Made by a program: the position numbers and the translations under genes. The notes beneath the pieces are model-generated. The model saw only the letters and a program-made list of their open reading frames with translations, was not told where the DNA came from and made no database searches. DNA of 51,347 bases from contig NZ_NHOY01000106.1 in assembly GCF_002252755.1 (NCBI RefSeq), positions 25,484 to 76,830 of the forward strand, in the 5' to 3' direction. Below are positions 1-51,347 of the stretch, one piece after another; the first letter of the stretch is position 1; each line of letters opens with the position of its first letter. Source of the DNA: Halorubrum sp. Hd13 (GTDB lineage: Archaea > Halobacteriota > Halobacteria > Halobacteriales > Haloferacaceae).

Positions 1-98
1 CGTTCACCGTCGATCCGTTATTAACGATTTATAAGCGAGCGGCTGGGGCTTCGGAGGCGTTCACCGTCGACCCGTCGTCGACAATTTATAACCGAACG
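1..98 (+). promoter_or_regulatory. Duplicated promoter-like block with two TATA boxes
   Basis: Two similar blocks of about 41 nt lie 57 nt apart (1-41 and 58-98). Both begin CGTTCACCGTCGA and both carry TTTATAA at the same internal place (28-34 and 85-91), a good haloarchaeal TATA box. The second box would start transcription near 115 and give the phosphoesterase gene at 185 a leader of about 70 nt. The boxes also read as TATA-like on the other strand, so a divergent gene left of the window could use one. That this is a duplicated promoter is inferred from the sequence alone. Confidence 0.45.
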
Positions 99-184
99 AC
101 GTCTCAGACGCTCCCTCGCTCAACACCTTTTCACGCCTCGTACAGACCGAACCTATTCCGGCGTCGCTCCCGTACGTCGACTCG

Positions 185-856
185 ATGAAGGTGGGGCTCA
201 TCTCGGACGTCCACGCGAACCTCCCGGCGCTCGAAGCGGTCCTCGACGACATGCCCGCGGTCGACCGGATCGTCTGCGCCGGCGACGTGATCGGGTACAA
301 CCCGTGGCCGGCCGAGTGCGTCGAGCGCGTGCGCGAAGTCGCGGCGATGACGGTCAGGGGGAACCACGACCGCACCGTCGAGTCCCCCGAACGCTACCGC
401 GCGAACCGCATGGCCGAGGCCGGGCTCGAACACGCGAAAGCGACGCTCTCCGACGACCAGCTCGCGTGGCTCGACGGGCTCCCGCGCGCCGAGACGTTCG
501 CGGGCGGGCGGTACCTGCTGGTCCACTCGCACCCGGCGGCCGGGCGCGAGGACGCCTACGTCTACCCCGAGGAGTTCCCGAACCTGGACCGCCACATGGG
601 CGACTACGACGGGATCGTCCTCGGGCACACGCACGTGCAGGGGAAGCGGTCGGTCGCCGGCGGCGTCGTCGTCAATCCCGGCAGCGTCGGCCAGCCGCGC
701 GACGGCGACCCGGCCGCCGGGTACGCCGTGCTTGACGCGGCGACGGACGACGTCACGCTCGAACGGGTCCCGTACGACGTCGACCGCGTGAGCGAGGCGA
801 TCGCCGACGCCGGGCTCCCGGAGCGCACCGCCGAGCGACTGTATCAGGGGAAGTGA
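185..856 (+). CDS. YfcE/MJ0936-type metallophosphoesterase
   Basis: A 223-aa cytoplasmic calcineurin-like phosphoesterase of the small YfcE/MJ0936 group, which hydrolyses phosphodiesters with two bound metal ions; the natural substrate is unknown. The metal-binding motifs are complete and in order: DVH with D8 and H10, GDV with D34, GNHD at 59-62, HSH with H114, and GHTH at 147-150 (H148, H150). The group signature NPGSVGQPR follows at 164-172. The length is a little above the usual 165-220 aa. The ATG at 185 gives a start directly before the first motif strand (MKVGLISDVH). It stands alone; the gene downstream is convergent. Confidence 0.9.
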   Translation: MKVGLISDVHANLPALEAVLDDMPAVDRIVCAGDVIGYNPWPAECVERVREVAAMTVRGNHDRTVESPERYRANRMAEAGLEHAKATLSDDQLAWLDGLPRAETFAGGRYLLVHSHPAAGREDAYVYPEEFPNLDRHMGDYDGIVLGHTHVQGKRSVAGGVVVNPGSVGQPRDGDPAAGYAVLDAATDDVTLERVPYDVDRVSEAIADAGLPERTAERLYQGK

Positions 857-896
857 GGTCCGGACGGGCCGGCCGCCCCGGAGGGAGCGCCCCGCG

Positions 897-1220
897 TCAC
901 GGCCAGAGCCCGACGAGGAGCAGGACGTTCCGCGCGGCGGTCGCGAGCGAGAGGAGACCGACGCCGGCGCACATCAGCGTCGCGACGAGCCGCCGGGTCC
1001 CGCCCGCGACCGCGACGGGGATCCCGATGACGACCATCCCCGCGGCCTTGGTGAGGAGCATCCCGGGAACGAGTCCGAAGGCGGCGATGAGGGCGGCGCC
1101 GACCGGGGAGCCCTCGACGTACTGGCCGCCGCCGATCGCGACGTACGTGGACGCCACGTCGGCGGCGACTCCGACGGCGAGGAGGACGAGAGCGGCGGCG
1201 AGTCGCGATGGCACTGGCAC
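897..1220 (-). CDS. Small haloarchaeal membrane protein, DUF5658-like
   Basis: A hydrophobic protein of about 107 aa with three to four membrane segments (LAAALVLLAVGVAADVAST, then an Ala/Gly-rich pair, then a C-terminal segment). The pattern of a first helix followed by ADVASTYVAI and a short polar stretch EGSPVGAAL resembles the DUF5658 small membrane proteins of archaea and bacteria; the function is unknown. An open frame extends upstream to 1334 but that part is atypical. I prefer the GTG at 1220 (or 1214) because a TTATTA box lies about 20-25 nt upstream, near 1239-1246, as expected for a leaderless haloarchaeal gene. Confidence 0.6.
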   Translation of the reverse strand: MPVPSRLAAALVLLAVGVAADVASTYVAIGGGQYVEGSPVGAALIAAFGLVPGMLLTKAAGMVVIGIPVAVAGGTRRLVATLMCAGVGLLSLATAARNVLLLVGLWP

Positions 1221-1333
1221 ACCGGAAGCGACGGACGATAATAAGCTTCCGGGAGTCCCGGGTATTCGGGCGACGCGAACCGGGTAAGCGATGCCTACCG
1301 GGCTGGCCGCGGACCGCGCACAGCACGACTTCA

Positions 1334-1340
1334 TTTAAAC
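1334..1340 (+). promoter_or_regulatory. TATA box of the 1364 flavoprotein gene
   Basis: The stretch TTTAAAC sits in GC-rich surroundings and its centre is about 27 nt upstream of the ATG at 1364, the standard haloarchaeal spacing for a leaderless transcript. This is why the start at 1364 is chosen over the upstream in-frame ATG at 1208. Confidence 0.6.
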
Positions 1341-1363
1341 CGACGCGTCGCCTAACACCTGTA

Positions 1364-2443
1364 ATGAGTTCGTCCGACGACGAGTACGAGATCGCTGTGG
1401 TCGGCGGCGGGCCGGCCGGGCTGACGACCGCGCTGTACGGGGCCCGACTGGGCCACGAGACGGTGCTCATCGACAGGGGCGGCGGCCGCGCGGCGATGAT
1501 GGCGGACACCCACAACGTGATCGGGATCACCGAGGAGACCTCCGGCAACGAACTCCTCGCGACCGGCCGCGAGCAGGTCCAGTCGTACGGCGGCACCTTC
1601 GAGCGCGGCTTCGTCACCGACGCGGTCGAGACCGACGACGGCCGCTTCCGGCTGACGACGAGCGACGCCGAGATCGTCGCGGACCGCGTCGTCCTCGCGA
1701 CCGGGTTCTCCGACGAGCGCCCCGACCCGCCGCTCCCGCGGAACGCGAAGGGGCTCCACTGGTGTCTCCACTGCGACGCGTACATGTTCGTCGACGAGCC
1801 GGTGTACGTGATGGGCCACGGCGAGGCGGCGGCCCACGTCGCGATGATCATGCTGAACGTGACCGACGACGTGGACCTCCTGACCCGCGGCGCGGAGCCG
1901 ACGTGGAGCGAGGAGACGGCGGCCCGACTGGAGGCCCACCCGGTTGACGTCGTCCACGAGGACGTCGCCGGCGTCGAGAACGACCCCGACTCCGGCTGGC
2001 TGGAGGCGATGGAGTTCGAGGACGGGACCCGCCGCGAGTACCGCGGCGGCTTCCCGATGTACGGCTCCGACTACAACACCGCGCTCGCGGAGGGGCTCGG
2101 CTGTGACCTCACGGATGGCGGCGAGGTCGACGTCGACGACCACGGGCGCACGAGCGTCGACGGCGTCTACGCGGTCGGCGACGTGACGCCCGGTCACAAT
2201 CAGGTCCCCGTCGCGATGGGACAGGGCGCGAAGGCCGGGATCGCGCTCCACAAGGAGCTCCGCGAGTTCCCGCGCTCGACGGAGGAGATCGCCCGCGACG
2301 GCCCCGTCGACGCCGACGAGGTACCCGCCATCTCCCCCGACCTCATGGCGACCGCGGTCGCCCACGAGGGACACGCCGGCGGCCCGCGCGAGGACCCGGG
2401 CCGCGAGGTCGAGCCCGAGGCGACCGCGGCCGACGACGACTGA
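1364..2443 (+). CDS. Thioredoxin reductase-like FAD/NAD(P) oxidoreductase
   Basis: A 359-aa flavoprotein of the thioredoxin reductase family. The FAD-binding GGGPAG motif is at 14-19. The redox-active pair is C134-L-H-C137 in HWCLHC. A second nucleotide-binding segment (VMGHGEAAAHVA, about 149-160) is present but deviates from the usual GxGxxA, so NADPH use is uncertain. The C-terminal FAD motif VYAVGDVTPGHNQ is intact. After it there is an acidic tail of about 50 residues rich in Glu and Asp. No thioredoxin gene is next to it. Haloarchaea carry several such paralogues, some lacking NADPH-linked activity, so the electron donor cannot be assigned. The start is set by the TATA box at 1334. Confidence 0.85.
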   Translation: MSSSDDEYEIAVVGGGPAGLTTALYGARLGHETVLIDRGGGRAAMMADTHNVIGITEETSGNELLATGREQVQSYGGTFERGFVTDAVETDDGRFRLTTSDAEIVADRVVLATGFSDERPDPPLPRNAKGLHWCLHCDAYMFVDEPVYVMGHGEAAAHVAMIMLNVTDDVDLLTRGAEPTWSEETAARLEAHPVDVVHEDVAGVENDPDSGWLEAMEFEDGTRREYRGGFPMYGSDYNTALAEGLGCDLTDGGEVDVDDHGRTSVDGVYAVGDVTPGHNQVPVAMGQGAKAGIALHKELREFPRSTEEIARDGPVDADEVPAISPDLMATAVAHEGHAGGPREDPGREVEPEATAADDD

Positions 2444-2591
2444 GTCGGTTCGGCCGGGGATCCCCGGGGGCGACCGGGGCTCCCCGGAGGTCCCCGAGGC
2501 TCCCGTGGCTCCTCGGAGGTTCCCGTGAAGAGTCGTCGCTCGGGATCCCGCGATACCGATCCTTTTTGATCCGCAGCACCGGACGGCCAGT

Positions 2592-3362
2592 ATGGGAACT
2601 ATCGACGCGGACTTCGCCGACGAGACGGTCGTGGTCACGGGCGGATCGAGCGGCATCGGCCGCGCGGTCGCGACCGCGTTCGGCGACGCGGGCGCGACCG
2701 TGATCAACGCCGACGTCCGGAAGGATCCGAAGGACGTCGGCGCCGAGACGCCGACGCACGAGGCCATCGAGGAGCGCGGCGGGATCGCGACGTTCGTCGA
2801 GACCGACGTCTCCGACCCCGCCCAGATCGAGACGGTGATCGAGGCGGCCCGCGAGTTCGGCGGGGTCGACGTGATGGTGAACAACGCCGGCGTCCACCGC
2901 AGCCGCGAGTTCCTCGACGTCACCCCGGAAGACTTCGATTTCGTCCACGGCGTCAATCTCAAGGGCGCGTTCTTCGGCACGCAACTGGCGGCACGGGACA
3001 TGATCAATCGCGGCGCCGAGGGAACGATCGTGAACACGTCGTCGACGACGGCCGAGCGCGCGGAGCGCGATCACTCGCACTACGCGGCGACGAAGGGCGG
3101 CATACAGATGCTCACCCGAAGCGCGGCGCTCGAACTCGACGGCTACGGGATCAGGGTGAACGCGGTCGCGCCGGGGCCGATCGCCACCGAGATCCGGGAG
3201 GGCTGGGCCGACGAGGCGCGCGACATCGACGGATCCGGCGGCCTCCCGTCCCGCGCCGGCACGCCCGCGGACCTGCGTGACGCGTACCTCTACCTCGCCT
3301 CCGAGGGGGCGAGCTACGTGACCGGCGAGACGGTCTGGGTCGACGGCGGAGCGAGTCTGTGA
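2592..3362 (+). CDS. Short-chain dehydrogenase/reductase
   Basis: A 256-aa classical SDR, a cytoplasmic NAD(P)-dependent alcohol/ketone oxidoreductase. The nucleotide motif TGGSSGIG is at 16-23, NNAG at 97-100, the catalytic serine region NTSS at 148-151, and the catalytic YxxxK is Y164-x3-K168. The C-terminal IATEIREGW and the final VDGGASL segment fit the FabG-like branch. Asp41 after the second strand (NADVRK) favours NAD over NADP. The substrate cannot be told. An AT-rich TTTTTGAT box at about 2563-2570 lies 22-29 nt before the ATG. It appears to be a single-gene transcript. Confidence 0.88.
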   Translation: MGTIDADFADETVVVTGGSSGIGRAVATAFGDAGATVINADVRKDPKDVGAETPTHEAIEERGGIATFVETDVSDPAQIETVIEAAREFGGVDVMVNNAGVHRSREFLDVTPEDFDFVHGVNLKGAFFGTQLAARDMINRGAEGTIVNTSSTTAERAERDHSHYAATKGGIQMLTRSAALELDGYGIRVNAVAPGPIATEIREGWADEARDIDGSGGLPSRAGTPADLRDAYLYLASEGASYVTGETVWVDGGASL

Positions 3363-3508
3363 TCCGCGCCCGAGCGGCGCCGGGTCGACGCGCGGTCGGC
3401 GGGCCTCTACCCCGCTCGAATGCCGCCTGACCGCGCGTCTGAGCGGCTCTCGTCCGGCGGCCGTCGACGGGATCAAACTCTTGTCCGGGAGGGTCCAACG
3501 CGGAAGTG

Positions 3509-3691
3509 ATGAGCGCCACCTCCCCGCTGTCCGGGCCGCTGCTCTCCACGGAACAGACCCTCTGGGTGCTGATCGCCGCCGGGTGGTTCGTCATCGGCGG
3601 CGTCGCCCTAGTCGACGGGCGGCGGCTGTTCGGGGCCGCGTGGCTCCTCCTCGGGCTCGGGAGCGCCTATCGGATCTTCAGGACTGACTGA
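3509..3691 (+). CDS. Small two-helix membrane protein
   Basis: A 60-aa protein with two predicted membrane segments, LWVLIAAGWFVIGGVAL and LFGAAWLLLGLGSAYRI, joined by a short VDGRR turn. I do not recognise a family. A GTG codon at 3506 lies directly before the ATG at 3509; the ATG is preferred. AT-rich TCAAACTCTTG about 25-35 nt upstream may be the promoter. Compact helical-hairpin proteins of this kind are common in haloarchaea, but the evidence for expression here is only frame, composition and promoter spacing. Confidence 0.5.
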   Translation: MSATSPLSGPLLSTEQTLWVLIAAGWFVIGGVALVDGRRLFGAAWLLLGLGSAYRIFRTD

Positions 3692-3694
3692 GCG

Positions 3695-3758
3695 GGTCGC
3701 GTAGACATCGGCAGGTCGCGTAGACATCGGCAGGTCGCGTAGACACCGGCGGGTCGCG
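3695..3758. repeat. 19-bp tandem repeat, about 3.4 copies
   Basis: Three head-to-tail units of 19 bp (3695-3713, 3714-3732, 3733-3751) of the form GGTCGCGTAGACATCGGCA, the third with two changes, followed by a 7-bp partial copy. It lies between two convergent-free plus-strand genes and just before the promoter of the 3799 gene. It looks like slippage-generated DNA; no function is implied. Confidence 0.85.
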
Positions 3759-3798
3759 GAACACAACGTATAGGCCGATCGCGGTCCGACATCGAGAC

Positions 3799-4299
3799 AT
3801 GCAGTGGTCCTCCGAGCGCAGCGGTTCCCTCCGGTGGGCGGGGCGGTCGCTCGCCGGACTCGTCGGCGCGATCCTGTGTCTCGACGTGCTGCTCCTGCTG
3901 GTCCCGGCGTCCGGCGGAACGGTAGAGGCGGTTCGAGTGATCCTCGCGGTCGCCGCGGCCCTGACGGTGCCGCTCGCCGTGGGGCTCGGCCTCGCGTACA
4001 GACCGATCTACGCGATCGGTGGCCTGCTGGCGGCGCCGCTCGTCGCGGTGTACGTCGTGTCCGGGCTGTTGCTCCCGTGGAATCAGCTCGCGTTCTACAC
4101 GGGTCAGCGGACGCTCGAAGCGTTGCTGGCCGTCCCGGCGGTCGGCGACCGGCTCGCCGCGGCCGCTTTCGGCGGCTTTACACTGTCGCAGCGGTCGCTC
4201 CGACTCGCGTTTCGCTACCACTACGCCGTCGTCGGGCTCGCCGCCGCGCTCGGTGGAGGCGTCTACGTCGCGGAAACTCGACGGGCGACCGGCGAGTGA
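3799..4299 (+). CDS. Cytochrome b N-terminal-like membrane protein lacking most haem ligands
   Basis: A 166-aa protein with four to five predicted membrane helices. Residues about 91-155 match the helix C - Qo loop - helix D part of cytochrome b/b6: SGLLLPWNQ (family GYLLPWDQ), then LAVPAVG (family IPVIG), then GGFTLSQRSLRLAFRYHY (family GxxxGQxTLxRFYxLH). The family binds two b haems through two His pairs on helices B and D. Here helix B has no His and helix D keeps only the one in RYHY, so normal bis-His haem binding is not possible. There is no subunit-IV half and no Rieske gene nearby. It is either a repurposed quinone-binding-like fold or a decaying gene; the intact frame and a promoter (ACGTATAGG, about 28 nt upstream) favour a working protein. 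Confidence 0.6.
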   Translation: MQWSSERSGSLRWAGRSLAGLVGAILCLDVLLLLVPASGGTVEAVRVILAVAAALTVPLAVGLGLAYRPIYAIGGLLAAPLVAVYVVSGLLLPWNQLAFYTGQRTLEALLAVPAVGDRLAAAAFGGFTLSQRSLRLAFRYHYAVVGLAAALGGGVYVAETRRATGE

Positions 4300-4613
4300 G
4301 CGGTTCGACGGCGTCGTCCCTCGAGACGATGCGAGGGAATCGATCGAGAGATATGCGCCCGCGCGAATGACGAGCGTTCCGACGCGTCCGAGAGCGGCGA
4401 GCCCGCTCGGTTCGTCGGGTCGACAGCAGCGAGGGTGCGTCCGTTACGGGGCCCGGAAATCCGAACGCATTAATCGCCACGGGGGTCGGATGAGGCGGTC
4501 ACCCGACCCGTGTACGCGGACCGCCGCGGGCTGTCGTCAGCGCGAGAGGTCGCCGACCGTGTAGTTCACCCTCACTTTCCCCGGATGTCGATGACGCTCG
4601 CCGTACCCGGCGC
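4300..4613. other. Intergenic stretch without a recognisable gene
   Basis: Between the cytochrome-b-like gene and the convergent membrane protein there is a GC-rich spacer. I see a few short open frames with unusual amino acid composition, which I regard as chance, and an isolated ATTAATCG that might be a weak promoter at about 4466-4475. No RNA gene or repeat is evident. Confidence 0.5.
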
Positions 4614-5681
4614 TCACGTCGACTCGTCGCTGAATTTCGACAACACCCGCGAAGCGATCGTATCCAAGGTGACGAGCGCCACGTTCACGTAGAGTCCGAC
4701 TAAGAACGCGAGGCCGGAAATGAGTCCGGTGGCAGTCGTAGCGCTGTCGGTGAAGAGGAACGAGAACATGTAGAGACCCGCTGCCAGCAACAGCGCCGCG
4801 GGCACGCGGATGCCATTCTGCAGGAGGGAGAGGAGACTCCTGTCGAACTCTCTGAACAGCGTCGTGAAGAGGTAGCCCAGCGACCCCAGCAACGCGTACA
4901 GGTAGACGTACGACGGAACCGGCTCCGCGACCGGCCCCACGAACGGGAGTACGTTCTCGCCGAGCGATGTGACGACGCCGATAGCGAGCAGCACCAGTCC
5001 GAGTCCGAACAACAGGAGACTTCGACGGTCGCGGTACCAACGGGGTTCGTCGGGTCGTCTTCCCGCAGGGAGGATACTGAACGGTTCATCGTCCGTTGTC
5101 GCTGCCGACTCGCCGTTGCTTTCCTCGGTCAAGCTAAGCATCTGTTTGGCGACCGTCCCGAGGACCTGATAAACGCGCTCCACGTAGAAGCCCGCAACGA
5201 AAGCGAGCCCGGCGAATATCGCGTCCGGTGAAGCGAGAGTAAAGGAGAGTGCGTCGTCCACCGCGCCGTGAGCGAGATAGATCCCCGCGGCCAGACAGAG
5301 CGCCCCAACCGGACGGAGTCCCAAGCGCACGACTTGGATCCACGACCGGTGAACGTACGCCACGTCGTCCGTGTCCGGGTCGACGTCGGTGACGAAAGCG
5401 AGGAGGGACCTGGCCATCGCTCCGAAGAATCCGTACAGGTACACGTCGAACGGAACGCCGACACCCTCCGCGATCAGGTTCAGGCTCTCTATTGAGGCAG
5501 TGACGGCCGAAAGCGTGAGGAAGACGCCGCTCACGACGATCGCTTGTCCGACGGATACACTGTACCACGTGTTCGCGTACGCCTCGACCTTACTCAGTTT
5601 GCCCGCCTCTTCGACGTCCTGATCGACTGGTCCGCTCTCCTCGCTCTCGGTCGCGCCGTTCCCCTCAGTATAGGTTGCCAT
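4614..5681 (-). CDS. Eight-helix membrane protein made of an internal duplication
   Basis: A 355-aa protein with about eight membrane segments and a soluble Ser/Glu-rich linker near residues 180-212. The two halves are related: VYLYGFFGAMARSLL pairs with VYLYALLGSLGYLFTTLF, RPVGALCLAAGIYLA with VPAALLLAAGLYMFS, and GLAFVAGFYVERVYQVLG with GLAFLVGLYVNVALVTLD. Each half is thus a four-helix unit of about 130 residues, arisen by tandem duplication. I do not recognise the family. Codon use is somewhat less GC-biased than neighbours, which may point to acquisition. The start at 5681 (MATYTEGN) is close to an AT-rich promoter region with two palindromes at 5686-5700. Confidence 0.7.
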   Translation of the reverse strand: MATYTEGNGATESEESGPVDQDVEEAGKLSKVEAYANTWYSVSVGQAIVVSGVFLTLSAVTASIESLNLIAEGVGVPFDVYLYGFFGAMARSLLAFVTDVDPDTDDVAYVHRSWIQVVRLGLRPVGALCLAAGIYLAHGAVDDALSFTLASPDAIFAGLAFVAGFYVERVYQVLGTVAKQMLSLTEESNGESAATTDDEPFSILPAGRRPDEPRWYRDRRSLLLFGLGLVLLAIGVVTSLGENVLPFVGPVAEPVPSYVYLYALLGSLGYLFTTLFREFDRSLLSLLQNGIRVPAALLLAAGLYMFSFLFTDSATTATGLISGLAFLVGLYVNVALVTLDTIASRVLSKFSDEST

Positions 5682-5685
5682 ATGC

Positions 5686-5709
5686 TAACATGTTACGTAA
5701 TAACATAAC
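5686..5709 (-). promoter_or_regulatory. AT-rich promoter with overlapping palindromes
   Basis: Directly upstream of the minus-strand gene starting at 5681 lie TAACATGTTA (5686-5695), a perfect 10-bp palindrome, and TTACGTAA (5693-5700), a perfect 8-bp palindrome overlapping it by three bases. AT-rich sequence follows to 5715 and supplies the TATA element about 26-30 nt before the start. Palindromes between TATA box and start codon are typical of repressor sites in archaea; the regulator is unknown. Confidence 0.5.
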
Positions 5710-5932
5710 AAAGTTCTTCTCGAAAACATGAATGAATTGACGAAGCGACCATCGGCGGTAGCCGGTGGTATGCTGCGGATGGACGCTGCTTCGACTCGTA
5801 TCGACGTGCGGCCCAGTGTCGTAGAACCGTGGCCAGCGATTGTGAAGAGGGGTTACAAATTAATGATATGAGGTTATTGGTAACAAGTGTTAGTGTCAGC
5901 GGACGAGCAACCAGACCGGCTCACAACACGAT
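5710..5932. other. Divergent intergenic region with the phoD promoter
   Basis: This 223-bp stretch separates the duplicated membrane protein from the plus-strand phosphatase. It is AT-richer than average. TTAATGATATGAGGTTATTG at about 5862-5881 is the best promoter candidate for the phosphatase and would leave a leader of roughly 25-30 nt. I see no convincing phosphate-type operator and no RNA gene. Confidence 0.45.
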
Positions 5933-7687
5933 ATGTCGAACGTCACGATTCGGCAGCCCGTCAGGGCGGCCGAGCTCACCGAACTCGATAGCACACCCGA
6001 GGACGACGGCGGTCTGACGGAGGCCGAACCCGCCGACGTGTTCCCCCAGTCGGTAGCCAGCGGTGGTCCGACCCCGGAGTCGGTCATCCTCTGGACTCGA
6101 ATCAATCCCGAGCGATACGACCCGTCGGAATCGCTGTGCCTCGAGGTCGCGACTGACCCGTCTTTCGAAGACGACCCCAGGGTATTCGAGTTCGACGGCC
6201 CGGGGGTCAAACCGCCCGACAACTACACCGTTCGCGTCGACCTCGATCACGACGCCGTCGACGCGGACTCGGTCTATTACTACCGGTTCGTCTACCGCGG
6301 AGTGCGGAGCAACACCGGTCGGTGTCGGACGCTGCCGGCCGAGGACGGCGAACCCGAATCAGTTCGGTTCGGAGTGCTGAACTGTCAGGACTACCAGAAC
6401 GGCTACTTCGGCGCGATGGCGCGGCTCGCGGAGACGGACGTCGACTTCGTGTTGCATCTCGGCGACTACATCTACGAACACGTCGCCGAGGGCGACCCGG
6501 GGGGCGTCGGTGGCCCGTACCCGGACCGACGGATCGAGCTCCCGGACAGCGGCACGCGCCCGATGAGTCTCGACGACTTCCGGCGCATCTACGAGACGTA
6601 CAAGACCGATCGCCACCTCCAGCGACTTCACGAGCGCCACACCGTGATTCAGACGTGGGACGATCACGCCATCGCCAACGACCGGTACTGGGACTACGAC
6701 GCCGGCGCACCGGTGTTCCCCGACCACCCGTGCGGCGACGTCCCGGAGTTCACGCGGTACCTCACCGCCGTCGGGATCCAAGCGTGGTGGGAGTTCGTCC
6801 CCGGACGCATCGAGTACGACCCGAGCGCGGACCGCCTTCACGAGTCGTTCGACCTGTATCGGAGCCTGCGGTTCGGCGACCTCGTCACGCTCGCGCTGAC
6901 GGACGAGCGGCTTTTCAGAAGCGAACCGCGGTCGTGGCCGGCGGAGCTGCTCGACCCGTGGTCCGAGCCGGACACCTCGCGGACGATGCTCGGGGAGGCC
7001 CAGCGCGGGTGGCTGCGCGAGACCTTCCGCGAGAGCGAGACGGTGTGGACGGCGTGGGCCAACGCGGTGCTGTTCAAACGACTCTACTTCCTGGGCAAGG
7101 GGTTCATCTTCTGGGAAGACGCCTGGAGCGGGTTCGAGTCCGAACGACGGGAGATCGTCGACACCCTCACCGCGGTCCGAGAACGGGGTGACACGAACGT
7201 CGTGACGCTGACCGGGGACATGCACATGACGCTGGCCGCTCGCCTCCGGAACGAACGGCAGGGCGACACGCCGGTCGGCGTCGAGTTCATGACGCCGAGC
7301 GTGACGAGCGTCAATCCCCGCGAAAGAGCCACCGAGATCGGGCAGCGGGTCGGACTGGGACGCGAGTTCGGACGGTTCGTCTCGTGGCTCGTCAGGAGCG
7401 TGTCGACGTCGCGGGCGGCCGACTACCTGTCCGCTACCGGATTCCTCCCGGAGTTCGCGCTCTCCGACGGCTCCCACTGGGGGTTTTCCGTCATCACGTT
7501 CTCGCGCGAGTCCTGTCGATGGGACGTGTACTGGGTGGACAAGACGGACGATTCGGCGACCAGCGAGTGCCGGTCGGCCTATCGCGTTTCCGTCCCGGCG
7601 GGCGAGTATACGATTCACGAACGTCGTGAAGCGGGTCCAGGTCCTGACGGCGATGCGATCGGTACCGAGCGAAGCAACCCCGACTGA
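5933..7687 (+). CDS. phoD: PhoD-family alkaline phosphatase/phosphodiesterase
   Basis: A 584-aa metallophosphoesterase of the PhoD family, which hydrolyses phosphomono- and diesters using Fe/Ca-type metal centres. The N-terminal PhoD domain begins at FPQSVASGGPTPESVILWTR (37-56). Catalytic motifs are NCQDY (150-154), HLGDYIYE (175-182), TWDDHAIANDRYWD (241-254) and LTGDMHM near residue 423. Family members are usually exported by the Tat pathway. This protein has no twin-arginine signal or hydrophobic segment at the N-terminus, so as annotated it would stay in the cell. Either the start is misplaced or this is a cytoplasmic variant. The gene converges on tRNA-Gly. Confidence 0.88.
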   Translation: MSNVTIRQPVRAAELTELDSTPEDDGGLTEAEPADVFPQSVASGGPTPESVILWTRINPERYDPSESLCLEVATDPSFEDDPRVFEFDGPGVKPPDNYTVRVDLDHDAVDADSVYYYRFVYRGVRSNTGRCRTLPAEDGEPESVRFGVLNCQDYQNGYFGAMARLAETDVDFVLHLGDYIYEHVAEGDPGGVGGPYPDRRIELPDSGTRPMSLDDFRRIYETYKTDRHLQRLHERHTVIQTWDDHAIANDRYWDYDAGAPVFPDHPCGDVPEFTRYLTAVGIQAWWEFVPGRIEYDPSADRLHESFDLYRSLRFGDLVTLALTDERLFRSEPRSWPAELLDPWSEPDTSRTMLGEAQRGWLRETFRESETVWTAWANAVLFKRLYFLGKGFIFWEDAWSGFESERREIVDTLTAVRERGDTNVVTLTGDMHMTLAARLRNERQGDTPVGVEFMTPSVTSVNPRERATEIGQRVGLGREFGRFVSWLVRSVSTSRAADYLSATGFLPEFALSDGSHWGFSVITFSRESCRWDVYWVDKTDDSATSECRSAYRVSVPAGEYTIHERREAGPGPDGDAIGTERSNPD

Positions 7688-7689
7688 TA

Positions 7690-7757
7690 GGGTTCAAACC
7701 CCTTTCGGCGATTTCTCTCACTTCGTTCGAGAAATGCGCCGGCCGGGATTTGAACCC
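7690..7757. repeat. Inverted, hairpin-centred copy of the tRNA-Gly 3' arm
   Basis: Right after the tRNA-Gly discriminator base a hairpin forms from ATTTCTC (7711-7717) and GAGAAAT (7729-7735) with an 11-nt loop. The stem continues outward: CGGCG (7706-7710) pairs with CGCCG (7737-7741) inside the tRNA acceptor strand. Further out GGGTTCAAACCCC (7690-7702) is nearly the reverse complement of the tRNA T-arm at 7744-7757. So the flank is a partial mirror image of the tRNA 3' end. It could act as a two-way terminator between the convergent tRNA and phosphatase genes. The same plan is seen at tRNA-Leu. Confidence 0.75.
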
Positions 7758-7805
7758 GGGCCATGAGCTTGGAAGGCTCAGGTCCTACCACTAGACCACC
7801 GGCGC
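7735..7805 (-). tRNA. tRNA-Gly (anticodon TCC)
   Basis: Read on the minus strand, the acceptor strands GCGCCGG (7805-7799) and CCGGCGC (7742-7736) pair fully, with discriminator A at 7735. The D arm (GGTCTAGTGGTAGGACC), an anticodon stem TGAGC/GCTCA with loop CTTCCAA, and the T arm CCGGG-TTCAAAT-CCCGG are all regular. The anticodon is TCC, reading GGA/GGG glycine codons. No CCA is encoded and no intron is present. Confidence 0.95.
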
Positions 7806-8047
7806 GCGTGGGTGCGTCCGTCGCTGACGCGTGTAGACGTAGGCCGAACGAATCCAATAAACGTTCCGTGTTCCCGACGCCGGACGGATATCTCGGGGCC
7901 CGATGTGGTTCCGAGCGGCAGATAGTACTTAAAACACCACAATATCGCGGGCCGTTCCCGTACGCTTAGAACGCTTTTCAGGGAGTTAGAAGCCGGTTGG
8001 GGGAATATACGGGCTTCCACTCAACGTACATCCGTGAGGTGAGCACG
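7806..8047. other. Intergenic region with promoters of tRNA-Gly and doxX
   Basis: AATCCAATAAACG near 7850-7862 is a likely TATA region for the minus-strand tRNA. TACTTAAAACACC near 7926-7938 is a good promoter for the DoxX pair and would give a long leader of about 85-90 nt. GAGGTGAGC just before the ATG at 8048 is a plausible ribosome binding site. An in-frame extension to 7997 exists but lacks conserved character. No other gene is seen. Confidence 0.5.
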
Positions 8048-8572
8048 ATGTCATACCAATCAGGAAATCCACTGGTCGACGAGGTCGAGTTCGCGCTTGA
8101 CGGTCCGTGGGCGGCGTACTGGATCGCCTTCCTACGCGTGGTGACCGGATGGTGGTTCTTCCACGCCGGCGTCACGAAACTCATCGAGGACGGGCTGTCA
8201 TACACCTACGGCCCGATGTACATGCAGGAAATGACCGACACCGTGTTGGGCGGCATCCCCGTCTGGATGGGGAGCAACCTCGCGTGGCTCATCGAGCCGG
8301 GCGTGCCCCTGTTCGAGACGCTGATCGGGCTGGCGCTGATAGCGGGCGCGTTCACTCGGCTGGCCGCCTTCGGCGGGGTCATCTTCATGGTCCTGTTCTG
8401 GGTCGGCAACGCCGGCTTCGGTCACGGGCTGGTCAACAGCGACTTCATGGGGCTGCTGCTGTTCATCACCGTGATCATGCTGTCGGCCGGGCGCTACTAC
8501 GGCCTCGACGCGCTCATCGAGAAGCTCGACGTCGTCAAGCAACACCCGAAACTCCGCTACCTGCTCGGTTAA
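8048..8572 (+). CDS. DoxX/DoxD-family membrane protein
   Basis: A 174-aa protein with four membrane helices of the DoxX type. It shows the family start AYWIAFLRVVTGWWFFHAGVTKLIEDG and later GLALIAGAFTRLAAFGGVIFMVLFW. DoxX-like proteins include the small subunits of the archaeal terminal quinol/thiosulfate oxidoreductase (DoxD), but most members have no proven role, so quinone-linked redox function is only a possibility. The start at 8048 is chosen because it follows a GAGGTGA ribosome site and precedes the conserved region. It forms an operon with the small protein at 8586. Confidence 0.8.
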   Translation: MSYQSGNPLVDEVEFALDGPWAAYWIAFLRVVTGWWFFHAGVTKLIEDGLSYTYGPMYMQEMTDTVLGGIPVWMGSNLAWLIEPGVPLFETLIGLALIAGAFTRLAAFGGVIFMVLFWVGNAGFGHGLVNSDFMGLLLFITVIMLSAGRYYGLDALIEKLDVVKQHPKLRYLLG

Positions 8573-8585
8573 GAGGTGACACCCA

Positions 8586-8870
8586 ATGACTGACATCATC
8601 GATAAGGCGGCGATGGCGCTGAGCGCGGGACTGATGCTGCTCGGACTCGTCGGCATGGGGATCGTCGAGATCCTCGCCGGCGCGCCCTACAGCCCCGTCC
8701 CGATCACTAACGAGGCGGGCGAGGTCGTGGCGACGCCGCTGATCTCGCCGCAGATTCGGACGGGCGTCGTGCTGGCCGGCATCGCGGTGCTCGGCCTCTA
8801 CGCGGCGTACAAGATCGCGACGCCGCTCGCGGACGACGCGGAGGCCGGCCACGAGACCGTGGCCGACTGA
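8586..8870 (+). CDS. Small membrane protein, operon partner of DoxX
   Basis: A 94-aa protein with two membrane helices, about 9-31 and 60-78, separated by a short extracytoplasmic-looking loop (GAPYSPVPITNEAGEV) and ending in an acidic tail. It begins 13 nt after the DoxX stop, with GAGGTGA in the gap as ribosome site, so the two are translated from one message. I know no function; the constant pairing suggests a subunit or stabilising partner. Confidence 0.7.
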   Translation: MTDIIDKAAMALSAGLMLLGLVGMGIVEILAGAPYSPVPITNEAGEVVATPLISPQIRTGVVLAGIAVLGLYAAYKIATPLADDAEAGHETVAD

Positions 8871-8903
8871 GCCGTGAGCCGAGCGTCGCGGTAACCGGCG
8901 CGA

Positions 8904-11339
8904 TTACTCTTCTGCGTTCGCGTTCAACGATCCGTCAACGAGCCCCGGCTCCCTCGCCTCGTCCGTCCCTCCGTCGGCGCTCACCGACTGGCCGGAATCG
9001 GTCATCCCGAAGTCGAAGTCGGTGTCGGCGTCGCGGTCGCTGTCGGCGTCGCGGTCGCTGTCGTCGAATACGCCGAGATCGGTCTTCCCGTCGCCGACGT
9101 CGCGCTCGCCGTCCACCTCGAACCCCTCGGTCATCCGGCGCAGGTCCCGGGCGCGCTCGGTGAGCGCGTGGGCCTGCTCGGAGACGTCGCCGAGCGTTGC
9201 GGCCTGCTCCTCGGCGGTCGACGCGACCGTGGTCGCCTCAGCGGTCGTCTGCTGGCTGACGCCGGCCAAGTCGTCGACGGCGCCGGTGACCTCGTTGACC
9301 GACGACGCCTGCGCGTCCATCGCGCCGGAGATCTCCTGGACGCCGTCGTCGGCCTCGGCCACCCGCGTCGCGACCTCGCTCAGGGCGTCGTCCGCGGTCT
9401 CGACCGTGTCGACGCCGGCGTCGACCCCCTCGCGGATCCGCGACATCTCCGCGACGCTCTCGTCGGTGCGCTCGCGGAGCCCGTCGATCAGCGTCTCGAC
9501 CTCGGCCGCGGACGACTGCGTCTCCTCCGCGAGCGCCTTCACCTCCTCGGCGACGACGGCGAAGCCGGAGCCCGCCTCGCCCGCCCGCGCCGCCTCGATC
9601 GACGCGTTCAGCGCCAGCAGGTTCGTCTGGTCGGCGATCTCCGAGATCGTCTCGACGATCGCGTCCACCTCCGCCATCTCCGCTTCGAGGCGCTCGATCG
9701 TCTCGGTCGCCGACTCCGAGCGCTCCTCGACGTCGTGCAGCTCCGCGACCGCCGCGGCCGTGGCCTCGCGGCCCTCCTCGGTGACCGCGTTCGCCTCTCT
9801 GGAGGTGGTCGCGACCTGATCGGCGGAGGCGGCGACCTCCTCGACCGTGGCGGACATGTCCTCCATCTCGCCGGCGACCTCCGAGAGCCGCCGGCTCTGT
9901 CGCTCCGCGCCGGCCGAGATCTCGTCGACCGCGTCGCTCGTCTCCCGGCCCGCCGCGGCGACCTCGTCCGCGCCGTCGGTGACCGCCTCGCTCCGGGCCG
10001 CGACCTGCCCGGCGAAGGCGTCCACCTCCGCGATGGCCCCCTCCAGCTCGTCCATCGCGTCGTTGAACCCGTCGGCGATGTCGGCGAGCGCGTCCGGATC
10101 GTCGGGCTCGACGTCGAGTCGGGCGGTGAGGTCGCCGTCGGCGCAATCGTCCATCGTCGCGCCGAACGCCGCCGCGCGCGACTCCAGCCGCTCCGCGAAC
10201 GCCTCGCTCTCGGCCTTGGCGTCCTCGGCCCGCCGCTTCTGCGTCTCGGCCGACTCGATCTGCTCGCCGAGCGAGTCGCGCATCGTCGAGAACGCGCCGT
10301 AGAGGTCGCCGAACTCGTCGCGGCGCTCGGTGTCGAATCCGACGTCGAGGTCGCCGCTCTCCAGCGCCCGCGCCTTCCGAGTGAGTCGGTTCAGCTCCGC
10401 GACGGTGCCGCGGCCGAGCGTCGCGCCCAACAGACCGAGCCCGACGACCGCGACGCCGACGATAAGCAGCAGGTTCCGGCCGATCATCCCGGAGAGCGCG
10501 TACGCCTCCGCGAGGGGGACGTGGACGGCGACGTACCAGTCCTCCGAGGGGACCGGTGCGTACGCGACGAAGTACTCGGCGTCGTCGGCGAACTCGAAGG
10601 TCGCCGACGACACGTGACCGACCGCGGAGCCGGAGATCATCGCGTCCCGCACCTCGTCGGCGTACGGTTCGGCCACGGTCCCCTCGCGGTCGCTGGCCCC
10701 GATCACGCCGTCGGACTGGACGATAGTGGTAAACGAGCCGTCGGTCGGCTGCCGGAGGTCTCCGACGATCGACGCGAGCGACACCTCCATGACGAAGTAG
10801 TTGCGCCGCGGCGTGTACGCGACGTACGAGACGTGCCGCTCGTCGTCCACCTCGTACGTCGGCGACGTGTAGGTGTCCTCGCCGATCAGGAGACCGTCGC
10901 TGAGCCAGTTCGTCTCGGTGATCGCGGTGCCGCGCTCGTGGTCGGTCGAGGCGATCAGCGTGCCTTCCTGCCGGTTGACGTAGTGGAAGGCGACGATCTC
11001 GTCGGGCTGCCACGAGAGCTGCGAGGTGAGATAGCTCTCCACCTCTTCGGGCTCTCTCGTGAACCCGAAGGCGTCGCTGTCGGCCGTCTCTCTGGCGATC
11101 GAGCGGTGATCGCTGGTCCACACGTCGATCTCCGTGGCGCTCAACTCAGCGACCGCGGTGTAGTCCTGCTGGGCGTTGGCCTCCAGGCGGTCCGTCGTCT
11201 CCGCGTAGGTGACCGCGCCGACGGCGCCGATGGCCAGGACGACGAGGATCACGACGACCGCGAACTTGGCGAGGTAGCTCCGAGTGATCGCGCCTGGACT
11301 CAGGCGCCGGAGGAGGCGATCGAGGCGAGTCGAACTCAT
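8904..11339 (-). CDS. Haloarchaeal methyl-accepting taxis transducer (dCache-HAMP-MA)
   Basis: An 811-aa membrane receptor that signals to CheA. The order is: TM1 about 26-46; an extracellular double-Cache-like sensor about 47-285; TM2 about 289-308; HAMP about 309-362; a second HAMP-like segment about 390-440; and a long coiled-coil MA domain. Its hairpin tip holds the invariant [21 protein letters not shown] near residues 575-595. The sensor has [13 protein letters not shown] before TM2, typical of dCache_1, whose ligands are often amino acids or other small molecules. The C-terminus holds a DSDRDA direct repeat (two copies, 18-bp DNA repeats near 9027-9062). No che gene is in the window. 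The gene stands alone, with TTTAAAC at 11367-11373 as promoter. Confidence 0.92.
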
Positions 11340-11399
11340 TGACTCGACGGCCGCGGCACCGATGCTTTAAACCTCTCCCCGCGGTATCCGTCGTGATAA

Positions 11400-12038
11400 T
11401 TAGGGGCGAGGTCCCGTGACCACGGCGTAGCAGTTCCCGCTGGAGACGGTCGATTCGACGACTGAGAGCCGGCTGTTATCGATATCGGCGTCGAACTCGT
11501 CGGGCGCGTAGACGTGATAATACCGCGGGACCGTCTCGCCGCCGGGGAGCGTCCAGTCGACGGTCGTGTCGAACCCCTCCGTCCGGTCGAAGCGGTCGTG
11601 GGCGGTGCTCCACGCGCTCACGAGCGCGACCCCGCCCGGCGCGAGGACCCGCGCGAGTTCGTCGAGGCTTCGAACGCGGGCGGCGCGGGGCGAGAGGTGG
11701 TGGAGCGTGGCGACGTACGTGGCGAGCCCGACCGCGTCGTCGGCGATCGGGAGGGCGGCGGCGTCGCCGTGAACGAGGTCCAGCGCGTCGGCGAAGTCGC
11801 GCTCGCGGGCCCGCGTCGCCGCCTCGCGCAGGAGCGCTCGGCTCAGGTCGATACCGACGACCGACTCCGCGCGGGCGGCGAGCAGCTCCGCGTGGCGGCC
11901 GTTGCCGCAGCCGACGTCGAGCGCGCGCGTCGCCGACCGACCGTCCAGGAACGACTCGACCTCCGGCCACGCGTACTCGCGGGTCTTCGCGAAGTGCGCG
12001 GCGATGCGGTCGTACGTCGACTGCGGGTCCGTTTCCAT
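11400..12038 (-). CDS. Trm9-like class I SAM methyltransferase
   Basis: A 212-aa Rossmann methyltransferase. The SAM-binding motif ALDVGCGNG is at 39-47, followed by acidic motif II VGIDLS, then motif IV VATLHHLSP and LARVLAPGG. The N-terminus YDRIAAHFAKTREYAWPEVESFL and the AWS post-motif are those of the Trm9/ALKBH8 group, which methylates carboxymethyluridine at tRNA wobble position 34. Archaeal members exist, but the precise tRNA substrate here is inferred. The enzyme is cytoplasmic. It is a single gene, about 60 nt from the divergent-side transducer promoter, with no partner visible. Confidence 0.8.
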   Translation of the reverse strand: METDPQSTYDRIAAHFAKTREYAWPEVESFLDGRSATRALDVGCGNGRHAELLAARAESVVGIDLSRALLREAATRARERDFADALDLVHGDAAALPIADDAVGLATYVATLHHLSPRAARVRSLDELARVLAPGGVALVSAWSTAHDRFDRTEGFDTTVDWTLPGGETVPRYYHVYAPDEFDADIDNSRLSVVESTVSSGNCYAVVTGPRP

Positions 12039-12150
12039 GCCGGTCGGTCGGCGCCGAGCGACATAGCTCCGGTGACTGGCGGTCCGGCGAGAGAGGTCGG
12101 TCCGGCGGGGAGACGACCCGGCGAGAGAGGGCTGCCCGACGCGCGTCCCG

Positions 12151-14388
12151 TCACACCATGCCGATGACGGCGAAGGTGAGGAGCGTCAGCGCGAGGAGGA
12201 CGACCACGTGTTTCACCCCGTCCCTGACCGAGCCCTCGCCGAGCTGGCCGGCGACGATCCCGGAGCAGACGGCCTGCACGGCCGCGGCGTGGAAGAACAG
12301 CTGCTCGTAGGCGAACGCGTCGATGTCGCCGAGACCGTCGGTGATCCCGGTCGGGCCGCTCGGCGCGCCGGGAACGGTGCCCGCCCCGCCGCCGCTCGGG
12401 ATCGCGGCCTCCTCGATGGCCGGGATGAAGGAGACGGACAGCGCGGTGATGATCCCGAGGAAGACGAGGAAGGAGATGTAGATCACGATGAGGTACGTGA
12501 GCATGACCTGCCGGCGCTCCCGCCGGAGTGACCACGTCGCTCGCGACTCGTCGGCCGCGATCCGGAGCACGGGCCCGATGTCGCCGCTCGCGTGCATCGC
12601 GTTCGTCACCAGCGCCACGGCCCGGGAGGTCATCGGCGATCGGACCCGGCGCTCCAACCGGCGGAGCGCGGTGCTCACGTCGGCGCCCCAGTCGATGTCG
12701 CGGCGGGTGCGCTTCAGGTCGGCCGTCAGCTCCTCGAGGTTCGAGTCGGCGACGCGCCGGACGCTGCCGACGACGGAGGTACCGGCCTCGTTGACGCTCG
12801 CGAGGCGGTCGAGGAAGTCGGGCACCGACGACTCGATCCGGCGGACACGCCGCTTCCGGACCTCGTAGACGACCGCGTAGACCGCGAGGACGAACGCCGT
12901 CGCGACGACGATCGGCGTCTCGATCTGCGCGACCATCTCGGTCGGCGACCCGAGCGTGACCGGGAAGGCGAAGGCGAGCAGCCCGAGGACCGCGAGCGGC
13001 ACGGTCAGGAGGAACGACGTCCACGGGGCCTCGACCGCGTTCTCGACTGGCGACGCGGCCCACCGTCGCAGTCGCCGGACTCGGTCGTACGCCCGGAGCC
13101 GCTCCCGGCTGACGGCCCAGCGGTCGGCCTCGCCCGCGACGCCGCCGGCGCCGCCCGGGTCGCTCTCGGTCCCCTCGGCGACGCCGCCGTCGGACCGGGC
13201 TTCGGCCGTCGCCGCGCTTCCCGCGCCGTCGGTCCCCGTGAGTCGGCCGTCGCTCTGACCGCCGGGAGCGGTTTCGCCGCCCCCGATGTCGCCGGTCACG
13301 CCGGTCGCGCTGTCGTCGGCCGGCTCCGAGAGGTCGACGCTCTCCGTTCCGCCTACCCCCTGCGTCACGCTGTCGACGTAGACGACGAACCCGAACGTCG
13401 CCAGCGGGACGCCGAGGTAGACGACGACGCGGAGCAGCGGGAGCGTGTCCTCCAGCACGAGGCCGATGACGACGAGGATGGTGATGAAGAAGAGCGGCCC
13501 GGCGACGAGGGCCGTGACGTACGCCTCCGCGAACGTCGACAGCAGCTCAAGGTAGCGCTCCTGTTTCGACTCGGCCTCCGCCTGGTACAGCTCGTACTGG
13601 TCCGCGAGGAACGCCGAGATCGACTGTCCGGTGCCGAGGACCGAGGCGAGGTTCTCAGAGAAGTCGGCCAGGTCGTCGCTCGGCGTCCGGCGCGCGGTGC
13701 GCTGGAGCGCGGTCAGGGCGTCGGTACCGAACGCGTTCATGTCGCGGACGGCGACCGACAGCTCCGTGGCCGCCTCGCCGTACACCGCCTCGTTCTCCGC
13801 GAGCGTGTCCATCACACGCGGGAACGCCATCCCCGACCGCGAGAGCGCGTACATGAACGCGACCGTCCGCGGGAGAGTGGCGTCGATCTCGGCGGCTCGG
13901 GCGTGCGCCCGTTGGCTCAGCAGCTCCCACCGCCCGTAGTAGGTGCCGGCCGCGAGCGCGGAGCCGAGCGTCGCCGAGGCGAAGGTGAGCAAGAGGAACA
14001 GCCCCGGGAGATCGAGCGTCGCCAGCCCCGCGACGCCGGCGAGGAAGGAGAGCGACCCCGGCAGCGCCGCGCGGATCGCCTCCGCGCCGACGTCGAGCGC
14101 GGAGAGGAGCGCGGCGGCCGCGTACACCCCGAGCACGCTCCCCGCGACGCCGAGCGCGCCGGCGTACAGCAGCGTCCGAGAGGCGTACGCCCGGTGGGTC
14201 CCGGCGACGTGGGCGGCGTGCAACAGGTCGCGCTGGCGCCGTCGCCGGGGGCCGTCCTCCGCGACATAGTCGCCGAACAGCGACAGCGCGACCCGAGTGG
14301 CCAACAGGTCGACGCGGCGGGAGACGACCGGTAACAGCAGCGCCGAACAGAGTCCGAGCGCGGCGAACAGCGGGAGCGAAGCGATCAT
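12151..14388 (-). CDS. Type IV pilus assembly membrane protein (TadC/GspF/PilC-like)
   Basis: A 745-aa polytopic platform protein for an archaeal type IV pilus or related system. Two T2SSF domains are seen. The first (about residues 150-270) has AFMYALSRSGMAF and ASVLGTGQSISAFLADQY. The second lies in the C-terminal third and has DFLDRLASVNEAG and LVTNAMHASGDIGPVLRIAADE. Each is followed by membrane helices. A Gly/Ser/Asp-rich linker sits between the halves. The start at 14388 (MIASLPLF) overlaps the stop of the ATPase gene by 4 nt (ATGA), so the longer upstream frame is rejected. Pilins and prepilin peptidase are not in the window. Confidence 0.87.
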   Translation of the reverse strand: MIASLPLFAALGLCSALLLPVVSRRVDLLATRVALSLFGDYVAEDGPRRRRQRDLLHAAHVAGTHRAYASRTLLYAGALGVAGSVLGVYAAAALLSALDVGAEAIRAALPGSLSFLAGVAGLATLDLPGLFLLLTFASATLGSALAAGTYYGRWELLSQRAHARAAEIDATLPRTVAFMYALSRSGMAFPRVMDTLAENEAVYGEAATELSVAVRDMNAFGTDALTALQRTARRTPSDDLADFSENLASVLGTGQSISAFLADQYELYQAEAESKQERYLELLSTFAEAYVTALVAGPLFFITILVVIGLVLEDTLPLLRVVVYLGVPLATFGFVVYVDSVTQGVGGTESVDLSEPADDSATGVTGDIGGGETAPGGQSDGRLTGTDGAGSAATAEARSDGGVAEGTESDPGGAGGVAGEADRWAVSRERLRAYDRVRRLRRWAASPVENAVEAPWTSFLLTVPLAVLGLLAFAFPVTLGSPTEMVAQIETPIVVATAFVLAVYAVVYEVRKRRVRRIESSVPDFLDRLASVNEAGTSVVGSVRRVADSNLEELTADLKRTRRDIDWGADVSTALRRLERRVRSPMTSRAVALVTNAMHASGDIGPVLRIAADESRATWSLRRERRQVMLTYLIVIYISFLVFLGIITALSVSFIPAIEEAAIPSGGGAGTVPGAPSGPTGITDGLGDIDAFAYEQLFFHAAAVQAVCSGIVAGQLGEGSVRDGVKHVVVLLALTLLTFAVIGMV

Positions 14389-16172
14389 CGCGGCGGGTCT
14401 CCGACTCCGGGCGACTCCGTCTCGTCCCCGGCCGGCCCCCGCCCGTCGTCCGGCGTAGTCGTATCGGCCGGCCCACGCCCGTCGTCCGGCGTAGTCGTAT
14501 CGGCCGGCCCCCGCCCGTCGTCCGGCGCGGTCGCCTCGTCCGGCACGGCGGCGCCCTCGGCGTCCGCCGCCCGCTCCGTTAGCCGGTTCATCACGCGGTC
14601 GGGGTCGGCGTAGTACTCGTTGACGAGGGCCGTGAACGTCCGGTAGTCCGTGATGCCGAGCGCGCGGAGCAGCTCCAGGAAGCGCTCGCGGCGCCGGATC
14701 TCGCGGAGCAGCTCGGAGCGGGACCAGCCGCGCTCGTCGGCGATCTCGTCCATGAGCGACGAGTCGTTGCGGCGGAACTCGTCGGTCTCGGCGTCCCACT
14801 CGAACGCGGAGGAGTAGTCGAGCTCGCCGGTCCGCTGGTCGATGCCGCCGATCTCGCCGATCGTCTTCGCGCGGCGGACCCGCTGGTCGCCCGAGCGGGT
14901 CAGCGTCTGGATCGAGAGCATGTCGAGGGACTGCACCATCGCGCGCGGCACGTTGATCGGCTCGTTCTCCAGCCGGTTTATCACCGTCTCGATCGAGTCG
15001 GCGTGCATCGTCGAGAAGGTGGTGTGACCCGTGTTCATCGCCTGGAACAGCGTGATCGCCTCGTCGCCGCGCACCTCGCCGACGACGATGTACTCGGGGC
15101 GGTGGCGCAGCGCGGACCGGAGCAGGTCGTACATGTCGATGTCGGTCCCCTCGTAGCGGCGCTCGCGGGTGACCGAGGAGAGCCAGTTGTCGTGGTACAA
15201 GGAGAGCTCGCGGGTGTCCTCGATGGTGAGCACCTTCGCGCGCGGCGGGACGAACATCGACACCGCGTTCATCGAGGTGGTCTTCCCCGAGGCGGTGCCG
15301 CCGGCGAAGATGAGGCTCTTGTTGTGCTCGATACAGAGCCAGAAGTACGCCATCTGCTCGACCGAGAAGGTGCCGTACTCCACGAGGTCGATCGGCGTGA
15401 ACGGGTCCTCGGCGTACTGGCGGATCGTGAACGCGGAGCCGCGGGGGGTCACCTCCTCGCCGAGCGCGAGCTCGGCGCGGGAGCCGTCCGGCAGCGTCGT
15501 CTCCACGATCGGGTCGCCGACGGAGACGTGGCGCCCGGACTGCTGGGCGAGCCGGATGACGTAGTTGTCGAGCTCGCCCTTCGCGAACGAGACGTTCGTC
15601 TCGATGTCGGTGTAGTCGTCGTGGTAGACGAAGATCGGGAGGTCGTACCCGTCACAGGAGACGTCCTCGATGTGGCGGTCGTTCAGCAGGGGGTCGACCT
15701 TCCCGTAGCCGCGGAAGTCACGGTAGAGGTAGTACGCGAGCGCGTGGAACGTCGCCATGTCGGCCTCGACGCCGTACCCCTCCAACAACGCCTGCAGCTC
15801 CTTCCGAAGCGTCTCCTCGTCGGTCTTGCCGGTCCCCTCGCGGTACAGCAGTGGATCGCGGATGTCGTCGACGACGCGGTCGAGGAGGTCGCGCTCGAAC
15901 TCGTCGAGGTCCGGCTCGACCGCGTAGTACCGGTGCTCGCTCTCGGCGTCGTCGTAGGTGATCACGACGTACGCGTACGGGGCGTTCACCCAGTAGCGGT
16001 CGACCTCGCGCTCGCCCTCCGGCACCGTGAAGTCGGCGAGCGGGCCGTCCTCGCCCGGGCGGAAGGAGCGGACGTCGAGTTCCGACCCCCGCAGTATCTC
16101 CCACGTTCGAGAGAGCCGCCGCCGGAGGGCCTCGAAGCGGTCTCCGGCGTCGTCGCGAGCGTCACTCGCCAT
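14385..16172 (-). CDS. Type II/IV secretion-pilus ATPase (GspE/VirB11-like)
   Basis: A 595-aa hexameric ATPase that powers pilus assembly from the cytoplasmic face. The Walker A motif GGTASGKTT is at 291-299 (K297), the Asp box TIEDTREL near 316-323, Walker B YIVVGEVRG at 361-369 and the His box TGHTTFSTMHA at 381-391. The N-terminal 150 residues match the archaeal secretion ATPase N-domain. After residue 540 the tail is low-complexity, with three near-identical DDGRGPADTTTP units that are absent from typical homologues. The gene leads a two-gene operon with the TadC-like protein. The start codon is 1-2 nt from the region of AT-poor DNA; a promoter TTTAAATT at 16201-16208 supports it. Confidence 0.92.
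   Translation of the reverse strand: MASDARDDAGDRFEALRRRLSRTWEILRGSELDVRSFRPGEDGPLADFTVPEGEREVDRYWVNAPYAYVVITYDDAESEHRYYAVEPDLDEFERDLLDRVVDDIRDPLLYREGTGKTDEETLRKELQALLEGYGVEADMATFHALAYYLYRDFRGYGKVDPLLNDRHIEDVSCDGYDLPIFVYHDDYTDIETNVSFAKGELDNYVIRLAQQSGRHVSVGDPIVETTLPDGSRAELALGEEVTPRGSAFTIRQYAEDPFTPIDLVEYGTFSVEQMAYFWLCIEHNKSLIFAGGTASGKTTSMNAVSMFVPPRAKVLTIEDTRELSLYHDNWLSSVTRERRYEGTDIDMYDLLRSALRHRPEYIVVGEVRGDEAITLFQAMNTGHTTFSTMHADSIETVINRLENEPINVPRAMVQSLDMLSIQTLTRSGDQRVRRAKTIGEIGGIDQRTGELDYSSAFEWDAETDEFRRNDSSLMDEIADERGWSRSELLREIRRRERFLELLRALGITDYRTFTALVNEYYADPDRVMNRLTERAADAEGAAVPDEATAPDDGRGPADTTTPDDGRGPADTTTPDDGRGPAGDETESPGVGDPPR
14434..14541. repeat. 36-bp tandem repeat encoding the ATPase tail
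   Basis: Two almost perfect 36-bp units (14434-14469 and 14470-14505, one difference) and a third copy that decays (14506-14541). They stay in frame and encode repeats of the 12-residue unit DDGRGPADTTTP at the C-terminus of the pilus ATPase. The length of 36 is a multiple of three, so copy number could change without breaking the protein. Confidence 0.9.
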
Positions 16173-16334
16173 CTCGTTACGGTCCGTATGCGGCGTGGTG
16201 GTTTAAATTCCACCGAGCGATTATCAACCGCGAGGCCGGGGGCGAGAGCCCGGCGTCAGCCTCAGTCTCGGCCGTCCGCGCCGGAACCCGCCCGTTACGT
16301 TGATACGTACCGACCGCAAACAACAACATAGGCA

Positions 16335-16796
16335 ATGCGGCGTGACTACTTCGAACTGACCGTCGAGGGCGTTGGCGACGGCGCCGACGAGCGGGCGACG
16401 CCCGTCGTCCGGATCGATTTCCACGGGCCGGAGGGACTCCTACGCGACCGGCTCTCTGACACTGAGGGCGACCTTCTCGATGCCGCCGAGGTGGACGTGG
16501 CGTTCCGTCTCCGAGAACCGCTCTCCGACACTGCCGACCCCGAGGGCGTGGTCGGCGTGACGAACCGATACACCGGGGACTTCGTGCTGGAGCTCAACGA
16601 GACCGCGACGGACGTCCTCCCGTTCATCCACGCCGCGCGCGACTCGGCCGACGACGAGGACGCTCGCTACCGCGTCGTGATCGACGTCGAGGGCGAACGG
16701 CTCGTCTCCTACGACAAGGACACGTTCCTCGTCTACGACCACGAGGGGAACCTCCTCCGCAGCGAGAGCCTGATCCCCTCCGGCGTGGAGCTGTAG
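16335..16796 (+). CDS. Conserved haloarchaeal protein of unknown function, DUF5793-like
   Basis: A 153-aa acidic soluble protein starting MRRDYFELTVEG. The layout (short N-terminal strand, hydrophobic-polar alternation, then YRVVIDVEGERLVSYDKDTFLVYDHEGNLLRSESLIPSGVEL) resembles a haloarchaea-only family that I recall as DUF5793; I cannot verify the label. No catalytic motif is visible. The ATG at 16335 has ACAACATAGG about 10-20 nt upstream and CGTTGATACG further up as the possible promoter. It is divergent from the pilus ATPase gene. Confidence 0.65.
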   Translation: MRRDYFELTVEGVGDGADERATPVVRIDFHGPEGLLRDRLSDTEGDLLDAAEVDVAFRLREPLSDTADPEGVVGVTNRYTGDFVLELNETATDVLPFIHAARDSADDEDARYRVVIDVEGERLVSYDKDTFLVYDHEGNLLRSESLIPSGVEL

Positions 16797-16820
16797 CGCC
16801 GGTCCCCGCCGCTCGTTTCT

Positions 16821-16880
16821 CCCGCGGCCGCCCAGATACTCACGTTGTCCCCCGCGACCGCTCAGATACTCACGTTGTCG
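16821..16880. repeat. 30-bp tandem duplication across the SAM-enzyme stop codon
   Basis: Units 16821-16850 and 16851-16880 agree at about 27 of 30 positions. The right copy contains the last codons of the minus-strand gene ending at 16862, and the left copy repeats them after the stop. The functional C-terminus is unchanged; the extra copy is untranslated. Confidence 0.8.
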
Positions 16881-17728
16881 CCGACGAGCCGAACCTCGTC
16901 GCCCGGCCGCAGCTCGAACGCCCCGTCGCCGCGGCCGTCGTTGACGTCGCACTCCACGTAGCCGTGGCTCCCGATCGTGACGAGTCGGTCGCCCGGATCG
17001 ACCGCGCCGAACGTCTCCGCGACGGGCGTGAGCTCGCCGTTGACTCGGATCCAGTCGCTGCCGCGGACGAGCTCGCCCGGGACGTTCGTGACGACGTTAC
17101 CGAACCGGTCGATGACGAGCACCTCGCCGTCGACGGCAACGGGGTCGCCGTCCTCGTCGCGCTCGACGGTCGGCTCGGGGAACGCGATGTCGACCGGGTC
17201 GCTCGCGGGCGAGAGGTCGGCCATCGAGTCGAGGGCGGCGGCGACTCCCTCCGGACCCGCGGCCGCGGACCCCTCGTCGAGCCGAGCGCGGACCCGCGCC
17301 GCGACCGGCGCGAACACGTCGCGGCCGTGGAACGTCTGGCTCGCGGGGTCGTCGACGTCGACGGCGAACGCCTCCACGTCGGGGGCGTCGCCTCCCGCTT
17401 CCGCGCCGGCGCTCTCCGCCGCCGACCGCTCGGCGAGCGCCCTCGCGGGCGGCATCGCGAGCCCGTTGTCGGGCGCCACGAGCACGTGGGCCCCGGCGCG
17501 GACGACGAGCGCGTCCCGGTCGGTGCCGACGCCGGGGTCGACGACGGCGCAGTGGACGGCCGGCGGGAACTCCGGGAGGACGAACCGGAGCCAGAACGCG
17601 GCCGCCCGCGGGTCGCCGCGCGGGAGGTCGTGGGCGACGTCGATCATCTCGGCGTCCGTGCGGCGTCGGATCACGCCCTTCATCGCGGCGGGGTACGGCG
17701 AGCCGAAGTCCGAGGCGAGCGTTATCAT
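16862..17728 (-). CDS. SAM hydroxide adenosyltransferase (DUF62 family)
   Basis: A 288-aa enzyme that cleaves S-adenosylmethionine to adenosine and methionine using an activated water. It belongs to the same fold as the fluorinase and chlorinase. Seen motifs are LASDFGS (4-10), VDPGVGTDRDALVV (63-76) and PDNGL (86-90) in the N-terminal domain, and a C-terminal beta domain with VDGEVLVIDRFGNVVTNVP. The halogenase-specific loop is not evident, so hydrolysis is the likely reaction. It is followed 57 nt away by nadM in the same direction downstream of that gene, an arrangement that suggests shared transcription. Confidence 0.88.
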   Translation of the reverse strand: MITLASDFGSPYPAAMKGVIRRRTDAEMIDVAHDLPRGDPRAAAFWLRFVLPEFPPAVHCAVVDPGVGTDRDALVVRAGAHVLVAPDNGLAMPPARALAERSAAESAGAEAGGDAPDVEAFAVDVDDPASQTFHGRDVFAPVAARVRARLDEGSAAAGPEGVAAALDSMADLSPASDPVDIAFPEPTVERDEDGDPVAVDGEVLVIDRFGNVVTNVPGELVRGSDWIRVNGELTPVAETFGAVDPGDRLVTIGSHGYVECDVNDGRGDGAFELRPGDEVRLVGDNVSI

Positions 17729-17785
17729 ACGCGATCCGAACGCCGGCTGATTCCTAAAAGGCGGCGACTACGCGTCCACCGGCGA

Positions 17786-18316
17786 CTACGCGTCCATCGG
17801 GGGCTCGCCGTTCGTGTCGGTCTCGGCGATCCGGCGGATGCGCTCGACGCCGTCGATCTCCTCGATCACGCGACTGACGGCCTCCGGGACCAGCGCCTCC
17901 CAGTCGGCGCCGTGTATCATCCGCTCGCGGAGCTCCGTCCCTTCCAACACGTCCCGGCGGAACATGGGCGAGCCGCGCACCTCGACGCCGGCCTCCTCGA
18001 ACAGCCGGACGACGAGCGGGTTGTTCGAGTAGGCCACGTCGAACCGCGGGGTCATGCTCTGGACGTGGCTCACCCACACGGAGTTGCGGTCGAGGTCCTC
18101 GATGGGCACGACGTAGGTGGTGACGTCGAGGTGCTCGACGGCCTTCGTCACCATCATCACGCGCTCGCCGGCCGTGAACGGGTTCCGAGTGGTGTGGGAG
18201 TCGCCGGCGGAACCGATCCCTAACACGAGCTCGTCGACCTCGCCGGCGATCTCCTCGACCATGTGCCGGTGTCCGTCGTGAAACGGCTGATACCGCCCGA
18301 TGTAGAACCCGCGCAT
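17786..18316 (-). CDS. nadM: Nicotinamide-nucleotide adenylyltransferase, archaeal type
   Basis: A 176-aa cytoplasmic nucleotidyltransferase that joins NMN and ATP to make NAD+. The phosphate-binding motif GRYQPFHDGH is at 7-16, with H13 and H16 as the HxGH pair. The second motif is seen at GIGSAGDSHTTRNPFTAGER (about 33-52). Length and both motifs match archaeal NadM closely. It is divergent from lonB, with the palindromic box TTTATAAA at about 18340-18347 serving as its promoter 24-31 nt before the start. Confidence 0.95.
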   Translation of the reverse strand: MRGFYIGRYQPFHDGHRHMVEEIAGEVDELVLGIGSAGDSHTTRNPFTAGERVMMVTKAVEHLDVTTYVVPIEDLDRNSVWVSHVQSMTPRFDVAYSNNPLVVRLFEEAGVEVRGSPMFRRDVLEGTELRERMIHGADWEALVPEAVSRVIEEIDGVERIRRIAETDTNGEPPMDA

Positions 18317-18337
18317 GGATCCACGTTGGGCGGCCAG

Positions 18338-18349
18338 TATTTATAAACC
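18338..18349 (-). promoter_or_regulatory. nadM TATA box
   Basis: TATTTATAAACC lies about 25-30 nt upstream of the nadM ATG at 18316. It is the only AT-rich block in the near upstream region and is spaced as a leaderless haloarchaeal promoter. The lonB promoter is separate, at AGTATATCAG near 18438-18447. Confidence 0.65.
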
Positions 18350-18486
18350 CCGTGGGACGCCCCAAACGGAGATATCGGTGCCTATAGCCGCTCATGGACC
18401 GTTTTCTCTGTGTCTCAACGGATCGCCCGCGGGGAGAAAGTATATCAGTAGCCGACCCTTCGTTTTTCATAGCGATATCCGATTCT

Positions 18487-20769
18487 ATGAGCAACGAAAA
18501 GGACGCGAACGACCCGCCGACCGAGGACCCCGAGAACCCGGACGAAACCGGGTCAGAGGCCTCGGATCCGGCGGGGAACGGCGAGGACGCCCCCGACGAC
18601 GTCGCTCCCGACGACGGCGCTCGCGCGCCCGGCGAGGCCGACGAGGCCGAGGAGTCGGCGGACCGCGAGGAGCCGGTGGACGGCGAGGAGCCGGACGAGG
18701 TCTGGGACGACGGGATCGTCGTCGACGACGACCCGCGCCCGGACGACGCCGAGCCGGGTCACGGGGACGAGACCGGCGTCACCCCCGAGGGTGTCACCGA
18801 ACAGAGCGAGGACGGCGACATCGACGAGCTCGGGAGCTCAGTCGAGGTCGAGGGTGCCGAGATCGAAGAAGACCCGGACGAGGACGACCTCCTCGGGGGA
18901 CTCAAGATCGACACCACCGCCGAACTCGAGATCCCCGACCGCCTCGTCGACCAGGTGATCGGGCAGGAGCACGCCCGCGACGTGATCATCAAGGCGGCCA
19001 AGCAGCGCCGGCACGTGATGATGATCGGCTCGCCCGGGACCGGGAAGTCGATGCTCGCGAAGGCGATGTCCGAGCTGCTCCCGAAAGAGGAGCTGCAGGA
19101 CGTCCTCGTCTACCACAACCCGGACGACGGTAACAAGCCGAAGGTCCGGACCGTGCCGGCGGGGAAGGGCGACCAGATCGTCGACGCGCACCGCGAGGAG
19201 GCGCGCAAGCGCAACCAGATGCGGTCGCTGCTGATGTGGATCATCATCGCCGTCGTGCTGGGCTACGCGCTCATCATCGTCGGCCAGATCCTCGTCGGCA
19301 TCATCGCCGCCGGGGTCGTCTACCTCGTCTTCCGCTACCTCAACCGCGGCTCCGACGCGATGATCCCGAACCTGCTGGTGAACAACGGTGACACGAAGAC
19401 GGCGCCGTTCCGTGACGCGACCGGCGCGCACGCCGGCGCGCTGCTCGGCGACGTCCGGCACGACCCGTTCCAGTCCGGCGGGATGGAGACGCCCAGTCAC
19501 GACCGCGTCGAGGCCGGGGCCATCCACAAGGCGAACAAGGGCGTGCTGTTCATCGACGAGATCAACACGCTCGACATCCGCAGCCAGCAGCACCTCATGA
19601 CGGCGATCCAGGAGGGCGAGTTCTCGATAACGGGCCAGTCCGAGCGCTCCTCGGGCGCGATGGTCCAGACCGAGCCCGTCCCGACCGACTTCGTCATGAT
19701 CGCGGCCGGGAACCTCGACGCGATGGAGAACATGCACCCGGCCCTCCGGAGCCGTATCAAGGGGTACGGCTACGAGGTGTACATGGAGGACACCATCGAG
19801 GACACCCCGGAGATGCGCCGGAAGTACGTCCGGTTCATCGCCCAGGAGGTCGCGAAGGACGGCCGCCTGCCGGAGTTCACGGCCGAGGCCGTCGAGGAGA
19901 TCATCCTCGAGGCAAAGCGCCGGTCCGGCCGGAAGGGCCACCTCACGCTGAAGATGCGGAACCTCGGCGGGATGGTCCGCGTCGCCGGCGACATCGCCCG
20001 CGGCGAGGACGCCGAGATGACCTCCCGCGAGCACGTGCTGCAGGCGAAGGGGCGCTCGCGCTCCATCGAACAGCAGCTCGCGGACGACTTCATCGAGCGC
20101 CGGAAGGACTACGAGCTCCAGGTCTCCGACGGCTACGTCGTCGGCCGCGTCAACGGGCTCGCCGTGATGGGCGAGGACTCCGGGATCATGCTCCCGGTGA
20201 TGGCCGAGGTCGCGCCCTCGCAGGGGCCCGGCGAGGTCATCGCCACGGGCCAGCTGAAGGAGATGGCCCAGGAGTCGGTGTCGAACGTCTCCGCGATCAT
20301 CAAGAAGTTCTCCGACGAGAACATCTCGGAGATGGACATCCACATCCAGTTCGTGCAGGCGGGCCAGCAGGGCGTCGACGGCGACTCCGCGTCCATCACG
20401 GTCGCGACCGCCGTCATCTCCGCGTTAGAGAACGTCGGCGTCGACCAGAGCCTCGCGATGACCGGCTCGCTGTCGGTGCGCGGCGACGTGCTCCCCGTCG
20501 GCGGCGTGACCCACAAGATCGAGGCGGCCGCGAAGGCCGGCTGCACCCGGGTCATCATCCCGCAGGCGAACGAGCAGGACGTGATGATCGAAGACGAGTA
20601 CAAGGAGATGGTCGAGATCATCCCGGTCTCGCACATCAGCGAGGTGCTCGACATCGCGCTGGAGGGCGAGGCCGAGAAGGACTCGCTGGTCTCCCGGCTC
20701 AAGTCGATCACCGGCTCGGCCCTGAAGGAGGGGAGCGTCTCCGGTCCCTCCAGCCCGAGCCCGCAGTAA
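18487..20769 (+). CDS. lonB: Membrane-anchored ATP-dependent protease LonB
   Basis: A 760-aa archaeal Lon. After a highly acidic N-terminal region (1-135), an AAA+ domain has Walker A GSPGTGKSM (181-189) and Walker B VLFIDE (353-358). Inserted between them are two membrane helices (about 247-268 and 269-284), the mark of archaeal LonB. The C-terminal S16 protease domain holds the catalytic dyad S634 (GDSAS) and K677 (THKIEA), spaced 43 residues as in other Lons. The acidic N-terminal extension is longer than in non-halophiles. The start at 18487 (MSNEKDAN) is preferred over the upstream ATG at 18394, which would put codons across the promoter. LonB is essential in Haloferax and controls membrane lipid enzymes. 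Confidence 0.95.
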   Translation: MSNEKDANDPPTEDPENPDETGSEASDPAGNGEDAPDDVAPDDGARAPGEADEAEESADREEPVDGEEPDEVWDDGIVVDDDPRPDDAEPGHGDETGVTPEGVTEQSEDGDIDELGSSVEVEGAEIEEDPDEDDLLGGLKIDTTAELEIPDRLVDQVIGQEHARDVIIKAAKQRRHVMMIGSPGTGKSMLAKAMSELLPKEELQDVLVYHNPDDGNKPKVRTVPAGKGDQIVDAHREEARKRNQMRSLLMWIIIAVVLGYALIIVGQILVGIIAAGVVYLVFRYLNRGSDAMIPNLLVNNGDTKTAPFRDATGAHAGALLGDVRHDPFQSGGMETPSHDRVEAGAIHKANKGVLFIDEINTLDIRSQQHLMTAIQEGEFSITGQSERSSGAMVQTEPVPTDFVMIAAGNLDAMENMHPALRSRIKGYGYEVYMEDTIEDTPEMRRKYVRFIAQEVAKDGRLPEFTAEAVEEIILEAKRRSGRKGHLTLKMRNLGGMVRVAGDIARGEDAEMTSREHVLQAKGRSRSIEQQLADDFIERRKDYELQVSDGYVVGRVNGLAVMGEDSGIMLPVMAEVAPSQGPGEVIATGQLKEMAQESVSNVSAIIKKFSDENISEMDIHIQFVQAGQQGVDGDSASITVATAVISALENVGVDQSLAMTGSLSVRGDVLPVGGVTHKIEAAAKAGCTRVIIPQANEQDVMIEDEYKEMVEIIPVSHISEVLDIALEGEAEKDSLVSRLKSITGSALKEGSVSGPSSPSPQ

Positions 20770-20791
20770 GACCGCCTCGACACCGCACCAG

Positions 20792-21682
20792 ATGCCGGAC
20801 TGGGCGGCGTTCGCGTTCGCGACCGCTGTCCTGACGCTGTCGATTCTCTTTCTGACTCGTCGCTCGGAGCGACTGCTGGAGCGGGCCCGGATCGCCGACT
20901 CCCGGGACGAGGTCAGCGACGCTCCGAGCGACGTCGGTGACGCCGGTCGCGACCCCCGAGGGGAAGCCGACGGAAACGCCGCCGACACCGAGAGCGACCC
21001 CGACGCTCCCGGCGTCGAGGGAGCCGCCGACACCGGGGCCGGCCCCGCGATCCGCCGGCCAGACGACCGCCCGGTCCTCACGACGCGACTGCTGCTCCTC
21101 AACGCCGCCGCGTCGCAGGCGGGCGGGCTCGTCGTCCTCGCCGCGGTCGCGTGGTGGGCCGCGGTGCCGGCGGCGGCGTTCGGCGTCGGCGGGACGCACC
21201 CGACGCTCGGCGTCGGGCCAGTCGCGTCGCTGGGGACCCCCGCGCTCGTCGCGGTCGGCGTCACCGCGGGAATCGCTCTCACCACCGGCAACGAGGCGGC
21301 CGCCCGACTGGGTTCGCGCGTCGGCCTCGCGCCGTCGGACCGGCTCCGCGCAGCGATGGCTCCCGGGACGGCCGGCGAGTGGGTCCTGCTGCTCATCGTC
21401 GCGCTCCCGGTCGTCGCGGTCTTCGAGGAGGCGCTGTTCCGCGGCGCGCTGGTCGGCGCGCTCGCGGCGGGCTTCGCGGTCGACCCGTGGCTCCTCGCGG
21501 TCGGCTCGTCGGTCGCCTTCGGCCTCGGCCACGGGGCGCAGGGGCGGTTGGGAATCGTCGTCGCGGGCGCGCTCGGGCTGGCGCTCGCGGGGCTGTTCGT
21601 CGCCACGGGGAGCCTGCTCGTCCCGGTCGTCGCCCACTACGTCGTCAACGCCGTCGAGTTCGCTGTTCACGAGCGGTCGTAG
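20792..21682 (+). CDS. CPBP-family intramembrane metalloprotease
   Basis: A 296-aa polytopic protein of the CAAX-protease/bacteriocin-immunity (CPBP, Abi) family. The motifs are E212-E213-x3-R217 (FEEALFRG), H247 (FGLGH) and H282-x3-N286 (AHYVVNAVEF), which form the metal site within the membrane. The N-terminal helix is followed by an acidic linker of about 55 residues (35-90). It begins 22 nt after lonB, so co-transcription with the membrane protease is likely. The substrate is unknown; roles range from prenyl-protein processing to peptide immunity. Confidence 0.85.
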   Translation: MPDWAAFAFATAVLTLSILFLTRRSERLLERARIADSRDEVSDAPSDVGDAGRDPRGEADGNAADTESDPDAPGVEGAADTGAGPAIRRPDDRPVLTTRLLLLNAAASQAGGLVVLAAVAWWAAVPAAAFGVGGTHPTLGVGPVASLGTPALVAVGVTAGIALTTGNEAAARLGSRVGLAPSDRLRAAMAPGTAGEWVLLLIVALPVVAVFEEALFRGALVGALAAGFAVDPWLLAVGSSVAFGLGHGAQGRLGIVVAGALGLALAGLFVATGSLLVPVVAHYVVNAVEFAVHERS

Positions 21683-21743
21683 CGGGTCCCGCGGTGGGAA
21701 GCGCCCCGCCCCCTTTTTATTCCACCGGCACGAACGACGGACG

Positions 21744-22526
21744 ATGAGCGGGAAACCGACCGTCGGCGAGTACATGACCCGCGACGTCGAGACCGTCAGC
21801 CCCGACGAGACGGTCGGCGAGGTCGCGCGGCGGATGGCCGAGAGCGACGGTCACAACGGGTTCCCCGTCACGCAGGGGCGGACCGTCGAGGGGTTCGTCT
21901 CGGCCGCCGATCTGCTGCTCGCCGACGACGAGGCCCCCGTCTTCACCGTGATGTCCGACGACCTCATCGTCGCGCACCCGGACATGAAGGTGACCGACGC
22001 CGCCCGGGTCATCCTCCGCTCCGGGATCCAGCGGCTCCCCGTCGTCGACGACGCCGACAACCTCGTTGGGATCATCTCGAACACGGACGTGGTCCGCTCG
22101 CAGATCGAGCGCGCCACGCCCAGCAAGGTCGGGAAGCTGATGCGGACCCTCGAACAGATCCACGGCGTCGCGCTCTCGGAGGAGCGCCGCGAGGTCCGGC
22201 TCACCGACCTCATCCCGACGCAGGCTCGGGTGTACGCCGACGAGCTGGAGGGGCGTCAGTACGAGCTGCAGCGCGGGCTCGCGGAGCCGCTGGTCGTCAT
22301 CGACAACGGCGGCACGCTCCACCTCGCCGACGGCCACCACCGGGTGATGGCCGCCCACGAGGCGGGCATCGAGACGATGGACGCGTACGTGATCGTCCCC
22401 GAGCGCGCGGTCGACCTCGGGATGGCCAAGACCGCCGAGAAGGAGGGGTTAGACGACATCACCGACATCGAGATCGTCGACTACGCGCGACACCCCCTCG
22501 TGGAGACGACCAAGCGGCTGCAGTGA
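21744..22526 (+). CDS. CBS-pair protein with ParB/sulfiredoxin-like domain
   Basis: A 260-aa soluble protein. Two CBS domains (about 5-60 and 68-125; GEYMTRDVETVSPDETVGEVARRM and VADAARVILRSGIQRLPVVDD-type motifs) form an adenosyl-ligand-binding Bateman module. The C-terminal part, with LIPTQARVYADELEGRQYELQRGLAEPLVV and TLHLADGHHRVMAAHEAG, has the ParB-N/sulfiredoxin fold signature (DGHHR). Such pairs are found in archaea and may be ATP-dependent kinases or nucleotidases; the activity here is unknown. The start at 21744 follows CTTTTTATTCC by about 26 nt, a good promoter. Confidence 0.82.
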   Translation: MSGKPTVGEYMTRDVETVSPDETVGEVARRMAESDGHNGFPVTQGRTVEGFVSAADLLLADDEAPVFTVMSDDLIVAHPDMKVTDAARVILRSGIQRLPVVDDADNLVGIISNTDVVRSQIERATPSKVGKLMRTLEQIHGVALSEERREVRLTDLIPTQARVYADELEGRQYELQRGLAEPLVVIDNGGTLHLADGHHRVMAAHEAGIETMDAYVIVPERAVDLGMAKTAEKEGLDDITDIEIVDYARHPLVETTKRLQ

Positions 22527-22601
22527 CCGAGGAACGCGGACCGTCGGCGACCGGGGTCGACGACGGGTGGATTTATGTAATTAGACGGAAATGAATCGGC
22601 C

Positions 22602-22844
22602 ATGGGATCTCGCATCCGACGCGCACTCTCTCGGGCAACGCTCGCCGCGGTCGGCGGGGCCGCCGGCGCCGCGGTCGGCGGACTGATCAGTCGACAGGCC
22701 GCGAGCAGCGGCGCCGCGCTCGGCGCGTTCGCCGGCGCGACCGTCGCCGACGTCCGGTCCGATCCGGGCGGCTTCCTCGCCGCACTGCGGTCGGACGACG
22801 AGGACGAAGCGCTCGACGAGGCCGACGACGCGGCGACCGCATAG
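22602..22844 (+). CDS. Small Gly/Ala-rich protein
   Basis: An 80-aa protein with a Gly-zipper-like hydrophobic stretch (LAAVGGAAGAAVGGLISRQ and GAALGAFAGATVADV) and an acidic tail. It may be a short membrane-associated protein. I do not recognise a family. ATTTATGTAATTAG at 22571-22584 is a clear promoter 20-30 nt upstream, which argues that the gene is real. Confidence 0.55.
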   Translation: MGSRIRRALSRATLAAVGGAAGAAVGGLISRQAASSGAALGAFAGATVADVRSDPGGFLAALRSDDEDEALDEADDAATA

Positions 22845-22922
22845 CGAGGCGACGGGTCGGGCCGCCGAGCGCCCGTGGCCGTTCGGGAACGCCTATACGC
22901 CGGGGACGAGTAGCCGCCGGTA

Positions 22923-23828
22923 ATGACCGACACCGACGCCGACGCGGGCTGGTTCGCGGGCCGCGCCGCGGACGAGGCGGCCGGGGGCGACGCGGCCGAG
23001 GCCGCCCACGATCGGATCTCGGACGGCGAGGCAGAGGAGCCGCGCGACTGGCCGGCGCTCGCCGTCGGCTCCGGGTTCGCGGAGTCGACCGACGACTACT
23101 ACGACCGGCTCCACGGGGCGACCGTGGCGGCGACCCGCGCGACCGTCCGCGAGCGCGAGCGCGCAGACGACCGACAGCTGATCCACGCCGTGCGGGCGAT
23201 GGACGACTGCGAGCGCACCGCCAACGAGCTGGCCGAGCGCGCCGCCGAGTGGGCGGGGAGCCTGTTTGACGACGCGGAGCCGGGTATCGAAGGCGCTCGG
23301 GCGGTGGCGGACCGCGAGCCCGAGAGCGAGCTGGAGCGCCGGGCCGTGTCGCTCGCGGAGCGCGTCGTCGGACTCGCCGACGAGCGCGACGCGCTCGCCG
23401 CGTCGATCGACCGGATCGCGCCCGTTGTCGCGCCGAACCTCGCCGAGATGGCCGGCCCGGAGCTCGCGGCGCGGCTGATCGCCCTCGCCGGCGGGCTGGA
23501 GTCGCTCGCGAAGAAGCCCTCCGGCACGGTGCAGGTGCTCGGCGCGGAGGACGCGCTGTTCGCGCACCTCTCCGGGCGCGCCCCCTCCCCGAAACACGGG
23601 ATCATCTACACGCACGACTACGTCCGCAACACCCGGCCCGAGGACCGCGGGTCGGCCGCGCGCGCGCTCGCCGGGAAGCTGACGCTCGCGGCCCGCGTCG
23701 ACCACTACGCCGGGGAGCGCCGGGAGACGCTCCACGCGGAGCTCCGCGAGCGGATGGCGACGATACGGGCGCGGGCGGAGCCGGACGCGGCGGCGGACGA
23801 CGCCGCCGACGCGGGGGGTGACGCGTGA
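22923..23828 (+). CDS. nop5: Nop5/Nop56-related C/D box RNP protein
   Basis: A 301-aa core protein of the archaeal box C/D ribonucleoprotein that guides 2'-O-methylation. It bridges fibrillarin and L7Ae on the guide RNA. The N-terminal part contacts fibrillarin, the central region (about 70-150) forms the coiled coil, and the C-terminal Nop domain has the conserved ALAGGLESLAKKPSGTVQVLGAEDALFAHL and PKHGIIYTHDYV. It overlaps the downstream fibrillarin gene by 4 nt, the usual archaeal arrangement. Confidence 0.95.
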   Translation: MTDTDADAGWFAGRAADEAAGGDAAEAAHDRISDGEAEEPRDWPALAVGSGFAESTDDYYDRLHGATVAATRATVRERERADDRQLIHAVRAMDDCERTANELAERAAEWAGSLFDDAEPGIEGARAVADREPESELERRAVSLAERVVGLADERDALAASIDRIAPVVAPNLAEMAGPELAARLIALAGGLESLAKKPSGTVQVLGAEDALFAHLSGRAPSPKHGIIYTHDYVRNTRPEDRGSAARALAGKLTLAARVDHYAGERRETLHAELRERMATIRARAEPDAAADDAADAGGDA

Positions 23829-24463
23829 GCGACCCCTCGCTCCCCGACGGCGTCGAACGCCGCGAGATCGCCGGCGAGACGCGGCTCGCGACGCGCGGCC
23901 CGCCCGTGTACGGCGAGCCGACCGCCGACGGCTGGCGGGCGTGGGACCCGGAGCGCTCGAAGCTCGGCGGGATGTTGGAGCTCGGATTCGACACCGGGCT
24001 GACCGGCGGGGAAACCGTCCTGTACCTCGGCGCCGCCAGCGGGACGACCGTCAGCCACGTCGCCGACTTCGCGGGGCCGACGTACGCGGTCGAGTTCGCC
24101 CCGCGCCCCGCCCGCGACCTCCTCGACGCCGCGGAGCCGCGCGACCGGCTGTTCCCGCTGTTGAAGGACGCCCGGAAGCCGGAGACGTACGCGCACGTCG
24201 TCGAGGCCGACGTCGACGCGATCGTCCAAGACGTGGCGACCCGCGGGCAAGCGGCCGTGGCGGCGCGGAACGCGCGGTTCCTCGACGACGACGGTCGGCT
24301 CCTGCTCGCGGTGAAGGCGCGGAGCGAGGACGCCACCGCGGCGCCGACCGACGTGTTCGAGGCCGCGCTCGACGAACTCGGAGAGACCTACGAGATCCTG
24401 GAGACGCGGCGGCTCGACCGGTACCACGAGGACCACCTCGGCGTCGTGGCGACGCCGCGGTAA
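23825..24463 (+). CDS. flpA: Fibrillarin-like rRNA/tRNA 2'-O-methyltransferase
   Basis: A 212-aa SAM methyltransferase, the catalytic subunit of C/D box RNPs. The family motif YLGAASGTTVSHVADF is near 61-76, then VEFAPRPARDLL and the second acidic motif VEADVDAIVQDV. The start is a GTG at 23825 inside the Nop5 stop (GTGA), which implies translational coupling. It has the normal archaeal length and the KDK/E-type catalytic residues in LLKDARKP. Confidence 0.95.
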   Translation: MSDPSLPDGVERREIAGETRLATRGPPVYGEPTADGWRAWDPERSKLGGMLELGFDTGLTGGETVLYLGAASGTTVSHVADFAGPTYAVEFAPRPARDLLDAAEPRDRLFPLLKDARKPETYAHVVEADVDAIVQDVATRGQAAVAARNARFLDDDGRLLLAVKARSEDATAAPTDVFEAALDELGETYEILETRRLDRYHEDHLGVVATPR

Positions 24464-24512
24464 CGGGCCGTGCCGACGCCGCAGTAACAGGACCGCGCCG
24501 ATGCGGACGCGG

Positions 24513-24821
24513 CTACCAAGTCGGCGGCGAGAAGCCGGCGTCCTCTAGGATCGGCTTCCACCGCTTCTGCACGGAGAGCCGAGAGACGTCCATCGCGTCG
24601 GCGACGGCGGACTGCGACCGCTCCTGCCCGCGGATCAGCGCGGCGGCGTAGAGGCTGGCGGCGGCGGCGACGCGCTTCCCGCGGTCGTCGTCGGGGGCCC
24701 GCGATAAGAAGAGGTCGGTCGCCGTCGAGAGCGCCTCGTCGTCGAGGTCGAGCGTCGCGCACGCGTCGTCGATCCGGTCGATCCACGCCGCGTTGTCGAC
24801 GCGATCGCTCGCTCGATACAT
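24513..24821 (-). CDS. Single-cyclin-repeat TFB-like protein
   Basis: A 102-aa protein that matches only the C-terminal cyclin repeat of archaeal TFB/TFIIB. KRVAAAASLYAAALIRGQERSQSAVADAMDVSRLSVQKRWKPILED follows the TFB pattern AAAALYIAS...TQxEVAxxxxVTxVTIRNRYKEL, ending in the helix-turn-helix that reads the BRE. The zinc ribbon, B-finger and first cyclin repeat are absent, so it cannot act as a normal initiation factor. It could bind DNA or modulate other TFBs. The promoter CTTTTTATG near 24844-24852 fits the start at 24821. Similar short proteins are known in haloarchaea without tested function. Confidence 0.72.
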   Translation of the reverse strand: MYRASDRVDNAAWIDRIDDACATLDLDDEALSTATDLFLSRAPDDDRGKRVAAAASLYAAALIRGQERSQSAVADAMDVSRLSVQKRWKPILEDAGFSPPTW

Positions 24822-24958
24822 ATCCTTACGTTGGGGGGTGCGACATAAAAAGGCCGCGCGGGGAGACGCCGGCTGACGGGGCGCTCGGGCGGCGTCGGTG
24901 GAGGCGTTCGTCGGTCCCCGTCCGTCGCCCTGAAGTCGACGCCGCCCGTACGTCTGGT

Positions 24959-25660
24959 ATGTCCACGCAAGCGTGGGACGAGACGCGGGTGCGCGATCTG
25001 CACGACGACTTGGTGTCGCTGTACGAGCCGGTGGACAGGGTGGCCGAGCACGGCGCCGACCCGACCGCCGAGCCCGGCGAGGGCGTGCGCCAGCTGGTCA
25101 CGACGATCCTCTCGCAGAACGTCGCCGACGCGAACACGAGCCGGGCGGCGGCGGCGCTGTTCGACCGCTACGACGACTTCGCGGCGATCGAGGCGGCCGA
25201 CCACGGCGAGCTGGCGGAGACGATCCGCGTCGCCGGGCTCGCCGACCAGAAGGCCGCCCGGATACAGCGCGCGCTCGCCGCGGTCCGCGAGGAGACCGGC
25301 GGCGCCTACTCGCTGGCGTTCCTCGACGCGATGCCGACCGACGACGCGAAGGACTGGCTCACGGCGATCAAGGGGGTCGGTCCGAAGACCGCGAGCGTCG
25401 TCCTGAACTTCCACTTCGGCAAGCCGACGATGGCGGTCGACACACACGTCGAGCGCGTCTCGAAGCGCTTCGGGCTCGTCTCGGAGTCGGCCTCGAACCA
25501 GGCGGCCCACGACGCCCTCGACGAGCTCGTGCCCGACGAGCTGATCTACCCGCTCCACGTGCTGTTGATCCGCCACGGCCGGACCCACTGTTCGGCGCGC
25601 GGCGCCGACTGCGACAACCCCGTCTGCGCGGCCTACTGCGACTGCGAGTTCTGCGCGTGA
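24959..25660 (+). CDS. nth: Endonuclease III-like DNA glycosylase/AP lyase
   Basis: A 233-aa HhH-GPD glycosylase that removes oxidised pyrimidines and cuts AP sites. The helix-hairpin-helix is IKGVGPKTASVVL with catalytic K143, and the catalytic aspartate is D161 in AVDTHVERV. The C-terminus holds six cysteines (C211, C218, C223, C227, C229, C232), enough for the 4Fe-4S cluster, though the spacing (x6, x4, x5) differs from the classical x6-x2-x5. Start at 24959 (MSTQAW). It is divergent from the TFB-like gene. Confidence 0.87.
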   Translation: MSTQAWDETRVRDLHDDLVSLYEPVDRVAEHGADPTAEPGEGVRQLVTTILSQNVADANTSRAAAALFDRYDDFAAIEAADHGELAETIRVAGLADQKAARIQRALAAVREETGGAYSLAFLDAMPTDDAKDWLTAIKGVGPKTASVVLNFHFGKPTMAVDTHVERVSKRFGLVSESASNQAAHDALDELVPDELIYPLHVLLIRHGRTHCSARGADCDNPVCAAYCDCEFCA

Positions 25661-25721
25661 CTGCGAGCCCCCGCAGAAGAACGAGCGCCTATGGTCGTCC
25701 GGCCGATAGGGCCGGGCAAGC

Positions 25722-26294
25722 ATGCACGCGCAGATCGGTGCGGTCCTGAGCGCGGTCAGGTGGGTCGACCGCCTCGCGGCCGAGTTCGTCGCCGCCGTCC
25801 GCACGCCGTTCCTGACCGAGATGATGACGTCGATGACCGGCCTCGGCTCCGTCACGGCCGGCGTCGTGATCGTCGGCCTGTTCTACCTCGCGGGCTGGCG
25901 CGAGGAGTTCGTTAAGAGCGTCGTCGCGCTCTCACTGCTCGGCGTCGTCGTCTGGGGGTTGATGTCGCTCGTCGAGCGCCCGTTCCCGCCGAATCCGGTC
26001 TGCGTGACCGAGGGCGGCGGCGGGACCACGAGCTCGTTCCCCTCCGGGCACTCCGCCGCCGTCACGGCGTACGCGGGGATCGCGTGGAACTCCGACGAAC
26101 TCCCGTTCGCGGCCACCGCGGGCTTCGCCGCCCTCATCTCGTTCTCGCGGATCTACCTCGGCACCCACTACCTCTCGGACACGCTCTTCGGGATCGGACT
26201 GGGGATCGCCGCGGTCCTGTTCGCGGAGTGGGTCCTCGACCGCGTCGGCGAGGAAGCGGTCCTCGACCGCCTGCCGTTCGAGGCCGACATCTGA
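25722..26294 (+). CDS. PAP2-family membrane phosphatase
   Basis: A 190-aa protein with five to six helices. PAP2 motifs 2 and 3 are intact: SFPSGHSA (105-112) and SRIYLGTHYLSD (142-153, with R143, H149 and D153). Motif 1, K-x6-RP, retains only ERP (85-87) and has Gly79 where Lys is expected, so phosphate binding may be changed. Substrates of the family include undecaprenyl/dolichyl pyrophosphate and phosphatidate. It is 62 nt after nth and its stop lies 69 nt before tRNA-Leu. Confidence 0.82.
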   Translation: MHAQIGAVLSAVRWVDRLAAEFVAAVRTPFLTEMMTSMTGLGSVTAGVVIVGLFYLAGWREEFVKSVVALSLLGVVVWGLMSLVERPFPPNPVCVTEGGGGTTSSFPSGHSAAVTAYAGIAWNSDELPFAATAGFAALISFSRIYLGTHYLSDTLFGIGLGIAAVLFAEWVLDRVGEEAVLDRLPFEADI

Positions 26295-26362
26295 GGGCGC
26301 CGGCGCGGTCGACGCCCCCGTAGCGACAACTATTTTTGACCGACTCGGGTACGGTAGTCCGC

Positions 26363-26447
26363 GCGCGGGTTGCCGAGCCAGGCCAAAGGCGTAGCGCTTA
26401 GGACGCTATCCCGTAGGGGTCCGCCGGTTCGAATCCGGTCCCGCGCA
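26363..26447 (+). tRNA. tRNA-Leu (anticodon TAG)
   Basis: An 85-nt class II tRNA with a long variable arm. Acceptor strands GCGCGGG (26363-26369) and CCCGCGC (26440-26446) pair fully and the discriminator is A26447. The anticodon stem is TAGCG/CGCTA with loop CTTAGGA, giving anticodon TAG (CUA/CUG leucine). The T arm is GCCGG-TTCGAAT-CCGGT. The variable arm TCCCGTAGGGG forms its own stem. No CCA and no intron are encoded. Its final 24 nt are repeated downstream. Confidence 0.95.
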
Positions 26448-26813
26448 TGCTTCTCCGAGCAGTTCGCGAGGAGAAGCATCACGACGAGGATTCGAACCCT
26501 GCAAGACGCAGCGCGAGCGAAGTGAGCGACCGTCTTGCTCCGGTTCGAATCCGGTCCCGCGCACTGAGGAGCGAAGCGACGAGGGAGCAGGAGCGGTTCG
26601 AATCCTCCCAGACGCGCGCAGCGAAGCGAGCACGTCTGGTTCCGGTTCGAATCCGGTCCCGCGCATGCTTCTCCGAGCAGTTCGCGAGGAGAAGCATCAC
26701 GACGACGATTCGAACCCTGCAAGACGCAGCGCGAACGAAGTGAGCGACCGTCTTGCTCCGGTTCGAATCCGGTCCCGCGCATGCTTCTCCGAGCAGTTCG
26801 CGAGGAGAAGCAT
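26424..26813 (+). repeat. Array of tRNA-Leu 3'-end copies and nested hairpins
   Basis: The last 24 nt of tRNA-Leu (26424-26447: T arm, acceptor strand and discriminator) recur identically at 26540-26563, 26642-26665 and 26758-26781, with periods of 116, 102 and 116 bp. A further forward T-arm core, GGTTCGAATCC, lies at 26595-26605. Inverted cores lie at 26488-26498 and 26707-26716. Between them are perfect stems: ATGCTTCTCC/GGAGAAGCAT (26447-26456 with 26470-26479; repeated at 26665-26697 and 26781-26813), GCAAGACG/CGTCTTGC (26501-26508 with 26531-26538; repeated at 26719-26756), and CCAGACG/CGTCTGG (26608-26614 with 26633-26639). The inverted cores extend these into stems of about 20 bp. No open frame or integrase is within the units. 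See findings. Confidence 0.95.
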
Positions 26814-26958
26814 CGCTATGAGGTGTGTCGGGGACGGGAACCAGGCCGAACGGAGCGACAACGGAACGAACGACCGCTTTGCTCCGGCCGAGGTCACCAC
26901 TTGAGGGCGACTGTTCGAGAGGCGACGGAACCCCGCGACCGACGCCGGGAGCCCGCGC
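26814..26958. other. Spacer after the tRNA-Leu array
   Basis: This 145-bp stretch contains CGACCGCTTTGCTCCGG (near 26873-26889), which resembles the CGACCGTCTTGCTCCGG end of the array units but lacks the T-arm core, so it may be a decayed unit. The convergent hypothetical gene ends at 26959. No gene is seen. Confidence 0.4.
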
Positions 26959-27861
26959 TCACCACACGCTGCCGCGGTACTCGAGAGACATGTGGTCGAT
27001 CGTGTCCGGCGGGATCCCCATCTCCTCGAACATGGTACGGAAGACGGCGCGAACGGTCGCCTCCTCGAACGACCGCGACGCGCGCGTCTGCGCGTCGACC
27101 TCGACGCCGCCGTGGTAGTCGAGGTGCACGCGGTAGGTGTACCCGTCCGCTTCGTGCGTCACGGTCGCCCGGGAGAGCACGAACTCGACGCTCCCGAGCC
27201 GCCCGTCGCCAGCGTAGTACTCGCGCTCGTGCCAGCCGTCGCCGGGCGACGAGGTCGCGTTGACGGTCGCCGCGCTCGCCGTCAGCGCGTCGTACGTGGC
27301 TTCGAACGCCACCGGCTCGCCGACCTCGACGCTCGGGGTGCCGGCGCCCGGTTCGGCGGGATCGGTCGTCCTGATCTCGGTTTTGATCTCCTCGACGTAC
27401 GCCTCCGCGGTGGGCTCGTCCATCTCGAACAGGAGCGTGAGGCGGTCGACGAGCCACTCGTCGGGCGGGAGGTCGTCGACGGTGAAGCCGCCGCGCGCGT
27501 CGTCCGCGAAGAGCGTCACGACGGTCGTCCCCTCGTCGGCGTAGAACGTCGCCCACAACCGCTTCGTCTCCGAGTGGTCGAACGTGACTCTGAACGCCTC
27601 GTACTCCGGGCCGAGCTCGGCGTCGAGCTCGTCGATGCCCTCGGGGTGGAAACCGCTGGACTCGACGCGCTCGACCGCGTAGCCGGCGGCTCCGGCCCGC
27701 GCGAGCGCGTCCTCGTACGCGACGCCCGAGACGGTCACGCCGTCGGAGGAGTACGACGCCACGTCGGACCCGATCAGGACCCCGGCGAACACCGCGTACG
27801 CGGCGACGCCGACAACGACGACCCCGACGAGGGCGACCGCGACCCATCTCCATGCCTTCAT
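26959..27861 (-). CDS. Membrane-anchored exported protein of unknown function
   Basis: A 300-aa protein. Residues about 5-31 (VAVALVGVVVVGVAAYAVFAGVLI) form an uncleaved signal anchor, and the rest is an extracytoplasmic domain rich in Asp and Glu. There are mixed strands and helices such as YEAFRVTFDHSETKRLWATFYADEGTTVVTLFADD and a C-terminal EEATVRAVFRTMFEEMGIPPDTI. I do not recognise a family. The ATG at 27861 (MKAWRWVAV) is chosen because the basic-then-hydrophobic signal begins there; the upstream 37 codons are not signal-like. GGTATAGC near 27880-27887 is a plausible promoter. Confidence 0.65.
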   Translation of the reverse strand: MKAWRWVAVALVGVVVVGVAAYAVFAGVLIGSDVASYSSDGVTVSGVAYEDALARAGAAGYAVERVESSGFHPEGIDELDAELGPEYEAFRVTFDHSETKRLWATFYADEGTTVVTLFADDARGGFTVDDLPPDEWLVDRLTLLFEMDEPTAEAYVEEIKTEIRTTDPAEPGAGTPSVEVGEPVAFEATYDALTASAATVNATSSPGDGWHEREYYAGDGRLGSVEFVLSRATVTHEADGYTYRVHLDYHGGVEVDAQTRASRSFEEATVRAVFRTMFEEMGIPPDTIDHMSLEYRGSVW

Positions 27862-27954
27862 ACTGAATGACACTTCCCGCGAGGGTATAGCTGTGCCGTC
27901 GACACCGCCGGGACAGACGGTCTCCGCATCAGGTGCGGAGGTCGACCGCGGTTG

Positions 27955-28010
27955 CGACCGAGCTCCCGTCAACGCTTGCCGCCGACCGAGCTCCCGTCAA
28001 CGCTTGCCGC
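27955..28010. repeat. Perfect 28-bp tandem duplication
   Basis: Two identical 28-bp units, 27955-27982 and 27983-28010, and the start of a third (CGACCG at 28011). It lies in the divergent gap between the exported protein and the sulfone monooxygenase gene, upstream of both promoters. No palindrome is contained in the unit. Confidence 0.9.
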
Positions 28011-28107
28011 CGACCGCGTCCCTGCACAAACGCGACCGCTATCGCGGAACGCCGACAGCGTTCGCCGTTGTGACCCGCGTTAAACCGATACGAGCAGATG
28101 AACGAGT

Positions 28108-29256
28108 ATGGACACTGAATTCGCGTACTGGGTCCCGAACGTCAGCGGCGGGCTGGTCGTGTCGGACTGGGAGACGGAGACGGACTGGACGTACGACTAC
28201 AATCTCGACCTCGCCCGCACGGCGGAGGACGTCGGCTTCGACTACGCGCTCGCACAGGCGCGCTTCTTCGGCAGCTACGGCGCCGAAAAGCAGCTGGAGG
28301 CGCTGTCGATCGCCAACGCGCTCGCGGCGCAGACCGACGAGCTACACGTCATCGGCGCGGTGCATCCGGGGTTGTGGGAGCCCGGCCCGCTGGCGAACTT
28401 CATCGCCACCGCCGACCGCATCAGTAACGGCCGCTTCTCGATCAACGTCGTCTCCGGCTGGTTCAAAGGGGAGTTCACCGGGTTCGGTCAGCCGTGGCTC
28501 GCGCACGACGAGCGGTACGCCCGTTCGACCGAGTTCATCGAGGTGTTGCAGGCGCTGTGGACCGAAGACCGGGCGACCTACGACGGCCGATTCTACACGA
28601 TCGGAAAGGACATCGACGGCTTCGAGGGCGCGCCGATGGAACCAAAGCCGGTCCAAGACCCGTACCCGCAGGTGTTCCAGGGCGGGAACTCGCAGGCGGC
28701 CCGGGAGATGGCCGCGAAGCACGCCGACGTGCTGTTCATCAACGGGGGAAGCCTCCAAGAGATCCGCGCCGTCATCGAGGACGTCGAGGAGTACGCCGCG
28801 GAGTTCGGCACGGAGCCGCCGCGGTTCGCCGCGAACGCGTTCGTCATCCAGCGGGACACCGAGTCCGAGGCCAAGGCGGTCCTCGAGGGGATCATCGAGA
28901 ACGCCACCGACGAGGCGGTCGACGCGTTCAAACAGCAGGTGAAACAGGCCGGGCAGTCGTCGGCCGAGGGCGACGGGATGTGGTCGGACTCCGAGTTCGA
29001 GGACCTCGTCCAGTACAACGACGGGTTCAAGACCGGGCTCATCGGCACCGAGGAGCAGATAATCGAGCGCGTCCGGAAGCTCGACGCGATCGGCGTCGAC
29101 ATCGTCCTCACGGGCTTCCTCGACTTCGAGCCGGAGCTCGAACGCTTCGGCGAGACGATCATCCCGGCGATCGAGGCGGCCGACCCGCTCGATCCGGACG
29201 AGATCGAGGCGGTCGACGAGATCGAGGACGTCGGCGGCGCGAAGGTGGCGAAGTGA
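28108..29256 (+). CDS. Dimethylsulfone-monooxygenase-like FMN-dependent oxygenase (SfnG type)
   Basis: A 382-aa luciferase-like monooxygenase. The start FAYWVPNVSGGLVVSDWE and the stretches FDYALAQARFFGSYGAEKQ, DRISNGRFSINVVSGWFKGEF, GQPWLAHDERYARSTEFIEVL and FQGGNSQAAREMAAKHAD follow the SfnG/SsuD/MsuD group closely, SfnG best. SfnG uses reduced FMN and O2 to turn dimethylsulfone into methanesulfinate. A FMN reductase gene overlaps it by one base, as two-component systems require. The C-terminus has an extra acidic extension of about 30 residues. It is presumably cytoplasmic and serves sulfur acquisition or sulfone breakdown. Substrate is inferred from family resemblance. Confidence 0.82.
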   Translation: MDTEFAYWVPNVSGGLVVSDWETETDWTYDYNLDLARTAEDVGFDYALAQARFFGSYGAEKQLEALSIANALAAQTDELHVIGAVHPGLWEPGPLANFIATADRISNGRFSINVVSGWFKGEFTGFGQPWLAHDERYARSTEFIEVLQALWTEDRATYDGRFYTIGKDIDGFEGAPMEPKPVQDPYPQVFQGGNSQAAREMAAKHADVLFINGGSLQEIRAVIEDVEEYAAEFGTEPPRFAANAFVIQRDTESEAKAVLEGIIENATDEAVDAFKQQVKQAGQSSAEGDGMWSDSEFEDLVQYNDGFKTGLIGTEEQIIERVRKLDAIGVDIVLTGFLDFEPELERFGETIIPAIEAADPLDPDEIEAVDEIEDVGGAKVAK

Positions 29257-29852
29257 TGGCCGAGCGAACGCTCCTCGGGATCGTCGGCAGCGTCTCCGCC
29301 GACTCCCGGACTCGGACCGCGGTCGAGGTCGCGCTGGACGCGGCGGCTGACACGCATGACGTCGACACCGCTGTCCTTCACCTCGCCGACTACGACCTCG
29401 CGACCGCCGACGGGCGCGGGATCGACAACCACGAGGGGGACACCGCCGACGCGCTCGAACTGATCGTCGAGGCCGACGCGTACGTCGTCGGCACGCCCGT
29501 CTACCGCGGGTCGTACTCGGGCGCGCTGAAGAACCTCTTCGACATGGTGCCCCGCGGGGAGTGGCAGGGCGACGTCGCGCCCTTCGAGAACGCCGCGGTC
29601 GGGCTCGTCGCGACGGGCGCGACCGACCACCACTTCCTCGCGGTCGACCAGGAGCTCCGCCCGGCGTTCGCGTTCTTCGGCGCCCACACGGTCGGGGGCG
29701 CGACGTACGCGAGCGGCGACGACTTCGCGGACGGAGAGCTCGTCGACGAGGGGGTTGGCGACCGGCTCGCGACCCTCGGCGAGGCCACCGTCGAGCTGGC
29801 GGCGGCGATCGACGATGGCGACGCACTCGGGTCGCTCGGACCGGCGGTGTAG
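29256..29852 (+). CDS. NAD(P)H-dependent FMN reductase (SsuE/MsuE type)
   Basis: A 198-aa flavodoxin-like reductase. GIVGSVSADSRTRTAVE (near 8-24) is the flavin phosphate loop. TPVYRGSYSGALKNLFDMV (about 83-101) is the SsuE hallmark, and LVATGATDHHFLAVDQELRPAF matches the second conserved block. It would supply reduced FMN to the monooxygenase encoded just upstream; stop and start overlap as TGATG (29254-29258). The C-terminal 25 residues are extra and acidic. Confidence 0.87.
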   Translation: MAERTLLGIVGSVSADSRTRTAVEVALDAAADTHDVDTAVLHLADYDLATADGRGIDNHEGDTADALELIVEADAYVVGTPVYRGSYSGALKNLFDMVPRGEWQGDVAPFENAAVGLVATGATDHHFLAVDQELRPAFAFFGAHTVGGATYASGDDFADGELVDEGVGDRLATLGEATVELAAAIDDGDALGSLGPAV

Positions 29853-29983
29853 CGTCCCCGGGCCCTCGGCGTCACCAGGGTCCGCGAGATCACCGAGACG
29901 ACGGCCGCGGCGCTCGTCGGATTCCTACGGCGCGGTGCTCGGTGCCAGTCAGAGTTATGTCGCCGCCGGCACGACCGCCGCGT

Positions 29984-30424
29984 ATGACCACCGACACGTC
30001 CGGGACGCTCGGAGACCGGTTCTGGCGGCGGCACTCGAACCCCAAGAGCGGCTGGACGCGCGTCCCGCTGGGTCCGGTCATCGTGTACGCCGTCTACCGC
30101 CGCGACTGGCGACTGCTCTGTGCCGCGCTCGCGTGGACGACGATCAACCCGCTCCTGTTCTCGCCGCCCGAGACCGACGACGCCTGGATGACCCGAGCGG
30201 TGCTCGCCGAGCGGTGGTGGATCGGCGAGGCGGGGAACCGGACGGTCGGGCTCGGCTATCCGAACGTCTGTAACGCCGCCGGAGCGCTCGGCTTCGTTTA
30301 CGCACTGTCCGCCGCGTGGCGCCGGTCGGCGAGGGGCGCGACGCTCGGCGCCGTCGCCAGCGTCGCCCTGAAGCTCTGGTGGCTCCGCGTGTTGGTGAGG
30401 CGGTACGACCGCCGAGACGAGTAG
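29984..30424 (+). CDS. DUF6653-like membrane-associated protein
   Basis: A 146-aa protein. The sequence RFWRRHSNPKSGWTRVPLGPVIVYAVYRRDWRLLCAALAWTTINPLLFSPPETDDAWMTRAVLAERWW is typical of a haloarchaeal and actinobacterial family that I recall as DUF6653. It has two or three hydrophobic segments (47-63, 100-115, 120-136). The function is unknown. The ATG at 29984 is chosen since the conserved region begins directly after it; GAGTTATGTC about 25-32 nt upstream is a fair promoter. Confidence 0.7.
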   Translation: MTTDTSGTLGDRFWRRHSNPKSGWTRVPLGPVIVYAVYRRDWRLLCAALAWTTINPLLFSPPETDDAWMTRAVLAERWWIGEAGNRTVGLGYPNVCNAAGALGFVYALSAAWRRSARGATLGAVASVALKLWWLRVLVRRYDRRDE

Positions 30425-30551
30425 CGTCGCGAACGCGCGTTGGCGTTGTCGCCGAGCGACTCGTTGCGCTGGCTCTGTTAAAATCGTCTTCCTCAGACGT
30501 ATTCTCGTTTGAAACGCCCGGGCGCTGAGACGTACTAACTGATTGTTACGG

Positions 30552-30608
30552 ATTCTACTAGTTCGAAGAGATGTCCCGACAGTCGTGCGAGATACACAGC
30601 GCGTATCG
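30552..30608 (+). mobile_element. Short repeat E1, candidate element end
   Basis: This block contains GTGCGAGATAC at 30585-30595 with conserved flanks. It resembles E2 at 41524-41566 on its left side (TCTAC-AGTTC-GAGAG) and, inverted, E3 at 31831-31870 on its right side (ATACASAGSGYGTA). Together with E3 it brackets the toxin-antitoxin segment in opposite orientation. It may be the end of a MITE or a relic of an insertion sequence. No transposase is nearby. Confidence 0.5.
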
Positions 30609-30609
30609 G

Positions 30610-30951
30610 TCATTCCTCGGTCGGTGGTTCGAGATAGGTTTCGAGTGCGTCGACGACGGTCTGGGCGAACGACTCGCTAAGTCGACCCTGCCGCTGAACA
30701 ATCGCCGCATGCTTCGGCGACGCTACTGTCCACGGTGAGGCGTAACTCTGGCGGGGCATCCCGCCGTTGACCCAGTCGCCGTCGTCAAGCGGGATGCCCT
30801 CGTCGTGGGGCGTCGTTGTCAGCGTGACCGTCATGTACTCCTCGTCGCCGAACGGATGAGTCTCGTTGTTCAAAATCAGCCACGGCCGCGGGTTCTCACC
30901 CGACTTGAACGGATTCGGCCCCCAGACGACATCGCCGCGCTGATAGCTCAG
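30610..30951 (-). CDS. MazF/PemK-type toxin with a likely CTG start
   Basis: A 113-aa member of the MazF/PemK endoribonuclease toxin family. YQRGDVVWGPNPFKSGENPRPWLILNN at the N-terminus gives the first strands, and VTLTTTPHDEGIPL and SYASPWTVASPKHA the later ones. In this frame the only start that keeps the conserved N-terminus is CTG at 30951-30949. A stop codon (TGA) lies directly before it, and the next candidate TTG is 25 codons in and would remove the core. The CTG overlaps the antitoxin stop as CTGA, like the common ATGA overlaps. A misread base could also explain it. Confidence 0.72.
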   Translation of the reverse strand: MSYQRGDVVWGPNPFKSGENPRPWLILNNETHPFGDEEYMTVTLTTTPHDEGIPLDDGDWVNGGMPRQSYASPWTVASPKHAAIVQRQGRLSESFAQTVVDALETYLEPPTEE

Positions 30952-31307
30952 TCAGTCTCCTCGTCGTCGACGGCGTGCTCCAGCCACTCCTCCATGTTCT
31001 CCTCACCGAAGCGGTCATTCGAGGCGCGCGTGCTCTCAACCATACTCGTGTAGGCGGCCACATCGTCGGCCTCGCCGAGTGCCCAGTAGTTGCCTTTGTG
31101 GCGGACAAGTCCACGGTCTTCGAGACGCGAAAGGACGACGCTGATGCTGCCGGCCTTCACGCCAGTTGCTTCCCGAATCTCGCTCTGGGTGAACGCCTGA
31201 TCGGGATGAGTGGCGAGGAACCGCATCACGCGGTCGGCGTTGGTCTCTCCGCTCTGCTGGAGTCGGTCTTCAGGGGAGGATTCAAACGTCTCGATGTCGA
31301 TGGGCAT
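30948..31307 (-). CDS. Winged-helix antitoxin of the MazF-like toxin
   Basis: A 119-aa MarR-like winged-helix protein. DRVMRFLATHPDQAFTQSEIREATGVKAGSISVVLSRLEDRGLVRHKGNYWAL is a clear HTH-wing, residues about 24-77. The C-terminus (YTSMVESTRASNDRFGEENMEEWLEHA) would bind and block the toxin. It overlaps the toxin by 4 nt and precedes it. It probably represses its own promoter, which is AT-rich (CTAATACATT, about 27 nt upstream). The ATG at 31307 is preferred over 31319. Confidence 0.82.
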   Translation of the reverse strand: MPIDIETFESSPEDRLQQSGETNADRVMRFLATHPDQAFTQSEIREATGVKAGSISVVLSRLEDRGLVRHKGNYWALGEADDVAAYTSMVESTRASNDRFGEENMEEWLEHAVDDEETD

Positions 31308-31464
31308 ATGTATCCTCATGTCGTCAAATGTATTAGTTGTATCGGCGTATTTTTGATCAGTCTGGCTAGCGCATATACTCAGGGTGTCATAGAACAGTTG
31401 GCATATCCGTTCTTCGCTCCTCCGATTTGCTCAGTACAGGGAAATCACAAATTACTTGATAAAC

Positions 31465-31701
31465 TTAGTTCGCTGAGTCTGGGTTCCCGTTCGGTCGAAG
31501 CACCGTATTAAAGAGAAGCACAAGTCCTGTAAGTACGACTACGCCCCCAATTGAGCGAGCAGCAGTCGATATCCCTGTCGTGTAACCACGTACCGCAACA
31601 GCGATATCACCGAGTGCCGCAACTCCAAGCCCGAGCAAAAATACAATTATGAAGAGTAGATAGCGAATCGATTCAAGTAGTTCATCTGTTTTGGAGGGCA
31701 T
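31465..31701 (-). CDS. Small two-helix membrane protein in AT-rich DNA
   Basis: A 78-aa protein starting MPSKTDELLESIRYLLF with two helices, about 14-36 and 47-69 (IGGVVVLTGLVLLFNTVL). Codon use is clearly more AT-rich than the neighbours. I do not recognise a family. The promoter AAAAAAGTTATCAC lies about 25-40 nt upstream of the ATG at 31701. It lies between the antitoxin and the element-like repeat E3, so it belongs to the same acquired segment. Confidence 0.6.
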   Translation of the reverse strand: MPSKTDELLESIRYLLFIIVFLLGLGVAALGDIAVAVRGYTTGISTAARSIGGVVVLTGLVLLFNTVLRPNGNPDSAN

Positions 31702-31830
31702 CAAAACCAGTTCGAGTGGTGTTTGTGATAACTTTTTTGAAATCGTAAACGACTGATCAGTTCGCAGGCACGTTCTAACGGTTGGTCCAAGCTCCAAACA
31801 GAGAAATAACTCAGTCGCCGTGCTGACTAC

Positions 31831-31870
31831 ACCCTCTGTATCTCGCACGTCGTTTCTGACACGATGTGGG
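31831..31870 (-). mobile_element. Short repeat E3, inverted relative to E1
   Basis: On the minus strand this block holds GTGCGAGATACAGAGGGTGTA (core GTGCGAGATAC, plus-strand 31838-31848), which matches E1's GTGCGAGATACACAGCGCGTA at most positions. Upstream on that strand GTGTCAGAAACGAC corresponds loosely to E1's TGTCCCGACAGTC. It marks the far end of the AT-rich toxin-antitoxin segment. Confidence 0.45.
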
Positions 31871-32032
31871 GGAAAGACTCTGCATTAGTGGTGCGTCTCC
31901 TGCCCAAACCGGAATCGACTCAGACCCGATCAACTGCTACGTGTCGTAGGAGCCGTTGCACTGAGAATTCTTCGGGATTCCGGGATACCGAAAGGTCCCG
32001 CTCGGAGCGTGAGACGCGGGGGCCGCGAACAC
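31871..32032. other. Short spacer with no gene
   Basis: About 160 bp between the repeat E3 and the convergent-side membrane gene. GGGATTCCGGGATACCGAAAGGTCCCG (near 31973-31999) can fold weakly and might end transcription. Nothing else is recognised. Confidence 0.35.
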
Positions 32033-32392
32033 TCACTCCTCGCTGAGGCCGGCAACCACCACGTACAGGCCGAACGTCGCCATCACCGTTCCCGCCAGCT
32101 GCGTGCCTGCGGTCGGGAGGAAGCCGACGTCGGGGTACAGCAGCGGGGCCAGCATGAACCAGCCGCCGAACGCCGTCGTCAGGACCGCGGGCGGGAGGCT
32201 CGGCTCCCCCGTCGCCCGGAGCAGCTGGAGGTTCCGCGCCGCGAACACCAGTCCGAGGAGCCCGCTCGAACCGATGCTCCCCGTGAACGCACGGGAGCTA
32301 TCGACCGCGAGCGGGAGCACCGCGACGCCGGCACACGTGACAGCGCAGATGGCCGTCGACGCCAAGAGGAACCGCGACGGTCGGTGTTGCAC
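32033..32392 (-). CDS. Four-helix membrane protein
   Basis: A 119-aa hydrophobic protein with four segments ([57 protein letters not shown] and [18 protein letters not shown]). The pairing of an ARN motif after the second helix with [12 protein letters not shown] resembles SPW-repeat-type proteins, though the signature is incomplete. It begins with GTG at 32392; GAATTATTGAACG about 20-32 nt upstream supplies the promoter. Function unknown. Confidence 0.6.
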
Positions 32393-32493
32393 ACGATTGC
32401 GTTGGGTTCGCGTTCAATAATTCTTCCGTCGCGACCACAGTCGGCGGGGTCGGTCTCGGGATATCACCGCCGCCGAGTGGGCGAAGATCGGAA

Positions 32494-32514
32494 CGAAAAC
32501 AGATTCCGTGTACA
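32494..32514 (+). promoter_or_regulatory. Candidate operator upstream of the diaminobutyrate-type aminotransferase
   Basis: The 21-bp dyad reads CGAAAAC-AGATTCC-GTGTACA. Compared with the perfect site at 39657 (CGTACAC-N7-GTGTACG) it keeps 5 of 7 bases in the left half and 6 of 7 in the right. It lies 58-78 nt before the ATG at 32572 and about 26 nt upstream of the TATA-like CATATGTG (32541-32548), a position where an activator could bind. Confidence 0.5.
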
Positions 32515-32571
32515 CCGTCATTGATTGCTGGTTTCACCACTCATATGTGGGCGTGTCGTATCCGTTGGCAC

Positions 32572-33948
32572 ATGGCGGGACCGCCGATCCACGAGTTACA
32601 CTTCGCGGAGGAACCGAGCGTCGACCGAGTCCCCGGCCCGAACTCGCGGCGCCTGCTCGACAGACAGGACACCATCGACAGCAGCGCGGTCGCGTACCCG
32701 AACGACATCCCCCTCGCGTTCGAGGAGGGGAAGGGCGCGACCCTGAAAGACGCGGACGGGAACGTGTTCCTCGACTTCTTCGCCGGCATCGGCGTCTACA
32801 ACGTCGGCCACGCGAACCCGTACGTCAACGAGGGCGTCCACGAGCAGATCGACAAGCTCACCCACACCGTCGACTTCCCGACCGAGCCCCGCCTCGATCT
32901 CATCGACAAGCTCGACGAGATCGCGCCCGGGAGTCTCGCCGGCAACAGCCGGTTCGTCTTCGGCGGTCCCACCGGTAGCGACGCCGTCGAGGCGTCGATC
33001 AAGCTCGCGAAGTACAACACGGGCGGCAACGGGCTGCTCGCGTTCCGGAACTCCTACCACGGGGCGACGGCCGGCGCGATGAGCATCACGTCGAACAAGA
33101 AGTTCAAGAAGCCGTACGCGCCGCTGTTGCCCGACGTGGTCCACGCGCCGTTCCCGTACCCCTTCCGCGAGGGGCGGAGCCCCGAGGAGTCGGTCGACCG
33201 CGCGCTCGAAGAGGTCAGGGCGATCGTCGAGGAGCCGTACGGGGGCCTCACGGACCCGGCCGGCATCTTCGTCGAGCCGATACAGGGCGAGGGCGGCGTC
33301 GTCGCCCCGCCGGACGGGTTCCTCTCGGGACTCCGCGCGATCGCCGACGAGAACGACCTCCCGCTGATGTTCGACGAGATCCAGGTCGGGATGGGACGCA
33401 CCGGCGAGTGGTGGGCGTCCGAACACTACGACGTGACGCCTGACGTGATGACGACCGCGAAGGCGCTCGGCGGGAACGGCCAGCCGCTGTCTGGGACGAT
33501 GTACCACGAGGACCTGGACACGTGGGGACCGGGCGATCACGCGGGCACCTACCGAGGCCACGTCCCCGCGATGGTCGGCGGTCTGCGCGCGATCGAGTAC
33601 ATCGAGTCGCACGACCTGCTCGACCACGCGACGGAGGTCGGCGCGTGGATCCGCGACCGCCTCCGCGACGCCGGCGACGGCGACCCGGGGCTCGGCCAAG
33701 TCCGCGGCAAGGGGCTGTTCGTCGGCGCCGAGTTCGTCGACGCGAACGGCGACCCGGACGACGACCGCGTCGAGGCGATCCAGGAGTACTGCTACGAGCA
33801 CGGCGTGCTCGTCTGGACGGCGGGCCAGTACGGCAACGTCGTCAGGCTGCTGCCGCCGCTGGTCCTGACCCAGCGGCAGGCGGAGGTCGGCACCGAGGTC
33901 ATCGCCGACGCGATCGAAGCGACCGCGGAGCTGGCGATCGCGGAGTAG
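32572..33948 (+). CDS. Class III aminotransferase, diaminobutyrate-2-oxoglutarate type
   Basis: A 458-aa PLP enzyme. [24 protein letters not shown] and [17 protein letters not shown] (about 128-171) match the 2,4-diaminobutyrate aminotransferases (EctB/Dat group), not the GABA type. PLP residues are D268 (MFDEIQ) and K297 (TTAKALGGN). It would move the 4-amino group of diaminobutyrate to 2-oxoglutarate, making aspartate semialdehyde and glutamate, the DoeD step of ectoine breakdown. EctB runs the reverse, but no ectA or ectC is present, so catabolism is more likely. The start at 32572 skips 17 poorly conserved codons. Neighbours with ectoine hydrolase support the role. Confidence 0.78.
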
Positions 33949-34030
33949 TCGGGCTCCGGCAACGTATCGCGTCCCGGTTCCGGTGGAATCGCGCGCGCTC
34001 AGAAACGTCGCCCGCGGCCGGGAAGCGACC

Positions 34031-35698
34031 TCACGCGGGCAGCGCCGAATCGGGCACCGTCCCGTCCTCGTCCCACCCGCGGTGTTCGTAGTACGATTCG
34101 ATGGCGTCGTCGAGCCCGGGGAGCTCCTCCTCGTACGGGAGCCGGTCGTCGTCGACGTCGAGCCCTCGCTGATTGTTGAAGTGGCGCTCTAAGGTGACGG
34201 TCCGAGCGCCCGCGGCGAGCAGCTCCTCGAAGTCGGCGTCGAAGAGGAGCTCGTAGCGCTCCGGCGTCATGAAGTCCCGGGAGAACTTGCAGACGACGCC
34301 GCTGTCGTTGAGCGCCATCAGGTTCTCGCGCTCGACGAGCCGCTCCGCCTTCCCCTCGAACCCCGCGGGCTCCATCGCCTCGCCCTCCTCGACGAGGGGG
34401 TACTCCACGGAGTAGAACGTCGCGTACATGTGGTCGGCCCCGCGGTTCGCGACCGCGTACGAGAGCGCCTGCCCGTGGAGGAGCCGCCCCTCGTGGGCCG
34501 CGAAGTCCATGTTCTTCACCGACCAGTTGCCGACGCCGAGGTCGTCGTGGATCCGGCCGATCCCCTCCGCGAGCCGGTCGCCCACGCCGTCGCGGTGAGC
34601 GATCTGCTCGACGAGGTCCCAGATGAGCTCGCGGTTGCCGAACTCGTCCTCGGCGGCGAGGTACGCGGCGATCGTGTTGCCCGCGGAGATGGCGTCGAGC
34701 CCGTACTCGTCGCAGAGCCGGTTCGACTCCATCACGTCGACGATGTCGTCGACGCCGGAGTTCGAGCCGAACGCCATCGCCACCTCGAACTCGGGCCCCT
34801 CCGTCTCGACGCCGCGGGCCTCGTCGCGGGTCGGGAGCTTGCAGGCGAACGCGCACGCCGAACACGTCCCCTTCTTGTACTTCTTGTCGGCGACGGCGGC
34901 GCCGTTGATTCCCTCGACGCCCTCGAAGGAGCGCTCGGAGAAGTAGTACGACGGCAGCCCGTCCATCTCGTTGGCGAGGTCCATCACGGCCACCGTCCCC
35001 TGCTCTTTCATGATGTGGTCCTCGGTGGCGGCCTCGCGGTGGACGTCGTTGGCGGTCGCGTCGATCGAGAGCTCGGGCGCCGAGTCGCCGCCGAACGTGA
35101 CGGCCTTGACGTTCTTCGAGCCGAGGACCGCGCCCAGCCCGCCGCGGCCGAACGCGCGCTCCTCGGTCGTCATGATCGACGCGAACCGGACCTCGTTCTC
35201 GCCCGCGGGCCCGACGGCCGCCGTCCGGTCGCTGGAGATGTCGTGTTCGTCGTCGAGGTAGTCGGCCGTCTCCGAGATGGTCGCCCCGGCGAGCTCCGGC
35301 ACGGTTTCGAACTCGACGCCGTCGTCGCGCACGTGGACGACGACGAGCTCGTCGCTCGCGCCCGCCAGCTCGATCGCCCCGTACCCCGTCGCCGCGAGGT
35401 GGCGCGACACGAAGCCGCCGGCGTTCGACGACAGCAGCCCGTCCGTCAGCGGCGAGAGGGCGGTGCAGTTCGTCCGCCCCGTGAAGCTCATCTGGGAGGC
35501 CTGCATCGGCCCGGTGGTGAACACGGCGCGGTTCTCGTCGCCCAGCGGATCCGCGTCGAACGGGATCCGCTCGTGCGCGAGCCGCGTCGCCACGCCCCGT
35601 CCGCCGATGTATCGCTCCTGAACCCCCGTGATGTCCGTCTCGGACGTCGTCCGCTCGCCGACGTCGATCGACAGCAGCGGCCCGGTACTGTGTAGCAT
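34031..35698 (-). CDS. Tungsten-pterin aldehyde:ferredoxin oxidoreductase family enzyme
   Basis: A 555-aa AOR-family protein, which oxidises aldehydes to acids and passes electrons to ferredoxin. The 4Fe-4S ligands C279, C282, C286 (CSACAFAC) and C470 (GVVCKF) match the P. furiosus pattern. The pterin-binding segments RTNCTALSPLT and GRGGLGAVLGSKNVKAV (184-200) are present. It is divergent from the ectoine hydrolase gene and shares its 226-bp promoter region, including operator-like sites. No NAD-linked semialdehyde dehydrogenase gene is in the cluster, so this enzyme may oxidise aspartate semialdehyde (DoeC role). That is an inference. Its own promoter is GGTTTTTTGTACC, about 20-32 nt upstream. 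Confidence 0.9.
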   Translation of the reverse strand: MLHSTGPLLSIDVGERTTSETDITGVQERYIGGRGVATRLAHERIPFDADPLGDENRAVFTTGPMQASQMSFTGRTNCTALSPLTDGLLSSNAGGFVSRHLAATGYGAIELAGASDELVVVHVRDDGVEFETVPELAGATISETADYLDDEHDISSDRTAAVGPAGENEVRFASIMTTEERAFGRGGLGAVLGSKNVKAVTFGGDSAPELSIDATANDVHREAATEDHIMKEQGTVAVMDLANEMDGLPSYYFSERSFEGVEGINGAAVADKKYKKGTCSACAFACKLPTRDEARGVETEGPEFEVAMAFGSNSGVDDIVDVMESNRLCDEYGLDAISAGNTIAAYLAAEDEFGNRELIWDLVEQIAHRDGVGDRLAEGIGRIHDDLGVGNWSVKNMDFAAHEGRLLHGQALSYAVANRGADHMYATFYSVEYPLVEEGEAMEPAGFEGKAERLVERENLMALNDSGVVCKFSRDFMTPERYELLFDADFEELLAAGARTVTLERHFNNQRGLDVDDDRLPYEEELPGLDDAIESYYEHRGWDEDGTVPDSALPA

Positions 35699-35844
35699 GT
35701 GCGACTATCAGTAGACGCGGTACAAAAAACCGACCCAAACCGCCCGAATTGAGGGTTTCACGCCCTCTCGACCGCGCTCACGAGACAGCTCGCGCGGCGT
35801 CTCAGCGACGCTTCGGGGCGAATTCGCGGGATTCGCGGGAGATG

Positions 35845-35887
35845 CGTACACAGTATCTGTTTTTAATGTACACGATAAATTTATACT
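35845..35887 (+). promoter_or_regulatory. Two operator-like sites in the AOR-doeA divergent promoter
   Basis: Site 1 (35845-35865) has a perfect left half CGTACAC and a decayed right half. Site 2 (35867-35887) reads TGTACAC-GATAAAT-TTATACT, with 6 of 7 and 5 of 7 matches. The two GTACAC cores are 22 bp apart, two helical turns, on the same face. Site 2 overlaps the TATA box AAATTTATA (35877-35885) of the ectoine hydrolase gene. The arrangement suggests cooperative binding. Confidence 0.55.
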
Positions 35888-35924
35888 CCTGCTGTCTGAT
35901 CTCCTTCGTAGACGTCCTGTTATC

Positions 35925-37106
35925 ATGCCACGGGAACACATCTTCGACGAGGCGGAGTACGAGCGGCGGGTGGCTCGGACGAAAGAGCGGTTGCGCGAGC
36001 GCGACCTCGACGCGATCGTCGTCAGCGACCCGGCGAACATGAACTACCTGACCGGCTACGACGGCTGGTCGTTTTACGTCCATCAGGCGGTCGTGGTGAC
36101 GCCCGACCGCGACGAGCCGATCTGGATCGGTCGGGACATGGACGGCGACGGCGCGCGGGCGACGACGCACCTCGCCGAGGAGAGCGTCCGCGCGTACAGC
36201 GACGACCACGTGCAGTCGCCCCAAGACCTCCACCCGATGGACTACGTCGCCGGCGTCCTCGAGGAGCTGGACGTCGCGGACGGCCGTATCGGCTTAGAGA
36301 TGGACGCCGCCTACTTCACCGCGAAGTCGTACACCCGACTGCAGGGGAACCTCCCGGACGCCGAGTTCGCGGACGCGACGCTGCTCGTCGGCTGGATCCG
36401 GGTCAAGAAGTCCGATCAAGAGCTGGAGTACATGCGGCAGGCCGCCCGCATCTCCGAGAACGCGATGCGGGCCGGCCTCGACGCCGTCGGCGAAGGCGTC
36501 CCGGAGTACGAGGTCGCCTCCGCCGTCTACCAGCAGCTGATCGACGGGACCGACGAGTACGGCGGCGACTACCCCGCGATCGTCCCGTTGATGCCGTCGG
36601 GCGACCACACGGGGACGCCCCACCTCACGTGGACGGACCGGCGGTACGAGGCGGGCGACCCGGTGATCATCGAGCTCTCCGGCTGTCGGCACCGCTACCA
36701 CTCGCCGCTGGCGCGGACGACGTTCGTCGGCGAGCCGCCGGCCGAACTGCAAGAGACCGCCGATATCGTCGTCGAGGGGATCGAGGCGGCGCTCGACGCG
36801 GTCGAGCCCGGCGTCACGTGCGAGAGCGTCGAGCAGGCGTGGCGCACGACGATCGAGCGGTACGGGCTCGAGAAGGAGGACCGCATCGGCTACTCGATGG
36901 GGCTCGGCTACCCGCCGGACTGGGGTGAGCACACCGCGAGCATCCGCCCGGGCGACGACACCGTCCTCGAGGAGAACATGACGTTCCACATGATCCCCGG
37001 CATCTGGACCGACGAGATCGGCATGGAGATCAGCGAGACGTTCCGCGTCACGTCCACCGGTGCGGAGACGCTGGCCGATTTCCCCCGAGAGCTGTTCACC
37101 GCCTGA
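35925..37106 (+). CDS. doeA: Ectoine hydrolase (DoeA/EutD-type M24 protein)
   Basis: A 393-aa protein of the M24 creatinase/prolidase fold. It matches the DoeA/EutD ectoine hydrolases along its length: DPANMNYLTGYDGWSFYVHQAVVV (35-58), HPMDYVAGVL (103-112), GGDYPAIVPLMPSG (213-226) and LGYPPDWGEHTASIRPGDD near the C-terminus. DoeA opens the ectoine ring to N-acetyl-diaminobutyrate. The canonical metal aspartates of M24 peptidases are replaced (E250 and P261 in IIELSGCRHRYHSPLARTTF), as in this subfamily, so it is not an aminopeptidase. The start at 35925 has a TATA box about 40 nt upstream. The gene leads the divergent pair with AOR. Confidence 0.88.
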   Translation: MPREHIFDEAEYERRVARTKERLRERDLDAIVVSDPANMNYLTGYDGWSFYVHQAVVVTPDRDEPIWIGRDMDGDGARATTHLAEESVRAYSDDHVQSPQDLHPMDYVAGVLEELDVADGRIGLEMDAAYFTAKSYTRLQGNLPDAEFADATLLVGWIRVKKSDQELEYMRQAARISENAMRAGLDAVGEGVPEYEVASAVYQQLIDGTDEYGGDYPAIVPLMPSGDHTGTPHLTWTDRRYEAGDPVIIELSGCRHRYHSPLARTTFVGEPPAELQETADIVVEGIEAALDAVEPGVTCESVEQAWRTTIERYGLEKEDRIGYSMGLGYPPDWGEHTASIRPGDDTVLEENMTFHMIPGIWTDEIGMEISETFRVTSTGAETLADFPRELFTA

Positions 37107-37128
37107 CCGAGATCGAGCGAACGAGGCC

Positions 37129-37212
37129 GACCACGTCGCACCGACCGTCCCGCGCTGACCACGCCGCACCGACCGTCCCGCGCTGACCACGCCGCATCAA
37201 CCGTCCCGCGCC
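37129..37212. repeat. 28-bp tandem repeat, three copies, after doeA
   Basis: Units 37129-37156, 37157-37184 and 37185-37212 follow the pattern GACCACGCCGCACCGACCGT plus CCCGCGCT, with one to four changes, and a partial fourth copy starts at 37213. They fill the gap between doeA and the glutamate dehydrogenase gene. The unit has the same length as the repeat at 27955 but a different sequence. Confidence 0.85.
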
Positions 37213-37246
37213 GACCACACGAGCCACGCTACGGCCGACACCACTT

Positions 37247-38533
37247 ATGAGCACGACACCCACCGTCGACGACGAAGAAGCAGAGACAGAGTCCGAATCG
37301 ACCCTCGCGACCGCCCGGAAGCAGCTCCAGCGCGCCGCGACCAACGTCGAGGTCGATCCGGCGATCATCGAACGCCTCAAACACCCGACGCGGGTCCAGC
37401 AGGTCTCCGTGCCGCTCGAACGAGAGGAGGGCGGCGTCGACGTCTTCACCGGCTACCGCGCCCAGCACGACGACGTCCGCGGCCCGTACAAGGGCGGGCT
37501 CCGGTATCACCCGGAGGTCACCGCCGACGAGTGCACCGGCCTCTCGATGTGGATGACCTGGAAGTGCGCCGTGATGGACCTCCCCTTCGGCGGCGGGAAG
37601 GGCGGGATCGCGGTCGATCCCAAATCGCTGACCGACGACGAGCGCGAGCGGCTCACCCGGCGGTTCGCGGAGGAACTGCGCGACGTCGTCGGGCCGACGA
37701 AGGACGTTCCCGCGCCCGACATGGGGACCGACGCCCAGACGATGGCGTGGTTCATGGACGCCTACTCGATGCAGCAGGGCGAGACGATCCCGGGCGTCGT
37801 CACCGGGAAGCCCCCCGTCATCGGGGGGTCGTACGGCCGCGAGGCGGCGCCCGGCCGGTCGACGGCCATCATCACGCGCGAGGCCGTCGACTACTACGAC
37901 CGCGAGATCGCCGACGCGACCGTCGCGGTGCAGGGGTTCGGCTCCGTCGGCGCCAACGCGGCCCGCCTCCTCGACGACTGGGGCGCGACCGTCGTCGCCG
38001 TCAGCGACGTGAACGGGGCGATCTACGATCCGGACGGCCTCGACACGCGCGCGGTCCCAACCCACGAGGAGGAGCCCGAAGCGGTGCTCACCCACGAGGC
38101 GCCGGAGACGCTGTCGAACGAGGCGGTCCTCGAACTCGACGTGGACGTGCTGATCCCCGCGGCCGTCGGCAACGTGATCACCGCGGGCAACGCCGACGCC
38201 GTCGACGCCGACATCGTCGTCGAGGGGGCGAACGGGCCGACGACGTTCGCCGCCGACGCGATCCTCGCCGAGCGCGACGTGGCGGTGATCCCGGACATCC
38301 TCGCGAACGCCGGCGGCGTCACGGTGTCGTACTTCGAGTGGCTCCAGGACATCAACCGGCGGACGTGGTCGCTGGAGCGCGTCAACGAGGAGTTAGAAGA
38401 ACAGATGCTGTCCGCGTGGCGCGACGTGCGCGACGAGGTCGACGCGCGCGACCTGACGTGGCGCGACGCCGCCTACGTGGTCGCGCTGTCCCGGGTCGCC
38501 GAGGCGAAGGGTGCGCGCGGGCTCTGGCCCTGA
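37247..38533 (+). CDS. gdh: Glutamate dehydrogenase
   Basis: A 428-aa Glu/Leu/Phe/Val dehydrogenase that converts glutamate to 2-oxoglutarate and ammonia or the reverse. The substrate-binding stretch [14 protein letters not shown] has K82, and the next block [16 protein letters not shown] has K106 and K118, the catalytic lysine. The Rossmann motif [17 protein letters not shown] follows near 225-240. It has an acidic N-terminal extension of about 20 residues. Beside doeA and two aminotransferases it can recycle the amino acceptor 2-oxoglutarate. Coenzyme preference is not determined. Haloarchaea have several GDH paralogues. Confidence 0.92.
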
Positions 38534-38596
38534 CGGGTCGCGGGCGCTGAGGCGCCGCGCCCGGCGCCTGTCACCGCGCGATACGGATCCGCCCGA

Positions 38597-39583
38597 TCAG
38601 TCGTCCGCGTCCGGCGTGACGACCGCGTTCTCCAACTCGCCGCCCTCCTCGAGCGTCGCGACGTTGGTCGCGACGATGTCGGCCAACCGGTCCCAGTGCT
38701 TTGGCGTGTGGCCGCCCGTGTGCGGAGTGATGAGGCAGTTCTCTAAGTCCCAGAGGACGTGGTCCGACGGGAGCGGCTCGGGGTCGGTGACGTCGAGGGC
38801 GGCGCCGCGGATGCCCTCGGTCTGCAGCGCGGACACCAAGGCGTCGGTGTCGACGAGGCCGCCGCGGGCCGCGTTGACGACGACCGCCTCGGGCGGGAGC
38901 GTCGCCAGCTCCGCCTCCCCGACCATCCCGCGGGTCAGGTCGTTGAGCGGACACGCGAGCACGACGTAGTCGCTCCGTGCGAACGCCGCGTGGATGTCCT
39001 CGTCGTCGAACCCGAGCACCTCGTCGGTGGGGCCGCCCTTCTCCGGCGTGTAGCGGATCCCGATCGTCTCCACCTCGAACCCGGCGAGCCGCTGGACGAC
39101 CGCCTGTCCGATCGAGCCGAGCCCCACGACTGTGACCGTGCTGTCGGTGAACTCGCGCGACTGGAAGTGGCGCCACTCGCCGTTCGTCTTCCGGCGGAAC
39201 CCCTCGTGGAGGTCGCGCGCGAAGACGAGCATGTTGGCGATCGACTGCTCGGCGATTCCGGGGGCGTGGATGCCCCCCGCGTTCGTCACGCAAACCCCGT
39301 GATCGCGGAGCGCGTCGGTCGGGACGTGGTCGGTGCCGGCGAAGGTGCACGCGAACAGCTCAAGTCGGTCGGCGCGCTCGAGGAGGTCGGCGTCGAGCGT
39401 GATGCCGGTCGCGACGCGGGCCCGCGGCACGAGGTCGCGCTCCTCGGCGGGCGTCCGCGCGAGCGCGACCGTGCGGTCCGGGAGCCGCTCGCGGAGCGCG
39501 TCCGCGTACGACGCCATCGACAGTCCTTCCGTTCCCTCCCGCAGCACGACGACGTCCGGATCGGCGGTCTGGTGTGAACTCAT
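38597..39583 (-). CDS. D-isomer-specific 2-hydroxyacid dehydrogenase
   Basis: A 328-aa NAD-dependent dehydrogenase of the D-2-hydroxyacid family, which interconverts 2-oxo and D-2-hydroxy acids. The nucleotide motif GLGSIG is at 154-159. The catalytic triad is R240 (NAARGG), E269 (DPEPLP) and H288 (TPHTGGHT). The substrate is not evident; phosphoglycerate-specific domains are absent. It is divergent from the M20 amidohydrolase and shares the perfect 21-bp operator at 39657, so it probably belongs to the ectoine regulon, perhaps acting on a hydroxyectoine-derived acid. The start at 39583 (MSSHQTADPD) is preferred over upstream codons that run through the operator. Confidence 0.87.
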   Translation of the reverse strand: MSSHQTADPDVVVLREGTEGLSMASYADALRERLPDRTVALARTPAEERDLVPRARVATGITLDADLLERADRLELFACTFAGTDHVPTDALRDHGVCVTNAGGIHAPGIAEQSIANMLVFARDLHEGFRRKTNGEWRHFQSREFTDSTVTVVGLGSIGQAVVQRLAGFEVETIGIRYTPEKGGPTDEVLGFDDEDIHAAFARSDYVVLACPLNDLTRGMVGEAELATLPPEAVVVNAARGGLVDTDALVSALQTEGIRGAALDVTDPEPLPSDHVLWDLENCLITPHTGGHTPKHWDRLADIVATNVATLEEGGELENAVVTPDADD

Positions 39584-39656
39584 GAGCGGTGGGCGCGTCG
39601 GAACGACGCGTTGGCGGATCAACGCGAGGGGGTTTCTTAGCTTTTTGTGTATCCTA

Positions 39657-39677
39657 CGTACACGACAATTGTGTACG
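39657..39677. promoter_or_regulatory. Perfect dyad operator CGTACAC-N7-GTGTACG
   Basis: A perfect 7-bp inverted repeat with spacer GACAATT lies between two divergent genes. It ends about 6 nt before the TATA-like ACTCTTAAG (39684-39692) of the M20 gene starting at 39719. It is 74-94 nt upstream of the D-2-hydroxyacid dehydrogenase start. It is the clearest member of a set of five related sites in the cluster and can be used as its reference. Confidence 0.7.
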
Positions 39678-39718
39678 ATCAACTACTCTTAAGACGGTCG
39701 AGTGAGAGAGCCACTCGC

Positions 39719-41041
39719 ATGAACGAACCGATCCGCGATCGGCTCGCCAGCGTCCGCCGACGATTCCACCGCCACCCGGAGCCGGCGTGGCGCGAGTTCC
39801 TCACGACGGCGACGCTCGCCGAGGAGATCCGGGCGATCGGCGTCGACGAGCTCGCGATCGGCCCGGACGCGTACGACCCGGCCGACCGCATGGCCGTCCC
39901 CGAGGCGGACCTGGGCCCGTGGGTCGAGCGCGCCCGCGAACGCGGCGCGGACCCGGAGCTACTCGACCGCATGACCGGCGGAAACACCGGCGCCGTCGCC
40001 GTGCTCGACCGCGGCGACGGGCCCGTAATCGGGCTCCGCGTCGACATCGACGGGCTGTTCATCGAGGAGTCGACCGACCCCGACCACGACCCCGTCGACG
40101 AGGGGTTCCGCTCCGAGATCGACGGCACGATGCACGCCTGCGGCCACGACGTCCACATGACGTGGGGGCTCGCGGTCCTCGAAGCCATCGCCGAGAGCGA
40201 CTTCGCCGGGCGGCTGGTCGTCTTCTTCCAGCCGGCCGAGGAGACCGGGGGCGGCGGTCACCCGATGGCGGAGAGCCGGTTCGCGGACGACCTCGACTAC
40301 CTGCTCGCGGTCCACGTCGGCCTCGATCACCCGACCGGCGAGGTGGTCGCCGGGATCGAGAAGCCGCTGGCGATGGCGCACTTAGACGCGACGATCGAGG
40401 GCACGTCGGCGCACGCGGGGAAGGCGCCGAACGAGGGCGACAACGCGATGCAGGCGATGGGGACGGCGATCGTGAACGCGTACGGGATCGCCCGCCACGC
40501 CGACGGGATGACGCGCGTGAACGTCGGGAAGGCGGAGGCCGGCACCGCGAGCAACGTCATCGCCGAGCGCGCTCGGATGGAGGCCGAGGCGCGCGGCGAG
40601 ACGACCGCGCTGATGGAGTACATGAAACACCGCTTCGAGACCACCGTGCGCGCCGCCGCGGCGATGCACGGCTGTCGCGGGACCGTCGACGTGGTGAGCG
40701 AGTCGCCGCGCGCGGACAGCGACCCGGAGCTGCAGGCGCTGGTGACGGACGTGGCCGGGGGGGTCGACGGGATCGACACCGTGCTCCCGGCGGCGGACTT
40801 CGGCGCGAGCGAGGACGCGACGTTCCTGATGGAGCGCGTTCAGGAGGCGGACGGGCTCGCCTCGTACCTCATCGTCGGCACGGACCACCCGACGAGCCAC
40901 CACACCCCGACGTTCGACGTCGACGAGCGGAGCATCGGTCACGGCGTGGACGTGCTCGTCGGCGCGATCCGCGACCTCGAACGGCGACACCCGGTTCCGC
41001 GCGCCGAGACGCCCGGAGACGCGCGTCCGACCACCGAATGA
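39719..41041 (+). CDS. M20 amidohydrolase, AbgA/AbgB-like (candidate N-acetyl-diaminobutyrate deacetylase)
   Basis: A 440-aa zinc-type peptidase/deacylase. Metal residues are in MHACGHD (C141, H143), QPAEETGGGG (E174-E175), HVGLDHPTG and the C-terminal SHHTPTFDVDE. The insertion DPADRMAVPEADLGPWVERARERG (53-76) places it with p-aminobenzoyl-glutamate hydrolase-like M20 proteins. In known ectoine breakdown the deacetylase DoeB is an AstE/M14-type enzyme, which is absent here, so this M20 protein may do that job. A paralogue lies at 47568. It overlaps the eutB remnant by 4 nt (ATGA). The ATG at 39719 is set by the promoter CTCTTAAG. Confidence 0.83.
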   Translation: MNEPIRDRLASVRRRFHRHPEPAWREFLTTATLAEEIRAIGVDELAIGPDAYDPADRMAVPEADLGPWVERARERGADPELLDRMTGGNTGAVAVLDRGDGPVIGLRVDIDGLFIEESTDPDHDPVDEGFRSEIDGTMHACGHDVHMTWGLAVLEAIAESDFAGRLVVFFQPAEETGGGGHPMAESRFADDLDYLLAVHVGLDHPTGEVVAGIEKPLAMAHLDATIEGTSAHAGKAPNEGDNAMQAMGTAIVNAYGIARHADGMTRVNVGKAEAGTASNVIAERARMEAEARGETTALMEYMKHRFETTVRAAAAMHGCRGTVDVVSESPRADSDPELQALVTDVAGGVDGIDTVLPAADFGASEDATFLMERVQEADGLASYLIVGTDHPTSHHTPTFDVDERSIGHGVDVLVGAIRDLERRHPVPRAETPGDARPTTE

Positions 41042-41499
41042 CCGAGGGCGATCCCGACGACCGCGACCGCGCTGACAGCGACCCGGACCCCGGGGAGCCG
41101 GACGCGTCGGCGACCGTCACGCGCGCCGACGTCGAGGACGCACGCGACCGGCTCGCCGGCGTCGCGCATCGGACGCCGCTCGACACCTCGCGCACCTTCG
41201 CCGAGATGAGCGGGGCGGATTCGCTGGGGCTCAAGCTCGAACAGCTCCAGCGGACCGGCTCGTTCAAGATCCGCGGGGCGTACAACGCCATGGCGCGGCT
41301 GTCCCCGGCCGAGCGGGAGAAGGTCGTCGCCGAGGCGCGGCTCGCGCTCGCGTCGTGGCCGGCGCGGGTCGGCGAGGTCGTCGACGCCGTGACGGCCGAG
41401 GGCGCCGAACTCGACGCCCTCGAACGGGCGCGCCGCACGGCGGTCGCCGAGGTCAACGGGGTGTCGGTCGTCGAGCGATCGGTCGTCGACGGGAGCTGA
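41038..41499 (+). pseudogene. Remnant of a EutB/threonine-dehydratase-like gene with internal deletion
   Basis: The frame encodes 153 aa. Residues about 25-88 are a good N-terminus of a PLP-dependent threonine-dehydratase-like enzyme, including HRTPLDTSRTFAEMSGADS and the PLP lysine motif RTGSFKIRGAYNAM. After SPAERE the expected GVVAASAGNHAQG and about 230 further residues are missing. An unrelated or C-terminal piece (KVVAEARLALASWPARVGE to the stop) follows instead. Full-length members are 310-400 aa. Its place next to ectoine genes suggests it was EutB, the hydroxyectoine dehydratase. It overlaps the amidohydrolase stop by 4 nt, so it was once an operon member. Confidence 0.7.
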
Positions 41500-41523
41500 G
41501 AGGGGGGCAACGGAGACCGGAGG

Positions 41524-41570
41524 ACTCTACCAGTTCAGAGAGGCGTTTCGATAGCCGTGCGAGAGATTAT
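41524..41570 (+). mobile_element. Short repeat E2, candidate element end
   Basis: The block CTCTACCAGTTCAGAGAGGC and the following GTGCGAGA (41557-41564) resemble E1 at 30552-30608 over about 40 positions. It lies 25 nt after the eutB remnant and just before the AT-rich regulator genes, so it may mark where foreign DNA entered the cluster. No matching copy was found on the far side. Confidence 0.4.
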
Positions 41571-41594
41571 TACACTTTGCTCTGTAGTAGTTAC

Positions 41595-42254
41595 ATGACC
41601 GTCCTAGCCGAGTTCTCCATAGAGGCTGACCAGTTTCTACTGGGGAGGATCATCGCGAACTTCCCTGATGTCGCCGTAGAAATAGAGCGGGTCGTCCCGA
41701 CTGGGAACCGAATCATGCCGTATATCTGGGGATACGGTGACGATTTGGACGAGTTCGTTACGGCGATGCGAGAGCATCCGAACGTCGAGTCGATTACCGC
41801 CGTGGATCGGGTCGACAACCAGGCGTTGTACAAAATCGAGTGGGAAGACCCTACGGAACGGCTCATCGCGGGGCTCGCAGAGACGACGGCGACGATTCTC
41901 AAGGCACAGAGTGACGACACGTGGACCTTCGAGATACGCTTCGAGGATAACGGGGGGCTGGCCGCGTTCAGCGAGTACTGTGCCTCACACGGTATCGAGT
42001 ATCGGCTCAAGCGCGTCTCGGCGTTGACCGACTCGGAGTATTTTCAAAAAAGCTACGCCTTCACAGAACCCCAATACGAAGCGCTATCACTGGCAGTCGA
42101 ACGCGGCTATTTCGAAATTCCGCGAGAAGTCACGTACGAGCAACTGGCTGGTCAACTCGGCGTCTCTGAGCAGGCGGTGTCGGAGCGCGTCCGCCGCGCG
42201 ACGAACAAGGTGATGAGAGCCGCTATGGCTGGGCAACCGTCGTTTGATCTCTGA
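41595..42254 (+). CDS. HTH_10 (bacterio-opsin activator-like) transcription regulator
   Basis: A 219-aa haloarchaeal regulator. The N-terminal 150 residues form the sensor-like bat-type domain (MTVLAEFSIEADQFLLGRIIANFPDVAVEIERVVPT, then TWTFEIRFEDNGGL). The C-terminal HTH_10 domain (158-210) has FTEPQYEALSLAVERGYFEIPREVTYEQLAGQLGVSEQAVSERVRRA, with the recognition helix at about 191-207. It is leaderless (GATTATTACAC about 27-30 nt upstream). A weak TACA-N8-TGTA dyad lies at 41571-41586 in its own promoter. It is the only cluster gene that looks like a specific DNA-binding regulator of sufficient size, so it is my candidate for control of the ectoine genes. Confidence 0.87.
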   Translation: MTVLAEFSIEADQFLLGRIIANFPDVAVEIERVVPTGNRIMPYIWGYGDDLDEFVTAMREHPNVESITAVDRVDNQALYKIEWEDPTERLIAGLAETTATILKAQSDDTWTFEIRFEDNGGLAAFSEYCASHGIEYRLKRVSALTDSEYFQKSYAFTEPQYEALSLAVERGYFEIPREVTYEQLAGQLGVSEQAVSERVRRATNKVMRAAMAGQPSFDL

Positions 42255-42346
42255 GCGGCCAGAAACGCAGGCCAGCTGTAACATTAATCGGCTTTACTGT
42301 ACAAGGGTTCAAGTTTAGATAACACACACTAATAACTAATGTAGCG

Positions 42347-42727
42347 ATGATCGAGCCAATACCGCTATCGCGACTCAGCGAGGACGAACTGTTGGATACG
42401 CTGTACAAAGCCTTGGCCAACCGGAAGCGGCGGAGAATGCTCCGGTATTTGGCCGATCATCCGGAACCGATCCCGACCACACAGCTAGCGACTGAAATGT
42501 CGGCCCTCGAGTACGGTTCCGAATCGTCAGCCGTCCCGACCGAACAGCAGTCAGATACGCACGTCTCCCTCTCCCACGTCCACCTCCCGATGCTCAACGA
42601 GGCCGGAATGGTGAGTTGGGATAGAGATAACGACACCATTGCGATCGCTCCCGCTCTACGGGAACTGGTCGTTACGACGACCGGCGACATCCTCGGCGTT
42701 TCGGCTTCTGTAAACGAATTATTATGA
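42347..42727 (+). CDS. DUF7344-like winged-helix protein
   Basis: A 126-aa protein with an ArsR-type winged helix: LLDTLYKALANRKRRRMLRYLADHPEPIPTTQLATEM, then THVSLSHVHLPMLNEAGMVSWDRDNDTIAI. This is the plan of the common haloarchaeal DUF7344 family, which is thought to be DNA-binding. The start at 42347 follows AAGTTTAGATAAC by about 28 nt. It lies between the HTH_10 and HalOD1 genes in AT-richer DNA. Targets unknown. Confidence 0.75.
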   Translation: MIEPIPLSRLSEDELLDTLYKALANRKRRRMLRYLADHPEPIPTTQLATEMSALEYGSESSAVPTEQQSDTHVSLSHVHLPMLNEAGMVSWDRDNDTIAIAPALRELVVTTTGDILGVSASVNELL

Positions 42728-42766
42728 ATAGCGACGCGTTTTGCCCGGATTTGTAGCAGACGCAAT

Positions 42767-42991
42767 ATGAGCAAATACAGCGTTCAGATTGTGCGCAGAG
42801 TCGCCGAGAAAGAAGGTGTCCACCCGACCGAGTTGGATGATACGCTGGGTGACGTAATCGATCCTGATGCGCTAGATCAGTTGATGATGTCTTTGGAAAG
42901 GAACCAGCGAGATTCGGTCGGTGCTCTCAGGTTCGAATTCTGTGGATACACGGTGCGTGTGTCTGCAGCAGGTGACATCGATATCCAGTGA
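42767..42991 (+). CDS. HalOD1 output-domain protein
   Basis: A 74-aa stand-alone HalOD1 domain: SVQIVRRVAEKEGVHPTELDDTLGDVIDPDALDQLMMSL and a C-terminal FEFCGYTVRVSAAGDIDI. HalOD1 is a haloarchaeal output domain often found with response regulators or DUF7344 neighbours, function untested. It starts 39 nt after the DUF7344 gene and may share a message with it. The AT-rich codon use matches the two regulators upstream. Confidence 0.8.
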   Translation: MSKYSVQIVRRVAEKEGVHPTELDDTLGDVIDPDALDQLMMSLERNQRDSVGALRFEFCGYTVRVSAAGDIDIQ

Positions 42992-43300
42992 AATGCGAAG
43001 CAGACCCGCCTTTACCGACGTCTCACGCGGGAGATAGTAGCAGAGCACACGGGTCCGGAGGAGACACTCGAGCGTGTCCAAGTGCCTCCAGAGCGAGAGC
43101 GCGTGCGACAGCCCGAACGCGCCGCAAACGTGAGTTGACGCGTCCCCGACCGCAGAACCATCCGTGTCTCGCGAGGCGTTCCTGACGGAAGCGATAGCGG
43201 ACCGAATCCGGTCCGCAGGTGATCCGTACTGATCGAAACGAGCCGGACTGTTTCTCCGAGTGAGTGATTTAACACGCGCCGCACTGCCGGGTTCAGTTCC
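42992..43300. other. Intergenic region after the regulator genes
   Basis: About 300 bp without a credible gene. The composition returns gradually from AT-rich to GC-rich. GTGATTTAACACGC near 43263-43276 could be a promoter but faces the convergent aminotransferase gene. CGGACCGAATCCGGTCCG (43198-43215) is a strong hairpin (CGGACCG with CGGTCCG around AATC) and may terminate transcription. Confidence 0.45.
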
Positions 43301-44662
43301 TCAGTTCGCCGCCGCGCTCGCGCTGACGGCGTCGATCGCGTCGAGGAAGAGCCCCGTACCGAGCGCGATCTCGCGTTCGGTCGCGTCGAGCGGGGGAAGG
43401 AGTCGGATCGTCTTCGTCCCGCAGCCGAGCGTCAGGAGCCCGCGGTCGAGCGAGGCCTCGACGACCGCCGAGCGCCGCTCCGCCGTGTCGAACTCCACCG
43501 CCAGCATCAACCCCTTGCCGCGGACGTCGACGACGGTGTCTGGCGCGTCGTCGCGGAGGAGCTCCCTCGCCTGCCGCCCCCTCCGGGTCGCGTTGTCGAG
43601 CAGGTCGTGTTCCTCGATCGCCTCCAGCGTGAACGCCCCCATCATCGAGCCGAGGAGGTCGCCGCCGCCGAACGTCGAGCCGAGGCGGTTCTTCTCCGAC
43701 GGGAACACCTCCGACCGGGAGATCGTCGCGCCGACGCGCAGCGCCTTCGCGGCCGCGATCACGTCCGGCTCGATGGCGTAGTGGTCCGCCGCCCAGATCT
43801 CCCCCGTGCGGCCCATCCCCGACTGGATCTCGTCGACGACGAGCGGGATGTCGTACTCGTCGGTGACGGCCGCGACCTCGTTCATGAACGCCTCGCTGGG
43901 GAAGCGGTAGCCGCCGACGCCCTGGATCGGTTCGAGCGTCAGGAAGGCGATCTCCGCGGGGTCGACGTGCCCGCCCTCGGGCGCGAGCATGTTCCGGAGC
44001 CGCGAGCCGCCGCCGGCAAAGAAGCCGCAGTCGCAGGTCGCGGCGTCGCAACCGCGGTCAGCGCAGAACGGCACCGTCTCGATGCCGCTGATCTCCGGGT
44101 AGTGCCGGGTGTACACGTCCTTCGACTTCGTCAGCGAGAGCGTTCCGAGGGTGCGGCCGTGGAAGCTCCCGTCGAAGGCGACGCCGTACTTCGCCGGCGA
44201 CCGGTGGTCGTGCGTGATCTTCATCGCGTTTTCCATCGCCTCGGCGCCGGAGTTCGAGAGGAAGACGGTGTCCATCCCGTACTGGCTGGAGACGTCGGTC
44301 AGCCGGTCCATGAGGTGGCTCGACCCCGGGAAGTCGGCCTCCTCCGGGCTCGGTCCGGAGCCGAAGTACATGTCCTGGCCGGCGATCTTCATCGGCTCGA
44401 CGAGGTCGAACTCGCGGAGCTTCGAGAGCACCTTCTCGTTGTTGTAGCCGAGCGGGGCCGCGCCGATGTGACAGGTGAAGTCTAAGAGGACGTTGCCGTC
44501 GACGTCGGTGACGAAGGGTCCGTCGGCCTCGCGGGTCACGTCCCAGACGAACTCGTGGGAGTACTCGCTGGGCGCGGAGTGCGACTGGTGGAACTCGACC
44601 CAACGCTTCGCGTTCGGGCCGGGGAGCGCGTCCGCGGCGGGTTCAGCCGTATCCCTATCCAT
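43301..44662 (-). CDS. Class III aminotransferase with a Cys-rich insertion
   Basis: A 453-aa PLP enzyme of the GABA/acetylornithine group. FLSNSGAEAMENAMKIT (134-150), SFHGRTLGTLSLTKSK (166-181), D277 (VVDEIQSGMGRTGE) and the PLP lysine K306 (AAAKALRVG) are seen. An insertion at about 199-212 holds C200, C205, C210 and C212 (x4, x4, x1 spacing), which could bind a metal; this is uncommon in the group. An operator site overlaps its start codon. Its substrate is unknown: GABA, another omega-amino acid or a hydroxyectoine product are possible. The promoter is TTTTAATG at about 44687-44694. Confidence 0.85.
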   Translation of the reverse strand: MDRDTAEPAADALPGPNAKRWVEFHQSHSAPSEYSHEFVWDVTREADGPFVTDVDGNVLLDFTCHIGAAPLGYNNEKVLSKLREFDLVEPMKIAGQDMYFGSGPSPEEADFPGSSHLMDRLTDVSSQYGMDTVFLSNSGAEAMENAMKITHDHRSPAKYGVAFDGSFHGRTLGTLSLTKSKDVYTRHYPEISGIETVPFCADRGCDAATCDCGFFAGGGSRLRNMLAPEGGHVDPAEIAFLTLEPIQGVGGYRFPSEAFMNEVAAVTDEYDIPLVVDEIQSGMGRTGEIWAADHYAIEPDVIAAAKALRVGATISRSEVFPSEKNRLGSTFGGGDLLGSMMGAFTLEAIEEHDLLDNATRRGRQARELLRDDAPDTVVDVRGKGLMLAVEFDTAERRSAVVEASLDRGLLTLGCGTKTIRLLPPLDATEREIALGTGLFLDAIDAVSASAAAN

Positions 44663-44680
44663 ACACAGATTATGTATACG
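44660..44680. promoter_or_regulatory. Operator-like dyad overlapping the aminotransferase start
   Basis: The plus strand reads CATACAC-AGATTAT-GTATACG. It is a near-perfect match to the site at 39657: both halves differ by one base each, symmetrically (G to A in CRTACAC and GTRTACG). Three of its bases are the start codon of the minus-strand aminotransferase. It lies downstream of the TATA box, where a bound protein would block transcription. Confidence 0.65.
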
Positions 44681-44729
44681 CCGTACATTAAAACTTGGTA
44701 TAAACGAGGGTAAAACGGAACGCGAGCCG

Positions 44730-46367
44730 TCAGTCGTCGTCGGATCCGGCGGACTCGAACGAGGCCGACCGGGAGTCGCTCTCCTTGGACCCCCCGTACA
44801 GCACGGTCTCGTCCTGCAGTAACACCCGACCGTAGTTCGAACTGAACTCTCTGATGAGCGAGAGCATCGCGAGGAAGCAGACGAAGGCGAACGGCGCGCC
44901 GGTGATGATGACCGCGTCCTGCAGCGCCCCCGCTCCGCCCGCGCCGCCGATGATCATGAGGATGGCCGCGGTCATCCCGAGCACGACGCCCCAGAAGACC
45001 CGGTTGATCGTCGAGGGCCGCGCCTTCCCGCCGGTCGTCATCATCGAGACGGCGAGCGTCGAGGAGTCGGCCGAGGTGATGAAGAACGTCGTCACGAGGA
45101 TCATGAACGCGATCATGAACACCGTTCCGAAGGGGAAGGCGCTGAAGAGGATGAAGCCCGAGATCTCCGGGGTGAAGTTGTTGATCACGGGAGCGAAGTC
45201 GGCAACGCCGGTGTGGTGGTACTGCAGCGCGGTGCCGCCGACGAACGTGAACCACGGGATGGTCGCCGCCGATGTCGCCATGATACCGGTGAACGCGACC
45301 TCGCGGACGGTCCGACCCTTGGAGATGCGGGCGATGAACAGGCCCGCGAACGGGGACCAGGAGAGCGCCCAGGCCCAGTAGAACACCGTCCACGCGTTGA
45401 CCCATCCGGTGCCGCCCTCGGTCCCGACGCCGGCGAAGAGGCTCATCGAGGTGAAGTCGGCGATCATGCCGCCCACCGCCTGCGACCCCAGCGTGAGCAG
45501 GAACAGGGTCGGGCCGAGGATGAACGTCGCGAGCATGAGCGCGACGAAGAGGATCATGTTGAAGTTCGACAGCCGCCGGATACCCCTGTCGACTCCGAGC
45601 ACCATCGAGATCGTGAACAACAGCGTCATCGTGGTCACCACGAGGAGGATACCGACGTTCCCCAAGTCGATCCCCCACTGGTAGTTGAGGCCGGCGATGA
45701 ACTGGCTTCCGATGAACCCGAGCGACGTCGCCACGCCGCCGATCGTCGCGAAGACCGCGAGGATGTCGATGACCTTCGCGGCCGGGCCGTCGAGGTTGTC
45801 AGCGCCGAGGACGGGCGTCAGCGCCGACGAGACGCGCAGCGGCACGTTCTCGTAATTGTACGCGAAGTAGGCGATCGCGAGCCCCATGATCGTGAAGACC
45901 GCCAGCTGGGGCAGTGCCCAGTGGAACAGCGTCTGCTGGATCGCGATCGGAACCGCTTCCGCCGTCCCGCCTTCGATGCCGAACAGCGGCGACGGGCTGT
46001 CGTAGTAGAACAGCGCCTCGGTCGGTCCCCAGAACACGACGCCGGCCGCGAACCCTGCCGAGTACAGCATCGCGAAGAACGAAAGGAAGCTGTACTCCGG
46101 ATCCGTGTCTCCCATCTTGATCTTCCCCCAGGGGCCCACGATCAGGAACAGCAGGAAGACGACGATCAGGAACACGATCACCAGCAGCGCCCAGTTGAGA
46201 TAGGCGAGAACCTGCGACTGGACGGTCGCGATTCCGCTGGAGACGAACTCTTGATCGATGAAGAACGCCGCGATCACGCCGACCGTCAACAGCGCGCCGA
46301 ACGCGAAGACGACGGGGTCGATCTCGTCGAGGAACTCCTCGACCATCCCCCGGTCCGCACCGCTCAT
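44730..46367 (-). CDS. BCCT-family osmolyte transporter
   Basis: A 545-aa secondary transporter with 12 predicted membrane segments of the betaine/carnitine/choline family, which imports compatible solutes with Na+ or H+. Family hallmarks are WGPTEALFYYDSPSP near residues 115-129, the segment 4-8 region with FHWALPQLAVFTIMGLAIAYFAYN, and WALSWSPFAGLFIARISKGRT near 333-353. Several members carry ectoine, so it fits as the uptake step of the cluster. A long leader of about 60-80 nt carries a palindrome. The C-terminal tail is acidic and Ser-rich. Confidence 0.92.
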   Translation of the reverse strand: MSGADRGMVEEFLDEIDPVVFAFGALLTVGVIAAFFIDQEFVSSGIATVQSQVLAYLNWALLVIVFLIVVFLLFLIVGPWGKIKMGDTDPEYSFLSFFAMLYSAGFAAGVVFWGPTEALFYYDSPSPLFGIEGGTAEAVPIAIQQTLFHWALPQLAVFTIMGLAIAYFAYNYENVPLRVSSALTPVLGADNLDGPAAKVIDILAVFATIGGVATSLGFIGSQFIAGLNYQWGIDLGNVGILLVVTTMTLLFTISMVLGVDRGIRRLSNFNMILFVALMLATFILGPTLFLLTLGSQAVGGMIADFTSMSLFAGVGTEGGTGWVNAWTVFYWAWALSWSPFAGLFIARISKGRTVREVAFTGIMATSAATIPWFTFVGGTALQYHHTGVADFAPVINNFTPEISGFILFSAFPFGTVFMIAFMILVTTFFITSADSSTLAVSMMTTGGKARPSTINRVFWGVVLGMTAAILMIIGGAGGAGALQDAVIITGAPFAFVCFLAMLSLIREFSSNYGRVLLQDETVLYGGSKESDSRSASFESAGSDDD

Positions 46368-46826
46368 ACGGGGCCACCCCGACGACCGTGACCACTAGTT
46401 GGCCCGCGATCCCTCCGCCGGTCGAGTACCATGCCACGTGCTGGCATGGGATGTCGATCGAAGGTATACACAATAAGTGTTTCTCAATGTCCGAAAGTAT
46501 AACCGTATTATGTAATCCGTATATGTGTTCAACGTATTCTGAAATGAGCGGTTGACTCACCGCTATTGGCATATCTATCTGAAATAATTGAACGTTTGAA
46601 TAGAAAAAGCGCATCTACCCGAAACACCGGCTGGAATCACGTCGGAATCTGGACGGGGGCATCCCGATCTCCGACGGCCCGGCACGCGGGCGATCCCGGG
46701 GCGGGCAGCGAGGTGTCATCGATATCCGTTACCGGCGGAAATCAGTCGGTACGCGGCAGCGGATCATCGGTCGGGTAGCGTGCCGAGGTGGAGAAGGCGG
46801 CGGGAGCGAGCGAGTCGCCGACCCGT
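46368..46826. other. AT-rich intergenic region upstream of the transporter
   Basis: This 459-bp region is much richer in A and T than its neighbours. It contains the transporter promoter features, several TAT/GTAT boxes (46492-46530), and a perfect inverted repeat AGCGGT/ACCGCT around TGACTC (46547-46564). I see no gene. A short open frame from 46566 has no coding character. Confidence 0.5.
46429..46485 (-). promoter_or_regulatory. Palindrome and operator-like site upstream of bcct
   Basis: CCATGCCA (46429-46436) and TGGCATGG (46442-46449) form a perfect 8-bp palindrome around CGTGC, 62-82 nt upstream of the transporter start. Further up, the minus strand at 46485-46465 reads GAGAAAC-ACTTATT-GTGTATA, a weak match (about 9 of 14) to the cluster dyad. 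The palindrome could be an operator or a hairpin in the messenger leader. Confidence 0.45.
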
Positions 46827-47474
46827 TCAGTTCGTCAGCTCTTCGAGCGTGCGCTCGTGAGAGGTCGCGCTCTCCGTCAGCTTCTCGGCGAACTCGTCGA
46901 CGCGATCTTTGATCTCCTCGCCGGCCTCCTCCGGCGAGAACGACTCCGACATGGTCAGCAGGCGGACGAACGCGCGAAGCTCCTCGTCGGTGAGCTCCGC
47001 GAACTCGTCGTTCTCGAGCTTTTCGACCACCTCGTCGACGTCGATCTGGCCGACCGGCTCGACGTTGAACTCCACGTTGACCATGCGGTAGTTCGACCCG
47101 GCGAGCCGCTGTTCCGCCTTCCCGACGCCCTCGGAGAGCATGTCCTTGAACGGGGTGTGGTATCCCATCGTGCCGAGATGGAGGAACGCGAGCATGTCGG
47201 TGATCCCCTGCGTGTACGCCTCGCGGTCCTCGCCGTCAGGGTCGAACACCGTCTTTCGGTCCCGCTCTTCCAGACACTCGAAGAGGATGCTGAAATCGAG
47301 GATCGCGTTCCGGACGCGGCGGCGGATTCGGTTCCGCTTCTGTTTCCGCGAGTGGTCCGTGTAGTCCGTCTTCCGTCCGAGCAGAAAGTCACGGTCGGAG
47401 GGCGTGAGGATACCGCGAGGCCGGTCCGACTCGGCCGCCGCCTCCAGCGACTCCGGCACGTCGTTCTGGCTCAT
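46827..47474 (-). CDS. Conserved haloarchaeal protein of unknown function
   Basis: A 215-aa soluble, mostly helical protein. The N-terminal block RGILTPSDRDFLLGRKTDYTDHSRKQKRNRIRRRVRNAILDFSIL recurs, in my recollection, in many haloarchaeal proteins of unknown role. A basic cluster (RKQKRNRIRRRVR, about 44-56) may bind nucleic acid. The C-terminus is acidic with a coiled-coil tendency (EIKDRVDEFAEKLTESATSHERTLEEL). It sits between transporter and amidohydrolase but its promoter shows no operator, so a link to ectoine is not supported. Confidence 0.65.
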   Translation of the reverse strand: MSQNDVPESLEAAAESDRPRGILTPSDRDFLLGRKTDYTDHSRKQKRNRIRRRVRNAILDFSILFECLEERDRKTVFDPDGEDREAYTQGITDMLAFLHLGTMGYHTPFKDMLSEGVGKAEQRLAGSNYRMVNVEFNVEPVGQIDVDEVVEKLENDEFAELTDEELRAFVRLLTMSESFSPEEAGEEIKDRVDEFAEKLTESATSHERTLEELTN

Positions 47475-47567
47475 GGCGTAAATACCGAGGGCCAGCGGAT
47501 TAACGGTACTGGTCGTGCCAACGGGTCCCGCCCGTCGACCGATCCGACGCCTCCCGCCGGCGCCCCG

Positions 47568-48848
47568 TTACGGGCGCCGCCGGGAGAGCTCGACGAACGC
47601 TTCCGTTAGCAAGTCGACGCCGATCGCGAGGCTCGCCTCGTCGACGTCGAACGTCGGCGTGTGGTGGCTCGTCGGGTGGTCCGTGCCGATGAGCAAGTAC
47701 GAGGCGAGCCCGTCCGCCTCTTGGACCTGCCGCATCAGGTACGTGGCGTCCTCGCTCACACCGAACTCCTCGGACGGGATCACGCGCTCGACGCCGTCGA
47801 CGTCCCACGCGACGTTGCCGACGACCTCCCGGAGCGCCGGGTGGCTGTCGACGCACGGCGACTCGCTGATCACGCGCGGGGCGACGTCGCAGTCGTGGAG
47901 CTCGGCAGCGGCGTAGAGGATCCGCTCGAGCTCGGTGCGCGCGTACGTCATCAGCGCGGTCGTCTCGCCGCGGACCTCCGCCTCGATGGTCACTTCCTCG
48001 GCGATGACGTTGCTCGCGGAGCCGCCCTCGATCTTGCCGACGTTCACCCGCGTCGCCCCGTCGCGATGGCGCGGGATCCCGTACGCGTTCTGGATCGCGG
48101 TCGCGGCGGCCTGCATGGCGTTCGCCCCCTCGTTCGGCGCCTTTCCCGCGTGGGCGCTCGCCCCCTCGAAGGTGGCCGTCAGGTGCGCCATCGCCAAGGG
48201 GCTCTCCACGCCGGCGACGATCTCGCCGGTCGGGTGGCCGAGCCCGACGTGGAGCGCGAACAGGTAGTCGACATCGTCGAGGTGGCCGCTCTCGGCCATC
48301 GCCTTCCCGCCGCCGGAGATCTCCTCCGCCGGCTGGAAGAACATCTTGAGGGTCCCCTCGAACGCGCTCTCTCTGATCGCCTCGATCGTGCCGAGCGCGA
48401 TCGCGAGGTGCGCGTCGTGACCGCAGGCGTGCATGTAGCCGTCGTGTTCGGACCGGAACCCCTCCGCCGTCGGCCGGTGGTCGGGGTCCTCGGACTCGTG
48501 GATCGAGATCGCGTCGAGGTCGACGCGCAGGCCGATACACGGCCCCTCGCCCTGCGAGAGCGTCGCGACGACGCCCGTGTGGCCGCCCGCGGTGCGCTCG
48601 AGGAGGTCGTCGCTGACCCCGGCCCGACGGGCGCGGTCGAGCCACGGGCGTATCTCGTCGTCGTCGGGGACGGCCATCCGCGCGTCGGTCGCGAGGGCGT
48701 CGCGGCCGACGGCGACCTCGTCGACGCCGATCCGTTCGAGCTCCTCGACGACGCGCGCCGTCGTCCGGAACTCGCGCCACCCCGGCTCCGGGTGGCGGTG
48801 GAGCGCCCGCCGGAGGTCGCTCAGTCTCGCTCGCGCGTCGTGGGACAT
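47568..48848 (-). CDS. M20 amidohydrolase, paralogue of the 39719 gene
   Basis: A 426-aa protein of the same M20 subgroup as the enzyme at 39719, with the same motifs (MHACGHD with C142 and H144, FQPAEEISGGG with E175-E176, HVGLGHPTG, SHHTPTFDVDE) and the same insertion after residue 50. The two align along their length. It may have a different acyl-amino-acid specificity, for example acting in hydroxyectoine breakdown, or be redundant. The promoter ATTCTTAAGTAG resembles that of the paralogue, but no dyad is visible. The tail ends ELSRRRP. Confidence 0.83.
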   Translation of the reverse strand: MSHDARARLSDLRRALHRHPEPGWREFRTTARVVEELERIGVDEVAVGRDALATDARMAVPDDDEIRPWLDRARRAGVSDDLLERTAGGHTGVVATLSQGEGPCIGLRVDLDAISIHESEDPDHRPTAEGFRSEHDGYMHACGHDAHLAIALGTIEAIRESAFEGTLKMFFQPAEEISGGGKAMAESGHLDDVDYLFALHVGLGHPTGEIVAGVESPLAMAHLTATFEGASAHAGKAPNEGANAMQAAATAIQNAYGIPRHRDGATRVNVGKIEGGSASNVIAEEVTIEAEVRGETTALMTYARTELERILYAAAELHDCDVAPRVISESPCVDSHPALREVVGNVAWDVDGVERVIPSEEFGVSEDATYLMRQVQEADGLASYLLIGTDHPTSHHTPTFDVDEASLAIGVDLLTEAFVELSRRRP

Positions 48849-49020
48849 CTGTTCGGAGCGAAAGCGGTCAGGCTACTTAAGAATAGTCGATACCTCATCT
48901 CTCCGGTCGCCGTCGACGACGTCCGCCGCGAGGGTCGGTCCGCGTCGCCCGCGGCCGACATCGCCCGCGGTTTCGGCCGAGCCGTCGGTCGTCCGCGTCG
49001 GCGAGCCGGCGTCGACCGGG

Positions 49021-50004
49021 CTACAGTTCGACCTCGGTACCGTCGCCCGCCTCGACCGCCCGCCGGTAGACCGCCTCGCCCGCCGCGGCGTCCAGCGTCG
49101 CGGACCCGACGCTCACGACCGCCAACACCCCGTCGGGCGACTCCCTGACGTACCCGTCCGCGAGGGGGACGCCGAGTTCGACCAGGTCGTCGGCGTCGAG
49201 GTCGCTCGCGAGGAGGTCGCCGGTCTCGGCGGACTCTTCGGGCACGTCCGCGAACACCCGCTCGGCGCGGTCGAGCACGCGGGGATCGAGCTCCTGTGTC
49301 TCCGCCGTGAACGCGCCGACCGCGACGACGAGGGTCCCCTCGTTGAGCGCGTCGGGCGGGAAGACGGGCTCGGTCGCGGTCGTCGCGGTCACGACCACGT
49401 CAGCGCCCGCGACCGCCTCGCCGGGCGTGTCGACCGCGCGCGCCGGGACCCCCTCGTCGCGCAGGTCCGCCGCACACGCCTCTCGCGAGTCGCTCGGCGA
49501 GTGGACCCGCACGTCCGACAGCGCCGCGATCGTCGCGATGGCCCGCGTCTGCCAGCGCGCCTGTGCGCCGGCCCCCACGACGCCGAGAGTGAGCCCCTCG
49601 CCGTCCGGCTCCGGAGCCAACGCCCGGACCGAGACCGCCCCGATACAGCCGGTTCGGGCGTTCGTGATCGCCGTCCCCGCGATGAACGCCTTCGGGAGAC
49701 CCGTTCGGGCCTCCGTGAGCACGATCTGCGCGTTGATCGTCGGGAGCCCGCGCTCCGCGTTCCCCTCGTGAACGCCGACGAGCTTCGTCGCGTAGTGGTC
49801 CGCGCCGTGGACGTACGCCGGCATCGCGATGCCGGTTCCGAGGGGGTCATCGCCGTCGAGGCCCGCGCCGACCGAGAAATGCGGCCGATGCGGCCGTTCG
49901 ACCTCGCCGGCGGCCTGCTTGACTAACGCGTCGTCCACCACGTCGACGAGCGACGCCAGGTCGAGGCGGCGGTCGACCGCCTCCGCGGAGAGTGCGAGCA
50001 CCAT
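49021..50004 (-). CDS. Ornithine cyclodeaminase/mu-crystallin family protein (EutC-like)
   Basis: A 327-aa NAD(P)-binding enzyme. IAMPAYVHGADHYATKLVGVHEGNAERGLPTINAQIVLTEARTGLPKAFIAGTAITNARTG and the Rossmann motif LGVVGAGAQARWQTRAIA (about 138-155) define the family, whose members include ornithine cyclodeaminase, alanine dehydrogenase and imino-acid reductases. EutC, a partner of EutB in hydroxyectoine use, belongs here. Its location in a cluster with doeA makes that reading plausible, but sequence alone cannot separate the subtypes. It is divergent from the FAD oxidoreductase gene. Confidence 0.82.
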   Translation of the reverse strand: MVLALSAEAVDRRLDLASLVDVVDDALVKQAAGEVERPHRPHFSVGAGLDGDDPLGTGIAMPAYVHGADHYATKLVGVHEGNAERGLPTINAQIVLTEARTGLPKAFIAGTAITNARTGCIGAVSVRALAPEPDGEGLTLGVVGAGAQARWQTRAIATIAALSDVRVHSPSDSREACAADLRDEGVPARAVDTPGEAVAGADVVVTATTATEPVFPPDALNEGTLVVAVGAFTAETQELDPRVLDRAERVFADVPEESAETGDLLASDLDADDLVELGVPLADGYVRESPDGVLAVVSVGSATLDAAAGEAVYRRAVEAGDGTEVEL

Positions 50005-50145
50005 GCCCGGGTCGTCGCACCACGGCGACTTAGCCCGTTCGTCGGGGGATCCGTTCGGGCCGGCTCGCTCTCCGAGCGACGGCGAGGTCGCGAGGGGAGC
50101 CGACCGGCGTCGGAGGTTTATGATCTCCGGGGCCGATCGAGAGGT

Positions 50146-51312
50146 ATGGACACACTGGTCGTCGGCGGGGGCGTCGTCGGGCTCTCGGCCGCGTACGCCT
50201 TGGCCGACCGCGGCGCGAACGTGACCCTCGTCGAGAAGGGGTCGCTCGGGAACGCCAGCACCGCCCGCTCGGCCGGCGGGATCCGGTCGCAGTTCTCTTC
50301 GCGCGTGAACGTCGAGCTCTCACTCGCCAGCAAGGAGGTGTGGGACGCCTTCGAGGAGCGGTTCGGCGTCGACATCGGGCTGCGGAAGACCGGCTACCTG
50401 CTCCTGGCTCGGACGGAGGCGGTCGCGGAGGGGTTCCGCGCGAACGTCGACATGCAGTGCTCGCTCGGCGCGGAGAGCGAACTGCTCACGCCGGCGGCGG
50501 CGACCGAACGCTGTCCGGGCCTCGACCCGGAGCCGTTCGTCGCGGCCGCGTACAACCCCGACGACGGGTTCGCCGACCCGAACCTCGCCGTCCAGGGATA
50601 CGCCGCGGCCGCCCGCGAACTGGGCGTCGACGTCCGGACGAAGACGGCCGTCACGGGCCTCCACCGCGAGGGCGACCGCGTCGTCGGCGCGGACGTCCGC
50701 GCGGCCGGCGCGACGGACACCGAGCGCCGCGAGGTCGACCGCGTCGTCAACGCCGCGGGCGCGTGGGCCGCGACGGTCGGCGCGATGGCCGGCGTCGACC
50801 TCCCGATATCGCCCCGGCGCCGACAGATCGCCGTGGTCGACCCCGCGCCGCCGGTCCCCGAGTCGGTCCCGCTGACGATCGACCTCGAGACGGGCTCGTA
50901 CTTCCGCCCCGAGCGGGACGGGGCGGCGCTCGTCGGGGGCCACTTCGACGAGGCGGACCCCGCGCGAGACCCCGACGCCTACGACGAGGGGATGGACGTC
51001 GAGTGGGCGGCGCGCGCGGTCGAGCACGCCGCCGACTACGCCGAGTACTTCGGCCCCGACACGCGGATCAAGCGCGGCTGGGCCGGGCTGTACGCGGTCA
51101 CGCCCGATCACCACCCGATCGTCGAGGAGACGCTCCCCGGCCTCGTGACCGTCGCCGGGTTCTCCGGCCACGGCTTCCAACACGCGCCCGCCGCGGGCCG
51201 GATCGCCGCCGACCTCGCCGTCGACGGGGAGACGGCCCTCCTCGACGCCTCGCCGCTGTCGCTGGACCGGTTCGAGCGCGGAGAGACGCTCAGCGAGCGA
51301 CACGTCGCCTGA
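50146..51312 (+). CDS. DAO-family FAD-dependent oxidoreductase
   Basis: A 388-aa flavoprotein of the D-amino-acid oxidase/sarcosine oxidase family. The FAD-binding start VVGGGVVGLSAAYALADRGANVTLVEKGSLGNASTARSAGGIRSQFSS is typical, and the C-terminal RGWAGLYAVTPDHHPIVEE with GFSGHGFQHAPAAGR closes the FAD site. Substrates of the family are secondary or D-amino acids. It may oxidise an imino-acid intermediate or be unrelated to the cluster. TTTATGATC 20-30 nt upstream of the ATG at 50146 is the promoter. It is the last complete gene in the window. Confidence 0.85.
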   Translation: MDTLVVGGGVVGLSAAYALADRGANVTLVEKGSLGNASTARSAGGIRSQFSSRVNVELSLASKEVWDAFEERFGVDIGLRKTGYLLLARTEAVAEGFRANVDMQCSLGAESELLTPAAATERCPGLDPEPFVAAAYNPDDGFADPNLAVQGYAAAARELGVDVRTKTAVTGLHREGDRVVGADVRAAGATDTERREVDRVVNAAGAWAATVGAMAGVDLPISPRRRQIAVVDPAPPVPESVPLTIDLETGSYFRPERDGAALVGGHFDEADPARDPDAYDEGMDVEWAARAVEHAADYAEYFGPDTRIKRGWAGLYAVTPDHHPIVEETLPGLVTVAGFSGHGFQHAPAAGRIAADLAVDGETALLDASPLSLDRFERGETLSERHVA

Positions 51313-51347
51313 ACGGCCGCGGGGCGGCAGTGAGAGCGGGAGGGGGC

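Follow-up and report, generated by a model that had tools for sequence, protein, structure and literature searches.

The window analysed here is a 51,347-nt stretch of DNA from Halorubrum sp. Hd13, in which a tRNA-Leu(TAG) gene is followed downstream by an array of three units of the form T-H1-T'-H2, where T denotes a copy of tRNA nt 52/53-73 and T' an inverted T-loop core, with H1 and H2 standing for hairpins. The last 24 nt of the gene (CCGGTTCGAATCCGGTCCCGCGCA) were found in identical copies ending at 26447, 26563, 26665 and 26781, with periods of 116, 102 and 116 bp, reproducing the coordinates and counts of a first-pass annotation of this DNA. That annotation had also recognised seven T-arm cores, two of them inverted and a fifth reading forward. 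The count (the four T copies plus the cores between them at 26488, 26595 and 26706) and the inverted orientation of the cores at 26488 and 26706 were confirmed; however, the core at 26595, which does read forward (GGTTCGAATCC), is most readily explained as an inverted core with a single-base deletion (GGATTCGAATCC to GGTTCGAATCC), given that its flanking H1 and H2 enclose a normal inverted core in sister species (loci L045 and L033). The features are as follows, with the basis of each assignment in brackets.

26363..26447, + strand: tRNA-Leu(TAG), anchor of the array, with nt 52-73 at 26426-26447 (ARAGORN, Rfam RF00005)
26426..26447, + strand: T0, functional copy of tRNA nt 52-73 (repeat comparison)
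26448..26487, + strand: H1 hairpin of unit 1, TGCTTCTCC..GGAGAAGCA type (comparison of Leu units)
26488..26498, - strand: T' of unit 1, inverted T-loop core, GGATTCGAACC (repeat comparison)
26499..26541, + strand: H2 hairpin of unit 1, CCTGCAAGACGCAG..CGACCGTCTTGCTC type (DNA fold; genome-wide model match, 3.4e-16)
26542..26563, + strand: T copy 1 (nt 52-73), identical (repeat comparison)
26564..26594, + strand: H1 hairpin of unit 2, CTGAGGAGCGAAGCGACGAGGGAGCAGGAGC type (comparison of Leu units)
26595..26605, - strand: T' of unit 2, probably minus one base, reading as a forward core (comparison with L045 and L033)
26606..26643, + strand: H2 hairpin of unit 2, CTCCCAGACGCGCGCAGCGAAGCGAGCACGTCTGGTTCC type (model match, 1.5e-12)
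26644..26665, + strand: T copy 2, identical (repeat comparison)
26666..26705, + strand: H1 hairpin of unit 3, same type as in unit 1 (comparison of Leu units)
26706..26716, - strand: T' of unit 3, CGATTCGAACC (repeat comparison)
26717..26759, + strand: H2 hairpin of unit 3, same type as in unit 1 (repeat family D1; model match, 2.7e-15)
26760..26781, + strand: T copy 3, identical (repeat comparison)
26782..26813, + strand: terminal H1 hairpin behind the last T copy (T-H1 is the end of most arrays)
26838..26887, + strand: probable decayed T'-H2-T relic (family D3; 72% identical to the H2 of unit 3)
7668..7734, - strand: truncated unit behind tRNA-Gly(TCC), consisting of H1 TTTCTCGAACGAAGTGAGAGAAATCGCC, a T'-like core GGGGTTTGAACCC and the start of H2 CTATCAGTCG (L007 compared with the complete unit of L095)

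Units 1 and 3 form a 140-nt repeat with 99% identity, and the H2 module of unit 2 was also found behind other tRNAs. The array gave no Rfam match other than the tRNA itself. As previously stated, the units (~100-140 nt) carry neither a gene nor an integrase; only spurious ORFs were found, which contain repeated 'GTGFEPE / GGFEPEPDV' motifs (window 26330-26782, - strand; L476:3830-4297) and are a likely source of false 'hypothetical proteins' in haloarchaeal annotation.

Unit anatomy and distribution

Comparison of 173 arrays revealed a direct repeat of exactly tRNA nt 52-73 with sharp limits on either side, the identity between tRNA and copy being ~0.9-1.0 within this segment and at background on both flanks. 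In tRNA-Phe, nt 52 is C, yet A or T stands in the copies, indicating that the copied part begins at nt 53. The 5' strand of the T-stem (nt 49-51) is not among the copied nucleotides, and the T copies therefore cannot form a T-arm, which disfavours the earlier suggestion that pseudo-tRNA tails act as decoys for RNase Z or the CCA-adding enzyme. The consensus of T' is GATTYGAANC, against GGTTCRAATC for the T core. Its Y position matches nt 57 of the cognate tRNA in 156 of 171 arrays, and in tRNA-His, whose T-loop deviates (TTCGATT), T' deviates likewise. Complementarity of T' is usually limited to nt 52-62, which led us to reject copying of all 22 nt through a dumbbell or rolling hairpin; the complement of the cognate acceptor barely exceeds that of non-cognate ones (4.82 versus 4.33), and it is complete in one exceptional locus, L101.

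The intervals between cores had been described as hairpins, in agreement with our folding of T'-H2-T as single-stranded DNA (-21.8 kcal/mol, z -4.1), which gave two stems, an outer one of 11 bp and a second of 8 bp, separated by a 2 x 3 internal loop and capped by a variable tip. Among 29 diverse H2 sequences, seven pairs showed double changes (51 such cells), a level reached in none of 500 shuffles, and pairing dropped from 93% to 20-56% when the partner was slid by 1-3 columns. The internal loops are conserved class-wide, and a T.T mismatch is retained in 20 of the 29 sequences, so the stem is not merely a palindrome being perfected. A tRNA splicing motif (bulge-helix-bulge) was considered and rejected, as the internal loops inferred from the fold face each other, which is the wrong geometry.

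The T..T'..T pattern was present in 316 of 391 Halobacteria genomes, always with the cognate tail, as judged with a T-loop pattern that favours GGTTCRAATC tRNAs, whereas a reversed control pattern gave no match in the same 391 genomes. The same unit is thus carried by other tRNA genes and other haloarchaea, and the concern that the array might be an assembly artefact absent from relatives does not hold. Since arrays are also present in single-contig genomes and the reversed control is empty, chance and assembly error are excluded as its origin, and the observation is confirmed as real and general in haloarchaea. In a draw across the phylum, the pattern occurred in 45 of 53 Halobacteria and in none of 242 other Halobacteriota. 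It is sporadic in Nanoarchaeota (3 of 279 genomes from the phylum to which a Woesearchaeota match belongs); in Woesearchaeota and relatives (L107, L136 and L275), the T..T'..T layout lies behind tRNAs with a long variable arm. In a scan of 84,980 named species, nearly all of the matches listed were haloarchaea. A Kushneria match (L108) proved to be an ordinary tandem tRNA-Val and the one viral-contig match an ordinary tRNA cluster; the phage collection gave no match to the array pattern, a loose apical-motif scan of viral contigs yielded only noise, and the single plasmid match was an interrupted tRNA-Cys gene. No published description of such arrays was found in the open-access literature searched.

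Of the 45 tRNA genes in the genome to which the window belongs, 16 are followed by one or more copies of the cognate tail; upstream copies were absent save for the tandem duplicate of one tRNA gene, and non-cognate tails were almost absent. Searched with a covariance model of T'-H2-T, haloarchaeal genomes each yielded 11-34 hairpins, whereas five other archaea yielded none. Among the matches listed for three complete genomes, 77 of 82 H2 hairpins lay downstream of a tRNA (within 900 bp on the same strand), at 46 of 129 tRNA genes, so that about a third have one or more of these type-A hairpins.

Turnover of units and exchange of modules

Unit number, which the first-pass annotation had singled out for comparison between related strains, does differ among relatives, with 0, 1, 2 or 3 units at orthologous tRNA-Leu(TAG) loci of one genus. 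Four of the Leu loci share a downstream gene, which lies ~63, 170, 255 and 510 bp behind the tRNA, tracking the number of units, and the loci of Halorubrum lipolyticum and H. xinjiangense (L128 and L141) have the module order and terminal flank seen at other loci of the window's genus. Among 43 Leu units, 24 combinations of H1 and H2 occur, drawn from five main types of the former and six of the latter. Pairs with more than 85% identity across different tRNAs number 86 for H2 and three for H1, and an identical 41-nt H2 is present in L105 and L058. Genome G307 has nine occurrences of a single H2 tip, every one of them in a tRNA array, behind seven different tRNAs, with each array keeping its own T and T'. 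The comparison of loci establishes, at the level of sequence, that units are gained, lost, tandemly duplicated and reassorted and that H2 moves between tRNA types; no single insertion event was caught in any strain pair compared.

The interrupted tRNA-Cys gene is located on a plasmid of Haloarcula halophila, where hairpin-T'-H2 is inserted at nt 53/54 and only CGGT is repeated; Phe and Tyr pseudo-tRNA copies are interrupted at the same point. This gene belongs to a cluster of 23 divergent tRNA genes (L441, NZ_CP119561, 4858-9673) that adjoins genes for a type B DNA polymerase and a TROVE-domain protein. Seven T'-H2 units, six of them near-identical, were observed behind one tRNA gene of genome G372 (C1:1877974-1878860; L480), which suggests recent unequal expansion.

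T-loop edges, folding strand and a proposed mechanism

When copies of the last 13 nt of tRNA genes were collected with no T-loop required, their left limits were bimodal, at nt 50-53 (class I, edge 52/53) and at nt 60/61 (class II), a lesser peak at nt 58 being due to class I copies that differ at nt 57. Nt 52/53 and 60/61 are both edges of the T-loop (nt 54-60), and the copy limits place the points of exchange at these two edges. A tandem-GA/GNA hairpin motif, used as a proxy for the folding strand, lies on the top strand in 170 class I cases and on the bottom strand in four; in class II it lies on the bottom strand in 17 clear cases and on the top strand in three, which are chance 13-mer matches. 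The Fisher p of 6e-18 for this link between edge and strand is overstated because the arrays are related by descent. Four of the class II loci (L247, L254, L257 and L287) combine copies of nt 61-73 with an acceptor strand in inverted orientation, and their hairpins lie on the other strand.

Because the motif switches strand with the class, the exchange edge is the 5' edge of the T-loop on the folding strand in both classes. By analogy with integron attC sites, for which folded, strand-selective recombination has been described (PMC2727003), this is the geometry that single-strand exchange on a folded hairpin would predict. T-loop exchange by a tyrosine integrase is supported for phage Ms6, on duplex DNA (PMC1762012), and cutting by an archaeal integrase at the loop borders has been reviewed (PMC8371274).

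Starting from the anatomy and the pattern of mobility, both of which are seen directly in the loci, we infer an enzyme and a single-strand step. With close to even confidence, we propose that a tyrosine recombinase acting in trans exchanges folded single-stranded hairpins at the T-loop of tRNA genes, in the manner of an integron; that the units are gene-less mobile cassettes of haloarchaea, their single-stranded hairpins being exchanged by such a recombinase at tRNA T-loops, is put forward rather more tentatively. One strand of T'-H2-T would fold as attC sites do, and the recombinase, supplied in trans, would join it to the duplex T-loop of the tRNA gene, which would serve as an attI-like partner. 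The folded strand would be cleaved at the 5' edge of the T-loop, and the cassette-borne nt 53-73 would restore the tRNA and push its former 3' end downstream, so that a row of old tails would grow behind the gene with each round. Reassortment of H1 and H2 may reflect exchange at T and T', and perfect tandem copies may arise from later unequal recombination. The weak point of this scheme is that the outer half of T' is cognate even where H2 is shared, a pattern that moving whole cassettes from one tRNA to another leaves unexplained, so exchange inside the core or later conversion would be needed; an exchange in mid-core, in which outer halves stay and inner halves travel with H2, would explain cognate T and T' together with a shared H2. 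Beyond the repeat limits, the edge-strand link, the covariation of H2, its position behind tRNA genes and the turnover and sharing of modules, two further observations were counted in favour of this mechanism, namely the plasmid tRNA-Cys gene interrupted at nt 53/54 by hairpin-T'-H2 alone, and T'-hairpin-T structures ahead of bacterial tyrosine recombinase genes on five viral contigs.

Alternative explanations and related systems

Stacked att sites left by tiny non-autonomous elements come closest among the three ideas of the first-pass annotation. The T-loop-edge starts and nt 73 ends of the copies, the empty and multi-unit sites and the presence of H2 behind different tRNAs agree with this idea, but an integrase-bearing element does not fit, as the units hold no gene, the direct repeats of true proviruses integrated at these tRNAs are different, and the edge-strand link indicates a hairpin substrate. 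In its conventional version, in which tiny double-stranded elements reduced to attP arms were inserted serially by a T-loop (class II) tyrosine integrase, we regard it as unlikely, albeit deserving of weight. The repeat limits, from the T-loop to nt 73, do resemble those of tRNA-integrated elements; haloarchaeal provirus repeats span nt 59-73 (tRNA-Pro) or nt 57-73 (tRNA-Ala) and a Haloquadratum prophage is bounded by a 22-nt tRNA duplication (PMC3119063), and 5-14 tyrosine recombinases are encoded per genome. However, the proviral attP arms examined are without T'-H2, other elements at these tRNAs have 33- or 55-nt repeats, and a double-strand reaction predicts neither the edge-strand link nor the conserved H2 mismatches.

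The 55-nt repeat, from near the anticodon loop, belongs to 15-17 kb elements at tRNA-Leu(TAG) (G022 C3:1262237-1279750 and G024 C102), so that two types of recombination site are present on one tRNA; the 33-nt repeat belongs to a 15-kb element at tRNA-Val(CAC) (G000 C16:6181-21406; L443) encoding an integrase and a 1294-aa methyltransferase-like protein. No recombinase gene was linked to the arrays, except where a provirus had displaced an array, and no integron integrase (TIGR02249) above cut-off was found in six genomes, both of which count against the proposed exchange. H2 was also considered as the attP of a haloarchaeal integrase, as two hairpins remote from tRNA lie beside integrase genes. 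Both are displaced arrays, pushed away by elements of 19 kb and 28.6 kb at tRNA-Pro and tRNA-Ala, and their adjacency to integrases is therefore no evidence.

An origin in replication or repair, in which slippage and template switching at trailer hairpins and at the T-loop palindrome TTCGAA would have enlarged the arrays and gene conversion would hold the tails identical, with no enzyme or element, is improbable. It would suit the alternation of T and T', both cognate, and the perfect tandem duplications (the 140-nt repeat of the window and the six near-identical units of G372), and haloarchaea are polyploid, but an H2 with class-wide conserved internal loops and a retained T.T mismatch, near-identical H2 behind different tRNAs, and the lack of the pattern in the 242 other Halobacteriota, though the T-loop of their tRNAs is identical, all speak against it. 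Template switching as first suggested likewise leaves the conserved internal loops, the covariation and the sharing across tRNAs unexplained. Slightly harder still to credit is a structured RNA, in which units transcribed with the tRNA would be trailers that control its maturation or act in trans. Covarying stems, strong predicted RNA folds and the strand asymmetry towards the tRNA-sense strand are compatible with an RNA, whereas the variation from 0 to 3 units at one locus within a genus, the class II motif on the other strand, copies that cannot form a T-arm, the absence of any Rfam match besides tRNA, and the tRNA-Cys gene interrupted by H2 are not. Insertion of T'-H2 by a transposase or Cas1-like integrase, with staggered cuts duplicating nt 53-73 (or 61-73) and the tails thus arising as target-site duplications, would account for always-cognate tails with a shared H2 but is very improbable, given two repeat lengths (21-22 and 13 nt) with a common right and different left limits, a repeat of only ~4 nt at the interrupted tRNA-Cys, and T-H1 instead of T alone after the last unit.

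The nearest known systems to the proposed hairpin exchange are integron attC arrays and T-loop integration into tRNA genes, and the arrays fail defining features of both. Like integrons, they have a fixed anchor site beside the array, appear to favour one strand and shuffle modules, and their inverted core boxes close a covarying hairpin with an unpaired spacer, a second stem and a variable tip, its length of 59-80 nt falling inside the attC range of 57-142 nt. Unlike integrons, the haloarchaeal cassettes are gene-less, no IntI passed the cut-off, the core is GGTTCRAATC / GATTYGAANC instead of GTTRRRY / RYYYAAC, and the cassette has to restore the 3' end of its anchor, a tRNA gene. With T-loop integration by Ms6 and haloarchaeal proviruses they share apparent exchange at the 7-bp T-loop, a regenerated 3' end (the tRNA here is intact) and a displaced tail marking the far end, but the units are ~100-140 nt long, several are stacked, they carry an inverted core and hairpins but no integrase, and their repeat limits differ from those of proviruses at the same tRNAs. 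The PATEs and MITEs known from Haloquadratum are also short, non-coding, palindrome-bearing haloarchaeal repeats, related to IS605-type transposons and to known transposon ends, respectively (PMC3119063); unlike the arrays, they are not confined to tRNA 3' ends and have no cognate tRNA tails, and dispersed targets do not fit the 77 of 82 hairpins behind tRNA genes among the matches listed. CRISPR arrays combine identical repeats with unique spacers, whereas the spacers of the haloarchaeal arrays are modular palindromes common to several loci. The 178-bp tandem repeats of Escherichia coli tyrT also lie downstream of a tRNA gene and begin with its 3' end, but they represent one locus and one repeat type, with no inverted core or class-wide hairpin family.

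The pattern points to a type of very small mobile DNA, not described before, whose recombination site would be the tRNA T-loop. If this is true, such a family would be present in about four fifths of haloarchaeal species and act on essential genes, and single-strand hairpin recombination would extend from integrons to tRNA genes and to a gene-less system, with the cell's tRNA set as anchor and the tRNA 3' end as cargo. It may also account for the way in which tRNA 3' ends are maintained, exchanged or shielded at sites used by so many integrating viruses. The mechanism is open to direct testing, because some haloarchaea can be manipulated genetically.

The five viral contigs mentioned above (L313-L316 and L319; GC 0.61-0.65) are probably Bifidobacterium prophages, and carry a perfect T'-hairpin-T, beside a tRNA-like tail, 40-60 nt upstream of tyrosine recombinase genes (PF00589). 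Here too inverted T-loop cores close a hairpin next to the tail, but each contig has a single site beside an integrase gene, with a perfect palindrome and no array; inverted T-loop cores may have been put to use independently here, at an attachment site.
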